This document shows, piece by piece, positions 1 to 50,139 of a stretch of DNA of 50,139 nucleotides. The notes under the pieces were generated by a model, which worked only from the letters and a program-made list of their open reading frames with translations, was not told the DNA's origin and ran no database searches. Origin of the DNA: Aeropyrum sp. (GTDB taxonomy: Archaea; Thermoproteota; Thermoprotei_A; Sulfolobales; Acidilobaceae); NCBI GenBank assembly GCA_015523465.1, contig WAKF01000049.1, positions 1-50,139 of the forward strand, read 5' to 3'. The position numbers and the translations under genes are program-made. Every line of letters begins with the position of its first letter. Position 1 is the stretch's first letter.

Positions 1-4
1 GCGT

Positions 5-1678
5 TCACCATATTTCGGGCATTCCCGTTAGCCTTATGAAGCTGAAGAAGTAGAGTGCTAGTAGTATCACGAAGAGTAGTATGAATACTATTACCAGGGA
101 GCCCTTCTTGCTGGGCTTAGCGTCTGGTAGGACCTCAGCCTTCACTACTAACCCTCCCGTCAGCTCGCTGGGGTCCTCTGTTCTCGGGCTTAGTAGCACG
201 GTCGCAACCATTATCGCTAGGTAGAGGGCTCCCCCTAGGAGCCATAGTAGCACGCCTATGGTTAGGATAGACATTGGGAGCCACCATTCCGGCCTTACAA
301 GGTTCTCTAGGACTAGGGTCCTGCGTGGAGCGCCTAGCCAGCCTAGCCACATCATTGCGAATCCCATGATGAGGAGCCCTATGAAGGAGATGTAGATCTG
401 AGCTAGGGCTAGCCTTGGGCTCCATAGCCTCCTTAGGGTTAGTAGGGGGACTATGTAGTATGAGATGGTCATGAAGGCTAGCGTCGTGCCACCTACTACT
501 GTCAGGTGGAAGTGGGCTGGGACCCAGAGGGTGTTATGGAACATAAGGTTGGGCTGCAGTGTTGTCTGGGGCTGAGCTATTATACCTCCAATGCCGAAGA
601 GTAGCATAGACGTGATGAGGCCCGCGAAGCCGGGGTTCCTCCAGGGTATCTTGAGTATCCACCCTAGCAGGCCCGTGTGGCCTGTAGCCCTTAGGAAGGC
701 CTCGACGCCGCCTAGGAGGGCTAGTGCGTGTAGCATGGAGGGGACTGAGAGGAAGTGGGAGCCGACGCTACCGCTAGCCTGCTTGAGGGGTACTGAGAAG
801 CCCGGGTCGACTAGTATGTGGTGCCCTATACCAGGCACAACGAAGATTGTGTAGAGTACGAATGCGAACCTAGCGTACTTCTCGTTAACGAATCTCTCAG
901 CCACGCCTCCAGTAGCTAGGGCTAAGAGGGCGTACCAGACGGTTACCATTGCCACCACGTTAACGTACTGGGCGCTATGACCGAATCCCCAGAAGTACCA
1001 TCTCACGAGCATGACGTTCACGGTCTTCAAGTAGCCTAGCACGTATGCTAGCATGTAGAGTAGGATCGCTGCTCCGTGGAAGAGTACCGTGAGGGCTATG
1101 ATAGCGGCTACTGCAGCCCCGAAGGTGGCTAGGGGTATAGAGCCCTTGAAGCGACCCTCACTCTTAGCCTTGTATAGCGTCAAGAAGAATACTGCGACGG
1201 CGATCAGCACTCCCACGGCGAAGAGCAGGTAGCCTACGTAGAAGAGGGGGTGGGCTTTCAGCGGGGGGTAGGCTGTGAATAGCACGGATGCCCTACCTGT
1301 GAATATCAGCACTTCTATCATAGCTTGGCCTAGTAGCATGACGGCGAAAGCTAGCCACCCTAGCCTGAGGCTGTAGAGGGGGGTGTTGAGTAATATAGTG
1401 GCCGTGAAGTATAGTAGGGCCACCTCGAACCATAAGATCCAGAATATCAGCATGTTCATTCCATGCGCGGTAAGCCACATATAATAGGCTTTGGGGTCGT
1501 CGAGCAGTATTATCGAGGACCTAGACAGGCCTACGAACACTGCTGCTAGGCCGCCTATAGCTAGTGAGATGAGGGCCATGACGAAGTTCGCTACTATAAT
1601 GTTTTGTGTTGGTATGTGACAGAGTAAGCCTGTTACAGGACACCTACGAAAGCCCTCAGGCACCTCTGAGAGCCTCAC
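5..1678 (-). CDS. Type B (ba3-like) haem-copper oxidase subunit I
   Basis: Catalytic subunit of a membrane terminal oxidase that reduces O2 to water and pumps protons. About 13 hydrophobic segments are visible in 557 residues. Ligands can be placed: H72 and H391 for the low-spin haem, H389 for the high-spin haem, and H234, H286 and H287 for CuB. Y238 sits four residues after H234, as in the His-Tyr crosslink of Thermus ba3, so this is an oxidase and not a nitric oxide reductase. The N-terminal Cys-Pro-Val-Thr-Gly-Leu segment is typical of type B enzymes. The usual His-Pro after the CuB histidine is His-Ser here. The start is GTG. It is the last of three genes (small helix protein, subunit II, subunit I), the same order as Thermus cbaDBA. 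The stop lies 5 bases from the window edge, so further downstream genes cannot be seen. Confidence 0.96.
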   Translation of the reverse strand: MRLSEVPEGFRRCPVTGLLCHIPTQNIIVANFVMALISLAIGGLAAVFVGLSRSSIILLDDPKAYYMWLTAHGMNMLIFWILWFEVALLYFTATILLNTPLYSLRLGWLAFAVMLLGQAMIEVLIFTGRASVLFTAYPPLKAHPLFYVGYLLFAVGVLIAVAVFFLTLYKAKSEGRFKGSIPLATFGAAVAAIIALTVLFHGAAILLYMLAYVLGYLKTVNVMLVRWYFWGFGHSAQYVNVVAMVTVWYALLALATGGVAERFVNEKYARFAFVLYTIFVVPGIGHHILVDPGFSVPLKQASGSVGSHFLSVPSMLHALALLGGVEAFLRATGHTGLLGWILKIPWRNPGFAGLITSMLLFGIGGIIAQPQTTLQPNLMFHNTLWVPAHFHLTVVGGTTLAFMTISYYIVPLLTLRRLWSPRLALAQIYISFIGLLIMGFAMMWLGWLGAPRRTLVLENLVRPEWWLPMSILTIGVLLWLLGGALYLAIMVATVLLSPRTEDPSELTGGLVVKAEVLPDAKPSKKGSLVIVFILLFVILLALYFFSFIRLTGMPEIW

Positions 1679-1692
1679 AAGCCCTCACCCCT

Positions 1693-2217
1693 TTATCCTT
1701 GCACAACCACGATCTTCGCAATCATGAACTGGTGGCCCACGCCGCAGTACTCGTTACACCTTATCTCGTAGATGCCCGGCTTATCGAACTTAATATGCAC
1801 TACGTAAGCCATCCCGGGCATTACCATGAGGTTGTAGACGGTCCCATCATCGCCTATAAGCGAGAAGCCGTGAAGAACGTCGCCGCTAGAAACTATGATC
1901 CTATACTCAACCCCTGCTTGGAGTATTATCTCGTTGGGAATCCACGAGAACTGGATGGCTGCTAGAGGTATCTCTGTGCCGGGGGGTATAGTCCTCCCTC
2001 TATACTCGCTTGCAAACTTGCTAGCCCTATCAACCCACTCTCCAGGCAATACCTCAAACGTCTCAGTGGGGACCTGGTGGCGAGCGTCTACTACATGCCA
2101 CGTGACTGTAGTTATCGCCATTATGAGCGCTATTATGATGGCTATCGTGACCCAAACCCTCTCTTCCCTGACGAAAGGTTTAAACCACTCTTCCCTAGTC
2201 TTAGGGCTTAGTACCAT
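1693..2217 (-). CDS. Haem-copper oxidase subunit II with CuA site
   Basis: Electron-entry subunit of the oxidase. The 174-residue product has one transmembrane helix (about 21-42) and an extracellular cupredoxin domain. The binuclear CuA ligands are all present: H116, C154, C158, H162 and M165, with E156 between the cysteines. The open frame continues 26 codons upstream to 2295, but ATG at 2217 is preferred: it has GAGGTG about 6 bases upstream, and the longer version would overlap the separate small gene at 2228-2392. Lack of a c-type haem site and the short length match ba3-type subunit II. Translation is probably coupled to the small gene, whose stop codon overlaps this ribosome site. Confidence 0.95.
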   Translation of the reverse strand: MVLSPKTREEWFKPFVREERVWVTIAIIIALIMAITTVTWHVVDARHQVPTETFEVLPGEWVDRASKFASEYRGRTIPPGTEIPLAAIQFSWIPNEIILQAGVEYRIIVSSGDVLHGFSLIGDDGTVYNLMVMPGMAYVVHIKFDKPGIYEIRCNEYCGVGHQFMIAKIVVVQG

Positions 2218-2227
2218 GCCTTTCACC

Positions 2228-2392
2228 TCAAGGGGGCTTTGGCGGTATCTCTGGGGTGTGCATGGTGACAGACTCGAGGAGAGCCCATGTGGCATAGATG
2301 AATGTTATTACCATTACTACAACAGCCCACACCCAAAGATTGTCTAGTATCTCAGCCACTAGCCCTCCTATCCTAGAGTGTTTTGACGACAT
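2228..2392 (-). CDS. Small single-helix oxidase subunit (subunit IIa-like)
   Basis: A 54-residue reading frame: ATG at 2392, stop TGA at 2230-2228. It begins MSSKHSRIGGLVAEILDN and is followed by one strong hydrophobic helix (about residues 19-39), then a short polar tail ending in PEIPPKPP. A good ribosome site (GAGGTGG) lies about 9 bases before the ATG, and the stop is 10 bases before the subunit II start. In Thermus the ba3 oxidase gene order is cbaD (single-helix subunit IIa), cbaB, cbaA, so position and topology suggest the equivalent accessory subunit. The sequence itself is too short to prove homology. Confidence 0.8.
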   Translation of the reverse strand: MSSKHSRIGGLVAEILDNLWVWAVVVMVITFIYATWALLESVTMHTPEIPPKPP

Positions 2393-2443
2393 TATAGGAG
2401 CCACCTCTCGCTTTCTTCAGAATAGCGAGTTCATCTCGTGAAC

Positions 2444-2474
2444 CCGTTTATGCCGGGATTGAACATGTTCAATC
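2444..2474 (-). promoter_or_regulatory. Oxidase operon promoter with 18-bp palindromic operator
   Basis: Positions 2457-2474 form a perfect 18-base palindrome (GATTGAACA/TGTTCAATC). On the minus strand it lies directly upstream of a weak TATA-like element (GCATAAAC, about 2446-2453). A start site about 26 bases further on would leave a leader of roughly 25-30 bases before the small gene at 2392. A dyad just upstream of the TATA/BRE region is where archaeal activators usually bind. The neighbouring HTH regulator (2483-3031) is the obvious candidate ligand, which is inference. Confidence 0.6.
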
Positions 2475-2482
2475 GAGTTCTG

Positions 2483-3031
2483 CTAGACTATCTGGGCTAA
2501 GGCCTTCCCTACAATCCTTCTCAGAATATAGGAAAGCTGGGATTTAGAATATCCTAAGTTTGCCGCCAGGGACTCGAGTTTGGACCTCCTTCGATACTTG
2601 AAATATCCGCTCTCAAGGAATTCCCGTGCAATAAAGTATTCTTTCTCATTAAATACTAGGTCCTCAGGCTTAATTTCCTCTACAGATATGAGACACGGAC
2701 CATACTCTTCGGGGTTTGGAATCCTCCAGTTTTTGCCAGCAATTATCACAACAGCAATAACCCTATCCCTGTGCACCTTAAAGTTGACTAGATAGAATCT
2801 TGTTAGGAGCTCCCTTACAATGCACTTACGAGTTTCTAGGAAGATACATTTAGATGTAGAGTTGAGGCTAACTTTTACATCTTTCCCTTCAATTCTAGGC
2901 TTGTAATCACTTTCTAGCTTAAACACGTGACATATACTATCGTCCTTGACTTTAAACCCTATGTGGCTACCACATTTTAGCAGCTTCTTGGCTACAGGGC
3001 AGGGGGTGAAATATAGTTTTAAAACTCTCAA
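2483..3031 (-). CDS. Bat-type (HTH_10-like) transcriptional regulator
   Basis: A 182-residue protein. Its last 55 residues (about 127-178) match the C-terminal HTH of the bacterio-opsin activator group: an acidic N-terminal helix, an aromatic G-Y-F/Y turn, then 'LESLAANLGYSKSQLSYILRR'-like recognition helices (positions 152-172). The N-terminal 120 residues belong to no family I recognise. They contain six cysteines (11, 20, 34, 62, 70, 113), which could bind metal or sense redox state. The start is TTG, and no ATG lies near the N-terminus. The gene is visibly more AT-rich than its neighbours. It lies just upstream of the oxidase operon on the same strand, separated by the palindrome, so it probably regulates oxidase expression. 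Confidence 0.8.
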   Translation of the reverse strand: MRVLKLYFTPCPVAKKLLKCGSHIGFKVKDDSICHVFKLESDYKPRIEGKDVKVSLNSTSKCIFLETRKCIVRELLTRFYLVNFKVHRDRVIAVVIIAGKNWRIPNPEEYGPCLISVEEIKPEDLVFNEKEYFIAREFLESGYFKYRRRSKLESLAANLGYSKSQLSYILRRIVGKALAQIV

Positions 3032-3073
3032 ACAAACCCCTTATCGTAATTAAGCGTTTGTTGATAGTTCACC

Positions 3074-3115
3074 TTTCAGTCTGCTTACGAACGTTACAAA
3101 CCAAGTAGACTGAAA
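3074..3115. repeat. Imperfect inverted repeat, candidate terminator or operator
   Basis: Arms at 3074-3086 (TTTCAGTCTGCTT) and 3103-3115 are complementary at 12 of 13 positions, with a 16-base spacer. It sits between the 3' end of the glycosyltransferase gene (stop at 3118) and the start of the HTH regulator (3031). It could end transcription of the former as an RNA hairpin, or act as a binding site controlling the regulator. Confidence 0.55.
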
Positions 3116-3117
3116 CA

Positions 3118-4242
3118 TTAACTAGGCCGACTATATAGCACTTCTAAACCCCTAATGTTACGTGCCCGGTATACATGGATAATCATTAGTGCGAAGAGGA
3201 GCACGCACTTGACATAAGTTGCTATGCTTGCTGGCGAGTAGGGGTTGAGAGGATCCGTTGATAGGCTCCAAACTAGTATTACTGCGGCTGCTGATAGGTC
3301 CTGAAGCTGTAGTAGGGGGACTAGGCTCCAGGCGAGGGTGGGTGATGAGAGTAGTAGAAGTGAGGGGAAGAGGTTCATCTGCGGAGTATAGAGGTACGTG
3401 GTTAACAGGTAGGCTGTGATCGAGGTGAACAGGGAATCCTCTAGGGCGAGGCGAGCCCTTCGGGAATACGCCACTGCTAGCAATACAGCGATTGCAGAGG
3501 CTATCTTAGCTGCGTCCCTCACCCTCTCGTTGAAGGGGTCTCCTAGGATGAGGAGCCAGCTCCCCTCAATATACCAGTTAGAGTGGTGCCTGTAGAATGT
3601 TTCTATGTAGCCAGGGGCCGCTACCTCTACCAGAGCGAAGGAGACAGCCGTTACTGCCACAGCAACCGAGTAAGCCTTCAGCCCCTCTCTGCCACGTACT
3701 ACCAATGGGGCCGCAGCCACCAGGGGGAGTAGCTTGGCGGCGCCGCCGACTCCTATAAGGAGCCCCCCAGCTAGCCATCTACCCCTTCTCAGGTAGACTA
3801 GCCCCCAGAGAAGGGGAGCTATAGCTAGCAAGTCCCAGTTATACACTCCATAAACCCCCGCAGAGGGGAGTAAGGCTGCTAAGAGGGCCCTCTCCCTCCC
3901 AGCAAGCCTCTCTACAGCAGCTACCGAGGCTACTAGTGAAGCTCCAAGCACTATCGCGTGGACCATGTAGTGGGCTGTTAAGGGGTCCTGAAAGTACCTG
4001 GCTAGATTTACGGATGCAAGCCATAGCAGCCATACTAGGGGAGGGTACTCTAGGTAGAAGTCTCGGCCTGGTATTATAAGGCCCCCAGAACCCTCCTCTA
4101 GTACCTCCCCCACCCGGGAGGCGAAGATGTAGACTATGTCAGAGTAAAGGTAGCCTTCAAACCCAGGGTAATGGATAATAGTGGAGGCAAACACAACTAA
4201 GACTGCTGCTAGCAGGTGGTAATGTCGAGCCATACTTTGCAT
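3118..4242 (-). CDS. GT-C type polyprenol-phosphate-dependent glycosyltransferase (GT87/DUF2029-like)
   Basis: A 374-residue integral membrane protein with about 9-10 hydrophobic helices. An N-terminal segment ends in an external loop containing S-D-I (about 34-36) and the 'YLEYPPLVWLLW' signature (about 63-74). Later come 'YNWDLLAIAPLLWG' and 'GGAAKLLPLVAAAPLV', both typical of the GT87/DUF2029 mannosyltransferase group, which transfers sugars from a lipid-phosphate donor on the outer membrane face. The acceptor is unknown; archaeal N-glycans or glycolipids are plausible. ATG at 4242 and ATG at 4233 are both possible starts. It follows the orphan gene at 4245 by two bases, so the two form an operon. 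Confidence 0.75.
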   Translation of the reverse strand: MQSMARHYHLLAAVLVVFASTIIHYPGFEGYLYSDIVYIFASRVGEVLEEGSGGLIIPGRDFYLEYPPLVWLLWLASVNLARYFQDPLTAHYMVHAIVLGASLVASVAAVERLAGRERALLAALLPSAGVYGVYNWDLLAIAPLLWGLVYLRRGRWLAGGLLIGVGGAAKLLPLVAAAPLVVRGREGLKAYSVAVAVTAVSFALVEVAAPGYIETFYRHHSNWYIEGSWLLILGDPFNERVRDAAKIASAIAVLLAVAYSRRARLALEDSLFTSITAYLLTTYLYTPQMNLFPSLLLLSSPTLAWSLVPLLQLQDLSAAAVILVWSLSTDPLNPYSPASIATYVKCVLLFALMIIHVYRARNIRGLEVLYSRPS

Positions 4243-4244
4243 GC

Positions 4245-4751
4245 CTAGAGCCGCCTCAACCCTCTACCTACTGCTATCAGGAAGTACTCGGGCCTCGTGG
4301 AGTGGCCGTGCTTGGGGGATATGTACTCCCTTACACCCTTAAGCTTGAGGCGGTACCTGAAGATACCTGGCTTGACAACGCTTTCATCGTAGGTCCTCTC
4401 GAACCTGAGCTCGAGCAACCCCCTTCTAAGGCTGTAGCTTCCCTCAGCTATCAGCCTGTCACCCTCTTCCTCGTCAACCTCAATCTCCTCTATAGGGATG
4501 ACGCCATAGCTCCTAGCAAGCGTATTCTCGCCCCGAAACACCTTCTCGTTCCAGACGAAGAGCGAGATAGCTTCTCTATCGTTCAATACTAGCTTAATAT
4601 GATAACCTTTCTCGCCGCCATGCTTAACAACCCTCATGTAACCACTAGACTCCAGCCTCTCCAAGTCGACAAGCTGGTGCTCGAGTGGCTGATCAGACTC
4701 ACCCTTCAAGCGCGGCTTATAGTCAATGACGGGGTAACCCAAGCCAGCCAC
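4245..4751 (-). CDS. Conserved-looking protein of unknown function
   Basis: A 168-residue soluble, charged protein with mixed alpha/beta character and no membrane segment. I recognise no family. A middle acidic stretch 'EEIEVDEEEGDRL' separates two beta-rich halves. The GTG at 4751 has little ribosome-site support, whereas TTG at 4742 has GGTGG about 7 bases upstream, so the true N-terminus may be three residues shorter. A TATA-like CTATAGTATAGG lies directly before it. It shares an operon with the membrane glycosyltransferase downstream, so a role in the same cell-surface pathway is possible but unproven. Confidence 0.7.
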   Translation of the reverse strand: MAGLGYPVIDYKPRLKGESDQPLEHQLVDLERLESSGYMRVVKHGGEKGYHIKLVLNDREAISLFVWNEKVFRGENTLARSYGVIPIEEIEVDEEEGDRLIAEGSYSLRRGLLELRFERTYDESVVKPGIFRYRLKLKGVREYISPKHGHSTRPEYFLIAVGRGLRRL

Positions 4752-4803
4752 CCTATACTATAGCCCTAGGAATTGGAGGGGGTTAAGGGGGTCGTGCTTG
4801 TGC

Positions 4804-4921
4804 TGGTGCCGCCGCCGGGATTCGAACCCGGGACCTCCGGATCTCTCAGGCCCCCGCTCCGACCCCGGAGTCCATGCATGGCCGTATGAGTCCGGCGCTC
4901 TGCCGGCTGAGCTACGGCGGC
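4804..4921 (-). tRNA. tRNA-Met (CAT) with a 42-base intron
   Basis: The 5' exon is 4921-4885, the intron 4884-4843 and the 3' exon 4842-4807, followed by an encoded CCA (4806-4804). The acceptor GCCGCCG pairs with CGGCGGC and the T arm is CCGGG-TTCGAAT-CCCGG. The spliced anticodon loop is CTCATAA. The intron lies at the canonical 37/38 site. Its ends form an ideal bulge-helix-bulge: outer stem CCGGA/TCCGG, 3-base bulge AGA, 4-bp helix CTCA/TGAG, 3-base bulge TAC, then GGCC/GGCC. G1-C72 and the anticodon stem argue against an initiator. Elongator Met is preferred over tRNA-Ile2 (also CAT), which usually begins GGG. Confidence 0.95.
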
Positions 4922-5066
4922 TCCCAGCGGGTTAGAGGGAGGGGTCGAGCCTATATTTTTAACCTTGGACTTACGTCCCACTAGGCCCACGCTTCAAAAA
5001 GGAGCTACTATACCTAACTATCCTTATCACTGTTAGTAGGACTAGTTGGTGTTGGCATTAGAATTG

Positions 5067-5255
5067 TTATTCCGCGCATATAGTCTTCCTCCTTATGAAA
5101 TCCTCTATAGCCTTCCTAATTAACTCGCTTCTACTCATACCTAGGCTCTCAGCTATTTCGTCTACTTCCCTCAAGATATCTACGTCTAGCTTGAACGTGA
5201 CCACCTTAACCCTTTTCTCCCTCTCCCTAGGAGCATAGGTAATTATGACTTCCAT
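5067..5255 (-). CDS. Ribbon-helix-helix (CopG/MetJ-like) DNA-binding protein
   Basis: A 62-residue protein: a beta strand 'VKVVTFKLDVDI' (about 16-27), helix 'LREVDEIAESLG', then 'MSRSELIRKAIEDFIRRK', the standard ribbon-helix-helix fold that binds DNA as a dimer. An N-terminal arm 'EVIITYAPREREKR' precedes it. It stands alone: no toxin-like gene follows in the short gap to the tRNA, and the 236 bases upstream (5256-5491) hold no frame or repeat that I can assign. It is more likely a solitary transcription factor than an antitoxin. Confidence 0.8.
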   Translation of the reverse strand: MEVIITYAPREREKRVKVVTFKLDVDILREVDEIAESLGMSRSELIRKAIEDFIRRKTICAE

Positions 5256-5491
5256 TATAGAACCCCTGCATGTCTAATGCGTACGAGAATTGATTAGGAG
5301 AGGTGTAGAAGTATTACGGGGGAGGGGGTAGTTGTAAGTAACCCGTGCCTTGGCGAATCAAAGGAAGTTGCATCACATTACAATAGTGTTTACAACGGGT
5401 TATTAGGCAGCAGTGGTAATGCTCTGGTAAGGATACTCGGTTAGACTGCTACGCATCCTAGCATCGTGCTCCCGTGAAGTGAATGTGGCCT

Positions 5492-6265
5492 TCAGCTCTT
5501 TGAGAATTCTATGGATTTAAGCTCTATAGCTATACCTTGCCCTCCCGTCTCTAACGTTACATCGTATATTATCCTGGTGGCTACTGTCACATCCCCTATC
5601 CGGCCCAGCTCAAATGAGAACGGAGCCTTCATCCACACGCTAGTAGCTAGCACAGGGTTTCTAGGCACAATTATTACTAGTACCCCCCTCGATGAGCCCT
5701 GAGGAGTCTCTATGCTTCGAAAGCTAACGTTAACATCCACTGGTACCCCGGGCCCCGAGCCCCTTATAAAGGAGTCCCAGTTTATCCCCATAGACCTTGT
5801 GATATAGTATACTGCTTGGAGTGGCGCTATGCCTGGGAATGGCTCTGCGTTTACGCCTCCTCCAGGTCCTACGCTAGCTTTAAGGCTTGTTATGAACGCC
5901 TCCTCGTAGTCTACAGGGTTTAGGGTCTGCTTCTCGCCGTCTTTCTCCATCTCTACGGAGAGTAGACTATTCTCCCCGTACTTGTAGTAGATAACGTATA
6001 GTAGCTCGGAGCCTTTGTATATCTCGGCTCTACCACTCCTATCGCCAGGGTTATTGTACACCTTAACAAGGTACTCTTCCTCTCCGAGTTTTATGGTGTA
6101 TTCCATATAAGATACTCTATCTAAGCTCTCACCCAGGCTCGGAGGGTTAGCTAGAGTGTTTAACACGCTAGTGTGCATATAGTAGACCAAGACGCCGCCT
6201 ACCGCCGAGAAGAACGTTAGCACCATGAAGGCTAGGGCTAGAGGCTTAAACCTTATCAGGGGCAC
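5492..6265 (-). CDS. Membrane-anchored extracytoplasmic protein, function unknown
   Basis: 257 residues. A signal anchor (about 8-30: 'LALAFMVLTFFSAVGGVLVYY') is followed by an external beta-rich domain with no cysteines and no recognised family. The GTG start at 6265 has AAGGGGA about 7 bases upstream. It is divergent from the zinc-ribbon gene at 6356 and shares the 90-base intergenic region with it. The topology (short inside, large outside) suggests a surface or transport-associated role, but nothing more specific can be read from it. Confidence 0.65.
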   Translation of the reverse strand: MPLIRFKPLALAFMVLTFFSAVGGVLVYYMHTSVLNTLANPPSLGESLDRVSYMEYTIKLGEEEYLVKVYNNPGDRSGRAEIYKGSELLYVIYYKYGENSLLSVEMEKDGEKQTLNPVDYEEAFITSLKASVGPGGGVNAEPFPGIAPLQAVYYITRSMGINWDSFIRGSGPGVPVDVNVSFRSIETPQGSSRGVLVIIVPRNPVLATSVWMKAPFSFELGRIGDVTVATRIIYDVTLETGGQGIAIELKSIEFSKS

Positions 6266-6355
6266 AGCTTGTCCCCTTAGAAGGCGGCTCGGGGAGGGGG
6301 ATTAAGAGTTCACACCCCATTTATAGCCTCTAGAGCCTCACGCTGACTGATTCGG

Positions 6356-6625
6356 GTGGAGGATTTGACTGTAGGGTTGAACAGGGGAGTTAACTCCCTA
6401 GGGCATCCAGGGTGGACTAGGGTTAAGTGTAGAATATGCGCTACCAAGCTAGACATCACGGGGCAGTCGCCGGGCGGAAGGAGGTTCGAACTCGTCTATT
6501 ATTGCCCCCGCTGTGCCGAGGCTTATGGAGCTTATTTCTGTAGGGCCGACGCCAAGTCCCTGAGGTATAGGTGCCCGTTTTGCAAGGGAGAGCTAAAGCT
6601 GCTCTCACCGCCCTTGGAGGTCTGA
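6356..6625 (+). CDS. Small zinc-ribbon protein
   Basis: 89 residues with C-x2-C pairs at 'CRIC' (about 25-28), 'CPRC' (about 50-53) and 'CPFC' (about 73-76), plus single cysteine 62. Seven cysteines are enough for one or two structural zinc sites. The GTG start at 6356 follows a TATA-like TTTATAG (6320-6326) by about 30 bases. It is followed at short distance by the 6633 gene and dph6. The neighbourhood suggests an RNA- or translation-linked role, but this is weak. No family is recognised. Confidence 0.65.
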   Translation: MEDLTVGLNRGVNSLGHPGWTRVKCRICATKLDITGQSPGGRRFELVYYCPRCAEAYGAYFCRADAKSLRYRCPFCKGELKLLSPPLEV

Positions 6626-6632
6626 GGCCGAC

Positions 6633-6971
6633 TTGATAGTAGAAGAGAGGTGGTTCGAGGAGCATTATAGGGTTGTGAAGGTTGAGGCCGAGGGGGTTAG
6701 GCTCTACAGCATCGACTTCTACTGTAAGCCGGTTTCTTGTAGAGGGGCGAAGCCCTTAGTATCCCTGGGGAAGGCGTCACTCTACGAGGCCCCCCTGGAT
6801 GGGCCGTGTAAGGCCATGATACTCGCCACCCCGGAGGGCATGGAGGCTATAAGCCTGAGGCTCGTTGTCAGCGTGAGTGAAGACCCTGCGGGAGGGGATC
6901 CTGGAAGGGCGCGTGAGCTGTGCCTTGAGGCTTGGAGGAGGTCGGGTTGCGCCGGTTCTGCTCGCTGTTGA
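6633..6971 (+). CDS. Hypothetical protein upstream of dph6
   Basis: 112 residues from a TTG start, five bases after the zinc-ribbon gene and overlapping the dph6 start by about 25 bases, so it is the middle gene of a three-gene operon. It has six cysteines, including C-K-P-V-S-C near residue 31-36 and a C-terminal cluster (C-L-E-A-W...C-A-G-S-A-R-C). No domain is recognised. Overlap on both sides and a frame open throughout support it as a real gene. Confidence 0.55.
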   Translation: MIVEERWFEEHYRVVKVEAEGVRLYSIDFYCKPVSCRGAKPLVSLGKASLYEAPLDGPCKAMILATPEGMEAISLRLVVSVSEDPAGGDPGRARELCLEAWRRSGCAGSARC

Positions 6972-7702
6972 GTGGAGGTAAGGATAGTAACTACGCCCTT
7001 TACAGGGCTCTTAGGGAGGGTTGGGAGCCAGCTTGTATAGTGGTTGTTAGGCCCTTAAGGAGTGATAGCTGGATGTTCCATACAGCCCTACTCGAGGCGC
7101 CTAAACTCCAGGCCGAGGCTATGGGGCTCGCTGACAGGGTAGTCGAGGTTGAAGTTAGCGGTGTGAGGGAGAGGGAGGTAGAAGAGCTTGCTGAAGCCCT
7201 GGAGAGACTGTGGAGTGAGAGGGGGTTCGAGGTTCTGGTGGGTGGAGGCCTAGCTAGCCATTACCAGAGGAGGAGGTTTGAGGCGATAGCGTCTAAGCTT
7301 GGAGTAGACATCTACTCGCCAGCCTGGGGTCTAGATCCTGAATATTACATGAGAATGTTGGTGGAAGAGGGATTCAGGTTCATCATATCAAGGACCTCGG
7401 CGTGGGGCCTAGATTGGAGGCTTGTTGGCAGGATCGTTGAAGGTGACTTGCTAGAGGATGTATTGGAAAGGGCTAGGAGGCACGGGTTCCATCCAGCATT
7501 CGAGGGCGGGGAGGCCGAGACGCTGGTAGTAGACGCCCCCCACTACAAGAAGTCTCTCTGTATTGAGGGTATTGTTGTGGAGGCGGGGCCTATGGTCTAT
7601 GAGCTCAGAGCCTCGAGGATATGGCTTTCGGGTAAGGGAGCTTATAGGGAGTGCTTAAAGGTTGAGTATAGGGTTGAAGCTAGATCCTACCCACGAGCCT
7701 AA
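6947..7702 (+). CDS. dph6: Diphthine--ammonia ligase (Dph6), ATP-dependent
   Basis: Catalyses the last step of diphthamide formation on translation elongation factor 2, amidating diphthine with ATP and ammonium. The N-terminal PP-loop 'CSLLSGGKDSNYALYRAL' is the N-type ATP pyrophosphatase signature. Later motifs 'GGGLASHYQRRRFE', 'SPAWGLD' and 'GFHPAFEGGEAETLVVDAP' are typical of the MJ0570/Dph6 family. The product is about 251 residues, normal for the archaeal single-domain form. TTG at 6947 is preferred over TTG 6932 because GGAGG lies about 8 bases upstream and the family starts just before the PP-loop. The 3' end overlaps the convergent TatD-like gene by 23 bases. Dph2 is encoded at 26182. 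Confidence 0.93.
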   Translation: MRRFCSLLSGGKDSNYALYRALREGWEPACIVVVRPLRSDSWMFHTALLEAPKLQAEAMGLADRVVEVEVSGVREREVEELAEALERLWSERGFEVLVGGGLASHYQRRRFEAIASKLGVDIYSPAWGLDPEYYMRMLVEEGFRFIISRTSAWGLDWRLVGRIVEGDLLEDVLERARRHGFHPAFEGGEAETLVVDAPHYKKSLCIEGIVVEAGPMVYELRASRIWLSGKGAYRECLKVEYRVEARSYPRA

Positions 7703-8426
7703 TGGAGTTGCTTTCTAGAGTCTCTAGGACCTCCCCCATAGGCATTCCCTTAATCTTAGCTATTGCCTCTATAGTCTCCCTAACCATTAGGGGGTTTAGC
7801 TTGAGCCCCCTATACTCGTAGGGCCCGTCACTCTCAACCACCATGTAGTCTAGTGGCACAGCTTTGGCGGCTTCCACGCTCTTCCTCTGGATCCTGAGGG
7901 CTGCGTTTATTGAGAACCTTACCCCTAGGCGGGCCGCCGGCATTATTAGTGTCTGGGGGCCTGTGTACCAGTGTAACATGGCCCTCTCAACCCCCTCAGA
8001 GTAGATTATGGCTACAGCGTGCTTCCACGCGTCCGGGGCGTGTATGTTTAGGAAGGCGCCTATCTCTGAGGCTAGCCTAGCAAACCCCCGGAAGATCTCA
8101 ACCTGTATGTGCCACGTGTGGGGGTCTAGAAACCTTTTGTCTAGCCCTACCTCGCCTATACACGGAGGGCCTATCCTCTCGACTAACCTTTGAGCCTCGA
8201 GAGCTTCAAGGAGCCCCTTGCCTTCCCTCAGGTTCCAGGGGTGGAAGCCTATGCATGGCACCACCCTGTCGGGATACGACTCCCAGATCTCTATCGTCCT
8301 CATGGCAGACTCTACGTCGTCCGAGACTGCTACTACCACAAGACTTTTGTCAGTCTCAAGTATCTTCTCTATCTCTCTATCCCCGTACTCGTAGAAGTGT
8401 GAATGCATATCGTATATTTTAGGCAT
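7680..8426 (-). CDS. TatD-family metal-dependent hydrolase
   Basis: 248 residues of TIM-barrel amidohydrolase type. Metal-site features include 'DMHSHF' (H8, H10), 'CIGEVGLD' (Glu about 92), 'NIHAPDAWKH', 'MLHWYTG' and the C-terminal 'VVESDGPYEY' aspartate. These match TatD deoxyribonuclease-like enzymes, whose archaeal members act on DNA or are uncharacterised. The family's usual length is about 250. It is divergent from the membrane protein gene at 8468 and convergent with dph6. The DNA substrate is inferred from family only. Confidence 0.85.
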   Translation of the reverse strand: MPKIYDMHSHFYEYGDREIEKILETDKSLVVVAVSDDVESAMRTIEIWESYPDRVVPCIGFHPWNLREGKGLLEALEAQRLVERIGPPCIGEVGLDKRFLDPHTWHIQVEIFRGFARLASEIGAFLNIHAPDAWKHAVAIIYSEGVERAMLHWYTGPQTLIMPAARLGVRFSINAALRIQRKSVEAAKAVPLDYMVVESDGPYEYRGLKLNPLMVRETIEAIAKIKGMPMGEVLETLESNSIRLVGRI

Positions 8427-8467
8427 CGCGGGCCCCCAGGCTATGAGTCTGGGGTGAGGCTATTTAG

Positions 8468-8827
8468 TTGAGGCCTAGGGATAGCAGGGGTAGGATTAGG
8501 GCTTCCATAGCTATAGCGGCTATAACCTCGGCTTTCATAGCTGGCAGGGCTTTTTATAGAGCCCCCTTGGAGCTTGTAGCCCTGGTGATGGTTCTAGTCT
8601 CCGCAGCCTGGATCCTGGGGCTCGTAGTTTTAGCCCTAGGAAGGCCCTACGGCTTCTACATAGCCGCTACTTCAGGCCTCCTCCTAGTCAACGCAAGGAT
8701 GTTTTCACAGCTCCCTGGGGACGACCCTTACACTTGGGTGGCCGAGGTAGCCTTCGCAATGCTAGGCTACGTATTCTCTACCTTCGAAGCCGTCATAGCA
8801 TGGAAGTCTGTGAAGAGTCGAGGGTAA
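8468..8827 (+). CDS. Small four-helix membrane protein, function unknown
   Basis: 119 residues from a TTG start. A basic N-terminus is followed by four hydrophobic segments (about 11-28, 33-57, 62-78 and 90-112). The C-terminus is basic and cytoplasmic by the positive-inside rule. No family is recognised. It may be co-transcribed with the small basic protein at 8883 and the glycosyltransferase at 9106, so a membrane-lipid or glycosylation role is conceivable. Confidence 0.6.
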   Translation: MRPRDSRGRIRASIAIAAITSAFIAGRAFYRAPLELVALVMVLVSAAWILGLVVLALGRPYGFYIAATSGLLLVNARMFSQLPGDDPYTWVAEVAFAMLGYVFSTFEAVIAWKSVKSRG

Positions 8828-8882
8828 GCGTTGGCGAGCTTTATTAGGCGTGTGGGCCTTGGGACCCTTGAGGGAGACTGTA

Positions 8883-9089
8883 ATGGGGGGGAAGCACGGC
8901 AAGTACGTTTACGTTAGGAGGCGTGATGGGTGGTACGTTAAGGTTAGGGTTCTGAAGAGCCGTGACGCTAGCGATCCTTCAAAATACATAGTGGTAGGTC
9001 CTAAGAGGAGGGAAGCCCCTATAACGTTCGAAGTCCTCAGGGAGGATGAGCTGCCTGATGAAGTGAGGAGGGCCCTCTACCTTGTATAG
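8883..9089 (+). CDS. Small basic conserved protein (possibly DUF5622)
   Basis: 68 residues from ATG 8883: 'GGKHGKYVYVRRRDGWYVKV' is a compact basic beta region, followed by 'KYIVVGPKRREAPITFEVL' and an acidic C-terminal helix. The open frame extends to 8850, but GAGGGAGA upstream of 8883 and the compact family start favour the ATG. I associate this pattern with a small crenarchaeal domain of unknown function (DUF5622) from memory, at moderate certainty. It ends just inside the most upstream possible start of the glycosyltransferase gene. Confidence 0.65.
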   Translation: MGGKHGKYVYVRRRDGWYVKVRVLKSRDASDPSKYIVVGPKRREAPITFEVLREDELPDEVRRALYLV

Positions 9090-9105
9090 TGCCGGCAGGG
9101 AGGGA

Positions 9106-10194
9106 ATGACGGGAAGCGAGAGAGAGTGTATAGCTCCTATTGTATCAATAGTCATACCTACACTCAATGAAGCACCCAACATAGAGCCTCTCGTCTCTAG
9201 GCTTGTAACGGCTCTGGAGGGGAGTATAGGAGGCTGTTTTGAAGTCATATTTGTGGACGACGAGTCTATAGACGGGACCCCCGAAGTCATTATGAAGCTC
9301 GCCGAGGACGATTCGAGACTAAGGCTTTTATCTAGGAGGGGTGAAAGGGGGCTGGCTTCAGCTATACTTAGAGGCCTAAGAGAAGCTACTGGCAAGTATG
9401 CTGTCGTCATGGATGCAGACTTACAGCACCCTCCAGAGGACGTGCCCAGATTACTTAAGGCCTTAGAAGAGGGGGCCGATATAGTCGTGGCTTCCCGGTA
9501 TACTAGGGGAGGGGGCGTTGAGGGGTGGAGTAGAGTTAGGCTTTTAATGAGCCTGGGAGCTACGATTCTAGCATGGATCCTCGTCCCCGAAACTCGTAGG
9601 ACCTCAGACCCCATGTCGGGCTTCTTCGCCATAAATCTCGAGAGGGTTAAGCTACCCCAGACTCCGCCCCCCGGCTTTAAGCTCCTAGTAGAGATACTCA
9701 GGCTAAACCCCAAGGCCCGGGTCGTCGACGTACCATACGTTTTCAGGCGCAGGCACGAAGGCCGTAGCAAGCTGGGCTTCAAGTCTATGATAGACTATCT
9801 AGCTCACCTAGCCATAGCATCCTCGCCCCTCAGGTTTGCCCTTGTAGGCCTTGGAGGCACCATAGTCAACTTAACTGTCTTTAGAACACTACTAGGGGCT
9901 GGAGCCCCTCTAGACGCAGCCATACTCTTAGGCTTCGAAGCAGGCCTCCTATTCAACTTCACAATACACGATAGGATCACCTTCTCTCATAGGAGGTACG
10001 AGAGAAGTTTTCCAGCTAGGCTCCTAGGCTACCACCTCTCCAGCGCTGTAGGGGTTGGCGTGGGGTACCTCGTTTCTAGAAGCCTCATCACGTTCATAGG
10101 CCTACATCCTATACTCTCACAGCTAGCAGGCATAGCTGCCGGCTTCATCGCAAACTACACGCTATCGAGCAGAAAGGTGTGGAGGGGAACTTAG
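9106..10194 (+). CDS. Dolichol-phosphate mannose synthase-like GT2 fused to GtrA-like membrane domain
   Basis: Cytoplasmic GT-A domain (about 1-225) with 'SIVIPTLNEAPNIEPLV', 'VIFVDDESIDGT', the catalytic-site 'MDADLQHPPED' (DxD-like), 'ASRYTRGGG' and 'RRRHEGRSKLGF'. These are classic features of DPM1, which makes dolichyl-phosphate mannose from GDP-mannose. The last about 125 residues carry four hydrophobic helices of the GtrA/flippase type ('FALVGLGGTIVNLTVF' through 'AGFIANYTLSSRKVW'). The two-domain form is known from Pyrococcus DPMS. Its product would feed GT-C enzymes such as the one at 3118. ATG 9106 is chosen. TTG 9082 is also open, but it overlaps the previous gene. Confidence 0.9.
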   Translation: MTGSERECIAPIVSIVIPTLNEAPNIEPLVSRLVTALEGSIGGCFEVIFVDDESIDGTPEVIMKLAEDDSRLRLLSRRGERGLASAILRGLREATGKYAVVMDADLQHPPEDVPRLLKALEEGADIVVASRYTRGGGVEGWSRVRLLMSLGATILAWILVPETRRTSDPMSGFFAINLERVKLPQTPPPGFKLLVEILRLNPKARVVDVPYVFRRRHEGRSKLGFKSMIDYLAHLAIASSPLRFALVGLGGTIVNLTVFRTLLGAGAPLDAAILLGFEAGLLFNFTIHDRITFSHRRYERSFPARLLGYHLSSAVGVGVGYLVSRSLITFIGLHPILSQLAGIAAGFIANYTLSSRKVWRGT

Positions 10195-10210
10195 ACTCTA
10201 CACCCCCGCA

Positions 10211-10492
10211 CTATACTTCCAAGGACTCTTTAACAACACCTATATCTTCTTACTTCTTTCCAAACCAGCTAGGAGTGTAGCAAAGCACCTCGGCATCTAT
10301 GCCACCAGGCATTACATTCTCCCAGAAAACCCTGACGATAGTAAGTAAAGGTTCACTTATAAAATGCACCCTTTCAAAACCTGGAGATGCTATAAGGTTA
10401 GCATAAAGGCCTTTCGTGTTATAACTTCACTCAAAAAGCCCCCCTACAATAATCAATAGAGGTCTAGCTTTATACACATGCTCCTTTGCATT
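10211..10492 (-). pseudogene. Decayed MNT-type nucleotidyltransferase
   Basis: Read on the minus strand in a single frame, this segment gives 'KARPLLIIVGGLFE', stop TGA (10429-10427), then 'SPGFERVHFISEPLLTIVRV', 'GGIDAEVLCYTPSWFGKK', stop TAA (10252-10250), then 'EDIGVVKESLEV' and stop. The order matches small archaeal nucleotidyltransferases: a 'RPLLVIVYGS' active-site strand, a later 'GIDAEVLCYTPEEF' segment and 'IGVVKEAL' near the end. The catalytic G-S-x10-D-x-D region is destroyed (GGLFE, then stop). Such proteins normally pair with HEPN proteins. I found no recognisable HEPN partner in the adjacent DNA. Confidence 0.75.
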
Positions 10493-10719
10493 ATCGTGTT
10501 ATACAACTTTGCTGAAAGACCGTTAGCAGCATTGGAACGTCTCCATAACCATGCATTTGAAAGTCAAGTCTATTGTAGCATCCGCGTCGAAAAGAGAAAG
10601 TTCTATATAATAGTGTACTCCAAAATAGTTAGTAATTCAACTAAAGATAACGTATTAACCTGCAAATCAATATTCCCTTCATTAACTTCTATTCCGGTGG
10701 CAGTCTCGGGGGGGCTGTA
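10493..10719. other. AT-rich intergenic region upstream of UDG
   Basis: No supported gene. A clear TATA-like TATATAAT lies at about 10603-10611 on the plus strand, some 110 bases before the UDG start, and may be its promoter. An 80-codon plus-strand frame crosses the region but has no ribosome site or protein-like composition. Base composition is noticeably AT-richer than in the flanking genes, fitting decayed accessory DNA next to the nucleotidyltransferase remnant. Confidence 0.5.
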
Positions 10720-11355
10720 GTGAGTGTAAAGGATAGAAATGGTTATGAAGATCTCGTCAAGACTATAAAGTCTTGCACTAGGTGCCCCCTCCACGCTTCC
10801 CGCAAGAATGCCGTGCCTGGTGAGGGTCCTCTCGATGCAGAGGTCATGGTTGTTGGTGAGGCTCCGGGGAGGAGTGAGGATGAGCAGGGTAGGCCTTTCG
10901 TCGGGGCTGCTGGGAAGCTTCTTGATAGGCTTCTGGGTGAGGCTGGTCTTGAGAGGGGTAGGGTCTACATTACTAATATTGTAAAGTGTAGACCTCCCAA
11001 CAATAGAGACCCTAAGCCCGAGGAAATACAGGCGTGCCTTCCATACCTTATTGAGCAGATTAAGACCATTAGACCTAAAGTCATAATAGCTGTCGGTAGG
11101 ATAGCTGGAAGCACTCTCTACAAGCTAGCAGGGCTACGGTGGGAGGGCGTTAGGAGGGAGAGGGGGAGAATCGTGAGGGCTAGAATTGGGGGTGTTGATG
11201 TCGTTATAGTACCTACCTACCACCCCGCAGCGGCCCTTTACAACCCTCAGCTTAGAGGGGAGTTAGAAGAGGATTTCAAAGGCCCCGTGAAGAGGGCTGT
11301 AAGAGAGGCTGGTAGAGGTCGTAAACCACCGACTCTGGAGGACTTCATGGAGTAG
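10720..11355 (+). CDS. udg: Type-4 (Fe-S) uracil-DNA glycosylase
   Basis: Removes uracil from DNA, countering cytosine deamination at high temperature. 211 residues with four cluster cysteines C19, C22, C90 and C106, 'VVGEAPGRSEDEQGRPFVG' (44-62), 'YITNIVKCRPPNNRDP' (83-98) and the C-terminal 'VPTYHPAAALYNP' active-site histidine motif. All are diagnostic of family 4 UDG. The GTG start lies next to a G-rich stretch. The C-terminal tail 'GRGRKPPTLEDFME' could be a flexible or PCNA-interacting extension, but no clear PIP box is visible. It is convergent with the protease gene, 5 bases apart. Confidence 0.95.
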   Translation: MSVKDRNGYEDLVKTIKSCTRCPLHASRKNAVPGEGPLDAEVMVVGEAPGRSEDEQGRPFVGAAGKLLDRLLGEAGLERGRVYITNIVKCRPPNNRDPKPEEIQACLPYLIEQIKTIRPKVIIAVGRIAGSTLYKLAGLRWEGVRRERGRIVRARIGGVDVVIVPTYHPAAALYNPQLRGELEEDFKGPVKRAVREAGRGRKPPTLEDFME

Positions 11356-11360
11356 GTTTT

Positions 11361-13244
11361 CTAAGCCCAGAACCTCTGAGACCTGGCGTAGCTCCTTGAA
11401 GCCGTGTAGAATCCGAGCATGAATGCGGCGGCTGCAGCCGTCATAGCAACAGTGACTATAGGCTCTAGCGTAGCCCTAACTCTTTCAACCCCGCCTTCCA
11501 GACCCCCCTCAAGCTCTCCCCCGGGGGTCGTCTGGGGAGCTTCTGGTATGTACTGCCTAGTGGCCTGGGTTGCCAGTAGCCAGGGGGTTATGGAGGCTAC
11601 AGCTTCCTCCATGATCTCGACCGCCTGCCCCATAGTCGCCTCATCCTCTGATAGCACGTCTGCATACTGCATATACAGCTCTGCAAGCCCTGAAATGTAG
11701 CCTGCAGCGTAGGTCCTGGCAGCCATAACCGTGTATGCACTCCTTAACTCCTCCATGTAAACCCTTATCACGTCTCTTCCTAGCCTCTCAACGCTACCGG
11801 TGAATATGAGTAGAAGGCTCCTACTGTAGGCTTCCCTATAAAAGCCTAGGGCCGCCACGTAGTGGCCATTAGACCACATATCCTCTGCTTGCTCCATAAC
11901 AAGGTCTATCGACGCCTTGTAAGACTCTATTTCAGGCCTTTGCGGCGTGTTGACAACTTCGATCAGATAGTCGGCTAGGGCTTTAGCATACTCGACTACA
12001 AGCTTAACGAACCCCCTAAACCTCGCTACTACCGTTTCTACCTCATTCACGGTAAGACTTCTTCCAACGTCCCTGAGTTCCTCAGCTACGTCTATCCACG
12101 CCTCTATACTATAGACTCTAGCTTTGGCGTAGGCGAGGGACCGGGCTACTTCTTGAGGGGGTACCACTCTGCTTAGCCTCTTAACTTCTTCGAGCGAAGC
12201 TTCTGCGCTAGCGAGCCTAGTATATGCTACTGAGAGGGTTTCAACATAGAAGAGGCTTCCATTCTGGCTCATGGAGTCGAGCTTTTCCCTAAGAGCCTGA
12301 AGCTCACTTTCTATCTCCGAGACAACCGCATCTACCTGGTTCCCCTCGCTAGAGAGGTACAAGGTGTAATATGCTGTGTAGGCGTCTACCAACGCTGCAA
12401 AGGCTAGGCTGGCGGCAGCGTAGAAACTCTTAGCCTCAGCCTCGACACTCTCTCTAAGCTTTCCTTTAATTGCTTCTCTCAAGCTTGAGTACTGTTGAGG
12501 GTCCATACGTTTCCCGACTTCCGCTAGTACCCTTTCAGCCTCTGCTCTGAGGTCCTTCGCAACCCCCTTCATAGCCTTGGCGAACTCTGGAGGAGTCTCA
12601 ACCCTTAGGCTACCCTCGATCCTAGGTACTCCCAGGATGGCTAGCCCATCTATTAAGCCTGAAACCGCTATAAAGTTGCACGAGCTACCCTCAACGTCCT
12701 TTAGGTTAGAGAGTGGTATGACTAGTCTCAACCCCTCCCTATTAGCTGCCTGACACTTCTTAGGCACCTCGCCAACGCTTACTGCTAATGTATCCGGTGA
12801 TATAGCGCCTGTAACCGAGACCCCCAGGTCCTCGAGGTCTCCGTTAGCCTTGTATAGTAGTGCGTAGTAAGTGGCTAACGCCACTCCCAGGCTACCGCTA
12901 GTGCCAGCCACAGGACCTAAACTCCTAATCTCTACCTCTACATCCAGGCTCCAGGGGTCGTAGCCTGCGAAGAGGGCTGCTATCATAGCGGCCGTTATCA
13001 TGCTATACCTAGTGGTGTCGTCTACCTCGCCTCCGCCGGTAACATTAACGTTCCCCGAGCCGGGATACCTAACTTTCACCACAATATCTATGAGCTTCGC
13101 TCCACCTACATCGCTACTAACTGCAGGCACGGGCACCCTGACGATACTCTCAAAACCCCTCCCATCCTGGCTGACAGCTTGTAAAGGCTGAATTATGGAG
13201 AGTAGAACTAGCACTAGGAGAATACTTACCGTCGAAAGCCTCAT
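11361..13244 (-). CDS. Secreted, membrane-anchored Lon-like (S16-type) serine protease with long helical domain
   Basis: From ATG 13244 (GGGTGG about 8 bases upstream) the product has 627 residues. A signal peptide (1-24) precedes a Lon-type protease domain (about 35-220) with 'GTSGSLGVALATYYALL' (catalytic Ser about 116) and 'VPKKCQAANREGLRLVIP' (catalytic Lys about 162/163). The following roughly 350 residues are almost entirely helical (several long heptad-like stretches). The protein ends with a Gly/Glu-rich linker and one transmembrane helix (about 590-612) with a basic tail. Archaeal proteins of this layout fall in COG1750, predicted proteases. The domain would face outside. ATG 13277 is also open but lacks a ribosome site. 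Confidence 0.8.
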   Translation of the reverse strand: MRLSTVSILLVLVLLSIIQPLQAVSQDGRGFESIVRVPVPAVSSDVGGAKLIDIVVKVRYPGSGNVNVTGGGEVDDTTRYSMITAAMIAALFAGYDPWSLDVEVEIRSLGPVAGTSGSLGVALATYYALLYKANGDLEDLGVSVTGAISPDTLAVSVGEVPKKCQAANREGLRLVIPLSNLKDVEGSSCNFIAVSGLIDGLAILGVPRIEGSLRVETPPEFAKAMKGVAKDLRAEAERVLAEVGKRMDPQQYSSLREAIKGKLRESVEAEAKSFYAAASLAFAALVDAYTAYYTLYLSSEGNQVDAVVSEIESELQALREKLDSMSQNGSLFYVETLSVAYTRLASAEASLEEVKRLSRVVPPQEVARSLAYAKARVYSIEAWIDVAEELRDVGRSLTVNEVETVVARFRGFVKLVVEYAKALADYLIEVVNTPQRPEIESYKASIDLVMEQAEDMWSNGHYVAALGFYREAYSRSLLLIFTGSVERLGRDVIRVYMEELRSAYTVMAARTYAAGYISGLAELYMQYADVLSEDEATMGQAVEIMEEAVASITPWLLATQATRQYIPEAPQTTPGGELEGGLEGGVERVRATLEPIVTVAMTAAAAAFMLGFYTASRSYARSQRFWA

Positions 13245-13347
13245 CCTATAAGCCACCCTAACCCCTAAATAACGCATTCACAGGGAGATAACTTAACCCT
13301 AAAAGACCCCTACAGTATACTTGTGGGCCTAGGGAGGTTGAGGCGTC

Positions 13348-13863
13348 ATGGCTAGGAAGAGAGAGGCTAAAGTGGACACGGAGGCCGGCAAGACGAAGGA
13401 CCTCAAGATCATATCCGTACAGGTTATTACAAAGGATAAAGTAATGTCTAACGAGAGGCAGATGGCACTACTATATATTATAGATAAGTTTGGCCCTCTC
13501 TACGAGAGAGCGCTACAGCAAGTGGTCTACGATTTACAGCAGCTAGGCGCTCCCCTGGGCTATGAATTCAAGGTTATAGCTGGAGTCCCATACAGCCCCG
13601 AATTTAAGAACGACCTGGTTGCCCTGGGCTACGTGGGCTTCATAGAATATACTCCAAACAAGAAGGTAAGGGTCACTAACGACGGTAAGGACGCTTTAGA
13701 AAAGAAGGGAGCCCCTAAGGGCGTCGTAGAGGTTGTTGAAAGGCATTTTGAAGAGGTCAGGAATAAGGCTACAATCTACGACTACAAGGTTGACGAGGGT
13801 GTGAGGAGGATGAAGACGCTAAGAAGGGGTGAGGGCCGCAGGCTATTCGGGCTAAGGGTATGA
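13348..13863 (+). CDS. Winged-helix-like protein of unknown function
   Basis: 171 residues. A basic, Lys-rich N-terminus is followed by a middle segment (about 35-120) that looks like a winged helix: 'QMALLYIIDKFGPLYERALQQ', 'LGAPLGYEF' and 'LVALGYVGFIEYTPNKKVRVT'. A basic C-terminal tail ends 'LRRGEGRRLFGLRV'. It overlaps the next ATPase gene by an ATGA stop/start, so the two are translationally coupled. The function is unknown; nucleic-acid binding is likely from charge and fold. Confidence 0.75.
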   Translation: MARKREAKVDTEAGKTKDLKIISVQVITKDKVMSNERQMALLYIIDKFGPLYERALQQVVYDLQQLGAPLGYEFKVIAGVPYSPEFKNDLVALGYVGFIEYTPNKKVRVTNDGKDALEKKGAPKGVVEVVERHFEEVRNKATIYDYKVDEGVRRMKTLRRGEGRRLFGLRV

Positions 13864-14417
13864 CTGGCAGGCTCCCCCTACTACTCGAGACTGCGATATC
13901 ACGGAGGCTTTTCACATTCATTTACGGGCCCCCTGGCTCCGGCAAGACGATCTTGGCTTCTCATGTTGCCGAAGCCGCATCTACTACGGGCTTCAAGGTA
14001 TCTTACGTCTACGTGGGAAGTCAGAATGCTCCTAGGACCTACACTCCCAAGGTAGCCAGTGTGGAAGCGTTAACTCTAGACGATCTTGTTGAGAAAGTGG
14101 CCGCTTCATGCCTTTCAGGCGACTATGTAGTAGTTGATGCCATAAACGAGTTATATACGGAGCAGGCTAGCAGAGGGGCTTTCAGGCTGCTTAGCTTCAT
14201 AGCCTCTATCTTGAGGAGGTGCGGTGGTTTTGCTACTGGCGTGGTAAGAGAGGTTGAGGGTGAACTGAGGACCCCGGGATGGGAGGCTCTAATACTTTAC
14301 GCCCACGTAGTGGCTACCTCAAGTAAGAGTAGGGGTAGGTTTAAGCTCTCCTTCTCCAAGCCTGAGAAGAGGGTGGCGTATTTCACGTTCGACGGGAGGG
14401 GTCTGTCTTGGCTGTAG
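13860..14417 (+). CDS. RecA-fold ATPase, RadA-paralogue type
   Basis: 185 residues consisting of little more than the RecA ATPase core: Walker A 'FIYGPPGSGKTILASHVAEA' (about 20-39), Walker B-like 'DYVVVDAINELY' (about 94-105) and downstream strands. It lacks the N-terminal domain of RadA and is shorter than KaiC-like proteins, resembling crenarchaeal RadA paralogues (aRadC/RadB-like) that modulate recombination. The start ATG overlaps the stop of the winged-helix gene. The end overlaps carS by 10 bases. Confidence 0.8.
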   Translation: MTGRLPLLLETAISRRLFTFIYGPPGSGKTILASHVAEAASTTGFKVSYVYVGSQNAPRTYTPKVASVEALTLDDLVEKVAASCLSGDYVVVDAINELYTEQASRGAFRLLSFIASILRRCGGFATGVVREVEGELRTPGWEALILYAHVVATSSKSRGRFKLSFSKPEKRVAYFTFDGRGLSWL

Positions 14418-14932
14418 TAGGATTGGATTTCACACACATAGATAATATCCTAGAAGCGCTAATAGTCATAGCGCCAGCTATGGTAGCCAACGCTACCCCC
14501 CTCCTAGTTAAGGGTAAGAGGCCTGTAGACGGGGGTAGGGTTTTCCTCGACGGTAGGAGGATCCTTGGAGATGGCAAGACGTGGGAGGGCTCCCTTGCAG
14601 GGTTCATTGCAGGCTCTCTTACCGCGCTTATCCTAGCAGCTTTACTAGGCTGGGAAGAGCTGGCAGTCATAGGCTCGGCCGCCTCCCTCGGAGCAATCCT
14701 AGGGGACATGGCAGGCTCCTTCATAAAGAGAAGGCTGGGACTTAAGAGGGGGGCTCCAGCCCCCTTACTAGACCAGCTAGATTTCTACTTTGGCGCTCTC
14801 GCCCTAACTGTGATACTGGGGGTTGACTGGAGCTTGAAGGCTGTTGTTGAGGCTGCGATAGTTGTAGTAATAGCTCATGTAGCCTCTAACTTTGGCGCCT
14901 ACCTTATGGGCATTAAGAACGTTCCTTGGTAG
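14408..14932 (+). CDS. carS: CDP-archaeol synthase (CarS)
   Basis: Transfers CTP to 2,3-bis-O-geranylgeranylglycerol phosphate to give CDP-archaeol, a key step in archaeal phospholipid synthesis. 174 residues with about five membrane helices and conserved cytoplasmic loops 'KRPVDGGRVFLDGRRILGDG' followed by 'KTWEG', and 'GDMAGSFIKRRLGLKRGAPA' followed by 'PLLDQLDF'. Both loops are diagnostic. The TTG start at 14408 has GGGAGGGG about 7 bases upstream and lies inside the preceding ATPase gene. The 3' end overlaps the convergent nop10 by 20 bases. Confidence 0.95.
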   Translation: MAVVGLDFTHIDNILEALIVIAPAMVANATPLLVKGKRPVDGGRVFLDGRRILGDGKTWEGSLAGFIAGSLTALILAALLGWEELAVIGSAASLGAILGDMAGSFIKRRLGLKRGAPAPLLDQLDFYFGALALTVILGVDWSLKAVVEAAIVVVIAHVASNFGAYLMGIKNVPW

Positions 14933-15128
14933 CTTCCTCTAGTTTCTCTTCACCGCCCGGTATGAGGCCGGCTAGCTTCTTCATCATGTACCTATACTTC
15001 AAGTACCTATCTTCTGGGGAGAACCTCGGCGGGTGAGGTACCCTAACCTCGCCTCCACAGGAAGGACATTTATCCCTCCTAAGGGTATACCTCCCGCATC
15101 TCACGCACCTTCTCAGTAGCCACTGCAT
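14913..15128 (-). CDS. nop10: H/ACA ribonucleoprotein protein Nop10
   Basis: 71 residues. A zinc ribbon (C8, C11, C20, C23) is followed by 'PPRFSPEDRYLKYRYMMKK', the invariant Nop10 segment that binds Cbf5. The protein is part of the H/ACA RNP that pseudouridylates rRNA and tRNA. It is the last gene of the long minus-strand operon that starts at tfs or earlier, 11 bases after aIF2-alpha, an arrangement common in archaea. Its C-terminal tail is slightly longer than usual and overlaps carS. Confidence 0.95.
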   Translation of the reverse strand: MQWLLRRCVRCGRYTLRRDKCPSCGGEVRVPHPPRFSPEDRYLKYRYMMKKLAGLIPGGEEKLEEATKERS

Positions 15129-15139
15129 TAAACGTGCAC

Positions 15140-15967
15140 CTACTCTTCAATCCTCTCGAACTTAAAAGCGACCTCTAGGTCCTCAGCCCTTTCCTCAGCG
15201 GCTTCGAGAGCCTTTGATAGGGCCTTCTCTAGCTCCTTGTAGTCGTAGCCTTGGAGGTCTACTCTATACCTAGGGGAGCCTACCGAGTAAACTCGGCCTC
15301 TGACTTTGAGGCTGGGCTCCTCAAGTGATTTTTTAAGCGTCAATAGCACTTCTCTTATCCTCTCTACACCGTCGGGAGCCATGCTCTGCAACGTCATTAT
15401 GCCCGAGATCTTGAGGGTCTTAACCTTAACGTGTACTTTCGCCGCGCTCATCAAGGGCTCTATCCACTCGTCCGTTATGCCAGCCTCTTTGAGTGCTTCA
15501 GGGCCCCTTATCACGGCTTCTTCAAGACCCTTCATGGGGTCCCCATAGTGGTCCTCAAGCTTCCATATAACCTCCTTATAAGCTTCTTCAACGCTCTTCC
15601 CTAGGTCCTTGGCTACGTACTCTATTATCGACGCCGCCTTCACATACCTCTTAAAGTACATGAGCTTCCTCCTACGCTCCCCCTCCATAACCCTCTTAAG
15701 GCTCACATCAACCTCTCCCCTCTTCCTATAGACCCTTATCACCTTCACTACAACCTTCTGATTGGGTTTTAGCACCTGCTCTATGTTCCTCACAGCCCTA
15801 CTAGCAACTTCGCTCCAAGGAAGGAAGGCCCTTATACCTCCATACTCGTCTAGGAATAGGTAGGCTCCGTAGTCGTATACCTCGGATACCGTACCTACCA
15901 CTAGCTCCCCCACATCCGGTAGCGGCTTGCGGGGCTTGAGAAACCTCTGAGGCTGAGCCTCGCTCAA
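15140..15967 (-). CDS. Translation initiation factor aIF2, alpha subunit
   Basis: 275 residues. An N-terminal S1 domain (about 17-90: 'GELVVGTVSEVYDYGAYLFL' onward, with 'VDVSLKRV' closing it) is followed by the helical middle domain (about 95-180) and the C-terminal alpha/beta domain ending in acidic residues. It forms aIF2 with beta and gamma subunits to deliver initiator Met-tRNA. The TTG start at 15967 has GGTGG about 6 bases upstream. It sits between rps27e and nop10 in an operon with conserved archaeal order. Confidence 0.96.
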   Translation of the reverse strand: MSEAQPQRFLKPRKPLPDVGELVVGTVSEVYDYGAYLFLDEYGGIRAFLPWSEVASRAVRNIEQVLKPNQKVVVKVIRVYRKRGEVDVSLKRVMEGERRRKLMYFKRYVKAASIIEYVAKDLGKSVEEAYKEVIWKLEDHYGDPMKGLEEAVIRGPEALKEAGITDEWIEPLMSAAKVHVKVKTLKISGIMTLQSMAPDGVERIREVLLTLKKSLEEPSLKVRGRVYSVGSPRYRVDLQGYDYKELEKALSKALEAAEERAEDLEVAFKFERIEE

Positions 15968-15977
15968 CGCCGTCCAC

Positions 15978-16196
15978 CTACGGGTATATCCTCTCTATCT
16001 TACCCTTAATCCTCGCCTTACCCCCAGTAGGCTCAACAAGCTCCTCGCCACACCTGAGGCATCGAGCCTTGTAGGTTGCGTGACTGAATACTATCTGCCT
16101 GTTACCGCACCTAGGGCAAACCACGAGGTAGAAGCGGCTTCTAGGTCGTGGTACGAGTATCTTCCTCTTCTTAACCCCAAAACCCACCACGCTCAC
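15978..16196 (-). CDS. rps27e: Ribosomal protein S27e
   Basis: 72 residues, GTG start. A basic N-terminus is followed by a zinc ribbon with 'VCPRCGNRQIVFSHATYKARC' residues (four cysteines about 27, 30, 46 and 49) and the 'CGEELVEPTGGKARIKGKI' tail, as in all archaeal S27e. Small-subunit ribosomal protein, in an operon with L44e (upstream by 7 bases) and aIF2-alpha. Confidence 0.97.
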   Translation of the reverse strand: MSVVGFGVKKRKILVPRPRSRFYLVVCPRCGNRQIVFSHATYKARCLRCGEELVEPTGGKARIKGKIERIYP

Positions 16197-16203
16197 AGAC
16201 AGC

Positions 16204-16491
16204 TCACCTCACCACCTCCACTAGCTCCAACCTCTTCAACCTTATACCTAGCATGTGCCTAGTGTAGCCACACTGAGTGCACGTTATCTTCACGACCTGC
16301 CTCTTAGTCACCTTAGCGAACCTCTTCTGCTCGGGCCTCCTCTTACTCCCATAACCTTCCTGCTTCCTCCTATACCTCCTTTCACCCAGCGCCATAGCCC
16401 TTCTCTTACCATGTTTGTAGAGGGTTGCTCTGTGCTCTGTATGAGTATTGCAGCGGGGGCAGTAGGTCCTCAGCTTCTTAGGGAACTTCAC
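16204..16491 (-). CDS. rpl44e: Ribosomal protein L44e
   Basis: 95 residues, GTG start at 16491. 'MKFPKKLRTYCPRCNTHTEH' and the C-terminal 'CTQCGYTR' give the four zinc cysteines. The middle is strongly basic ('GERRYRRKQEGYGSKRRPEQ'). It is a large-subunit protein near the E site. It lies between gins15 and rps27e in the replication/translation operon. Confidence 0.97.
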   Translation of the reverse strand: MKFPKKLRTYCPRCNTHTEHRATLYKHGKRRAMALGERRYRRKQEGYGSKRRPEQKRFAKVTKRQVVKITCTQCGYTRHMLGIRLKRLELVEVVR

Positions 16492-16511
16492 ACCCAGCCA
16501 CCCAGGCTCCC

Positions 16512-16979
16512 CTAGGGTGAGCGTAGGCTTATAGCGTTGCTTCTCACAGGCTCTACTAGGCCCGCTACAGCTAGCCTAGCGGCAAGTCCCGGCTCTAGGA
16601 ATGCTATCTCGCCCCTTCTCAGAGCGAGCTTCCCTACCCTCACGTCAGCCCTAGCCTCCACTGCAACATCCTCCCCGTGAAGTGCTAGTAAGCCTGCTAT
16701 GTAGTCTGCGTAGAACTCGACCAGCCTCTCAGCCACCTCGATGACGCCTTTATCGACGCCAACATAATCCCTACTCGCAGAGAGGTCCTCCAGTCTAGCC
16801 CTTGCTACGTTTAGAGAAGCCTCCCTCATCCTAGCCACGAACTCCCTACAGAACCTGGCATGAGCTGTGCAATAGTATGAGAGCTGCCTACGAGCCTCCT
16901 TCAAGTGCTCCACTGTAAGGGGCTCGTGCATCCCCAGGGCTGCCTTGTAGGGGCCGCCGGCTGGTATCTCAGACGACAA
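16512..16979 (-). CDS. gins15: GINS complex subunit Gins15 (Gins51)
   Basis: 155 residues. The N-terminal about 100 residues are helical (A domain: 'HLKEARRQLSYYCTAHARFC' and following helices). The C-terminal about 45 residues form the small beta B domain 'RADVRVGKLALRRGEIAFLE' then 'PGLAARLAVAGLVEPV'. The A-then-B order is that of the Sld5/Psf1 class. In Sulfolobus gins15 is linked to priS and PCNA genes, exactly the context here, which supports the call despite weak primary sequence. GINS joins MCM and GAN/RecJ in the replicative helicase complex. The TTG start overlaps the priS stop by 11 bases. Confidence 0.82.
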   Translation of the reverse strand: MSSEIPAGGPYKAALGMHEPLTVEHLKEARRQLSYYCTAHARFCREFVARMREASLNVARARLEDLSASRDYVGVDKGVIEVAERLVEFYADYIAGLLALHGEDVAVEARADVRVGKLALRRGEIAFLEPGLAARLAVAGLVEPVRSNAISLRSP

Positions 16980-18012
16980 CCCTCACAACACCTCCAACAA
17001 CCCTTACTACACCCTTAGCCGCTAACATAACCCCAACCTCGGCAGGCAACGTAGCCTCCTCGCCCCTCTTACCACCCACACTCCAGCCCAGTATCCTAGT
17101 CTCCTCCAGATCCGCCTCGAATACTACCTCAACCTCACCCTTGAAGGGGGAGAGGCTAGGGTCGGGTGTGAAGCGTGAGGGCTCTTCCAAAGGCGTTACT
17201 AGGAGGCCCGCCTTCCCGTTTAGGGTGTAGAGTAGCCTTGCAAGCCTAGAGATATCTTGTGTAACCTGCATGTCAATCCTCACGCCAGCTTCCCCCGCAG
17301 CAGCTATTACATCTTCGATGCCAACCACACTCTCCCCCTCCAGGCCTAGGACCTCGGCTATCCTCCATCTAGGGCCTGGGTCTCTGGGCGATAGTACTAC
17401 CCTTCTAGACCTCTGGGGGAACACGGAGCCCTCGAAGCCCTCCAATGCAACGTACCTAGCAATTTCTCTCCTTTCCTCCCTTCCCAGCTCAAGGCACCAG
17501 CCGCAGTCTACTAGGACGTGGAAGCCCCTGTTCCCCGTGAAATATACAGAGCCTTCTACACCGAAATCCCTTCTCAATACCATAAGAAGTTTTTCGGCCT
17601 CCATAGCACCCTTGACCATGCAGTCATCGCTGGCGATCTCCCCGCACCCCTCTATCGAGTCCACGTCAATGTCGAACATGAGTAGGGAGCCTAGCCACCC
17701 CTTACCCTCCATCTCGGGGGCGTCAGGGACCTCGTAGAGCGCTATAGAATAGTATGCGTGGCGGGGAGCCTTGGAGGCTAGGTAGTTGGCAAGCTCCTCG
17801 GGGGTGGAGAATGAAATGTGTCTAGTGTAAGCCTCCCTCTCGAATAGCTGGAACGCGAACTCCCTCCTAGCCATTTCTGGGGGGGCCCAAACTCCTTTCC
17901 TAGAGTAGAGGCTGTAGTACCTTGAGAAGAGGAGCTTTAGGTCTAAACCCCCCTCTAACTCTACTTCAGCTTCCAGCCTGCCTCCGCGCTTACTCGATCC
18001 TCGGCGATACAT
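16969..18012 (-). CDS. priS: DNA primase small (catalytic) subunit PriS
   Basis: 347 residues. The catalytic carboxylates are in 'LLMFDIDVD' (D114, D116, D118). The AEP fold continues with 'VYFTGNRGFHVLVD' (usual form SGxRGxH) and a later Asp in 'VRIDMQVTQDISRLARL'. It synthesises RNA/DNA primers with PriL, which is not in this window. It overlaps pcn upstream by 23 bases and gins15 downstream by 11, so the three replication genes are translationally coupled. The N-terminal 20 residues are basic and may be an extension. Confidence 0.95.
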   Translation of the reverse strand: MYRRGSSKRGGRLEAEVELEGGLDLKLLFSRYYSLYSRKGVWAPPEMARREFAFQLFEREAYTRHISFSTPEELANYLASKAPRHAYYSIALYEVPDAPEMEGKGWLGSLLMFDIDVDSIEGCGEIASDDCMVKGAMEAEKLLMVLRRDFGVEGSVYFTGNRGFHVLVDCGWCLELGREERREIARYVALEGFEGSVFPQRSRRVVLSPRDPGPRWRIAEVLGLEGESVVGIEDVIAAAGEAGVRIDMQVTQDISRLARLLYTLNGKAGLLVTPLEEPSRFTPDPSLSPFKGEVEVVFEADLEETRILGWSVGGKRGEEATLPAEVGVMLAAKGVVRVVGGVVRVVV

Positions 18013-18745
18013 AGAATGTCAGCCTACCTCCACCTAGGTACTCGAAGTCAACCCTAGCTGGAGCGTCCTCCGAGTACTGGAGCGTCACGCTATCCGCTGC
18101 CTGGGCGGCACTCGCCATCTGAGTAAAGTACTCTATAGAGTAGGTGGCCTGGTCCTGAGAGTCCACTATCAAGTCTATAAGCGCCCCCCTCTCGATAGAG
18201 AGCTCAGCCTCTATACTAGCTATGTCGCTCCTCCCCACCATGTAAAGCGTGCTCTCCGACGCCCTCAAGGTAACGGACTCGCTTAGAAGCTCTATATCCT
18301 TCACTACCTCCCTGAAAGTAGAGCCTAGCATCTTAGCCTTAACGGTAAACTGGATCTTAGGCTCCGGCAGCTTCTCGTAAGTTAGAAGGGCCTGAGGTAT
18401 CCTGAAGGTCCTTTCCCCTCTACTCTTAAGCTTGATAGTAACTCTGCTCTCATCAACTATTATCACTAGCTCGTCGTCCTTCCTAGCTCTCCTCAGGATC
18501 TTAGCGAGGATCCCGAACGATACACCGAACTCCCTCTCTTCCTCCACATTATAGTCTATGAAGGAGGAGGCAGGGTAGAACAGATCCACCATCACAACCC
18601 TGCTAGTATCCATAGCCCTGAGGCTCAGGCCCTCTGGAGACGCTATGAAGACCCCCTCATCAATAATCTTCTCTATAGACGCCACCATGTACCTCCAGAT
18701 GCGGGCGTCACTAAAGTGGAATTTAACTTCCCCCACCACATACAC
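17990..18745 (-). CDS. pcn: Sliding clamp PCNA
   Basis: About 250 residues with the two-domain clamp fold: 'FHFSDARIWRYMVASIEKII' then 'DEGVFIASPEGLSLRAMDTS', 'FGVSFGILAKILRRA', and the C-terminal 'DSVTLQYSEDAPARVDFEYL' then 'GGGRLTFYVSPRIE'. It encircles DNA as a trimer. Crenarchaea often have several PCNA paralogues forming heterotrimers; only one is present here. The exact start is uncertain within four codons (GTG 18745, 18739 or 18736), with GAGGGG just upstream. It is followed by priS in an overlapping arrangement. Confidence 0.96.
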   Translation of the reverse strand: MYVVGEVKFHFSDARIWRYMVASIEKIIDEGVFIASPEGLSLRAMDTSRVVMVDLFYPASSFIDYNVEEEREFGVSFGILAKILRRARKDDELVIIVDESRVTIKLKSRGERTFRIPQALLTYEKLPEPKIQFTVKAKMLGSTFREVVKDIELLSESVTLRASESTLYMVGRSDIASIEAELSIERGALIDLIVDSQDQATYSIEYFTQMASAAQAADSVTLQYSEDAPARVDFEYLGGGRLTFYVSPRIE

Positions 18746-18800
18746 CCCTCATCATTCCAGTTGGGAAGGCTAGCCTCCCCGGGTGAAATGTGTTGAGGAC

Positions 18801-19052
18801 CTACTGGTTAAGAGGGGCGGGGGTCCCCTGCGAGCATAAAGTCTTAAGCCTGTATATGGAGTTGTAGGCTCCCATAGCGAGTTTTAGAGCCCCCTCTATA
18901 AGTGGCTTGGACGATATCGTCGGCGGGGTCCTTTCTAGAGCCTCCGCTAGGTCCCCTATTATCCTGTAAAGGCTTCTCTCAACTATCTCAACGTCTCTGC
19001 AGGCCTTGGCATCTATGCGTACTCTCTCCAAGTATACTTGCACCTCGTACAC
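18801..19052 (-). CDS. Small helical protein between tfs and pcn, function unknown
   Basis: Up to 83 residues, mostly two long helices ('VEIVERSLYRIIGDLAEALE' and 'LIEGALKLAMGAYNSIYRLK'). The GTG at 19052 would overlap tfs by 40 bases. TTG at 19031 has GAGGTG about 9 bases upstream and gives about 76 residues, so it is the likelier start. I considered the KEOPS subunit Pcc1, but the predicted all-helical pattern does not fit. The position inside a tight information-processing operon argues for a real gene. Confidence 0.65.
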   Translation of the reverse strand: MYEVQVYLERVRIDAKACRDVEIVERSLYRIIGDLAEALERTPPTISSKPLIEGALKLAMGAYNSIYRLKTLCSQGTPAPLNQ

Positions 19053-19378
19053 CTATAAAACCGCGTCATGGGCTCATCTGCGCTCCTCGTTTGCATCATC
19101 CAGAATATAACCTCGTCGTGACCACATCTAGGGCATGATACGACCCCCTTAAGAACCTGTGACCCCGCAGTCTCTTCACCTTCCCTCACAACAACGATCT
19201 TCTCCCTCGGACTATGCTTCACCTTCTCCCTAAACCTATAGGGCTGTGGGCCCCCTGAGGCGTCGGTCTCGTATCCGCAGGACCTACATTTAAACACTGT
19301 GACAGAGCCTTTGCGCATAGGATACATTATGGAGCCGCATCTAGGACAGAACTTCAAGCCTGCCAATGCTACCAGCAC
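19013..19378 (-). CDS. tfs: Transcript cleavage factor TFS (RNA polymerase subunit M family)
   Basis: An N-terminal zinc ribbon ('KFCPRCGSIMYPMRKG', 'CRSCGYE'), a linker, then a C-terminal TFIIS-type ribbon 'VSCPRCGHDEVIFWMMQTRS' with 'ADEPMTRFYRCTRCKYTWRE'. The acidic D-E pair before P-M-T is the catalytic tip that enters the polymerase and induces cleavage of backtracked RNA. The family starts right before K-F-C-P, so TTG at 19357 is the likelier start than GTG at 19378. It heads the pcn-priS-gins15 operon on the minus strand. Confidence 0.95.
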   Translation of the reverse strand: MLVALAGLKFCPRCGSIMYPMRKGSVTVFKCRSCGYETDASGGPQPYRFREKVKHSPREKIVVVREGEETAGSQVLKGVVSCPRCGHDEVIFWMMQTRSADEPMTRFYRCTRCKYTWREYA

Positions 19379-19402
19379 CTGTTACAGGATAGAATGTGGA
19401 TT

Positions 19403-19588
19403 TTAGCCTCTAAAGGCTTGCCTCGCCTCCCTCAGAGCCCAGGCTAGGGCTAGCAGCCAGAAGACGGTCATAGCAGCGTAAAAGACACCCCTCCCGTCGA
19501 TCCATGCAGCCAGGCTACCTATAGCTGAAAGAGCTGAAAGAGCTGCGGTGAGGACCGACATTACCTTATAAGCCTTCTTCAGGTCCAA
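19403..19588 (-). CDS. Small two-helix membrane protein
   Basis: 61 residues from TTG: a basic start 'DLKKAYK', two hydrophobic helices (about 8-28 and 35-52) around 'IDGRG', and a basic end 'REARQAFRG'. No family is recognised. It is 6 bases after the winged-helix gene at 19595 and upstream of tfs, so it is probably co-transcribed. Confidence 0.55.
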   Translation of the reverse strand: MDLKKAYKVMSVLTAALSALSAIGSLAAWIDGRGVFYAAMTVFWLLALAWALREARQAFRG

Positions 19589-19594
19589 CCCTCG

Positions 19595-19798
19595 CTACCC
19601 GCCCCTAACCTTAAAGACCATCTTCCTACGCTCGTAGTCAGGCTCCTTAACTATAATCCCGGACTTAACCATCTCCGCTAGCACCCTCCTAAGCCCCCTC
19701 TTATCGCCGCTCCAGCTCAGAGCCTCCACTAGCTCCTCGAAAGTCCTTGGGCCCTCCCTAAGGATCTCTAGGATCCTTTTTTCAAGGTCCTCCTCCAC
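19595..19798 (-). CDS. Small winged-helix protein
   Basis: 67 residues forming a complete minimal winged helix: 'EKRILEILREGPRTFEELVE' (helices 1-2), 'RGLRRVLAEMVKSGIIVKEP' (recognition helix) and a wing 'DYERRKMVFKVRGG'. It is probably a DNA-binding regulator of the local operon. It lies 12 bases after the aminotransferase gene. Confidence 0.7.
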   Translation of the reverse strand: MEEDLEKRILEILREGPRTFEELVEALSWSGDKRGLRRVLAEMVKSGIIVKEPDYERRKMVFKVRGG

Positions 19799-19810
19799 AG
19801 CCTCGTGCCC

Positions 19811-21190
19811 CTATCCTTTAACCTCCTTCTCCACCTCTCTTATAGCCTCCTCGAGGATATTGAGCCCCTTATCTAGAAGATCTTCTTCTATAGTGAGGGG
19901 CGGCGCTATCCTTACAGTAGAGAGCCCCGCCCCAATTACTAGCAGGCCTCTCTTAAAACACCTAGTAATGACCTCTCCTACCTCCCTAGGAGCCGGCTCC
20001 TTACTATGCTTATCCCTTACAAGTTCAACACCGATCATAAGACCCTTACCCCTAACATTACCCACCAGGCTGCTCTCCGCTTCAAGCTCCCGTAGCCTTT
20101 TCAGAGCCCTCTCACCCAGCCTCCACGCTCTCTCAGCAAGCTTCTCTTCCCTGATCACCTCCACTACCGCCTTGAACGCTGAGAGGGCTACCGGATTTCC
20201 CCCGAAAGTGTTGGCGTGACTACCGGGCGGTAGACTCATTACATCGCTTCTCCCCACTATAGCCCCGAGGGGAAGCCCCCCGGCTATTGCCTTAGCTACA
20301 GCCATCACATCTGGAACCACGCCCCAGTGCTCGACAGCGAACATCTTACCGGTGCGGGCGAAACCCGTTTGAACTTCATCAGCAATGAAGAGTATTCCAT
20401 GCTTCTCTGCGAGCTTCTTGAGCTTCGGGAGGAAGCCCTCGGGAGGTACTACATAGCCCCCCTCGCCTAGTATCGGCTCTATTATGAAGGCCGCCACCTC
20501 GCCGGGGTCCACGACTCTATTGAAGACCACGTCCTCTATGAAGCCTATCACAGCCTCTCCACACTCTTCTCCCTCAATACCGGGGAAGGGGCATCTGTAT
20601 GGGTCTGGGTAGGGTACGTGGAGGAACCCTGGGACTAGCGGCGAGAAGCCCTTCCTGTGGATGGCCTTGCTTGCAGAGGCACTCATAGCTCCGTAGGTCC
20701 TACCGTGGAAACCTCCTATGAATGTGATTACATACTGTCTTGACCCCCCGAAGTAGCCTCTCGCAACCTTTATAGAGCCCTCTATGCTCTCGGCCCCGCT
20801 GTTAGTGAAGAATACCTTCCCCTCGCTTATTGGTGTTATGGAGACTAGAGTCTCGGCCGCCTCAACCGCTAGCTCGTAGTAGAAATCTGTGAGGCTGTAG
20901 TGGAGGAATCGGTCTAGCTGGGAGCGTATGGCTTCCACTACCTTGGGGTGCCTGTGGCCTACGTTGAGCACTGCTATCCCTGAGTTGAAATCTATGTACA
21001 CGTTACCGTCAACATCCTCCACTAGAGCCCCGAAGCCCCTCTTTATGACGAGTGGATACCACCTAACGAAGGACTGCATCAATACCCTCGAGTCTCTTTC
21101 TACTATCTCCCTCGCTCTAGGACCTGGCGGTTCGACGACTATCCTGGGAGCCTCGAACTCTGAGCCCAAAGCCCCCACCATAGGTTTCAT
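19811..21190 (-). CDS. Class III PLP-dependent aminotransferase (ornithine/acetylornithine/GABA group)
   Basis: 459 residues with the whole fold-type I signature: '[16 protein letters not shown]' (PLP phosphate loop), '[12 protein letters not shown]', '[15 protein letters not shown]' (Asp to PLP nitrogen), '[16 protein letters not shown]' (Schiff-base Lys) and '[10 protein letters not shown]'. The N-terminal extension of about 35 residues and the '[21 protein letters not shown]' segment resemble archaeal ornithine aminotransferases and amino-acid racemases of Pyrococcus. The substrate cannot be settled from sequence. It is divergent from sfsA with 50 bases between starts. Confidence 0.88.
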
Positions 21191-21240
21191 AGTCTGGTTA
21201 GGACTGAAGAATCTGGGGATGAGGACTGGTAGGTGTCTCT

Positions 21241-21945
21241 TTGGAGTTTAGCGGTGAAGGATTGTTCCTGTCACGACTTAACAGGTTCACAGTGCTAATC
21301 GACACTGGCGGCGAGAAGCTAAAGTGCCATCTCCACGACACCGGCAGGATAGACCACGTCCTAGCCCCTGGTAGGAGTGCTGTGCTCTATAGGAGTGTGG
21401 TAGGGAGGCTGGGGAGGGCTACCCAGTGCGACGTGGTAGCCGGCATAGACCCTTCCGGGGTAGTAGTAGTCCTAGACTCTCGGGTGCCTAATGCGCTGTT
21501 TTCGAAAGCCTATAGGGAGGTCCTGGGAGACCCTGATGCCGAGCTTATTAGGGAGCCCACACTTCAGGGGGCTAGGCTAGACTTCCTAGTCAGCGGCTCT
21601 CAGGGCCTGTGGGCTGTTGAGGTGAAGGGAGTTAACCTTAGCGATGGCGGTGTGGGTAGGTTCCCAAACGCTCCTAGCCAGAGAGCCCTAAGGCACCTTG
21701 AGGTCCTAGCGAGGCTCGCAAGGGAGGGTGTAAGACCTGCAATGATATTCGTGGCTCTGAGAGGCGACATAAATGTCTTCGCTCCGCATAGGCGAGTAGA
21801 CCAGCGCTTTGCATCCCTAGCCTGTAGCCTCAGGGGAGTCGTCGGCATGATAGGAGTCAGAGTGAGAATAGAAATTGAAGAGGAAAATAGAGGCGGCTAC
21901 GTGTGTGTTAATTATGAGGGAACAGCCCCATTCACTTGCATCTAA
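21241..21945 (+). CDS. sfsA: SfsA family protein
   Basis: 234 residues: an N-terminal OB-like part ('KCHLHDTGRIDHVLAPGRSA') and a C-terminal nuclease-like fold with 'RLDFLVSG...WAVEVKGVNL' (D...E-x-K pattern), 'GRFPNAPSQRALRHLEVLARL' and a late hydrophobic core. Bacterial SfsA binds DNA and was named for sugar fermentation stimulation, but the archaeal function is unknown. The PD-D/ExK-like residues suggest nuclease ancestry. The TTG start has TAGGTG about 6 bases upstream. Confidence 0.9.
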   Translation: MEFSGEGLFLSRLNRFTVLIDTGGEKLKCHLHDTGRIDHVLAPGRSAVLYRSVVGRLGRATQCDVVAGIDPSGVVVVLDSRVPNALFSKAYREVLGDPDAELIREPTLQGARLDFLVSGSQGLWAVEVKGVNLSDGGVGRFPNAPSQRALRHLEVLARLAREGVRPAMIFVALRGDINVFAPHRRVDQRFASLACSLRGVVGMIGVRVRIEIEEENRGGYVCVNYEGTAPFTCI

Positions 21946-21990
21946 GAACAGTGCCTCTACCCGCGCTTATAGAAGATGACAAAGTTCCCC

Positions 21991-22396
21991 TCATAGACTA
22001 CTATTGTCTAGACGCTCTCCATCACTTTCAAGGAACTCGATTAAGGCCTTATCCCTCGTAAGAAACATTAGCCCCCTCGCCTTGAAAGATGCATAGAGAA
22101 GTAGGTCTAAGAGATCTCTAAAACCCTTTCCACGCAATTTTAAGGCGTAAAGGGTAGCCCTTCATAGTCAGACAGGCTTGAAAGATCCCCCGATAGATGC
22201 AAGCCCCCTTTCTAACCATACGCTCATCACATTCATTCTTGGAAAGATTGCCTATAGGTTCAAGCATGCTGAAAGGGTTATAATAGAATTCCGCCTCCCC
22301 AGAGTCATAAAGACTTTTAAGGACCTCCAATACTTCGTAAATCCCTTCTACACCGACGCCTATTATTGAGAGTAAGTAGGTAGTACTAACAATATC
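21991..22396 (-). pseudogene. Decayed VapC-type PIN-domain toxin
   Basis: On the minus strand the frame from 22396 reads 'STTYLLSIIGVGVEGIYEVL', 'YYNPFSMLEPIGNLSK' and on to a stop at 22118. After a frameshift near 22120 it continues 'GFRDLLDLLLYASFKARGLM' and 'FLTRDKALIEFLESDGERL' to TGA at 21991. Together these make a full-length PIN domain (about 130 residues). The first catalytic Asp (normally D-T-x-Y-L-L) is Ser here, there is no start codon in place, and the frame is broken. It lies directly after a matching decayed antitoxin. Confidence 0.82.
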
Positions 22397-22605
22397 TTAA
22401 TCCTGATCTTCAAGTAACCCACTCTGCATCTCCTCAGACCCCCTCTCAAAATCCTCAAATCTTTATCATTGCAAACTTAGGCTGCTTGAGGGCTAGCTCA
22501 AACGGATCTGGTATAGGCTCGATCACTATCTTGCCGCCCTTGACAGCCATCCTTACTTATAGAGCCCTCCCCAAGCCCTACAGTCTCTGCCACGCTTTTA
22601 GACAT
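22397..22605 (-). pseudogene. Decayed VapB-type (AbrB-fold) antitoxin
   Basis: Three minus-strand pieces in different frames: 'MSKSVAETVGLGEGSISK' (from ATG 22605), 'VRMAVKGGKIVIEPIPDPFE' with 'LALKQPKFAMIKI' ending in a stop, and 'RFEDFERGSEEMQSGLLEDQ' ending at TAA 22397. The pattern 'VKGGKIVIEPIPDPFE' plus an acidic tail ending E-D-Q-D is typical of crenarchaeal VapB antitoxins. At least two frameshifts and a shortened AbrB N-terminus mark it as dead. The PIN remnant begins in the very next codon, the original operon order. Confidence 0.8.
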
Positions 22606-22905
22606 AATAAATAATGTTCTTCCAGCCTACACGAACTTTTACGCTCAGACATATCATTAACCACCCGAAATGTACTAATATAAATGGTTCAACCTGCGAA
22701 GAAGAAACTAGATAGTACTATCACAGCCCGATCGATGCCATGCATTCGGACTGAATGGAGATTAATGCAGGTACCCTAAGAAGCTTATGAAACTCGCGCC
22801 AGCTCATTCTCTTTTCTTATCTTTACTATCTTAGTTTTGATAGCAAGGGCTGGGCGGGAAGGTATATCACTCCTATAGGAGTCCTTAAGGGGCGGGGTAT
22901 GGGCT
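22606..22905. other. Intergenic region without supported gene
   Basis: No reading frame with protein-like features. An A/T-rich stretch ATAATAAATAATG (about 22604-22616) lies where the promoter of the dead vapBC operon would have been. A TATA-like AATATAAATGG is at about 22677-22687. Near the downstream gene a G-rich stretch GGGGCGGGGT precedes the start at 22906. Confidence 0.4.
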
Positions 22906-23433
22906 ATGTCTGTGGTTGTTAGGAGGCTTGAGGAGGCTCTACGGAGGGCTCCTAGGAGCGGGTATAAGGCCTCTATGTATACCGGCCTGGTGTCTAAGCT
23001 GGCTTCTATGGCTCAGAATGCCGTGAAAGCTGCGGGCCTCGCTGAGTGTATTGGAGTTGCTAAGGAGCTCTGCGGCAAGTCGGGGGACGCTATAGTCTGT
23101 AGTACCGGCTGCGCGGGAATCTACCTGGTATCGTCTAATGGTGATAAGAGGGTTATGAAGGTTGGCGGGAACGCTGTGGGGATCAGGATTTCCGATAACG
23201 TTGTTGAGGTTAAGAGTAAGAAGGCTGGCATAGTATTAGAGCCCGGGCGCCTCACCATAATGCTACCCTCGGGCGAGGGCTGGGAGACTGTATCCGTTAA
23301 CATTGCCGACGTAGACGACGTCGTCTCGAAATACCACTTCATAAAGTACGCAGTACAAAGAGTTGACTGGAACCTTAACGTGACGCTAAGAGACCTCACA
23401 TCGTGTAGCAGACTCTCTGGGCTAACGTGCTAG
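22906..23433 (+). CDS. Orphan protein of unknown function
   Basis: 175 residues. The helical, basic first third ends in a Cys-containing segment ('GLAECIGVAKELCGKSGDAI' then 'VCSTGCAGIYLVSS'). A beta-rich middle ('VGIRISDNVVEVKSKKAGIV') follows, and the C-terminal part has further cysteines ('SCSRLSGLTC'), seven cysteines in all. There is no membrane segment and I recognise no family. The ATG start lies behind a G-rich stretch. It is followed by a small hairpin AAAGG/CCTTT at 23438-23450. It stands alone between the vapBC remnant and cren7. Confidence 0.65.
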   Translation: MSVVVRRLEEALRRAPRSGYKASMYTGLVSKLASMAQNAVKAAGLAECIGVAKELCGKSGDAIVCSTGCAGIYLVSSNGDKRVMKVGGNAVGIRISDNVVEVKSKKAGIVLEPGRLTIMLPSGEGWETVSVNIADVDDVVSKYHFIKYAVQRVDWNLNVTLRDLTSCSRLSGLTC

Positions 23434-23510
23434 CCTAAAGGAAACCTTTAATATTACCTTAGACCAGGCTAAGTTGAGTTCCATGAGCTCCATTAAAATA
23501 ACACAATAAC

Positions 23511-23519
23511 CTTTAAATT
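23511..23519 (+). promoter_or_regulatory. Promoter of cren7
   Basis: TATA box CTTTAAATT with an AACC-containing BRE-like stretch before it, about 60 bases upstream of the cren7 ATG. A start site about 26 bases further gives a leader of roughly 35-40 bases carrying GAGGGGTGAGGAGGG. Confidence 0.6.
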
Positions 23520-23578
23520 GCTCACCACGCCATAACTAGGTAAACGGAAGAAGCGAAGAGGTGAGGGGTGAGGAGGGT

Positions 23579-23773
23579 ATGAGCCAGCAACAGCTACCCC
23601 CGGTTAAGGTTCGCGATCCCACAACCGGCAAGGAGGTAGAGCTAGTACCCATCAAGGTATGGAAGCTAGCGCCCAGGACTAGGAAGGGCGTTAAAATCGG
23701 CCTCTTTAGGAGCCCAGAGACAGGTAAGTACTTCAGAGCCAAGGTTCCCGACGACTACCCCGAGTTCAAGTAG
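23579..23773 (+). CDS. cren7: Chromatin protein Cren7
   Basis: 64 residues. Cren7 is the crenarchaeal SH3-like chromatin protein that binds the minor groove and kinks DNA. The diagnostic stretch '[20 protein letters not shown]' with '[20 protein letters not shown]' matches Cren7 almost residue for residue, including the flexible loop rich in Arg/Lys. The N-terminus is slightly longer than in Sulfolobus ('[20 protein letters not shown]'). ATG 23579 is chosen over an upstream in-frame GTG because GAGGGGTGAGG lies just before it. It has its own strong promoter and a T-rich terminator. Confidence 0.97.
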
Positions 23774-23807
23774 CACTGGGGCAAGGCGAGATAGGACCTA
23801 GCCCAGT

Positions 23808-23823
23808 CTTTATTTTTTAAGTT
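23808..23823 (+). terminator. T-rich transcription terminator after cren7
   Basis: CTTTATTTTTTAAGTT on the plus strand, 35 bases after the cren7 stop. Oligo-T runs on the non-template strand are the usual archaeal intrinsic terminator. It lies between two convergent genes (cren7 and moeA). Confidence 0.6.
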
Positions 23824-23844
23824 TCCGGCGCTTAAACCCGGGCC

Positions 23845-25527
23845 CTAGCTTATCCTCAATACAACTAGCTCCTCTTCGCCTAGCCTCTTTACCTTAAACC
23901 CGCTTGACTCCAGCTTTCTAGCTTCACTCACTGTTAGAGGGGCGGCTAGACAGTCTACATATCCTTCTTCAAAGAGTCTTAAAGTCGAGGCTATTCGGGG
24001 TGTCTTTATTACCTGCCTATACCCTCCCTCGCTAACTATAGCCTCTACAGCCTTAAGGTCCGGAATCGCTAGGAGACTACAGTTGTCGCCCTTTGAAACC
24101 CAATATATACCCCTGCGGAGCCTGTGTATTAGCTCACCCTCTATCCCGGCTGTTTCGTAGTCGGCTTTCTCGGCAACTACAATCAGGCCCTTACACGTGC
24201 TCGAGGTCTTTAAGACTTCAACACCGCTTCCTAGCTGCGTCTTTAGGACCTTAGCTCCCCCAAGCACTGTGAAACCCGTGTCTGCTAGGTCCAAGGCTTT
24301 TTTGGATGGCCTTCGGTATGGGCTTGTTTCGACCTGGTCTCCGGGAAGTAGGACCTCCCCCGGCTCAAGGGCTATTTCAGCCTCAGCTAGTGACCACGAT
24401 ACTGTCATGTAGCTCTCGCGTGAGACCGGCATGGCTAGGGGGCCTCCGCCACTGCATGGTATTAGAGCTAGTGGTACACGATACCTTCTAGCCCCCGCCC
24501 TCACCTCGCTAACTAGCCTAGCCCTTACAGGGCCTAGAGGGCATGAAGGTGCGACTACACTCTCCAGGGCACTTCTCAACACCTCCTCTGAGGCCGAGGA
24601 AGCGCTTCTCGGGTGACCGGGGAGTACTAGTAGTACTGAGCCTCCGAGGTCGGCTATCTTTGTAGGCCTGCCAGGCCTCAGTCTAACCCTCGATACCATA
24701 AGCCTCCCTCCCCTAGCTGCGAGGGCTGCAGTATAGTCTGATAGCCCCACACTACTCCCTCCACTAACAACTACCAGCTTACACCCAGCCTCAACCCCCC
24801 TTCTGATCATAGACTCCACAGCGTCAATCCTATCAGGGACAATGCCTAGGTCCTCTACAGGTATGCGTAGCACGTGTAGAAGCCACTTCACGTAGCCTCT
24901 ATTAACCTCGCACACACTACTATCACCACACTCAGGGGGCTCTACTAGCTCATCACCTACAGCTCCAACACATACCTTGGGTACCTCCCTAACCGGCACC
25001 TTATGATAACCTAGGGACTGCAGCGAGGCTGCAACGTTAGCACTAACATCCTCACCCGGCACTATTATTGGGTCGTGGGGAGAGGAGTCGGAGCAGGGAA
25101 ATGCCACCCCCCTAAAGGCCTTAACCTCTCCTAATACCCTAACCCTGTCACCCGTAACCTCGAGCTCCTCCACAGGCACCACAGAGTCTGAGCCTACTGG
25201 CATCGGAGCCCCCGTGTCAACCCAGACGCACTCACCCTCAGGATCTCCGAGCTTTATGGGCCTGCTAGCTGGCCTCAGCCTCCCAGCAACCCTCAAGACC
25301 GAGCCCTTGGAAGCGTGGCTCGATGAGACTGCGCATCCATCTAACAGAGCCATAGGATAATTGGGGTAGCATTTACCCGCTGCTAGATAGCCCGCTGAGA
25401 TACGACCTATAGAGTTTAGGGTCTCCTCCCATATAACCGCTTTAAGCTTCGACTGCAATAGCTCCGAGAGTATTCGCCTAGCTTCATCCACTTCTACAAG
25501 ATCCTCCACTACTAAACCCCACCCCAT
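23845..25527 (-). CDS. moeA: MoeA-family molybdopterin molybdenumtransferase with extra C-terminal domain
   Basis: 560 residues. The MoeA part (about 1-400) shows divergent forms of its hallmark motifs: 'ALLDGCAV' (usual MDGYAV), 'VDTGAPMP', 'VGAVGDELVEP', 'VVSGGSSVGLSDY' (usual GGVSVGDYD) and 'LPGHPRSAS' (usual LPGNPVSA). It inserts Mo or W into the pterin cofactor. The last about 150 residues ('GLIVVAEKADYETAGIEGEL', 'IYWVSKGDNCSLLAIPDLKA', then a beta-rich end) resemble the periplasmic-binding-like domain fused to many archaeal MoeA proteins, but shorter. ATG start. Divergent from L10e. Confidence 0.85.
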   Translation of the reverse strand: MGWGLVVEDLVEVDEARRILSELLQSKLKAVIWEETLNSIGRISAGYLAAGKCYPNYPMALLDGCAVSSSHASKGSVLRVAGRLRPASRPIKLGDPEGECVWVDTGAPMPVGSDSVVPVEELEVTGDRVRVLGEVKAFRGVAFPCSDSSPHDPIIVPGEDVSANVAASLQSLGYHKVPVREVPKVCVGAVGDELVEPPECGDSSVCEVNRGYVKWLLHVLRIPVEDLGIVPDRIDAVESMIRRGVEAGCKLVVVSGGSSVGLSDYTAALAARGGRLMVSRVRLRPGRPTKIADLGGSVLLVLPGHPRSASSASEEVLRSALESVVAPSCPLGPVRARLVSEVRAGARRYRVPLALIPCSGGGPLAMPVSRESYMTVSWSLAEAEIALEPGEVLLPGDQVETSPYRRPSKKALDLADTGFTVLGGAKVLKTQLGSGVEVLKTSSTCKGLIVVAEKADYETAGIEGELIHRLRRGIYWVSKGDNCSLLAIPDLKAVEAIVSEGGYRQVIKTPRIASTLRLFEEGYVDCLAAPLTVSEARKLESSGFKVKRLGEEELVVLRIS

Positions 25528-25606
25528 AGAGAGGCCCGCGACCCCAGCCTTTTATGCAGGCAATACTTATCCGCCCTGGCTGTGAGGGTCTAAGTAGGGG
25601 CTTGCC

Positions 25607-26131
25607 ATGCCGCTCAGGCCTGCCAGGTGCTACACGCACTTCAGCGGTCCACCCTACACTAGGAGGGAGTATATTCACGGGGTGCCTCCGCCGAAGATCA
25701 CTAAGTTCGAGATGGGCAACTATGAGGTAATGGTTAAGGCCGAGGTTAAGGGGGAGCTAGTTATGCTGGAAGCCGGTCAAATAAGGCATAACGCCCTGGA
25801 GGCAGCTAGAATAGCCGTAAACAAGTATCTCTCAACGACCCTAGGCGATAAGAACTTCTACTTCAGGGTTAGAGTGTACCCCCACCACGTGCTCAGGGAG
25901 AACAAGATGATGGCATTCGCCGGGGCTGATAGGCTTCAGGATGGCATGAGGCAAGCCTTCGGTAAGCCTATTGGAACTGCAGCGAGGGTATACCCGGGTA
26001 CTATAGTGCTGGAGGTATGGGCGTTCAAGGGCGCTGAGGAGCACGTTAAAGAGGCCCTTAGAAGGGGTGCTAGGAAACTCCCCCTACCCTCTAGGATCGT
26101 GATTAAAGACCTAACCTCTAAGAGCGGGTAA
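25607..26131 (+). CDS. rpl10e: Ribosomal protein L10e (uL16)
   Basis: 174 residues with '[20 protein letters not shown]', '[20 protein letters not shown]', '[20 protein letters not shown]' then '[19 protein letters not shown]', all invariant archaeal uL16 segments. It is a large-subunit protein near the peptidyl-transferase centre. The promoter region shares about 80 bases with the divergent moeA; a TATA-like CTTTTATGC lies about 55 bases upstream. Confidence 0.98.
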
Positions 26132-26181
26132 CCTAGCAGCACTCTTCCACAGCCCACTCCAACTACCCGCCCTTTAGAAGG

Positions 26182-27258
26182 GTGACCCTACGCTTGACCT
26201 CATGCCCTGAACTCGCCGAAGTACCCTACAACATAGATTTAGAGCTGGCTGTAAGAGCCGTTAAGAAAAGAAAGGCTAGAAGAGTGGTATTGCAGCTTCC
26301 CGACGGGCTTAAGCCTTACGGGTGGAGGATAGTCAAGTGCCTTGAATCCGCTCTACCAGAGGGTGTAGAGGTCTATCTACACCTTGATAGCACTTTTGGC
26401 GCCTGCGACTTACATTATGGGCAATTAGAGGTTACTCTGAAGCCCGATATAATAGTTCACGTGGGCCATTCACCCTACCCTGCAGAGCTTGCTCACCCAG
26501 CTCTAGAGCCCAGAGCCGCCTCTATAGTCTATGTACCTGCGCTTAGCAAGGCTGGCGTGTCGAGGAAGGCTGTGGCTAAGGCTGCAGGATTATTAATGGG
26601 TCACGGAGTCTCCAGAGTAGGCATCGTAACTACAGCCCAGCACGTCCACGCAGTTAAGAGTGTAGCCTCCGCCCTAAGAGTCCTGGGCTTAGAGCCTCTA
26701 GTCCCAAGGGGGCTTACGCCCTACCTCACAGACTCGCAGGTCCTAGGCTGCGACTACAGGCTACCCAGGTCTATATCGTCTAGGGTCGAAGGCTTTCTAT
26801 ACCTTGGAGGAGGGGTCTTTCACCCGTTGGGCCTCTACCTCTCTACGTTTAAGCCCGTAGTGAGGCTAGACCCCTATAAAGATGACTCTGACGACTTGAC
26901 GGGCGAGGGAGAGAAGCTATATAAAGTTAGGCTATCTAAGGTAGCCGAAGCTATGGATGCTAGGCGTTGGGGGATTATTGTGGGCTTAAAGACCGGGCAA
27001 TACAGGCCCTGGCTCATTGAAAGGCTAGTTAAAGCGATAAAGGGGGCTGGTAGAGAGTATATGCTGCTTGCTAACGAGTATACTAGCTTGGCGGCTATAA
27101 TATCAGTTGATACGGGCTGGTTCGACGCCTTTGTGGTTACTAGTTGTCCTAGACTACCTACAGACGACCTCTGGGAGTATGAGAAGCCCGTTTTAACTCC
27201 CGGTGAAGCGTTTATGGCTCTCTCCGGGAAGCTGGAACCCTATAGGTTCCCGTGGTAG
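26182..27258 (+). CDS. dph2: Diphthamide synthase Dph2 (3-amino-3-carboxypropyl transferase)
   Basis: Non-canonical radical-SAM enzyme that starts diphthamide synthesis on EF-2 by moving the aminocarboxypropyl group from SAM to histidine. 358 residues in three repeated subdomains. The three cluster cysteines are visible in 'TFGACDLHYG', 'VLGCDYRL' and 'VVTSCPRLPTDDL'. Also 'VLQLPDGLKPYGWRI' and 'HVGHSPYP'. Archaeal enzymes are homodimers. GTG start. It is followed at once by the METTL5-like gene. The partner Dph6 is at 6947; Dph5 is not in the window. Confidence 0.95.
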   Translation: MTLRLTSCPELAEVPYNIDLELAVRAVKKRKARRVVLQLPDGLKPYGWRIVKCLESALPEGVEVYLHLDSTFGACDLHYGQLEVTLKPDIIVHVGHSPYPAELAHPALEPRAASIVYVPALSKAGVSRKAVAKAAGLLMGHGVSRVGIVTTAQHVHAVKSVASALRVLGLEPLVPRGLTPYLTDSQVLGCDYRLPRSISSRVEGFLYLGGGVFHPLGLYLSTFKPVVRLDPYKDDSDDLTGEGEKLYKVRLSKVAEAMDARRWGIIVGLKTGQYRPWLIERLVKAIKGAGREYMLLANEYTSLAAIISVDTGWFDAFVVTSCPRLPTDDLWEYEKPVLTPGEAFMALSGKLEPYRFPW

Positions 27259-27266
27259 GATTTGTT

Positions 27267-27911
27267 ATGGCTTCGGGGGCCGCTACTATAGGTAGGTTAG
27301 CTAGGCTCCTCGAGGAGGCTGCTCCCAAGATACCGAGTCCCCGTAGAGAGCTTGAACAATACACCACCCCAGCCGACCTCGCACTAAGGGTTGCAAGCCA
27401 CGCAGCGCTGAGAGGACTTCTTGAGGGCGCTGTAGTCGCAGATCTTGCTGCAGGGTCGTGTCGGCTCGGCTTGGCAGCTCTCATGCTCGGGGCTGGTAGG
27501 GTAGTTGCCGTGGAAGCCGATGTTAGGCTAGCTGAGGTTTGCCTTGCTGCAGCTAGAGTTCTCGGTTTGTCACAGTCCATATCTTTTATAGCATCTAGGA
27601 TTAGGGGGAGAGTAGGACCTCTAGCCCCCGGCTTAGTTGACATAGCTCTAACCAACCCTCCTTTTGGAGTGGTGCGTAGGGGGGCTGATTGGGAGGTCCT
27701 CTCGCACGCTATGGAGGCTAGAGTGCCGAGGATCTACGCTATACTTAAATCAGGCAATATGGAGTTCCATAAGAGGGAGGCTTCTAGGCGTGGCTACAGG
27801 GCTACTCTCCTCTTCAAAGAGAAATTTCCCATCTCGGCCTCAATGCCTATACATAGGAGTAGGGTGAGGTGGATATATGTTGACGTTGTACTCTTCGAGA
27901 GAGGAGGTTGA
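27267..27911 (+). CDS. METTL5-like adenine-N6 RNA methyltransferase
   Basis: About 214 residues of Rossmann-fold SAM methyltransferase: 'LEQYTTPADLALRVASHAAL', 'VVADLAAGSCRLGLAALMLG' (SAM binding, with D-x-A-x-G), 'VVAVEADVRLAEVCLAAARV', and the catalytic 'DIALTNPPFGVVRRGAD' (NPPF, for exocyclic amine methylation). The closing 'SRVRWIYVDVVLFE' strand and the 'EQY-TP' N-terminus are typical of the METTL5 group, whose eukaryotic member modifies small-subunit rRNA. A GTG at 27252 is also open. The 3' end overlaps csl4 by 35 bases. Confidence 0.85.
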   Translation: MASGAATIGRLARLLEEAAPKIPSPRRELEQYTTPADLALRVASHAALRGLLEGAVVADLAAGSCRLGLAALMLGAGRVVAVEADVRLAEVCLAAARVLGLSQSISFIASRIRGRVGPLAPGLVDIALTNPPFGVVRRGADWEVLSHAMEARVPRIYAILKSGNMEFHKREASRRGYRATLLFKEKFPISASMPIHRSRVRWIYVDVVLFERGG

Positions 27912-28524
27912 AGTTGTACCCGGACAGCCCCTGGGTGTTGTCGAGGAGTATTTCCCTGGATGGGGAGTCTATGTTGATAGCGAGGGAATTCTTAGGGCTG
28001 CGGTTGCTGGGAGAGCAGTGGTTGATAAGACGTCTAAGACTGTTTACATTGTGACTAGGAAGAGGGTTAAGTTCCCAGAGTATGGGAGCGAGGTTATAGG
28101 GTATGTGACAGGGTTAAGGCACGACCTTGTTATAGTTGAGGTTCACGGCGCCGTATCACTGTCTCCGAGGCCAAGGTGGATGTATGAAACTCCAGGTCCT
28201 CTCTCAGCGGCGATACCAATAGCTAACATAGCCGACGAGTACATAAAGGATATAAGTGACTACTATAGGATAGGGGACCTGGTAATAGCTAAGATAGTGT
28301 CTAGAACGCATCCTTTCACATTGACAACTAAGAACCCCCAGTACGGGGTACTTTATGCCTATTGCGGTAACTGTGGGGCACTTATGAACTATAAGAGCGA
28401 TAGGACTATGGTATGCCCCCGTTGCGGGAGGGTTGAGAAGAGGAAGGTCTCTATACTAGCAAGATATAGAAGCCTTCCACTAGCTATGCGGAGGCACCTG
28501 ATAAAATATAGGTATCCCTGGTAG
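27877..28524 (+). CDS. csl4: Exosome RNA-binding subunit Csl4
   Basis: 215 residues: an N-terminal domain ('VEVVPGQPLGVVEEYFPGWG' then 'VYVDSEGILRAAVAGR'), a central S1 domain (about 65-150), and a C-terminal zinc ribbon ('YCGNCGALM...VCPRCGRVE'). This is the archaeal cap subunit of the RNA-degrading exosome, which also brings in DnaG. The ATG lies within the 3' end of the methyltransferase gene, with AGGTGG about 6 bases upstream. It is followed by an orphan gene and rpoL in one operon. Confidence 0.95.
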   Translation: MLTLYSSREEVEVVPGQPLGVVEEYFPGWGVYVDSEGILRAAVAGRAVVDKTSKTVYIVTRKRVKFPEYGSEVIGYVTGLRHDLVIVEVHGAVSLSPRPRWMYETPGPLSAAIPIANIADEYIKDISDYYRIGDLVIAKIVSRTHPFTLTTKNPQYGVLYAYCGNCGALMNYKSDRTMVCPRCGRVEKRKVSILARYRSLPLAMRRHLIKYRYPW

Positions 28525-28556
28525 GGTAGGACCTAAGCCTTCGCCGGTGCCGTGTT

Positions 28557-29183
28557 ATGGCTAAGAAGATCGTCTCTATAGACCTTAGGAGGCTTGTAGT
28601 CAAGGACCCAGATAAACTCGTTGAACGCCTTTCTAAAGCCCTGAAGACCAGTATGGTTAGATTAGAGGTGAGGGGACCGAAACTTATAGTTGAGCTTCAG
28701 GGAGACAGCGCTAGCGTAAGGACTAGCCTTGCAAGGCTTAAGAGCATCGTCTCCGAGCTAACGGTTAAGTCGAGAAGAGGCCTTAACCTATACCCCCCAA
28801 ACCTGATATATAGGGAGGTTGAGCTAGCAGTACCGTTAGACGTCGTAGCCGAGGTATTAAAGTCCTCGGGCTACAAGGCGCAACACACCTCTGAAGGGCT
28901 CGAGACTAATGCCCCCCTCGAAGAGGTACTAAGAATCTCTGAGGCCGTTGCAAACGCTTTAGAGAGCATAAAAGCCTTACCCCTCACAACTAGCACCCGC
29001 AAAGCTGTAACGGCGGCTAGCGTCGTCACGGGGTTGCCCCCCGAGGAGGTAGTAGAGAGAGGCCTGCAGGCTGGGGTTATAGTGGAGGAGCATGACAAGG
29101 TTATTGTTAAGGGTTCGTGGAGGGAAGCCTATTCAAAGCTCGTAAAAGCTCTGGAGGGAGAGACGGGTGGAGTGCGGCTTTGA
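28557..29183 (+). CDS. Conserved archaeal protein (DUF2067-like), function unknown
   Basis: 208 residues, Lys/Glu/Leu-rich and soluble. The first half has a beta-alpha-beta pattern ('KKIVSIDLRRLVVKDPDKLV', 'MVRLEVRGPKLIVELQGDSA') and the second half is mostly helical with 'ASVVTGLPPEEVVERGLQAG'. I associate the position between csl4 and rpoL with the DUF2067 family from memory; treat the family name as tentative. Being in an exosome/RNA polymerase operon suggests an RNA-linked role. Confidence 0.75.
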   Translation: MAKKIVSIDLRRLVVKDPDKLVERLSKALKTSMVRLEVRGPKLIVELQGDSASVRTSLARLKSIVSELTVKSRRGLNLYPPNLIYREVELAVPLDVVAEVLKSSGYKAQHTSEGLETNAPLEEVLRISEAVANALESIKALPLTTSTRKAVTAASVVTGLPPEEVVERGLQAGVIVEEHDKVIVKGSWREAYSKLVKALEGETGGVRL

Positions 29184-29259
29184 AAGGATTATAGCCTTGG
29201 CGTCACCCATCCTTATTGGCTCTATAGCAGGGCTTCGATTGTAGCGGAGGCGTGGTGCT

Positions 29260-29565
29260 ATGGGTAGCGTTTCGGTGAGGCGTAGAGGACCTAGGTCCTA
29301 CGTTGTGGAGGTTGAAGGTGAAGATCATACACTAGGCAACCTTATAGTATCTAAACTGCTTGAACTGGGCCTAGCAGAACTAGCTTACTACGAGATGCCA
29401 CACCCTCTAGAAGACAGGCTCATCATATATGTTAATACGAGAGAAGGGGTTGACATTAAGGAGGCCCTGGTCAAGGCTGCAGAGGAAGCCTTAAGGGAGA
29501 ACGAAGAGTTTAGAAAGCTCTTACTACAAGAGTTGAAGAAGAAGGGTATAGAGGTGGATGTATAG
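29260..29565 (+). CDS. rpoL: RNA polymerase subunit L (Rpb11-like)
   Basis: 101 residues. 'VEGEDHTLGNLIVSKLLELG' and 'YYEMPHPLEDRLIIYVNTRE' are the conserved RpoL heterodimerisation motifs (pairs with RpoD). The C-terminal helix is charged. The ATG is preceded by GGAGGCGTGG. It is the last gene of the csl4 operon, followed by about 100 bases without a gene. Confidence 0.97.
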   Translation: MGSVSVRRRGPRSYVVEVEGEDHTLGNLIVSKLLELGLAELAYYEMPHPLEDRLIIYVNTREGVDIKEALVKAAEEALRENEEFRKLLLQELKKKGIEVDV

Positions 29566-29673
29566 GTAGATCCTATCTTCATGCCATAATTTCTCGTCAT
29601 AAACACCTTTCTAAGCGCTTAAAATACACTTCCGCCGCCACCATCTCGTGTTGATAGGAGAGGGTTGGTTTAG

Positions 29674-30000
29674 TTGAGTAAGCGGGAAGCTAGGGTTTTA
29701 GCCTCTAAGTGTATCAGCTCAATATGTTGTGGATATGTGGTTAGGGGAAATGGTGTAGACGGTTTTTCGATTGGGTGCGGGTGTCAGGGTCTCTGCGAGA
29801 GGCTCAGAGAAAAAGGTTTCACGGGCGAGCTGAGATACTACTTTGGAGAGTGTAACTGCAATCTACCTAGAGCCCCAAGACACCTTGTTAAAAGTGCTGA
29901 AGCTTATATCCGGCTAGCAGAGACTGTCTGTAAAAACCTTATTGAAGTTTTCGAGTTACTCCCAGGCCTTACCTCTCCCTGCAAAGCTACCACTTTATAA
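29674..30000 (+). CDS. Small Cys-rich protein, function unknown
   Basis: 108 residues from TTG with ten cysteines: 'SKCISSICCGYVV', 'GFSIGCGCQGLCERL', 'YFGECNCNLPR', then single ones near 'ETVCKN' and 'TSPCKA'. The spacing C-x4-CC and C-G-C-x3-C with C-N-C suggests a metal-binding or Fe-S fold, but matches no family I know. Its last 97 bases overlap the convergent winged-helix gene. A real N-terminal half is likely. The exact C-terminal extent is less certain. Confidence 0.6.
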   Translation: MSKREARVLASKCISSICCGYVVRGNGVDGFSIGCGCQGLCERLREKGFTGELRYYFGECNCNLPRAPRHLVKSAEAYIRLAETVCKNLIEVFELLPGLTSPCKATTL

Positions 30001-30200
30001 GCCCTTCTACTCCTTCTAACAAGATACCCCTCCTCTTCAAGCTTAGCCAGTATCTTGCCCGCAGTCTTTGTAGAAACTCCAAGTAGCCTGCTAGCTTCCC
30101 TAACAGTTATGTACGACTTCCCCGTGCCGGCTATCACAGCCGCAACGAGAGCAACACTCATCTTCACCTTCATACTCCCGCTACGCCCCATAACCATCAT
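29904..30200 (-). CDS. Winged-helix DNA-binding protein
   Basis: Up to 98 residues. The core 'MKVKMSVALVAAVIAGTGKS' then 'YITVREASRLLGVSTKTAGK' and 'ILAKLEEEGYLVRRSRRAYK' is a clear winged helix common in crenarchaea. The core family ends around 'RRAYKVVAL'. The further 28 residues ('RPGSNSKTSIRFLQTVSASR') are a non-conserved-looking tail that overlaps the Cys-rich gene in antiparallel sense. Possible starts are ATG 30200, 30173 or 30161; the middle one fits the family start. Confidence 0.78.
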   Translation of the reverse strand: MMVMGRSGSMKVKMSVALVAAVIAGTGKSYITVREASRLLGVSTKTAGKILAKLEEEGYLVRRSRRAYKVVALQGEVRPGSNSKTSIRFLQTVSASRI

Positions 30201-30271
30201 CCCCAGGGTTATGGGGGTAGACGTTAATAGGGCGGAGGGTAAGCCAAAAGTGACGTGTGGGAGGCAGATCT

Positions 30272-30571
30272 ATGGCTAGAGGACGAATATACTCCAGGTA
30301 TCGTATGATAGTCACCGCATTAGGGCTTAAGGAACTCGACGTGTATAGGGTTAAAGGAAAGGATGGAAGGATAGTTGACGTGCTAAGAATCATGGACCCG
30401 GGTACGGGTAAGGTTGTACTAGTAGACCTAGAGGCCCCGAGGGAGTCACTAAGCTTAGAAGAGTTCCTTGCTAGGCTAGTTAAGAAGCTTGAAGATGCTG
30501 GGATGCCCGTGAGCGAGAGGATCCTCGAAAGAGTCAAGTCTAAACTACTCTCTGCATCCACGAAGAGCTAA
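30272..30571 (+). CDS. Conserved-looking basic protein of unknown function
   Basis: 99 residues from ATG 30272, which has GGGAGG about 8 bases upstream (an in-frame GTG at 30257 is less likely). Basic start 'ARGRIYSRYRMIVTALGLKE', a beta hairpin 'VYRVKGKDGRIVDVLRIMDP' and C-terminal helices 'LEEFLARLVKKLEDAG'. No family is recognised. It lies 27 bases upstream of hjc, so it is probably in the same operon, and it diverges from the winged-helix gene. Confidence 0.65.
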   Translation: MARGRIYSRYRMIVTALGLKELDVYRVKGKDGRIVDVLRIMDPGTGKVVLVDLEAPRESLSLEEFLARLVKKLEDAGMPVSERILERVKSKLLSASTKS

Positions 30572-30598
30572 ACTTCCAGTTTTCCAAAGAATGTTCTC

Positions 30599-31069
30599 GT
30601 GGGAAGGGAGGCTGTGACCCGGAGACCCGCGAAGGAAAGGGGTGTGCGGCACGAAAGAGAGCTAGCGGAAGTCCTATGGGAGAAGGGATGGGCTGTAGTT
30701 AGAGGCCCTGCTAGCGGGGCGGGAGTTAGGAAGAGGTTTCAGCCCGACCTCATAGCCGCTAAATCAGGCATAATAGCTGCTTTCGAGGTTAAGCGGGTCT
30801 CTGACGCTTCAAAACCGCTATACATAGAGAGAAGCCAGGTTGAGGGGCTCCTAGAGTGGGCTCGAAGAGCTGGAGGGAGGGCCTTCATAGCTGTTAGGAT
30901 ACCGGGTGAAGGGTGGCGGTTCCATAGCACGGAGGACCTGGAACCGACGCCTGGAGGACGATTTAAGATAGCTAATCCCAGCTCAGGCCTTAGGCTCTCA
31001 CAGCTACTCGAGATACTGAGTAGGACCTCGATACCGCTAGACAGATTCATGCCTAGAAGGGAAAGCTAG
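30599..31069 (+). CDS. hjc: Holliday junction resolvase Hjc
   Basis: 156 residues. The nuclease core aligns to crenarchaeal Hjc: 'VRHERELAEVLWEKGWAVVR' (catalytic E19), 'GPASG', 'PDLIAAKSGIIAAFEVKRVS' (D50, E63, K65). It cuts four-way DNA junctions symmetrically. The C-terminal extension of about 40 residues exceeds the Sulfolobus protein. It is convergent with the PINA gene, overlapping by 4 bases. In Sulfolobus PINA and Hjc physically interact, so the arrangement is meaningful. Confidence 0.94.
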   Translation: MGREAVTRRPAKERGVRHERELAEVLWEKGWAVVRGPASGAGVRKRFQPDLIAAKSGIIAAFEVKRVSDASKPLYIERSQVEGLLEWARRAGGRAFIAVRIPGEGWRFHSTEDLEPTPGGRFKIANPSSGLRLSQLLEILSRTSIPLDRFMPRRES

Positions 31070-32604
31070 GCTGGGAGGAACCTAACCTCCAGCCCATACT
31101 TCTCAGCAAGCTTCCTAACCTTCTTTATCCTCCTCGCCGTAACCCTAGAGCTATGCCTAGGTATCCTCACTATTAGAGTCCCATCTCTCACATCAACCTC
31201 GGCTTCTGGAAGAAGCTTCTTAACAAGCCTTTCAACCACCTCTACACCCCCCCTCGCTGCAACCTTCCTTACCGGGACGATCATAGTTTGCTCGCCGAAC
31301 GTGTAGATCTCGTACTCTAACTCGCCCGTGAGGAAGTCTCTAACCTCCACGACAGGTCTAGAGAGCTCTGCCTCCTTAAGGCCTGTAGGCAGCTTCACAG
31401 TCATCTCCAGCTCGTAGACTTTATCTACGGCCCCATGCTTTATGAATATAACAGTATCTATAATACTGGGTATCATGCCCAGCTCAACCCTGCTTATGAA
31501 CCTCTGTATAGCGTCTATCGGAGTAGTTGCGTGTATGACTCCTATCATACCTATTCCTGCAAGCCTTAAGTCTATATAAAGCCTGAAATCCTCGTCGGTC
31601 CTGAGTTCGTCGAAAACGGTATAGTCGGGCCTAGAGAGTAGGAGTATGTCGTGTAGCTCTCCAAGGTCCGCATAACTCTTAGAGTACTGGGTCACGTGGG
31701 GAGGGAGTACCATGTCCCTAGGTGATTCTATCGTCTTAACCACTTTCCCCATAGAAGCGTAGAACTCCGCCAAAGCCTGGGCAAAGGTGGTCTTACCCAT
31801 TCCTGGAGCACCTGCTATCAATATACCCTCAGCTTTCTCAACTAGCCTCCTAAACAGCTTCTCCGGGAGCTTGTAATCCTCAAGCTTGAGCTTGATTACA
31901 GGCCTCACGGCCGTTATTTCCCAACCGTCGCTAAGAGGAGGCCTAGTAATGACTATCCTATAATTCCTAAGCTGTATTATAGTGGAGCCGGCCCTATCAA
32001 CCTCTATAAATCCGTCCTCCATTATAGAAGCCTCTATTATCTCCCTCGCTATATCCTCGATTTCACTCCTACTCAAAGGCCTGTCAGATAGCTTAACGAA
32101 AGCCCAACTGCCAGGCTTTCCAACCTTAGCTATAGGCGGCGTCCTTTCTTTTAAGTGCACACTCATAGTCTTCTCATCGAAGAACTCCTCTATTCTAAGC
32201 CTTCCCGAGGTCCTACGCCCCGTGAATAAAACTTTAACACCCATAGCTCTCGAAGCCTTAGCCTGTATTGGATCGCTCGTTATGAGAGTTGCATTCGTCT
32301 TCCAAGCATACTTCCTCAGAATAGATTTTACCTCGTCATAGCCTTCAGGCCTAAGCCTGGGATCCTCCTCTACAACTATAAGCTCTATGCCCTCCAAAGG
32401 AGTTTCCATAAGGCTAGCGAGCTCCTGTAAACCTGCGATGCCAGCACTCCTACCCTTCTTGGCCTCCATATACAGATACTCTATAACAACATTGTGAATT
32501 GCAATCCTACCCTTAACCTCGCCCGACTCAATGAGCCTTCTAGCAGAGCCATCAAGTATACTATCCAGGTCTAACACGTAAGTCTCTTCATCCGTCGTGC
32601 TCAT
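31066..32604 (-). CDS. pina: PIN and ATPase domain protein PINA (Holliday-junction branch-migration type)
   Basis: 512 residues from ATG 32604 (GGGAGGTG upstream). An N-terminal PIN domain (about 1-130: 'YVLDLDSILDGSA', 'ATLITSDPIQAKASRAMGVK') is followed by a PilT/VirB11-like ATPase with 'ILIAGAPGMGKTTFAQALAE' (Walker A), 'YTVFDELRTDEDFRLYIDLR' (Walker B) and 'GVIHATTPIDAIQRFISRVE'. The C-terminal part is KH-like ('EAEVDVRDGTLIVRIPRHSS'). In Sulfolobus the PIN-ATPase-KH protein is hexameric, moves Holliday junctions and binds Hjc, which is encoded convergently next door. Confidence 0.9.
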   Translation of the reverse strand: MSTTDEETYVLDLDSILDGSARRLIESGEVKGRIAIHNVVIEYLYMEAKKGRSAGIAGLQELASLMETPLEGIELIVVEEDPRLRPEGYDEVKSILRKYAWKTNATLITSDPIQAKASRAMGVKVLFTGRRTSGRLRIEEFFDEKTMSVHLKERTPPIAKVGKPGSWAFVKLSDRPLSRSEIEDIAREIIEASIMEDGFIEVDRAGSTIIQLRNYRIVITRPPLSDGWEITAVRPVIKLKLEDYKLPEKLFRRLVEKAEGILIAGAPGMGKTTFAQALAEFYASMGKVVKTIESPRDMVLPPHVTQYSKSYADLGELHDILLLSRPDYTVFDELRTDEDFRLYIDLRLAGIGMIGVIHATTPIDAIQRFISRVELGMIPSIIDTVIFIKHGAVDKVYELEMTVKLPTGLKEAELSRPVVEVRDFLTGELEYEIYTFGEQTMIVPVRKVAARGGVEVVERLVKKLLPEAEVDVRDGTLIVRIPRHSSRVTARRIKKVRKLAEKYGLEVRFLPA

Positions 32605-32783
32605 GCCAGCACCTCCCACACAGGCATACTATACATTTACTTGCCACAGTCTAGCCCCTTATGGGGCTTGCAGTCTGCCTCCTATCACGGCTAAATCTCC
32701 CGGACTGGTATAAGCTTTCTTCCCTCCGCATTAAAGACAGCCCTTAGGCTATTAGGGCTTCGAAACGGCTTGTAACGACGGAG

Positions 32784-33623
32784 TTGCGGGTGAGAGGCTT
32801 GACGGAAATTCTAGTCATCGCCTCTAAAATCTATACGGGAGATAGAGTGCTTAAAGGCGGCTATATCTACGTTAAAGACGGCATGATCGAGAGCTTAGGA
32901 GAAGGGCCTGTGCCCGAGGACCTAACCTTCGCAGCTTTAATACTCGGCGGTGAGGGTAGGGTAGTAGCTCCCGGCCTAGCCCTTGCAGCCGACGTAGCAG
33001 CCTACCCTATAAGGCACCTAAAGCCGGCGCCAGCAAGGAAAAGGGAGTTATATAGGAGCCTCGGCCTTGAGGCATCGTTCACCTCCGCGTTACCTGCCGT
33101 CTACGAGCTACACGTTCACGGTGTGACAACGATTTTCGTGGAATACGAGAACCCGGAGCTAGCTACCAAACTCTCGGAGACTGTAGGGGGAAGCTATGGA
33201 GTAGCTATGAACTCGTGCTGGGACTTTAGGACTCTAGAGACTTTAAGGGGGCTCTCCGGCGCCATAACTGCAGGGGCTTGTGGCGGCCCTCCCATGCTCG
33301 AGTCACCTCCAGTCTATACTCCAGCGGTCTTTGAGATGCCCTGGAAAGTTTCGGAAGAAGTTAGGAAGGCCGCTGGCATGGAGGCTGGGGGGATTAGGGA
33401 GGGCGTTAGAGCCGAGCTTGCAGTATTCAACTTCTCTAGGCCTCCCGGCATGCTGCTAGATAGGCACGACATAGACCTTAACACCCTATACAAGCTAGGC
33501 CTTAGAGTAGAGAGCTTGATCGTCGGAGACGAGGTACTTGTTGACGGCGGCGAGCACTTATACATAGTTGACAAACACTTCTCCGAGGCTAGGAAACTTG
33601 CAGAGAGGATAGCCGGGGTATAA
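32784..33623 (+). CDS. Amidohydrolase-like protein lacking the metal site
   Basis: 279 residues. The N-terminus has the composite beta-sandwich of amidohydrolases ('LVIASKIYTGDRVLKGGYIY' then 'VKDGMIESLGEG'), then 'GRVVAPGLALAADVAAYP', where the family has P-G-x-x-D-x-H-x-H. Both histidines are replaced (A69 and V71). The barrel is shortened, though 'YELHVHGVTTIFVEYEN' keeps an H-x-H in another place. The C-terminus returns to the sandwich ('AELAVFNFSRPPGMLLD', 'VESLIVGDEVLVDGGEHLYI'). Probably a non-hydrolytic or altered member. The TTG start at 32784 or 32799 is uncertain. Confidence 0.7.
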   Translation: MRVRGLTEILVIASKIYTGDRVLKGGYIYVKDGMIESLGEGPVPEDLTFAALILGGEGRVVAPGLALAADVAAYPIRHLKPAPARKRELYRSLGLEASFTSALPAVYELHVHGVTTIFVEYENPELATKLSETVGGSYGVAMNSCWDFRTLETLRGLSGAITAGACGGPPMLESPPVYTPAVFEMPWKVSEEVRKAAGMEAGGIREGVRAELAVFNFSRPPGMLLDRHDIDLNTLYKLGLRVESLIVGDEVLVDGGEHLYIVDKHFSEARKLAERIAGV

Positions 33624-33689
33624 GCGCGGTAACACGACCCCCACTCCAGCTCCGGGCTCTGAGGCCTAACGCTATACTCGGTGTACGGC

Positions 33690-34007
33690 ATGGGGAGGCT
33701 TATAGTTGTCCGGCTAGACGGGGCTTCCTCTGGCATCTACCCTAGGCATCACCCTATAATAGAGTCTAGGATCATAGATGCCGTGAAGAGGCTCGCTGGC
33801 TCAGCATTACTCACAGCTAAGAGTCTAGGAGCAGAAGGTAGCGGGCTTAAGGTTACACTGGAAGCAGAAGGATTGAAGTTAGTGCTGTCATGCGAGGGAT
33901 TGAGATGCATAGGGCTTGGGTTAGCTGGGGTAAATGAGGAGGGAAGCTTCCGAGGCAGTATAATGAGCGATCCTGAGGGGCTCAGGGGTCCTAGAATAGA
34001 CCTGTAG
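33690..34007 (+). CDS. Hypothetical protein overlapping the DUF99 gene tail to tail
   Basis: 105 residues from ATG 33690. 'RLIVVRLDGASSGIYPRHHP' and an alternating beta/alpha pattern look protein-like, with two cysteines in 'LSCEGLRCIGLGLAG'. No family is recognised. The last 87 bases overlap the convergent DUF99 gene, so the C-terminal third could be non-coding read-through; a shorter product is possible. The ribosome site is weak, and a leaderless transcript from TATA-like GCTATACT is possible. Confidence 0.45.
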   Translation: MGRLIVVRLDGASSGIYPRHHPIIESRIIDAVKRLAGSALLTAKSLGAEGSGLKVTLEAEGLKLVLSCEGLRCIGLGLAGVNEEGSFRGSIMSDPEGLRGPRIDL

Positions 34008-34496
34008 CTTCTCCACAAGCTTAACAGCCACGTCAAACTGCATTCCTACGACACCTAGGTAGACTATGCCTCGCCGAGTCTCCGCAGGCTTAACCGAGGA
34101 TACTACTGCCTCTATGACCCTAGCTCTAACCTTCGTGAGCGGGAGCCTCGCCTTCTCCAGCCCTCCTAGAAGCCTCTCCAGGCTGGGCATGTACTTGTAG
34201 ACGTACACTACGGGGCTCCCAACGCTCTCCACTATTCCGTAGGGGTTCACAACGTTAAATCCCGCTATAGTCACGCTATCCACGATCAATGGAGACCTAG
34301 GGGCTTGCAGGACCTCCACTAACCCCGCTATCACATCTGTAGCGTCGAGACCGTCAACCCTCACGGGTGCTAACGCAGCAGTTACTGGCCCCCCTCCCTC
34401 TAGGCTCCAGAGTATGCAGGATACTAGCGTGAACCCAGACCCCCATCCAAGCTTCCTTACAATGCCATCGTCACAGGCGACAACCCTTCCGTTCAC
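33921..34496 (-). CDS. DUF99 / endonuclease dU-like protein
   Basis: 191 residues of the archaeal DUF99 family (COG1628), related in fold to endonuclease V. Signature: 'VVACDDGIVRK' (acidic active-site pair), 'LIVDSVTIAGFNVVNPYGIV', 'GSPVVYVYKYMPS' and the C-terminal 'PEPLRIAHYTASEA'. Such proteins are thought to act on deaminated bases in DNA. The length fits the family. GTG start, four bases after the Orc1/Cdc6 stop, so it is co-transcribed with the replication initiator. Confidence 0.85.
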   Translation of the reverse strand: MNGRVVACDDGIVRKLGWGSGFTLVSCILWSLEGGGPVTAALAPVRVDGLDATDVIAGLVEVLQAPRSPLIVDSVTIAGFNVVNPYGIVESVGSPVVYVYKYMPSLERLLGGLEKARLPLTKVRARVIEAVVSSVKPAETRRGIVYLGVVGMQFDVAVKLVEKLQVYSRTPEPLRIAHYTASEASLLIYPS

Positions 34497-34500
34497 AACT

Positions 34501-35730
34501 CTAATCCTCCAGCAGCCTTGCCACCATAGGGTCTTCCTGTAGAGCTTCTAGTATAGCCTTAGGGTCCGCGTCTAAAATCACTTCTCTCGTCTTCCCATAT
34601 CGCCCTCTACTCACTACCCGACTCTTAACAAGCCCTAGCATGTCGAGTTCCCCCAGGATCCCGGATACCCTCCTAAGCGTTACATGCTCTAGTCCCAGCT
34701 CCGCCGTAAGCCTCTTATACTCTTCATACACCTCTCCAGTATAGACGCTTTTGCCTTCACGTGCTCCCTGCCTCCTAATTATAGCTAGTATAACCAGCTT
34801 AGCGTGGAGCGGTAGACCCCTGACAACCTCACCCACACGATCCCTCTCAATCTCTATCCTAGCAGCGTAGACGTGCTCCTCCGTGACCAATGGGTCACCC
34901 CTTCTCTCAGCAATCTCCCCCGCAACCCTAAGGAGGTCTAAAGCCCTCCTAGCATCACCATGCTCCCTCGCAGCTAGAGCAGCACAGAGGTCTATGACAC
35001 CCTCGCCCAGAACCCCTGGATTAAAGGCTTCCCTAGCCCGGTCCTCCAGTATATCCTTAAGCTGAGGGGCCGTGTAGGGATGGAATACGAGCTCCACCTC
35101 TCCAAGGCTACTCCTAACTCTAGGCTCCAGGCTCTCAACAAAGCTCAGGCTATTAGTGATCCCGACGAGGCTAACCCACGCATTCCCCCCAAGTTCCTGG
35201 TTGACCCTAGTAAGCCTGTAGAGTAGGTCCTGTCCTCCAGGCCTCTTAGCCAGAAAGTCTATCTCGTCTAGGACGACAATGTAGACCCCCCCGAGCCTTT
35301 TAAGCCTCTTAACAGACCTCTCATAAACCTCCCCTACACTAAGCCCCGTGAAGGGAACTCTAACCCCGACGCCCTCCGCTATCGAAGCAGCAACCTTATA
35401 CGGCGTATCCCTCTGCCTCACGTTGACGTAGATAGCCCTAACAGCTACCCCAAGCTCCCTAGCCTTGCCCTCAAGTCTCATCAAGACGTGACGGGCTACG
35501 GCAGTCTTACCAGTACCTGTAAGCCCGTATAGGAATGCGTTACCAGGTTTCTCACCCCTGAGAGCGGGAGCTAGGACCTCGGCTAGTCTCCTAAGCTCCC
35601 TCTCCCTATGAGGGAGGGTCTCAGGTACATAGTCGGGTAGTAGTACCCACCTCCTCCTAAATATCCTCCGTGTCAGGGCACTAGAGAAAACCTCCTCCAG
35701 AGGATCGGCAACACCCCTAACACCAGCCAT
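34501..35730 (-). CDS. cdc6: Replication initiator Orc1/Cdc6
   Basis: 409 residues from ATG 35730 (GGTGTG about 8 bases upstream; GTG 35739 also open). AAA+ domain with Walker A 'FLYGLTGTGKTAVARHVLMR', Walker B 'VYIVVLDEIDFLAKR', sensor 1 'VSLVGITNSLSF', sensor 2 'HGDARRALDLLRVAGEIAER', then a winged helix near the C-terminus ('LHAKLVILAIIRRQGAREGK', 'LTAELGLEHVTLRRVSGILG'). It binds origin repeats and loads MCM. The AT-rich region upstream (35731-36025) is the natural place for an origin. Confidence 0.96.
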   Translation of the reverse strand: MAGVRGVADPLEEVFSSALTRRIFRRRWVLLPDYVPETLPHRERELRRLAEVLAPALRGEKPGNAFLYGLTGTGKTAVARHVLMRLEGKARELGVAVRAIYVNVRQRDTPYKVAASIAEGVGVRVPFTGLSVGEVYERSVKRLKRLGGVYIVVLDEIDFLAKRPGGQDLLYRLTRVNQELGGNAWVSLVGITNSLSFVESLEPRVRSSLGEVELVFHPYTAPQLKDILEDRAREAFNPGVLGEGVIDLCAALAAREHGDARRALDLLRVAGEIAERRGDPLVTEEHVYAARIEIERDRVGEVVRGLPLHAKLVILAIIRRQGAREGKSVYTGEVYEEYKRLTAELGLEHVTLRRVSGILGELDMLGLVKSRVVSRGRYGKTREVILDADPKAILEALQEDPMVARLLED

Positions 35731-36025
35731 AAACCGCACACCAAACTAAGATTTCCCCTGGATCCTATCCAGGAAGCGCAACCCAGTAATACCGAGCATA
35801 CGAATCATAGGAATAACTCTTCTCATTAGCTTAACCCTTCTACTATATAAAATATATCGCGTCTACAACGCATGATTAAATTAACGCTAAAGTTCAACTA
35901 CCAGTCTAAGTAAATTAGGTAGCACGCCTATCCCCTTTTATATCCTCCTTTAACCTAAACTTGATCGTAAATAAAACTAATCTCTATGGCCTAGCCTTCT
36001 AAAGGGCATTTTAGGGGTGAATAAG
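35731..36025. other. Candidate replication origin upstream of cdc6
   Basis: A 295-base gene-free stretch next to the initiator gene. It contains a perfect inverted repeat CCTGGAT-CCT-ATCCAGG (35757-35773) whose left arm continues as TTTCCCCTGGA; the reverse complement TCCAGGGGAAA resembles the core of crenarchaeal origin recognition boxes (TCCAGTGGAAA-like). A long A/T run ACTATATAAAATATATCG (about 35849-35866) could be an unwinding element. The divergent promoters of cdc6 and the 36026 gene must also lie here, so part of the signal may be promoter sequence. Confidence 0.45.
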
Positions 36026-36397
36026 TTGAGTGAATATGCTACTAACAAATCTAATGATTGGAGAGAAGTAGTTGAGTTTATGGTTGACTTATTTGAAGCT
36101 TTTATAAAATCGCTAGAGGCTTGGAGAGAAGTATTAGTAAAACATAATACTACAATACTAGAAAAAGTTAGAGACGTAAGAAGGTTACGTGAAGTTATAA
36201 AAGACGCTCCTAACGATGTAAAACTTGTACTCTTCGAAGCTAGACTATCACTTGAGGAAATCATAAGCCTATTCGCTCGAGATCCCGAAGCACTACTTGA
36301 CGAGGATGAATTTAACCACGTAATAGCCACTCTCAAAGAGGCTAGAGATAAGCTTTCCCGCGCCCTAGAAGCTAGCACGGACTCCGGTGGCGGCTAA
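36026..36397 (+). CDS. All-helical protein of unknown function, first gene of a two-gene module
   Basis: 123 residues from TTG 36026, with AGGGGTG about 6 bases upstream (in-frame GTG 36017 is less likely). Predicted as three or four amphipathic helices, very rich in Glu, Leu and Lys ('LFEAFIKSLEAWREVLVKHN', 'VRRLREVIKDAPNDVKLVLF', 'FNHVIATLKEARDKLSRALE'), with a Gly-rich end. Codon use is clearly AT-richer than neighbours, suggesting transfer. No family is recognised. It directly precedes the PaREP1/HEPN-like gene. Confidence 0.65.
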   Translation: MSEYATNKSNDWREVVEFMVDLFEAFIKSLEAWREVLVKHNTTILEKVRDVRRLREVIKDAPNDVKLVLFEARLSLEEIISLFARDPEALLDEDEFNHVIATLKEARDKLSRALEASTDSGGG

Positions 36398-36453
36398 TGC
36401 TAGCTAGCATCGTTCTTAGAATTAGAGTTTATGGATCTGGAGGGGTTTTTAGC

Positions 36454-37059
36454 ATGGAGATTGAAAGAATACCTTCAATTGTAGCGGCGTTTCTAAACGT
36501 GATAGCGTCTCGTCCACCGACAGTCGCTAAGCTAGCCCCCATTTCCGGTATAACTAGAGCTGAGGAGAGGCCTGAAAGCCTACTAGTTAGAGCCCATGCT
36601 AGGATCGATAAGGCTAGGATGCTCCTTGGAAGAGGCATAATAGATGAGGCTGGGGAAGAAGCGTGGAGGGCTGTGGTCGACGCTATAAATGCCGGGGCAG
36701 CGGCTCTCTGGGGGGTCGTCGCTAAGAGCCACAAGGCTACCAGCTACCTGGAAGGTAAGATCGCAGAATACCTGGAGAGGACGCAGGGGAGGGATGTAGC
36801 AGACGCTTTAAGAAGCGCTTATGGCAGTGCTGAGAGTCTACACAACAACTACTATGACCCCCGATTTGACGCTAAGACCGTCGAAGCCAATATTAAACAG
36901 GCCGAGAGGATTTTACAGATTATCAAGGACGTAGTGAGGAGGTCGCACAGCAGTAGAAGCTTAGATTTATACCTAGAACCCGCTATAGCACCCCACCTAC
37001 TCATAACATTATATATCCTTGCCGGTATGAGGGAAATCAGCGCCCCCTCCAATAAGTGA
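36454..37059 (+). CDS. PaREP1/HEPN-like helical protein
   Basis: 201 residues from ATG 36454, which has a strong GGAGGGG about 8 bases upstream. The frame is open to ATG 36397, overlapping the previous stop, but no ribosome site supports that. The core 'ARIDKARMLLGRGIIDEAGE' then 'EAWRAVVDAINAGAAALWGV' and 'SHKATSYLEGKIAEYL' is the helical pattern of archaeal PaREP1 proteins, related to HEPN domains. The R-x4-H RNase motif of active HEPN toxins is not evident. The C-terminal helix 'LEPAIAPHLLITLYILAGMR' is hydrophobic. It probably works with the protein of 36026. Confidence 0.68.
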   Translation: MEIERIPSIVAAFLNVIASRPPTVAKLAPISGITRAEERPESLLVRAHARIDKARMLLGRGIIDEAGEEAWRAVVDAINAGAAALWGVVAKSHKATSYLEGKIAEYLERTQGRDVADALRSAYGSAESLHNNYYDPRFDAKTVEANIKQAERILQIIKDVVRRSHSSRSLDLYLEPAIAPHLLITLYILAGMREISAPSNK

Positions 37060-37320
37060 AGCCACTTCCTAACCCCCACGTTCTATTGTACCCTTTCATC
37101 CACACATGCTCACTCCAACTCTTCCCCTTCACGACAATAATTAAACCCTAACATCTCCCTACGGGACAAAAACCGAGCCACAGTCCAACACAAACCCCAA
37201 GTAACAATACACTAGCCCATCAGCCAGCACACCCTTTACCGACTTAACTTGAAAAAATTAAACTACCCGTCGAGAATCCTCAAAACACCCTCCAGCTTAA
37301 GATTCCAAAAAGAAACTATA
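37060..37320. other. Gene-free, G-poor region downstream of tRNA-Val
   Basis: No supported gene or repeat. On the plus strand the stretch is strikingly poor in G and rich in A and C (for example 37090-37250). It follows the 3' end of tRNA-Val on the minus strand and the 3' end of the two-gene module on the plus strand. Confidence 0.4.
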
Positions 37321-37399
37321 TGGTGGGCCCGCGGGGATTTGAACCCCGGACCTCCGCCGTGTAAGGGCGGCGTCCTAGACCAGGCTAGACGACGGGCCC
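37321..37399 (-). tRNA. tRNA-Val (TAC)
   Basis: Minus strand, 5' end at 37399. Acceptor GGGCCCG/CGGGCCC, anticodon stem CCGCC/GGCGG with loop CTTACAC (anticodon TAC, reading GTA), T arm CGGGG-TTCAAAT-CCCCG, discriminator A at 37324 and encoded CCA 37323-37321. No intron. A TATA-like CTTTAAC lies about 33 bases upstream (about 37430-37436). Confidence 0.96.
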
Positions 37400-37491
37400 T
37401 CCAGGGAGGTTTTGGTTGGGAGCGGAGGGTTAAAGGGTTAGCTACGGTTGGAGGCCCTCTAGCCCTTAGCCTCCCCTTTTTATAAGCTTCT

Positions 37492-38469
37492 CTACGTGTT
37501 TCCTAGTATTCTCGCTGTGCAGTATGATATTGTTGTTGCTACTTGTAGGTGTTTGAGTGCCTCTCCTATTATGGCTAGTATTAGTGATGCTTCTTTAGGC
37601 GTGTCGCTGGAAAATGCCTTTTCGAAGACGGAGCTTCTAGCCTTTCCCAGCGCTTCTAGGAGGTCTCTACTCCTCTTTAGGCTTGGCTGTGCTACGTTTA
37701 ATGCTGCTTCCATAGCTATCCTAGCTAGACTCTCGAGTTCCCCGGCGATCTCATCGTTCTTAACTCCCCTTTCAGCAGCCCTCTCCGCAGCCTCTGCAAA
37801 GGTTGAAGCCGCTAGGCCTAGGAAGTTCGCTGCTACTAGGGTGTTGACGAGTATCATGCTCTCCCTACTAGGCTGTAGTGAGAGGGAGGCTAGGAGTCCC
37901 CTCTCCACCAGTGCCAGGCTCCTACTAAGAGACCTCTTCAGAGTGGCAACGTCCTCCAGCCCGGCCTCGCCCCTAAGCACCCTCATAAGACCCTTCACGA
38001 TCTCCTCTAAATCCCCTGCTATGGCTCTAATAGAGGACTTCGGGTCTAGCCTTGAAGGGTCTACTAGCACAGATATCCTAACCCCATCCTCGTCCTTAGA
38101 AACCTCAACACCCACCAGGTTCAACGCCGCCTCCCTAAGGGCCTCATACACACCCTCACTCGGCGACTCTACCAAGACCTCCTCAGGCCCTATAACGTAG
38201 GCGCACCAAAGGAACCTCCTAGCCTCCTCAGCACTAACCCCCTGAAGCCTCAGCGCTGCGCTCCCCACATGTTCTCCTTCAACAGGCATAACTCTAACAC
38301 TCCTACCTTCAACAACAACGTAAACGGGGTCGCCAGGCTTGAGGTTAAGTGCCTTAACCCAGCTCTTAGGTAGGGTGACCACTAGGCTGCTACTACCCAG
38401 CCTTTGAACTCTCCTAACCTCCCCTCCGAGAGTCCTAGCCAACACCAGCCCCTCTACATATACAAACAT
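37492..38469 (-). CDS. PhoU-family phosphate regulator with N-terminal SpoVT-AbrB domain
   Basis: 325 residues. An N-terminal AbrB swapped-hairpin domain ('VRRVQRLGSSSLVVTLPKSW' then 'VKALNLKPGDPVYVVV', about 18-55) is followed by two helical PhoU repeats (about 145-320). This fusion is the usual archaeal PhoU, which senses phosphate status and may bind DNA through the AbrB part. The ATG has GAAGGTG directly upstream and a TATA-like AATATTTAAG about 10 bases before that. No phosphate transporter gene is adjacent. Confidence 0.88.
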   Translation of the reverse strand: MFVYVEGLVLARTLGGEVRRVQRLGSSSLVVTLPKSWVKALNLKPGDPVYVVVEGRSVRVMPVEGEHVGSAALRLQGVSAEEARRFLWCAYVIGPEEVLVESPSEGVYEALREAALNLVGVEVSKDEDGVRISVLVDPSRLDPKSSIRAIAGDLEEIVKGLMRVLRGEAGLEDVATLKRSLSRSLALVERGLLASLSLQPSRESMILVNTLVAANFLGLAASTFAEAAERAAERGVKNDEIAGELESLARIAMEAALNVAQPSLKRSRDLLEALGKARSSVFEKAFSSDTPKEASLILAIIGEALKHLQVATTISYCTARILGNT

Positions 38470-38574
38470 ACACCTTCTTAAATATTAAGCTAGGAGAAAC
38501 AGGGATATCAGGCTCTCATGACTACCAGCGAGGCGCCATAAACTACACTGGAAACAATAGTACCGGTAATACTT

Positions 38575-39546
38575 CTACTCTGGCGAGCCTCCACCTTCAC
38601 CTGCTCCTATGTTCCTAGCTGCCTTGAGGCATGCTGGTATTGCTTTCCTCTCCACTAGCTCCGGGCATCTGGGCTGTGTGAAGTTCTCTCTACCTTCTAG
38701 GTAGTCTTCCAGGGGGGCTGGCTTCTGCCTTAGGGTGTTCTCCCTGAATACGCATGAGGGCCCGGCCCACCTGAATAGCCTTGGGTGCACCTTCACTAGC
38801 TGGCTCCATAGGCTCCATGCTATGTACCTTATCTCCCACTGTGCCCTGGTGCACGTCCTTAGGGGTAGGAATACCTGTATCAGCTCCCTGGCGTTCATCG
38901 TGACTACTATCCTTGTCCTGAGGGCGTTTGGTAGGAGGTAGCGGGCGTCCTCCCTCCTTGCGCCTCCAGCCAGTAGCATGTAGTACCTCTGCGTGGCCCT
39001 GAGGTACTCGTAGGCGTAGTCTAGGAGCCTGTGCTCCGGCGCTGGGGGTAGGACGTAGCCCAGCCACGCAAGCCTAACAAGCTCCCCGTCGCCGAGCCCC
39101 AACGCCTCCCCCAGGGCCCTGGCGTAGGCCTCGTAGCCGCCCCTCCGGCCACCCTCAGCCTCCACAGGCCTAGAGGGGCACTCCAGCCCGGTCAGCTTGC
39201 AGGCTTCGAGGGCCATCCTCCTAAGGTAGCCCTCACTATACCTATGGCTCAACTGAGTGTAGCTCGCCACCCTATGTCTGACGAGCTGGTGGCTCGCCAC
39301 CCTGCTAAGCCCGTCTACTAGGAAGGTGTACACGGAGTGCTCCCAGGGAGAGAAGTGCATCCTACGGAAAGTCTCCATTATCCAAAGCTCAACCTCCCCC
39401 TCCGGCATAGAGAGCAGCTCCTCAACGCTCTTCCTAGAAAGGCTAACCTTGCTGGAAACAGCAACTAACCTATCCCCATCAGCCGTGTAGCTTAAAAGTC
39501 TAACACTAACCCCAGGCTCCCAACGCCACCCCACACAACGCCCCAA
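38575..39546 (-). CDS. thyX: Flavin-dependent thymidylate synthase ThyX
   Basis: Makes dTMP from dUMP using FAD and methylenetetrahydrofolate. The ThyX motif is 'RHRVASYTQLSHRYS' (90-104), where the usual Asn in RHRxxSxN is Thr. Later 'RYLLPNALRTRIVVTMNARE' and 'CTRAQWEIRYIAW' complete the active site. At 323 residues it is longer than most ThyX (about 220-270), owing to an insert around 115-150 and a C-terminal tail with extra cysteines. The start is unclear: TTG 39546 or the in-frame GTG at 39534. Confidence 0.93.
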   Translation of the reverse strand: MGRCVGWRWEPGVSVRLLSYTADGDRLVAVSSKVSLSRKSVEELLSMPEGEVELWIMETFRRMHFSPWEHSVYTFLVDGLSRVASHQLVRHRVASYTQLSHRYSEGYLRRMALEACKLTGLECPSRPVEAEGGRRGGYEAYARALGEALGLGDGELVRLAWLGYVLPPAPEHRLLDYAYEYLRATQRYYMLLAGGARREDARYLLPNALRTRIVVTMNARELIQVFLPLRTCTRAQWEIRYIAWSLWSQLVKVHPRLFRWAGPSCVFRENTLRQKPAPLEDYLEGRENFTQPRCPELVERKAIPACLKAARNIGAGEGGGSPE

Positions 39547-39594
39547 CTAGACTTCAACGGTCGATAGATTAAGGGGTCTCCCCAGGCTTCAATA

Positions 39595-40176
39595 TCAATA
39601 ACAGTTTTCTAGGGTGGGTACGGCTGTCGACAACTCTTCCAGCCTTCTCCAGCCCTCCTCTAAGATCTGGTTCGCCAGCGCTACAAGACTTTCTAGGGCT
39701 TCTGGAGAGTATAGATCCTCACCTTCTATCCTTAGGGGGGCGTGGAGTTGCAGGCTACTCATCACTTCAACAGTGAACCCCTCTACCCCCCGCGATATTA
39801 TGCCGCTGTGCTTAAACCCAGCCCGCCTAGAGGCGTCTAGGACCTGGAGGGCGCAGTCTATAGTTGCAGCCCTCAAATGCACTATAGGGCCTGTAGCCTT
39901 AAGCCACAGGTCTTTGAAGGGCCGTGAAAGCACGCGTTTAAGCTCGTAAACCGTTATGTGGGTGTGAGTCTTATAGACTATCCTAGCCCCATCCCTGAGC
40001 CAGTGAAACCTCCCTTCTACGACAGTTATCCTACCGGTGCAACTACTTGTAGTATAGAGTTTAGGAGGCTCATTCATGGACCTCAGGAACCTCTCAGCCC
40101 CCGGGTCTAGATAGCCTATAAGCCTCTCCTCCAACAGGACAGCCCTAGTGTCAGGCTTTAGCCACTTCTGCATCAA
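39595..40176 (-). CDS. taw3: tRNA wybutosine-pathway methyltransferase Taw3
   Basis: 193 residues. TYW3/Taw3 signatures 'LYTTSSCTGRITVVEG' (SxCSGRI-like), 'YKTHTHITV', 'LWLKATGPIVHLRAATIDCA' and 'ASRRAGFKHSGIISR'. It methylates a wyosine intermediate at position 37 of tRNA-Phe. It overlaps the Trm5/Taw2-type gene by 26 bases, so two wyosine-pathway enzymes are co-expressed. Confidence 0.93.
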   Translation of the reverse strand: MMQKWLKPDTRAVLLEERLIGYLDPGAERFLRSMNEPPKLYTTSSCTGRITVVEGRFHWLRDGARIVYKTHTHITVYELKRVLSRPFKDLWLKATGPIVHLRAATIDCALQVLDASRRAGFKHSGIISRGVEGFTVEVMSSLQLHAPLRIEGEDLYSPEALESLVALANQILEEGWRRLEELSTAVPTLENCY

Positions 40177-41017
40177 CGACCACCTGCATCATCCTAGGTC
40201 CTACGCTCCTCACAGCCCTGGGCTTAGCTTGCATTAGCTTCCACCCTTCTCTTTCAACTCTAGATTCCACGTGTTTTACGGCCTCCTTTAGGTGGCTTTT
40301 ATCCTTGGAGTGCTTGATGTGGAGGTATACGTGTATCCAGCCTTTACCTTCTCTTAACGCTTTGAGTGCGTGTGGAAGGTAGTCGAGTGCTAGTGCTGGG
40401 AGAGGCATCAGGACCCTATCACTACTCTCCTTAAGCCTCTCCTCTACGACTTTAGCAGCGTCCCCTAGGATGGGCTCTACCACGCCTTCAACCCTATTTA
40501 GCTTCACGTTCTCTACCATCAACTTGTACGCCTCAGGATTTATGTCTATACTGAAGATTTTAGATGGTTTGGAGTGCCTGGCAATTACTATCGAGAATAT
40601 GCCGACGCCGGCAAACATATTGAGGATCCTCTCGCCAGGCCTTACAAGCCTAGCCACTCTCATGTGCTCATAGCTGAGCCTAGGGGTCACGAAGACCTTC
40701 GATATATCCACTTTAAATTTGCAGCCATGCTCTCTGTAGATTGTGACCGTCCTGCGCTCCCCAGCCAGGTGCACGAGGCCCCCTCTAACCCGGTACACGC
40801 CTCCCACAGCCCCCGTCTGGAGCCACACGCTCTTCACGTAAGGTAGCCTCTCCACGAGCCTCTCAGCAACTAGCCTAAGCTCTTCAACACTCACCATGCC
40901 GTGTATGGGCATCTTGATCACCGCTATATCGCCGATGATGTCAACTCTCTTCCACACTAGCTCGGACTTCTTCTCGCCTAGCACATCCCTAGCAAGCTCT
41001 CTTATCAATCTCCCCAT
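40151..41017 (-). CDS. Trm5/Taw2-family tRNA-Phe G37 modification enzyme
   Basis: 288 residues: a small N-terminal D1-like domain ('WKRVDIIGDIAVIKMPIHG'), a D2 domain ('FKVDISKVFVTPRLSYEHMR'), then the SAM-binding Rossmann part 'ERILNMFAGVGIFSIVIARH', 'FSIDINPEAYKLMVENVKLN', and 'RVLMPLPALALDYLPHALKA' in the catalytic loop position (Trm5 usually N-L-P, here P-L-P). Trm5 methylates G37 N1, whereas Taw2 adds aminocarboxypropyl; the two are close homologues. The presence of the D1 domain favours Trm5, but the altered loop leaves it open. Confidence 0.85.
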   Translation of the reverse strand: MGRLIRELARDVLGEKKSELVWKRVDIIGDIAVIKMPIHGMVSVEELRLVAERLVERLPYVKSVWLQTGAVGGVYRVRGGLVHLAGERRTVTIYREHGCKFKVDISKVFVTPRLSYEHMRVARLVRPGERILNMFAGVGIFSIVIARHSKPSKIFSIDINPEAYKLMVENVKLNRVEGVVEPILGDAAKVVEERLKESSDRVLMPLPALALDYLPHALKALREGKGWIHVYLHIKHSKDKSHLKEAVKHVESRVEREGWKLMQAKPRAVRSVGPRMMQVVVDAEVAKA

Positions 41018-41075
41018 GCCAGCCCCATTTCAAAGACTAATCCCTCCGAGCCTATACGTTCTCAGGGGATTAGAG

Positions 41076-41345
41076 ATGGAATTGCCAGTAGATGCTTATA
41101 GGCTAGTGGACAAGGCTAGAGAGCTTGATTCTGAGGAAAGAATGGTGCTAAACTATTTCCTCGAGAATATCTCGGTGGGTGCTCTAAGGGCTGTGAAGGA
41201 GCTTAAAGCTAAAGGTGTTAAGAATCCTGAAGATATTATAGCTAGGCTCGTCGAGATAGGACTGCTGGAGGATAAGGGGGAATGCTATAATCTTGCAGCT
41301 CCTCTTAGGGAGCTAGTTAAGAGGAAAGGGGGACTCAAGCTTTAA
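41076..41345 (+). CDS. Small winged-helix-like protein
   Basis: 89 residues from ATG 41076, with CAGGGGAT about 7 bases upstream. The open frame runs much further 5' but there it is only antisense to the Trm5 gene. 'ELDSEERMVLNYFLENISVG', 'ALRAVKELKAKGVKNPEDII', 'ARLVEIGLLEDKGECYNLAA' form a winged-helix pattern. The C-terminus is basic and overlaps the next convergent gene by 11 bases. Divergent from Trm5. Confidence 0.72.
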   Translation: MELPVDAYRLVDKARELDSEERMVLNYFLENISVGALRAVKELKAKGVKNPEDIIARLVEIGLLEDKGECYNLAAPLRELVKRKGGLKL

Positions 41346-42417
41346 GCTTGACTACTACATCCCTCGCCAGGGGGAAGCCTTTCACCTTCCATGACAGCCT
41401 GAAAGCTAAGCTCTCGGCTCCGGGTGGAGCGTAGAATTCTATATTATACTCCCCTTTACTACCAGCCTCTATGCCTCCAATATCCCTTGAAGCCACTACA
41501 ACCTCCCCGGCTAGGACCTGGAGCCTGGCGGTAGAGCAGACGTCACGGCTTCTATTGGCTATCACCACGCTAGCCGCTACTCTTCCCTTTTCATCTCTTT
41601 CTAGGGATATCCCTCTAACCTCGAGCAAAGGCCCTTCAATACTATTCTCTACAACCACTACATCGCCAGCCACAGCCGTCTTGGGGTATATAGGTGTTGA
41701 GGGTTCCTCGTATACGAGGGCCACCGGCACCTCATACCCCTTATAGGGGACTTCCGCATCCATCACCCTAGTCCCCGGGCCTGTAGCGTATTGGGGAGGA
41801 CTCCCTCCAGCTACGAATCGCAACCTACTCTGAGGGGAGGGTATATATACTGTGGCGAGAGCCCTCCTTACCCCCCCAAGATATTCACCCAGCCTAGAGT
41901 ATACTATGACCTTGCCCCCGGGGTCTATGCTACGGGCTCCGCTGAAGAGTGTAGCCGAGGTCCTAGCCTCTTTGAAGTTGAATAGGGCTACGAGCGCTAT
42001 GTCGTTTAGGAGTACCGGCTGGAGCCCATCATAGCTTACACTAACCTGGTGCACATCCCTCCCTGAGAACTTGAGTCTCGCTAGGGGAGTAACATCAAAT
42101 ACTATCTTGTGGTACACCTGCCCGTCGTCTATCTCTGTTGATACCTGGGGTCTGAGCTCCCTGGCTATACCAGTATTATCGAGGCTTATCCTCCACCTAA
42201 CTGGCAGTCTAAGGGAAGCTGGGGCTATAACGCCTACAGTCAGATATCCTGATGAAGCCTCGGAGCCCTCAGGCTTCGGGAGAGGCATCTTAACGTTGAC
42301 CCTCCTTCTGGCGCCGCCTCCCAAACCTAGCTCAACGCCTGGAGTTGTAAGGGAGTACGAGACTACTCCCTCGCCCCTATAGCTCCAGACCTCGCCTATA
42401 GAATCTACTGTAGCCAA
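41335..42417 (-). CDS. Beta-rich protein of unknown function
   Basis: 360 residues, almost wholly beta, without signal peptide, membrane helix or clear catalytic motif. The last about 90 residues ('LEVRGISLERDEKGRVAASV' to the end) resemble a CARDB/Ig-like domain ('CSTARLQVLAGEVVVASRDI', 'AGSKGEYNIEFYAPPGAE'). The first part may be two more beta sandwiches. The gene starts about 70 bases from the HhH gene. Possibly a structural or adhesion protein retained in the cytoplasm; no function is assigned. Confidence 0.6.
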   Translation of the reverse strand: MATVDSIGEVWSYRGEGVVSYSLTTPGVELGLGGGARRRVNVKMPLPKPEGSEASSGYLTVGVIAPASLRLPVRWRISLDNTGIARELRPQVSTEIDDGQVYHKIVFDVTPLARLKFSGRDVHQVSVSYDGLQPVLLNDIALVALFNFKEARTSATLFSGARSIDPGGKVIVYSRLGEYLGGVRRALATVYIPSPQSRLRFVAGGSPPQYATGPGTRVMDAEVPYKGYEVPVALVYEEPSTPIYPKTAVAGDVVVVENSIEGPLLEVRGISLERDEKGRVAASVVIANRSRDVCSTARLQVLAGEVVVASRDIGGIEAGSKGEYNIEFYAPPGAESLAFRLSWKVKGFPLARDVVVKLKA

Positions 42418-42488
42418 CGCCCTCTACCCCTTACCAGCCTAGTGTTCTTGTACGTTGAAGGGTTTATGCTAGACTGTAGTCGAGGCAC

Positions 42489-43484
42489 TCAATACCACCA
42501 GGTACGCAGGAACATGTGCTCCGGCAGCATGTAGATGGGCGACGAGTAAGCCTTGCACACACCGGATAGGATGCAACCTCCATCGCAGCCTCCTATAGCT
42601 GCACACCCCTCCCTACATTCCGCCCGACATACCGGGTTCTCACGGGTACAACACTTCCTCCCAAACATCCACAGGAAGTCGTCGAGTATGAAAGGATCTA
42701 TGCCGCCAGCCTCAGCCACAATCTTATACGCCTCGCGGACTGCAAGCCTCAATATTACATCCTCCCTCCAGTCTAGCTCAGCCCGCGACCTAATCCTCTC
42801 CATTAACCCTCTATCCACAGATACTATTCCCAGCCTCAACGCAATCCTAACCAAATGATTATCCACAGGAACCTCCTTGTTCTCCGAGTCTAGGAACCTA
42901 ACGACCCCCCTCCTCTCTAGGAACTTCGCGAGTAAGAACGCCTTCTTCTCTACCGGGTCTTGATACGCCGTGAACACTTTAAGCCTGTCTATAAGCCCTT
43001 CCCCAACACCCCTCCTCAAATACCCCTTAGACTCCACTATCACTCTATACGCCGATCCACCGTAGATGCTAAGCAGCTTAGACCCTATGTCTCTAAGAAG
43101 CTTAGCTCTGACTTCGACGTCAGGGGGCTTAACCTCCCCAACGGAGAGCCACTCTTCCACCTCCCTCTCGCTAACCCTTGCAAGCCTTTCAGCCGTGAAG
43201 AACTTTGGGTCCTCTTCCAGCTTGAGGGCGCCAAGCCTGTAGAGCAGGTCTGCTCCATGAAATCTCCGGCCCTTTACTAGGGCTTCGTAAGGCTTGCCAG
43301 GCCTGCTTAGTCTATGATCCATTGCAACCATAACTAGAAAGTACATTGTCACAGTCTCCCTGTCAGCATCCTCTGGAGGATAGAATCTAGGGTCTGTGAA
43401 GGGGTCCACAGGAAGCTTGGAGACGGCTTTAGACATAGTCCTACCGGCCATGCGAGCCCTCTCAACGTCTACCCTTACATACAA
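42489..43484 (-). CDS. HhH-GPD DNA-glycosylase-like protein with C-terminal Cys cluster
   Basis: 331 residues. The HhH-GPD hallmark 'VPVDNHLVRIALRLGIV' (D208, equivalent to V-D-T-H-V-x-R...R-L-G in EndoIII/MutY) is clear. The C-terminal segment has eight cysteines (278, 279, 286, 290, 294, 300, 304, 310), more than the four of the usual Fe-S cluster loop, so one cluster plus further metal or disulfides is possible. The N-terminal 150 residues are unlike standard glycosylases. The usual Lys of bifunctional enzymes cannot be placed. It may act on damaged DNA or a nucleobase; similar archaeal proteins are uncharacterised. Confidence 0.7.
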   Translation of the reverse strand: MYVRVDVERARMAGRTMSKAVSKLPVDPFTDPRFYPPEDADRETVTMYFLVMVAMDHRLSRPGKPYEALVKGRRFHGADLLYRLGALKLEEDPKFFTAERLARVSEREVEEWLSVGEVKPPDVEVRAKLLRDIGSKLLSIYGGSAYRVIVESKGYLRRGVGEGLIDRLKVFTAYQDPVEKKAFLLAKFLERRGVVRFLDSENKEVPVDNHLVRIALRLGIVSVDRGLMERIRSRAELDWREDVILRLAVREAYKIVAEAGGIDPFILDDFLWMFGRKCCTRENPVCRAECREGCAAIGGCDGGCILSGVCKAYSSPIYMLPEHMFLRTWWY

Positions 43485-43508
43485 GCGCCTTCACCTCCAG
43501 CGGAGGTC

Positions 43509-43967
43509 CTAAACGAAGATTAGCTTCCTAACCCTATCCTCCTCCATAAGGTAAACTTGCCTTCTGCCTATCATGAAGAGCGCTATCTTGTCTGGGGCTA
43601 TGGTAGCGTAGTCGTAGAGGCTTCCTGGAGGGGGGTATATGGTGAGGTAGCTTCCTATAGGCTCTAGGGGGCTGAATACCACGCCGAAGGCTCCCATCCC
43701 CATTTCAGCCTCCCTCTGATACACAACCCCTCGAGGAGTCTTGACCCCGCGAGCTTGGAATGCGAGGTCTATATAGACTACCTTCCTTGACCCCCGCTGG
43801 TCTAGCTGGTGCTCCCTTAACCCTCCGTAGACCCCTTCGACGGAGACCTCCCTCTGGGAGAACTCGAGCTTGAGGTTCTCAAATTCGACTTTAAGCCCGT
43901 GCTCGCTTGATAATACTATGGCGTAGCCGCAATCGTGCCACTTGAACGAAACAACCCTCGCCGCCAA
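43509..43967 (-). CDS. Beta-rich protein of unknown function
   Basis: 152 residues, mostly beta strands ('VVSFKWHDCGYAIVLSSEHG', 'REVSVEGVYGGLREHQLDQR', 'VVYIDLAFQARGVKTPRGVV'), with an exposed hydrophobic loop 'PIGSYLTIYPPPGSLYDYAT'. No signal peptide. No family is recognised. It lies 24 bases upstream of the HhH gene on the same strand and is divergent from thiI. Confidence 0.6.
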   Translation of the reverse strand: MAARVVSFKWHDCGYAIVLSSEHGLKVEFENLKLEFSQREVSVEGVYGGLREHQLDQRGSRKVVYIDLAFQARGVKTPRGVVYQREAEMGMGAFGVVFSPLEPIGSYLTIYPPPGSLYDYATIAPDKIALFMIGRRQVYLMEEDRVRKLIFV

Positions 43968-44027
43968 CTAACTCCCCCTCTAAGCTTAACCCATGCCGCG
44001 TGTATAACGGTGAAGTGGGTGGCATAG

Positions 44028-45239
44028 GTGACTGAGAAGCTTTCGGGCGAATGGACCGTCATAGTGAGATACGGAGAGGTAGCTGTCAAGGGGGAAGCTA
44101 CCAGGTCTAGGATGGAGGGGCTACTAGTAAAGGCTCTGAAGGAGGCTTTGACGGCTGAGGGGGTCATTTATGGCGGGGTTGAGAGGCTGAGGGGAAGGAT
44201 AATAATAAGGGGCTTCGACAGCGAGGAAACTGCTAAGAGAGCTTCATGGGCCTCTGCGAGGGTTTTCGGTGTTAAGAGTGCGAGCCCAGCCTTTGAGGTG
44301 GAGTTTAGGGGCCTGGAGGACCTAGTGGTGGTGGCATCCTCATTCTTCGCGCCAAGGGTTAAAGGAAGGTCTTTCATGGTGAGGGCTAGGAGGAGCGGGG
44401 TAGAGCCCTTCACTAGCAAGGACGTGGAGAGAGAGCTTGGCAGGGCTCTGCTAGAGTCCGGTGCCCCGAGGGTTGACTTGAAAAGTCCTGATTATGTTGC
44501 ATTTGTTGAGGTTAGAGGTAGGAGGGCTTACCTCTACGACACCATAGTAGAGGGTCCTGGAGGGCTCCCTGTGGGTAGCGAAGAGCCTGCTCTAGTCTTA
44601 TTCAGCGGGGGTTTCGACTCCACAGTAGCCGCCTGGAGGATGATGAGGAGGGGTGTTCCAGTCCACCTTGTCTTCTACGACCTAGGCTTCCCCGAGGTCC
44701 TGGAGGTCGCGGTCGAGGCTGCAAAGTACCTAGCCGATAATTGGGCTTACGGTCACCGGCCCAAGCTCTACATAGTAAACTTCCGGGGGGCGGCGTTAGT
44801 GGTTAACGGGTTAGTGGCCCCCAGCTATAGGACCCTTGTGCTTAGGAGGCTCATGCTGCTTCACGCCGAGGACCTAGCTCTGAAGGAGGGTTATGAGGCC
44901 CTAGTCACGGGCGAGTCTGTAGGGCAAGTAGCCAGCCAGACTGTCAGGAACCTCAGGCTCATTGGAGGTGGTTTAAGGCTACCGGTAATCCGCCCCCTAG
45001 CGGGCCATGACAAGGACGAGATAGTGGCTGAGGCTAGGAGGATCGGGGTCTATGAGATAGTAGCCAGGCAAAGGGAGGTATGCGGCGTAGACACCCCCCC
45101 AACTCCAAGGGCTAGCGAGAAGGCTTTTAACAGTGAGCTTGAAAAGGTAAAGGACGTCTTCATCCCAGACCCCATAATAGTGGACCTAAGGTCCTCTGGC
45201 CTCGAGGAAATAAAGGGTAAGCTTAGGCTAAAGATGTAG
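44028..45239 (+). CDS. thiI: tRNA 4-thiouridine / thiazole sulfurtransferase ThiI
   Basis: 403 residues: an N-terminal ferredoxin-like and THUMP region (about 1-170), then a PP-loop ATPase with 'ALVLFSGGFDSTVAAWRMMR' (about 188-207), 'VTGESVGQVASQTVRNLRLI' and 'LPVIRPLAGHDKDEIVAEAR'. The C-terminal rhodanese domain of E. coli ThiI is absent, as is normal in archaea. A Cys is kept in 'QREVCGVDTPPTPRAS'. It makes s4U8 in tRNA. The GTG start has GGGTGG about 8 bases upstream. Confidence 0.95.
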   Translation: MTEKLSGEWTVIVRYGEVAVKGEATRSRMEGLLVKALKEALTAEGVIYGGVERLRGRIIIRGFDSEETAKRASWASARVFGVKSASPAFEVEFRGLEDLVVVASSFFAPRVKGRSFMVRARRSGVEPFTSKDVERELGRALLESGAPRVDLKSPDYVAFVEVRGRRAYLYDTIVEGPGGLPVGSEEPALVLFSGGFDSTVAAWRMMRRGVPVHLVFYDLGFPEVLEVAVEAAKYLADNWAYGHRPKLYIVNFRGAALVVNGLVAPSYRTLVLRRLMLLHAEDLALKEGYEALVTGESVGQVASQTVRNLRLIGGGLRLPVIRPLAGHDKDEIVAEARRIGVYEIVARQREVCGVDTPPTPRASEKAFNSELEKVKDVFIPDPIIVDLRSSGLEEIKGKLRLKM

Positions 45240-45306
45240 CGGGGATGAGCTGTGACGACGCGCCTGAGCCCCAGCAGGGCTGTGAAGATGCCCTCGATCG
45301 GCGACC

Positions 45307-46575
45307 CTATCTCCTTAAGAGCGACCTTAAAGCCTGTCTAGCCCCGTATATCATTGCCTCGCCCCCCATCAGCTTAGCTGCTAGTAGAGAGGCTAAAACT
45401 AGATAGAGTGCTTCTACGACCATGTAGGCTCCCAGGGTTTCCCAGCTTCCTGTGGCATACCCCTTAACGATCATGAAGGGGTAGTATATGGGGCTTGCGT
45501 GGAATAGTATCTTGAGTTCGAGGGGTACCTGGGCCCCGGGTGCAAATAACTCGTAGATTACAGGCGCCATCACTATTATGGAGAGGAACCCTACGGAGGA
45601 TGTAGCACCCCTTATGTCCCCCACGAAGGCGACACCTACTATAAGCCCTAGTAACGCCATGTTAGCGGCTGCTATGAAGGCTGAGAGGGCCAGTATACCT
45701 ATGTCGAAAGGCCTCTGAGCCACGTAGTCTACCAACTCCCTTACCAGAAGCCCCGCCAGGCTCTCCCCGCCAGGGCCTGATGGGGCTGGTGTGTAGGTGA
45801 GGACTACGTAGGCGTAAGCTAGGAAGCCTGCCTCGAAGCTGATGGTGGCTAGGAGGCCTATAATGGTTACTGCTACTAGCTTGGCAACAGCTATCTCAGC
45901 CCTTGAAACAGGCATCGAGAGTAGAATCTCTACGGTCCTAGCTTCCCTCTCCACAGCTATGCTTATAGCCCCCACCTGAGCGACTACTGAGCCCAGGATG
46001 AAGGCTATGAACCCCGCTATGAGGGGAAGGCCCACCATGTAGGCTAGATCCAGGAACCCGATCTCACGCCCCTTATAAATGTAAACGTTATCGGCTTCCA
46101 GGGGGTTGATGACCAGCTCGGGCTTCACACCCCTCTCAGAAGCCACTATAGCCCTCACAGCCTCCTCGAAGGCGCTGAGAGCCCCGCCAGCAGCTCCTAG
46201 CTGAGCTAGCGATATTGTGTCGAGCCTGGCGTACACGGTAACCCTCCCCGGCTCGCCGCGCGAGAGCATGTCTCCGAAGCCCTTGGGGACTACTATGACG
46301 ACCCTAGACTCCCCGAGAGCTTCCTCAACGCTATTATACACCCTCCAGCCTAGGACCTCCGCAGCTCTCAAAGCGTAGGGGTCGTCAGGGTCTTCTAGTA
46401 CGAGGGCTGCTAGCGCCTCACCCTCAACTAGGGGCTCCGTGGAGGTCTGAGTGGCTATTAGGGCGATGCCTCCCATGACGAATACCATTAGCATGGGTAG
46501 TATGATTATGTTGAAGAGGATGTACTTGTCCCTGAGAAGCTCCTTAACCTCCTTAACTAGAATCCCCCTCCTCAA
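45307..46575 (-). CDS. ABC-2 type exporter membrane subunit
   Basis: 422 residues of NatB/ABC-2 layout: one N-terminal helix (about 20-42), a large extracytoplasmic domain (about 45-175), then five helices (about 180-405), including 'EREARTVEILLSMPVSRAEI', the coupling signature before the third helix. The ATG overlaps the ATPase gene stop by 4 bases, so the two are one transporter. The substrate is unknown: Na+, drug or lipid export are all possible. Confidence 0.9.
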   Translation of the reverse strand: MRRGILVKEVKELLRDKYILFNIIILPMLMVFVMGGIALIATQTSTEPLVEGEALAALVLEDPDDPYALRAAEVLGWRVYNSVEEALGESRVVIVVPKGFGDMLSRGEPGRVTVYARLDTISLAQLGAAGGALSAFEEAVRAIVASERGVKPELVINPLEADNVYIYKGREIGFLDLAYMVGLPLIAGFIAFILGSVVAQVGAISIAVEREARTVEILLSMPVSRAEIAVAKLVAVTIIGLLATISFEAGFLAYAYVVLTYTPAPSGPGGESLAGLLVRELVDYVAQRPFDIGILALSAFIAAANMALLGLIVGVAFVGDIRGATSSVGFLSIIVMAPVIYELFAPGAQVPLELKILFHASPIYYPFMIVKGYATGSWETLGAYMVVEALYLVLASLLAAKLMGGEAMIYGARQALRSLLRR

Positions 46576-47309
46576 GCAGCCTCAACCCCTACAAGCTTAA
46601 CGTAAACCTCCTCTAGATTGCTAGCCCCGTGTTTATCCTTGAGCTCGCTGGGGGTGCCCTCCTCCACTATCCTACCCCCCGATATTAGTGCCACACTATC
46701 GCAGATGTACTCGACTTCTAGCATGTTATGGCTGGAAACTATAGCCGAGGCCCTGGAGGACCTGACGTAATCCCTTACGGTCCTCCTAACCGCAACTGCA
46801 TGGGCCACGTCTAGCCCGGCTGTAGGCTCATCTAGTATAGCCAGCTCGGGCTCAACCATGAGGGCTGCGGCTAGGGCTAGCCTCCTCTTCATCCCCTTAC
46901 TATACCCGCCAGCCCTCCTCCGCAGGTCCTCCCCAAGCCCAGAAAGCTCGACGCCCCTCCTAACCATCTCAAGGGCTTCTTCCCTGCTACGAGCATAAAC
47001 GCTGGCAACGAACTCAAGGTACTCAAGACCAGTCAAGTTGCGGTAAACTCCCGCATCCTCGGGGAGGTAGGAGAGCCTCCTCCTATCCTCAAGGCCCATG
47101 CCAGAGGGATCCAGGCCGAAGACCCTAACAGCACCGCCATCCGGCCTTATAAGCCCAGCCACTATCCTCAGGGTGGTAGTCTTCCCAGCGCCATTAGGCC
47201 CCACAAGGCAGAAGATCTCCCCCTCCAACACACTAAACGAGACACCACGGAGAGCCTCAACCCTCCCAAACCTCTTCCTAACCCCAGAAACCTCCACGAC
47301 AACCCGCAA
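46572..47309 (-). CDS. ABC-2 type exporter ATPase
   Basis: 245 residues: Walker A 'CLVGPNGAGKTTTLRIVAGL' (about 32-51), Q-loop equivalent 'LSYLPEDAGVYRNLTGLEYL', ABC signature 'YSKGMKRRLALAAALMVEPE' (SKGM form), Walker B 'LAILDEPTAGLDVAHA' and the switch His in 'SAIVSSHNMLEVEY'. Typical CcmA/NatA subfamily. The start lies 22 bases from a G-poor intergenic region that precedes tRNA-Ala on the other strand. Confidence 0.95.
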   Translation of the reverse strand: MRVVVEVSGVRKRFGRVEALRGVSFSVLEGEIFCLVGPNGAGKTTTLRIVAGLIRPDGGAVRVFGLDPSGMGLEDRRRLSYLPEDAGVYRNLTGLEYLEFVASVYARSREEALEMVRRGVELSGLGEDLRRRAGGYSKGMKRRLALAAALMVEPELAILDEPTAGLDVAHAVAVRRTVRDYVRSSRASAIVSSHNMLEVEYICDSVALISGGRIVEEGTPSELKDKHGASNLEEVYVKLVGVEAA

Positions 47310-47455
47310 ACCACCAAAACCCCCATCCTAAACACTAATATCCAGTAAATACTAGACATTACAAACGCTAAAACCATTATCCATACAAGCCCAAACCACC
47401 GAGCCACACACTACTTTTAACCCCCAAATAGTAAACCGAGACTCCAGGGCCCAGC

Positions 47456-47532
<77 letters not shown>

Positions 47533-47693
47533 CAGTCTGGGATCACTTAGTACACATGCTATGCAACATCATGCTTTCTGTGGCCGGGCTTCCCTGGGCC
47601 TGGGCAGCTTAAAGCTTTGCACTGCTCTGTGGGGGAGAGTTTCATCCCGTCTCTATAGCGTCGGGGCCTATACCTGTAGGTTGGTGGTCTGGC

Positions 47694-48350
47694 GTGTCTG
47701 AGGGTGGCTGTGAGGAGGTTAGGAGGGATATGGCTGTGCTAGCCTCCCTTGCCAGGAGGGTGGCTGCCTTCGCCTCGGCGGCTGCTGGGGCTTACTCTTT
47801 CTTCGCTTTCGGCATGAGTATAGTCGGGTTTATCGCGGTCTCCGGCCCTATGGCTAGGCTTCTGGGGTTCGAGCCTGGGGGCGTTGTAGCGGTTCTTGCC
47901 GTGATCCTTGGTACAATAGCTTCTCTAGTGCTAATAGCTTTCGTACCGGGGCCTGTGTGGAGGTGGCTTGCTTCCCAGGGGTTTGGGGGTGAGTGGAGTG
48001 CTAGGGATACTGTAGCGACTCTAACCGCTTTTATTGGGGGTTTCGCCCTAGCCTATATCCCTTCACCAGCCCTGGGAGAGTGGTACCCCCCTGTTGCCTG
48101 GTACCTGGGGCTAACCCTCGCATTCATAACGCTCTACGTCTACGATAGGACTTGGGGTAGGACCTACGCAGCCCCCACGTTCGGGGTAGCGGCGGTTCTA
48201 ACGGCGCTCACAGCTCCCATACCCTTATATATATCCTGGTCGATAGGCCCCCAGGAAGGCTCAACCGCTGCCGCAGGTCTAATGCTACTATCGTACCTCG
48301 CCGCGGGCAGCTACGCCCTGAGGAAGGCGGCTAGCGCTCTGGAGGGATAG
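47694..48350 (+). CDS. Six-helix membrane protein paired with a winged-helix regulator
   Basis: 218 residues from GTG 47694 with GGTGG upstream. A charged N-terminus is followed by six hydrophobic segments: about 26-52, 61-82, 105-123, 133-149, 160-180 and 190-208. No transporter or enzyme motif is visible. The gene ends 4 bases before a winged-helix regulator gene (48355). In crenarchaea such membrane protein/regulator pairs are common, and the regulator probably controls this gene. Confidence 0.65.
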   Translation: MSEGGCEEVRRDMAVLASLARRVAAFASAAAGAYSFFAFGMSIVGFIAVSGPMARLLGFEPGGVVAVLAVILGTIASLVLIAFVPGPVWRWLASQGFGGEWSARDTVATLTAFIGGFALAYIPSPALGEWYPPVAWYLGLTLAFITLYVYDRTWGRTYAAPTFGVAAVLTALTAPIPLYISWSIGPQEGSTAAAGLMLLSYLAAGSYALRKAASALEG

Positions 48351-48354
48351 GGGT

Positions 48355-48777
48355 TTGAAAGGAGAACATGGAGTGAGTGTTGACGATGTCCTAGCAAGGC
48401 CTAAGAGGCTCGCCATAACCGCTCTACTATATCTCAGAGGCCCAGCTACTATGGCTGAGCTGAGGAGAGCCCTAGGCTTATCATGGGGAGACCTAGACAG
48501 CAACCTCAGAGCCCTAAGGGAGGCGGGGTACGTGGAGGTTAGGAGGATACCCACGCTCAGAGGCCCTAGAACCGTAGTGTCGCTGACGCAGCTAGGCAGG
48601 AAGCGCTTCGAAGATACTGTAGAAGCCCTGGAGAGGCTGGTAGCCGAGGTAAAGAGGGCTAGAGGGGCTGGAGAGGGGCCTAGAGACCCTCGAGGCAACG
48701 TGGAGGCTAGGGTTCTCGTGAAGCCGAGCCTTGGTAGCCCTACGAGCTTTCTAGCGATTAAATCTCTTAAGAGCTAG
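48355..48777 (+). CDS. Winged-helix transcriptional regulator (HTH_27/PadR-like)
   Basis: 140 residues from TTG, with GGAGGG about 8 bases upstream. 'RPKRLAITALLYLRGPATMA' then 'ELRRALGLSWGDLDSNLRAL' and 'REAGYVEVRRIPTLRGPRTV' with 'VSLTQLGRKRFEDTVEALER' is a complete winged helix with a C-terminal dimerisation helix. The last about 35 residues (from 'GAGEGPRDPRGN') are unlike the family and overlap the decayed tail of the GH99-like pseudogene on the other strand, so the original stop may have been lost or the tail recently acquired. Confidence 0.82.
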   Translation: MKGEHGVSVDDVLARPKRLAITALLYLRGPATMAELRRALGLSWGDLDSNLRALREAGYVEVRRIPTLRGPRTVVSLTQLGRKRFEDTVEALERLVAEVKRARGAGEGPRDPRGNVEARVLVKPSLGSPTSFLAIKSLKS

Positions 48778-49754
48778 AATGGCGACGAGTATTACCGCCA
48801 AACCACCTACCACCATAACCGCCGCTAGGCAACATTATTCTCCCAACTCTTCCTTCCGACTTTCACAGCCTTCGCATACTTCTTCGTTAGCTCGTATAGG
48901 TGGTATGGGTCTCTGGCCTTTGCCGTCGCGTCGTTGTGTGGCTCTATAGCGCTTCTCTCATGGTACTCGTTCCACGAGTAGACCGCTACTATCCTAACCT
49001 TATCCCTATTCTCCATGACCCACCTCCACTGCCTCTCATACCACCCCCTACTCAAGTCGGGGTCGTAGGGGGGCACCCCTCCAGGCTTGAAGTGCTCGTC
49101 GTCGAACCTGGGTGCCAGGGCTACGTAGCCGTCCCTCCTAACCCTAAGCTCCCCCGAGAGGCCAACATCATAGTCGGGCCACAAGTCCCAATCCTGGTAA
49201 CCAGTGCTGTCGATATCGTTACCCACAATCCTGATATCATAACCTGGGAAGTCGGGCCTAGGGTCGTAGCTTAGGCCTAGGGGGTTGAAGGCTAGGACCA
49301 GCGGCTTACCGTCTAGGTAGAGATAGGCGTCTGAGTACCTCTCTATGTAGCTCTCCCTAAGGTAGCGTAGGACCTCAGCCCACCAAACACTATCGTAGAG
49401 GCTCGGGTCACCGCCAAGGTAGGGCTCCACCAGTATAGCAGCCTTCAAGCCGTACCCGCTTAGGAGGCTGAAGACCCTCCTAGCAGCCACGTCTTCAAAG
49501 CTTCCAGGACCCCACCAGGATATAAAGAGGCAGTCGACACCAGCATCCCTCAACAAGCCTAGCTGTCAGCGTATAACCCTCTCTTCACGACCATCATAAT
49601 AACCTATTACAGGGACGTCGAGAACGCTCCAATACTAGTCTCCAGGATCGCCCCAATGCCTACCCTCCTCCGAGTACCATACATAAAAATAAACACAGAC
49701 TAGAGGCCCTTCACTCGTAGGATTCGAAACCACATTTTGCAGAGTTAAAAGCAT
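48751..49754 (-). pseudogene. GH99-like glycoside hydrolase, decayed (two in-frame stops and a frameshift)
   Basis: The intact part (49556-48825, 243 codons) reads 'LLRDAGVDCLFISWWGPGSF' through 'VAVYSWNEYHERSAIEPHND', matching GH99 endo-mannosidase/mannanase-type proteins, with the catalytic W-N-E region. Upstream in the same frame, 'LVCVYFYVWYSEEGRHWGDP' is followed by TAG (49637-49635), then 'YWSVLDVPVIGYYDGREER' and TGA (49568-49566) where Trp is expected. A signal-like start 'MLLTLQNVV' begins at ATG 49754. After the stop at 48825, another frame gives a membrane anchor 'AAVMVVGGLAVILVAILALK' to 48751. Without the lesions it would be a secreted, C-terminally anchored enzyme. Confidence 0.82.
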
Positions 49755-50048
49755 AATTAACGTGTTCAACAGAGCTATATTATCCTTCACCCCATCCACC
49801 CCTAAAACCTACAGTACCAACCATTATCATACTACACATTATCCATACCCCTCAAATCAATGTTCCGGGGTTCCATACGATTGCACCTTAACATCAGCTT
49901 CCCTCAGTAAGCTAGATTGAAGCTGAAAGACGCAGCCAGCCGCCACGATAACTATAGGACTCAGCCCATCGTAATAAGACTAAAAACTGACTATATTCTA
50001 TACATGATAAGGATTTGTATAGAAATGAAGTCTCTTAAGTATGAAATA
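49755..50048. other. Gene-free region between the GH99-like pseudogene and tRNA-Leu
   Basis: No supported gene. The first about 100 bases are poor in G on the plus strand. An inverted repeat CAGCTTC (49895-49901) / GAAGCTG (49919-49925) with a 17-base spacer could form a hairpin. A/T-rich DNA 49975-50045 lies just past the tRNA-Leu 3' end and may contain its terminator. Confidence 0.4.
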
Positions 50049-50136
50049 TGGTGCGGGGGGTGGGATTTGAACCCACGCAGGCCTACGCCATCGGGTCCTC
50101 AGCCCGACCCCTTTGGCCAGGCTCGGGCACCCCCGC
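50049..50136 (-). tRNA. tRNA-Leu (GAG)
   Basis: Class II tRNA with a long variable arm, 5' end at 50136. Acceptor GCGGGGG pairs with CCCCCGC. The anticodon stem TCGGG/CCCGA encloses loop CTGAGGA (anticodon GAG, reading CTC). Variable arm about TGGCGTAGGCCTGC; T arm GTGGG-TTCAAAT-CCCAC. Discriminator A at 50052 and encoded CCA 50051-50049. No intron. The upstream promoter lies outside the window. Confidence 0.95.
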
Positions 50137-50139
50137 GCC

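Follow-up and report, generated by a model that had tools for sequence, protein, structure and literature searches.

Little is known of how respiratory chains are switched in archaea, and the literature searched yielded no regulator for a terminal oxidase of the Thermoproteota. Bat, the bacterio-opsin activator of Halobacterium, binds DNA through an HTH_10 domain and acts from a site upstream of, and adjoining, the TATA region. Bat also has REC/PAS/GAF and BAT domains (PMC5847659, PMC11218638). NarO and DmsR are HTH_10 proteins without PAS/GAF domains that have been described as haloarchaeal respiratory regulators, and for haloarchaeal denitrification NarO has been called the only regulator described (PMC11218638). 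One motif, CGAAYATDKTYG, is common to the nirK, nor, nosZ and narGH promoters of Haloferax mediterranei and is located 66-79 nt upstream of the ATG of nirK, nor and nosZ. Mutations in this motif lowered the activity of the nos and nor promoters, and its regulator was left open (PMC10062603).

The locus described here lies in a 50,139-nucleotide stretch of Aeropyrum sp. DNA that was analyzed as a whole ("the window"). It offers a regulator, a putative operator and a candidate sensing pair for a thermoproteotal terminal oxidase. From sequence comparisons, we consider it likely that the regulator is a local, cysteine-sensing protein of the DmsR/NarO kind, dedicated to the neighboring B-type oxidase and most likely its activator.

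The oxidase operon and its promoter

Relatives of the oxidase were compared from Acidilobaceae archaeon S141 bin 228 (same genus; 76% identity to the window's), Desulfurococcales archaeon S141_84 (70%), Desulfurococcaceae archaeon AG1 (68%), an archaeon of another family (G026; 66%) and SCGC AAA261-N23 (50%). The operon is on the minus strand, as is the regulator gene. Its first gene (2228-2392) encodes a 54-aa, single-helix, IIa-like subunit with homologues in S141 bin 228, S141_84, AG1 and G026. It is followed by the genes for subunit II (1693-2217; COX2, PF00116), which bears the CuA motif CNEYCGVGHQFM, and subunit I (5-1678; COX1, PF00115). In subunit I, H72, H234, Y238, H286, H287, H389 and H391 are invariant in the relatives; we take these residues to be the haem ligands, the CuB ligands and the H-x3-Y pair. 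Together with the CuA motif, they identify the enzyme as a B-type (ba3-like) haem-copper oxidase. The small single-helix subunit, the CuA-bearing subunit II and the metal-ligand set of subunit I are all features of known B-type (ba3) oxidases with a subunit IIa. The window's enzyme, however, belongs to an archaeal clade, and bacterial subunits I are at most about 46% identical to it (best segment). B-type oxidases are typically high-affinity, low-oxygen enzymes.

The regulator gene (2483-3031, minus strand) encodes 182 residues and starts with TTG; in its relatives the start codon, TTG or GTG, falls at the corresponding residue. A gap of 90 bp (2393-2482) separates its stop codon from the first oxidase start codon (2392, minus strand). 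Within this gap, a short way past the regulator stop codon, is the perfect 18-bp palindrome GATTGAACATGTTCAATC (2457-2474), a putative operator. The initial annotation had placed an exact 18-bp palindrome just upstream of the oxidase TATA box. The palindrome was confirmed and its placement held, but the TATA-like element, as read from the sequence, is weak (CATAAACG; 2445-2452, minus strand).

GATTGAACATGTTCAATC is the longest perfect palindrome in the window. It is the only copy both there and in the whole 1.8-Mb genome, even with up to three mismatches allowed; with one genomic copy, a role as a genome-wide regulon site was rejected. A perfect palindrome of at least 18 bp arose somewhere in 11 of 40 shuffled 50-kb windows, and one within the 90-bp gap had a probability of 0.0004 by shuffling. 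The first oxidase gene has its start codon 68 bp downstream of the dyad core. Across the loci compared below, this distance ranges from 41 to 86 bp, and the geometry of any activation is therefore not fixed by these data.

Recurrence of the regulator and the dyad

Comparison established that the regulator adjoins this oxidase beyond the window. Three other archaea have an orthologue (28-51% identity) adjacent to this oxidase, with the window's orientation in S141 bin 228 and divergent from the oxidase in S141_84 and G026. The orthologous loci thus number four, partly from metagenome bins. When 229 genomes of the class were searched with a profile of the four regulators, strong matches (E<1e-80) were obtained solely in the four genomes from which the profile had been built. 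A scan of genome contigs with the window regulator alone gave no match. No such regulator adjoins the oxidases of AG1 and SCGC AAA261-N23; the AG1 genome has more distant HTH_10 proteins elsewhere, one of them beside a second oxidase. In two closed genomes of the window's genus, no protein reached the threshold used for HTH_10, and the closest subunit I is 32-33% identical to the window's; the distribution of the module within the genus is therefore patchy.

All four loci carry the dyad at the same oxidase promoter. Aligned on the dyad, the window 16-mer (ATTGAACATGTTCAAT) is identical to that of G026 at 16 of 16 bases. In S141 bin 228, the dyad ATTGGACAGTTCCAAT has the compensated form ATTGGA-N4-TCCAAT, in which changes in one arm are matched in the other and the outer six bases remain complementary. 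The S141_84 promoter has the dyad CTAGAACATGTTCGAG with the core GAACATGTTC. In shuffle tests against the window 16-mer, 0 of 20,000 shuffles matched the result for G026, and P was 0.00025 for S141 bin 228 and 0.006 for S141_84. Where the oxidase has no adjacent regulator, no dyad was seen at its promoter, and the same test gave P=0.997 (AG1) and P=0.97 (AAA261-N23). Of 214 genomes searched across the order, two contain the exact 16-mer, those of the window and G026, each with one copy, at this oxidase promoter. The near-matches inspected elsewhere were in or beside unrelated coding sequence at four loci and had no clear target at a fifth. The scan of relatives that the initial annotation had proposed thus recovered the operator at oxidase promoters, and the regulator was found with oxidase genes elsewhere. 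Its idea of a self-contained control unit stands insofar as regulator, operator and oxidase travel together. Given these comparisons, the regulator very probably binds the palindrome specifically.

A second paralogue of the regulator (33% identical) was found in the S141_84 genome, where it is divergent from narGH (L181 1401-7385, contig C44); the latter carries the Pfam nitrate reductase beta C-terminal domain. The gap between paralogue and narGH contains CTGAACTAGTTCAA (P=0.0015, shuffle), and a 12-bp palindrome, TGAACTAGTTCA, is located between the genes. Four sites within one mismatch of TTGAACNNGTTCAA occur in this genome, and the site in the narGH gap is one of them. The combination of regulator, half-site and respiratory genes is therefore seen in two contexts, at the oxidase loci and at the narGH locus.

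Other HTH_10 genes were also surveyed. The second such gene of the window's genome (L064 3712-6518, contig C81) is divergent from a quinol NO reductase (qNOR)-like gene that is 28% identical to a haloarchaeal nor-type gene; the short gap between them contains no matching palindrome. At seven other loci of the order, HTH_10 genes are neighbors of aa3 oxidases, cytochrome bd, molybdenum reductases and a qNOR. No matching operator was found at the two aa3, one bd, one multihaem and two qNOR promoters inspected. A different HTH_10 group is found, at six loci, next to a recurring gene cluster that combines a lyase-like gene with aconitase-type subunits and, in some cases, a transporter; HTH_10 genes are thus not solely respiratory.

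The regulator and its haloarchaeal relatives

Residues 129-176 (2504-2647, minus strand) match HTH_10 (PF04967) at 36.7 bits, against a curated cut-off of 23.1, which bears out the earlier assignment of a Bat-type HTH. The likeness to Bat is confined to this domain: Pfam found no REC, PAS, GAF or BAT domain in the 182-aa protein, which does not belong with the Bat-type sensors. Bacterial oxygen regulators of the FNR/CRP type are similar in their working, with a cysteine-bearing sensor domain, a palindromic operator and respiratory targets, but their HTH and sensor fold are unrelated as far as the searches show, and the regulator had no FNR-family match in those that were run.

The N-terminal, sensor-like domain (residues 1-127; 2651-3031, minus strand) gave no Pfam match. 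Six cysteines precede the HTH (C11, C19, C34, C62, C70 and C113), as had been pointed out previously; emphasis on all six was overstated, since just two of them, C11 and C70, are shared by all relatives. Nine HTH_10 proteins encoded next to respiratory genes, namely those of B-type, aa3 and bd oxidases, narGH and a multihaem gene, all have both. In an AlphaFold2 model (pLDDT 81, from an alignment of three sequences), the domain comprises two beta-Cys-alpha-beta-beta units, each with its cysteine at the start of the helix. The signal of an internal repeat in this domain was suggestive in the S141 bin 228 regulator (P=0.006) and absent from those of the window and S141_84. In the PDB, a sequence search matched the HTH alone and Foldseek, run with both AlphaFold models, returned nothing significant; we therefore make no assignment to a fold family.

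Of four haloarchaeal relatives scanned, three combine DmsR_N (PF24277) with HTH_10 (L205, L206 and one of L208), with DmsR_N scores of 140-164 bits. One relative, from Haloferax larsenii, is upstream of a nar-type operon, the position described for NarO. Plasmid sequences searched with NarH gave mostly bacterial matches. The window's N-terminal domain did not match DmsR_N up to E=10; the protein is accordingly not filed as a member of that family, and the proposal is that it functions in the manner of one. Direct profile comparison of the domain with DmsR_N was not significant (P=0.22); comparison via intermediates gave 5e-5 and 9.7e-5, and a joint profile 0.001. When the HTH was included, the alignment with the DmsR_N family spanned 123 columns, among them C70, at 1.6e-16. 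Invariant in the haloarchaeal family are C17 and the pair C82-X-C84. The profile alignments pair C70 with this C-X-C via intermediates that have C-P-C, although in an automatic alignment of 78 proteins C70 may pair with a later cysteine instead. The initial annotation had stated that the domain matches no sensor. This holds for Pfam, but the profile comparisons and the shared cysteine positions tie it to the DmsR_N/NarO domain and suggest a distant relationship. The cysteine motif of NarO is said to be C-Xn-C-X-C-X7-C; the window protein has C11, C70 and no C-X-C, and the H. larsenii protein in the NarO position has C-A-C-X7-C.

The wider resemblance to DmsR and NarO comprises the C-terminal HTH_10, a length of about 180-215 residues without PAS/GAF, N-terminal CP...C cysteines, a place beside respiratory genes, a paralogue divergent from narGH (in S141_84) and a GAAC-N2-GTTC core that is also present in haloarchaeal denitrification-type promoters. 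On the other hand, the window's N-terminal domain is below Pfam recognition, it has a single C70 in place of the haloarchaeal C-X-C, the presumed target of the protein is an oxygen reductase rather than an anaerobic reductase, and the protein comes from the Thermoproteota rather than the Halobacteria.

The GAAC-N2-GTTC core is common to the window palindrome and the H. mediterranei motif. It occurs in 14 intergenic copies in 13 haloarchaeal loci. Of these copies, 11 precede a start codon by 20-120 bp (mostly 39-47 bp), against 0 or 1 for each of seven control palindromes built on the same pattern. The sites are concentrated in three clusters (Halarchaeum, Halomarina and Halomontanus), and the neighborhoods of several DmsR_N-type genes, including the H. 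larsenii gene in the NarO position, lack the palindrome. The association of motif and family is therefore suggestive rather than general. As a separate observation, clusters of nor, DUF2249, radical-SAM/RiPP and DmsR_N regulator genes (L206 17598-24303, L208 355-1906, L205 7898-7907) have repeated GAAC-N2-GTTC, often exactly 39-42 bp before the ATG. The GAAC-N2-GTTC promoters of the nor clusters have no obvious TATA box, and twice a single site serves two divergent genes.

Proposed action of the regulator

The regulator, probably as a dimer and dedicated to the neighboring operon, would bind the palindrome (core GAAC-N2-GTTC) through its HTH_10 domains. Thus bound, it would abut the TBP/TFB site on its upstream side, in a weak promoter, a position that fits recruitment, and it would most likely recruit the basal factors. 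Activation of the oxidase promoter is fairly likely. The regulator might instead repress the oxidase by hindering TBP/TFB or RNA polymerase, with release by oxygen, oxidation or a metal. This is unlikely: it would draw on the same binding evidence, and the dyad is close enough to the promoter core for hindrance (the transcript start is uncertain in G026), but in the window the dyad is upstream of, and next to, the TATA-like element, and the weak-looking promoters fit activation.

The N-terminal domain would probably read the state of oxygen or redox, or a bound metal or cofactor, through C11 and C70. From the cysteines, the gene neighbors and the published relatives, redox or oxygen sensing appears somewhat the better supposition. 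Induction at low oxygen would be the favored sign of the response, because B-type oxidases are typically of high affinity and the relatives act in anoxia. A signal of metal or haem, reflecting copper or haem supply for the oxidase and bound by C11, C70 and perhaps H35, is improbable. The target is a haem-copper enzyme, and C11-P12, H35 and C70, which are invariant in the orthologues and the narGH paralogue, make a plausible ligand set. However, H35 is lost in the wider set of proteins, where the two cysteines alone are invariant, the enzyme that the narGH paralogue would control is not a copper enzyme, and the nearest characterized relatives are described as oxygen sensors (PMC11218638).

That the palindrome is a chance occurrence, an RNA hairpin or a terminator without regulatory role is very improbable: about a quarter of the shuffled windows held one as long, and in the window it comes shortly after the regulator stop codon, but it is conserved at every base in another family, its arms stay complementary despite changes in S141 bin 228, and it is missing where the oxidase has no adjacent regulator. 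A terminator for the regulator was ruled out because the regulator is divergent from the oxidase in S141_84 and G026.

Against the favored reading, a dedicated, DmsR/NarO-like activator, count the small number of orthologous loci, the failure of the N-terminal domain to match DmsR_N in Pfam or by direct comparison, the haloarchaeal DmsR_N genes that have no palindrome nearby and the other oxidase-adjacent HTH_10 genes at which no operator was found. The likeness of the sites in distant archaea suggests that the mechanism by which respiration genes are switched is old and shared. Tentatively, GAAC-N2-GTTC placed shortly upstream of a weak core promoter and the cysteine-sensor HTH_10 family may control B-type oxidase, nitrate reductase and NO reductase in the Thermoproteota and the Halobacteria, as an ancient archaeal counterpart of bacterial FNR. 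The prediction across the two phyla is that DmsR/NarO-type proteins read GAAC-N2-GTTC, which would propose a reader for the H. mediterranei motif.

Apart from this locus, the window contains a tRNA gene at 4807-4921 (minus strand) that was not called by ARAGORN at the settings used; it scored 60.5 bits with Rfam and, at 115 bases, is long enough for an intron.
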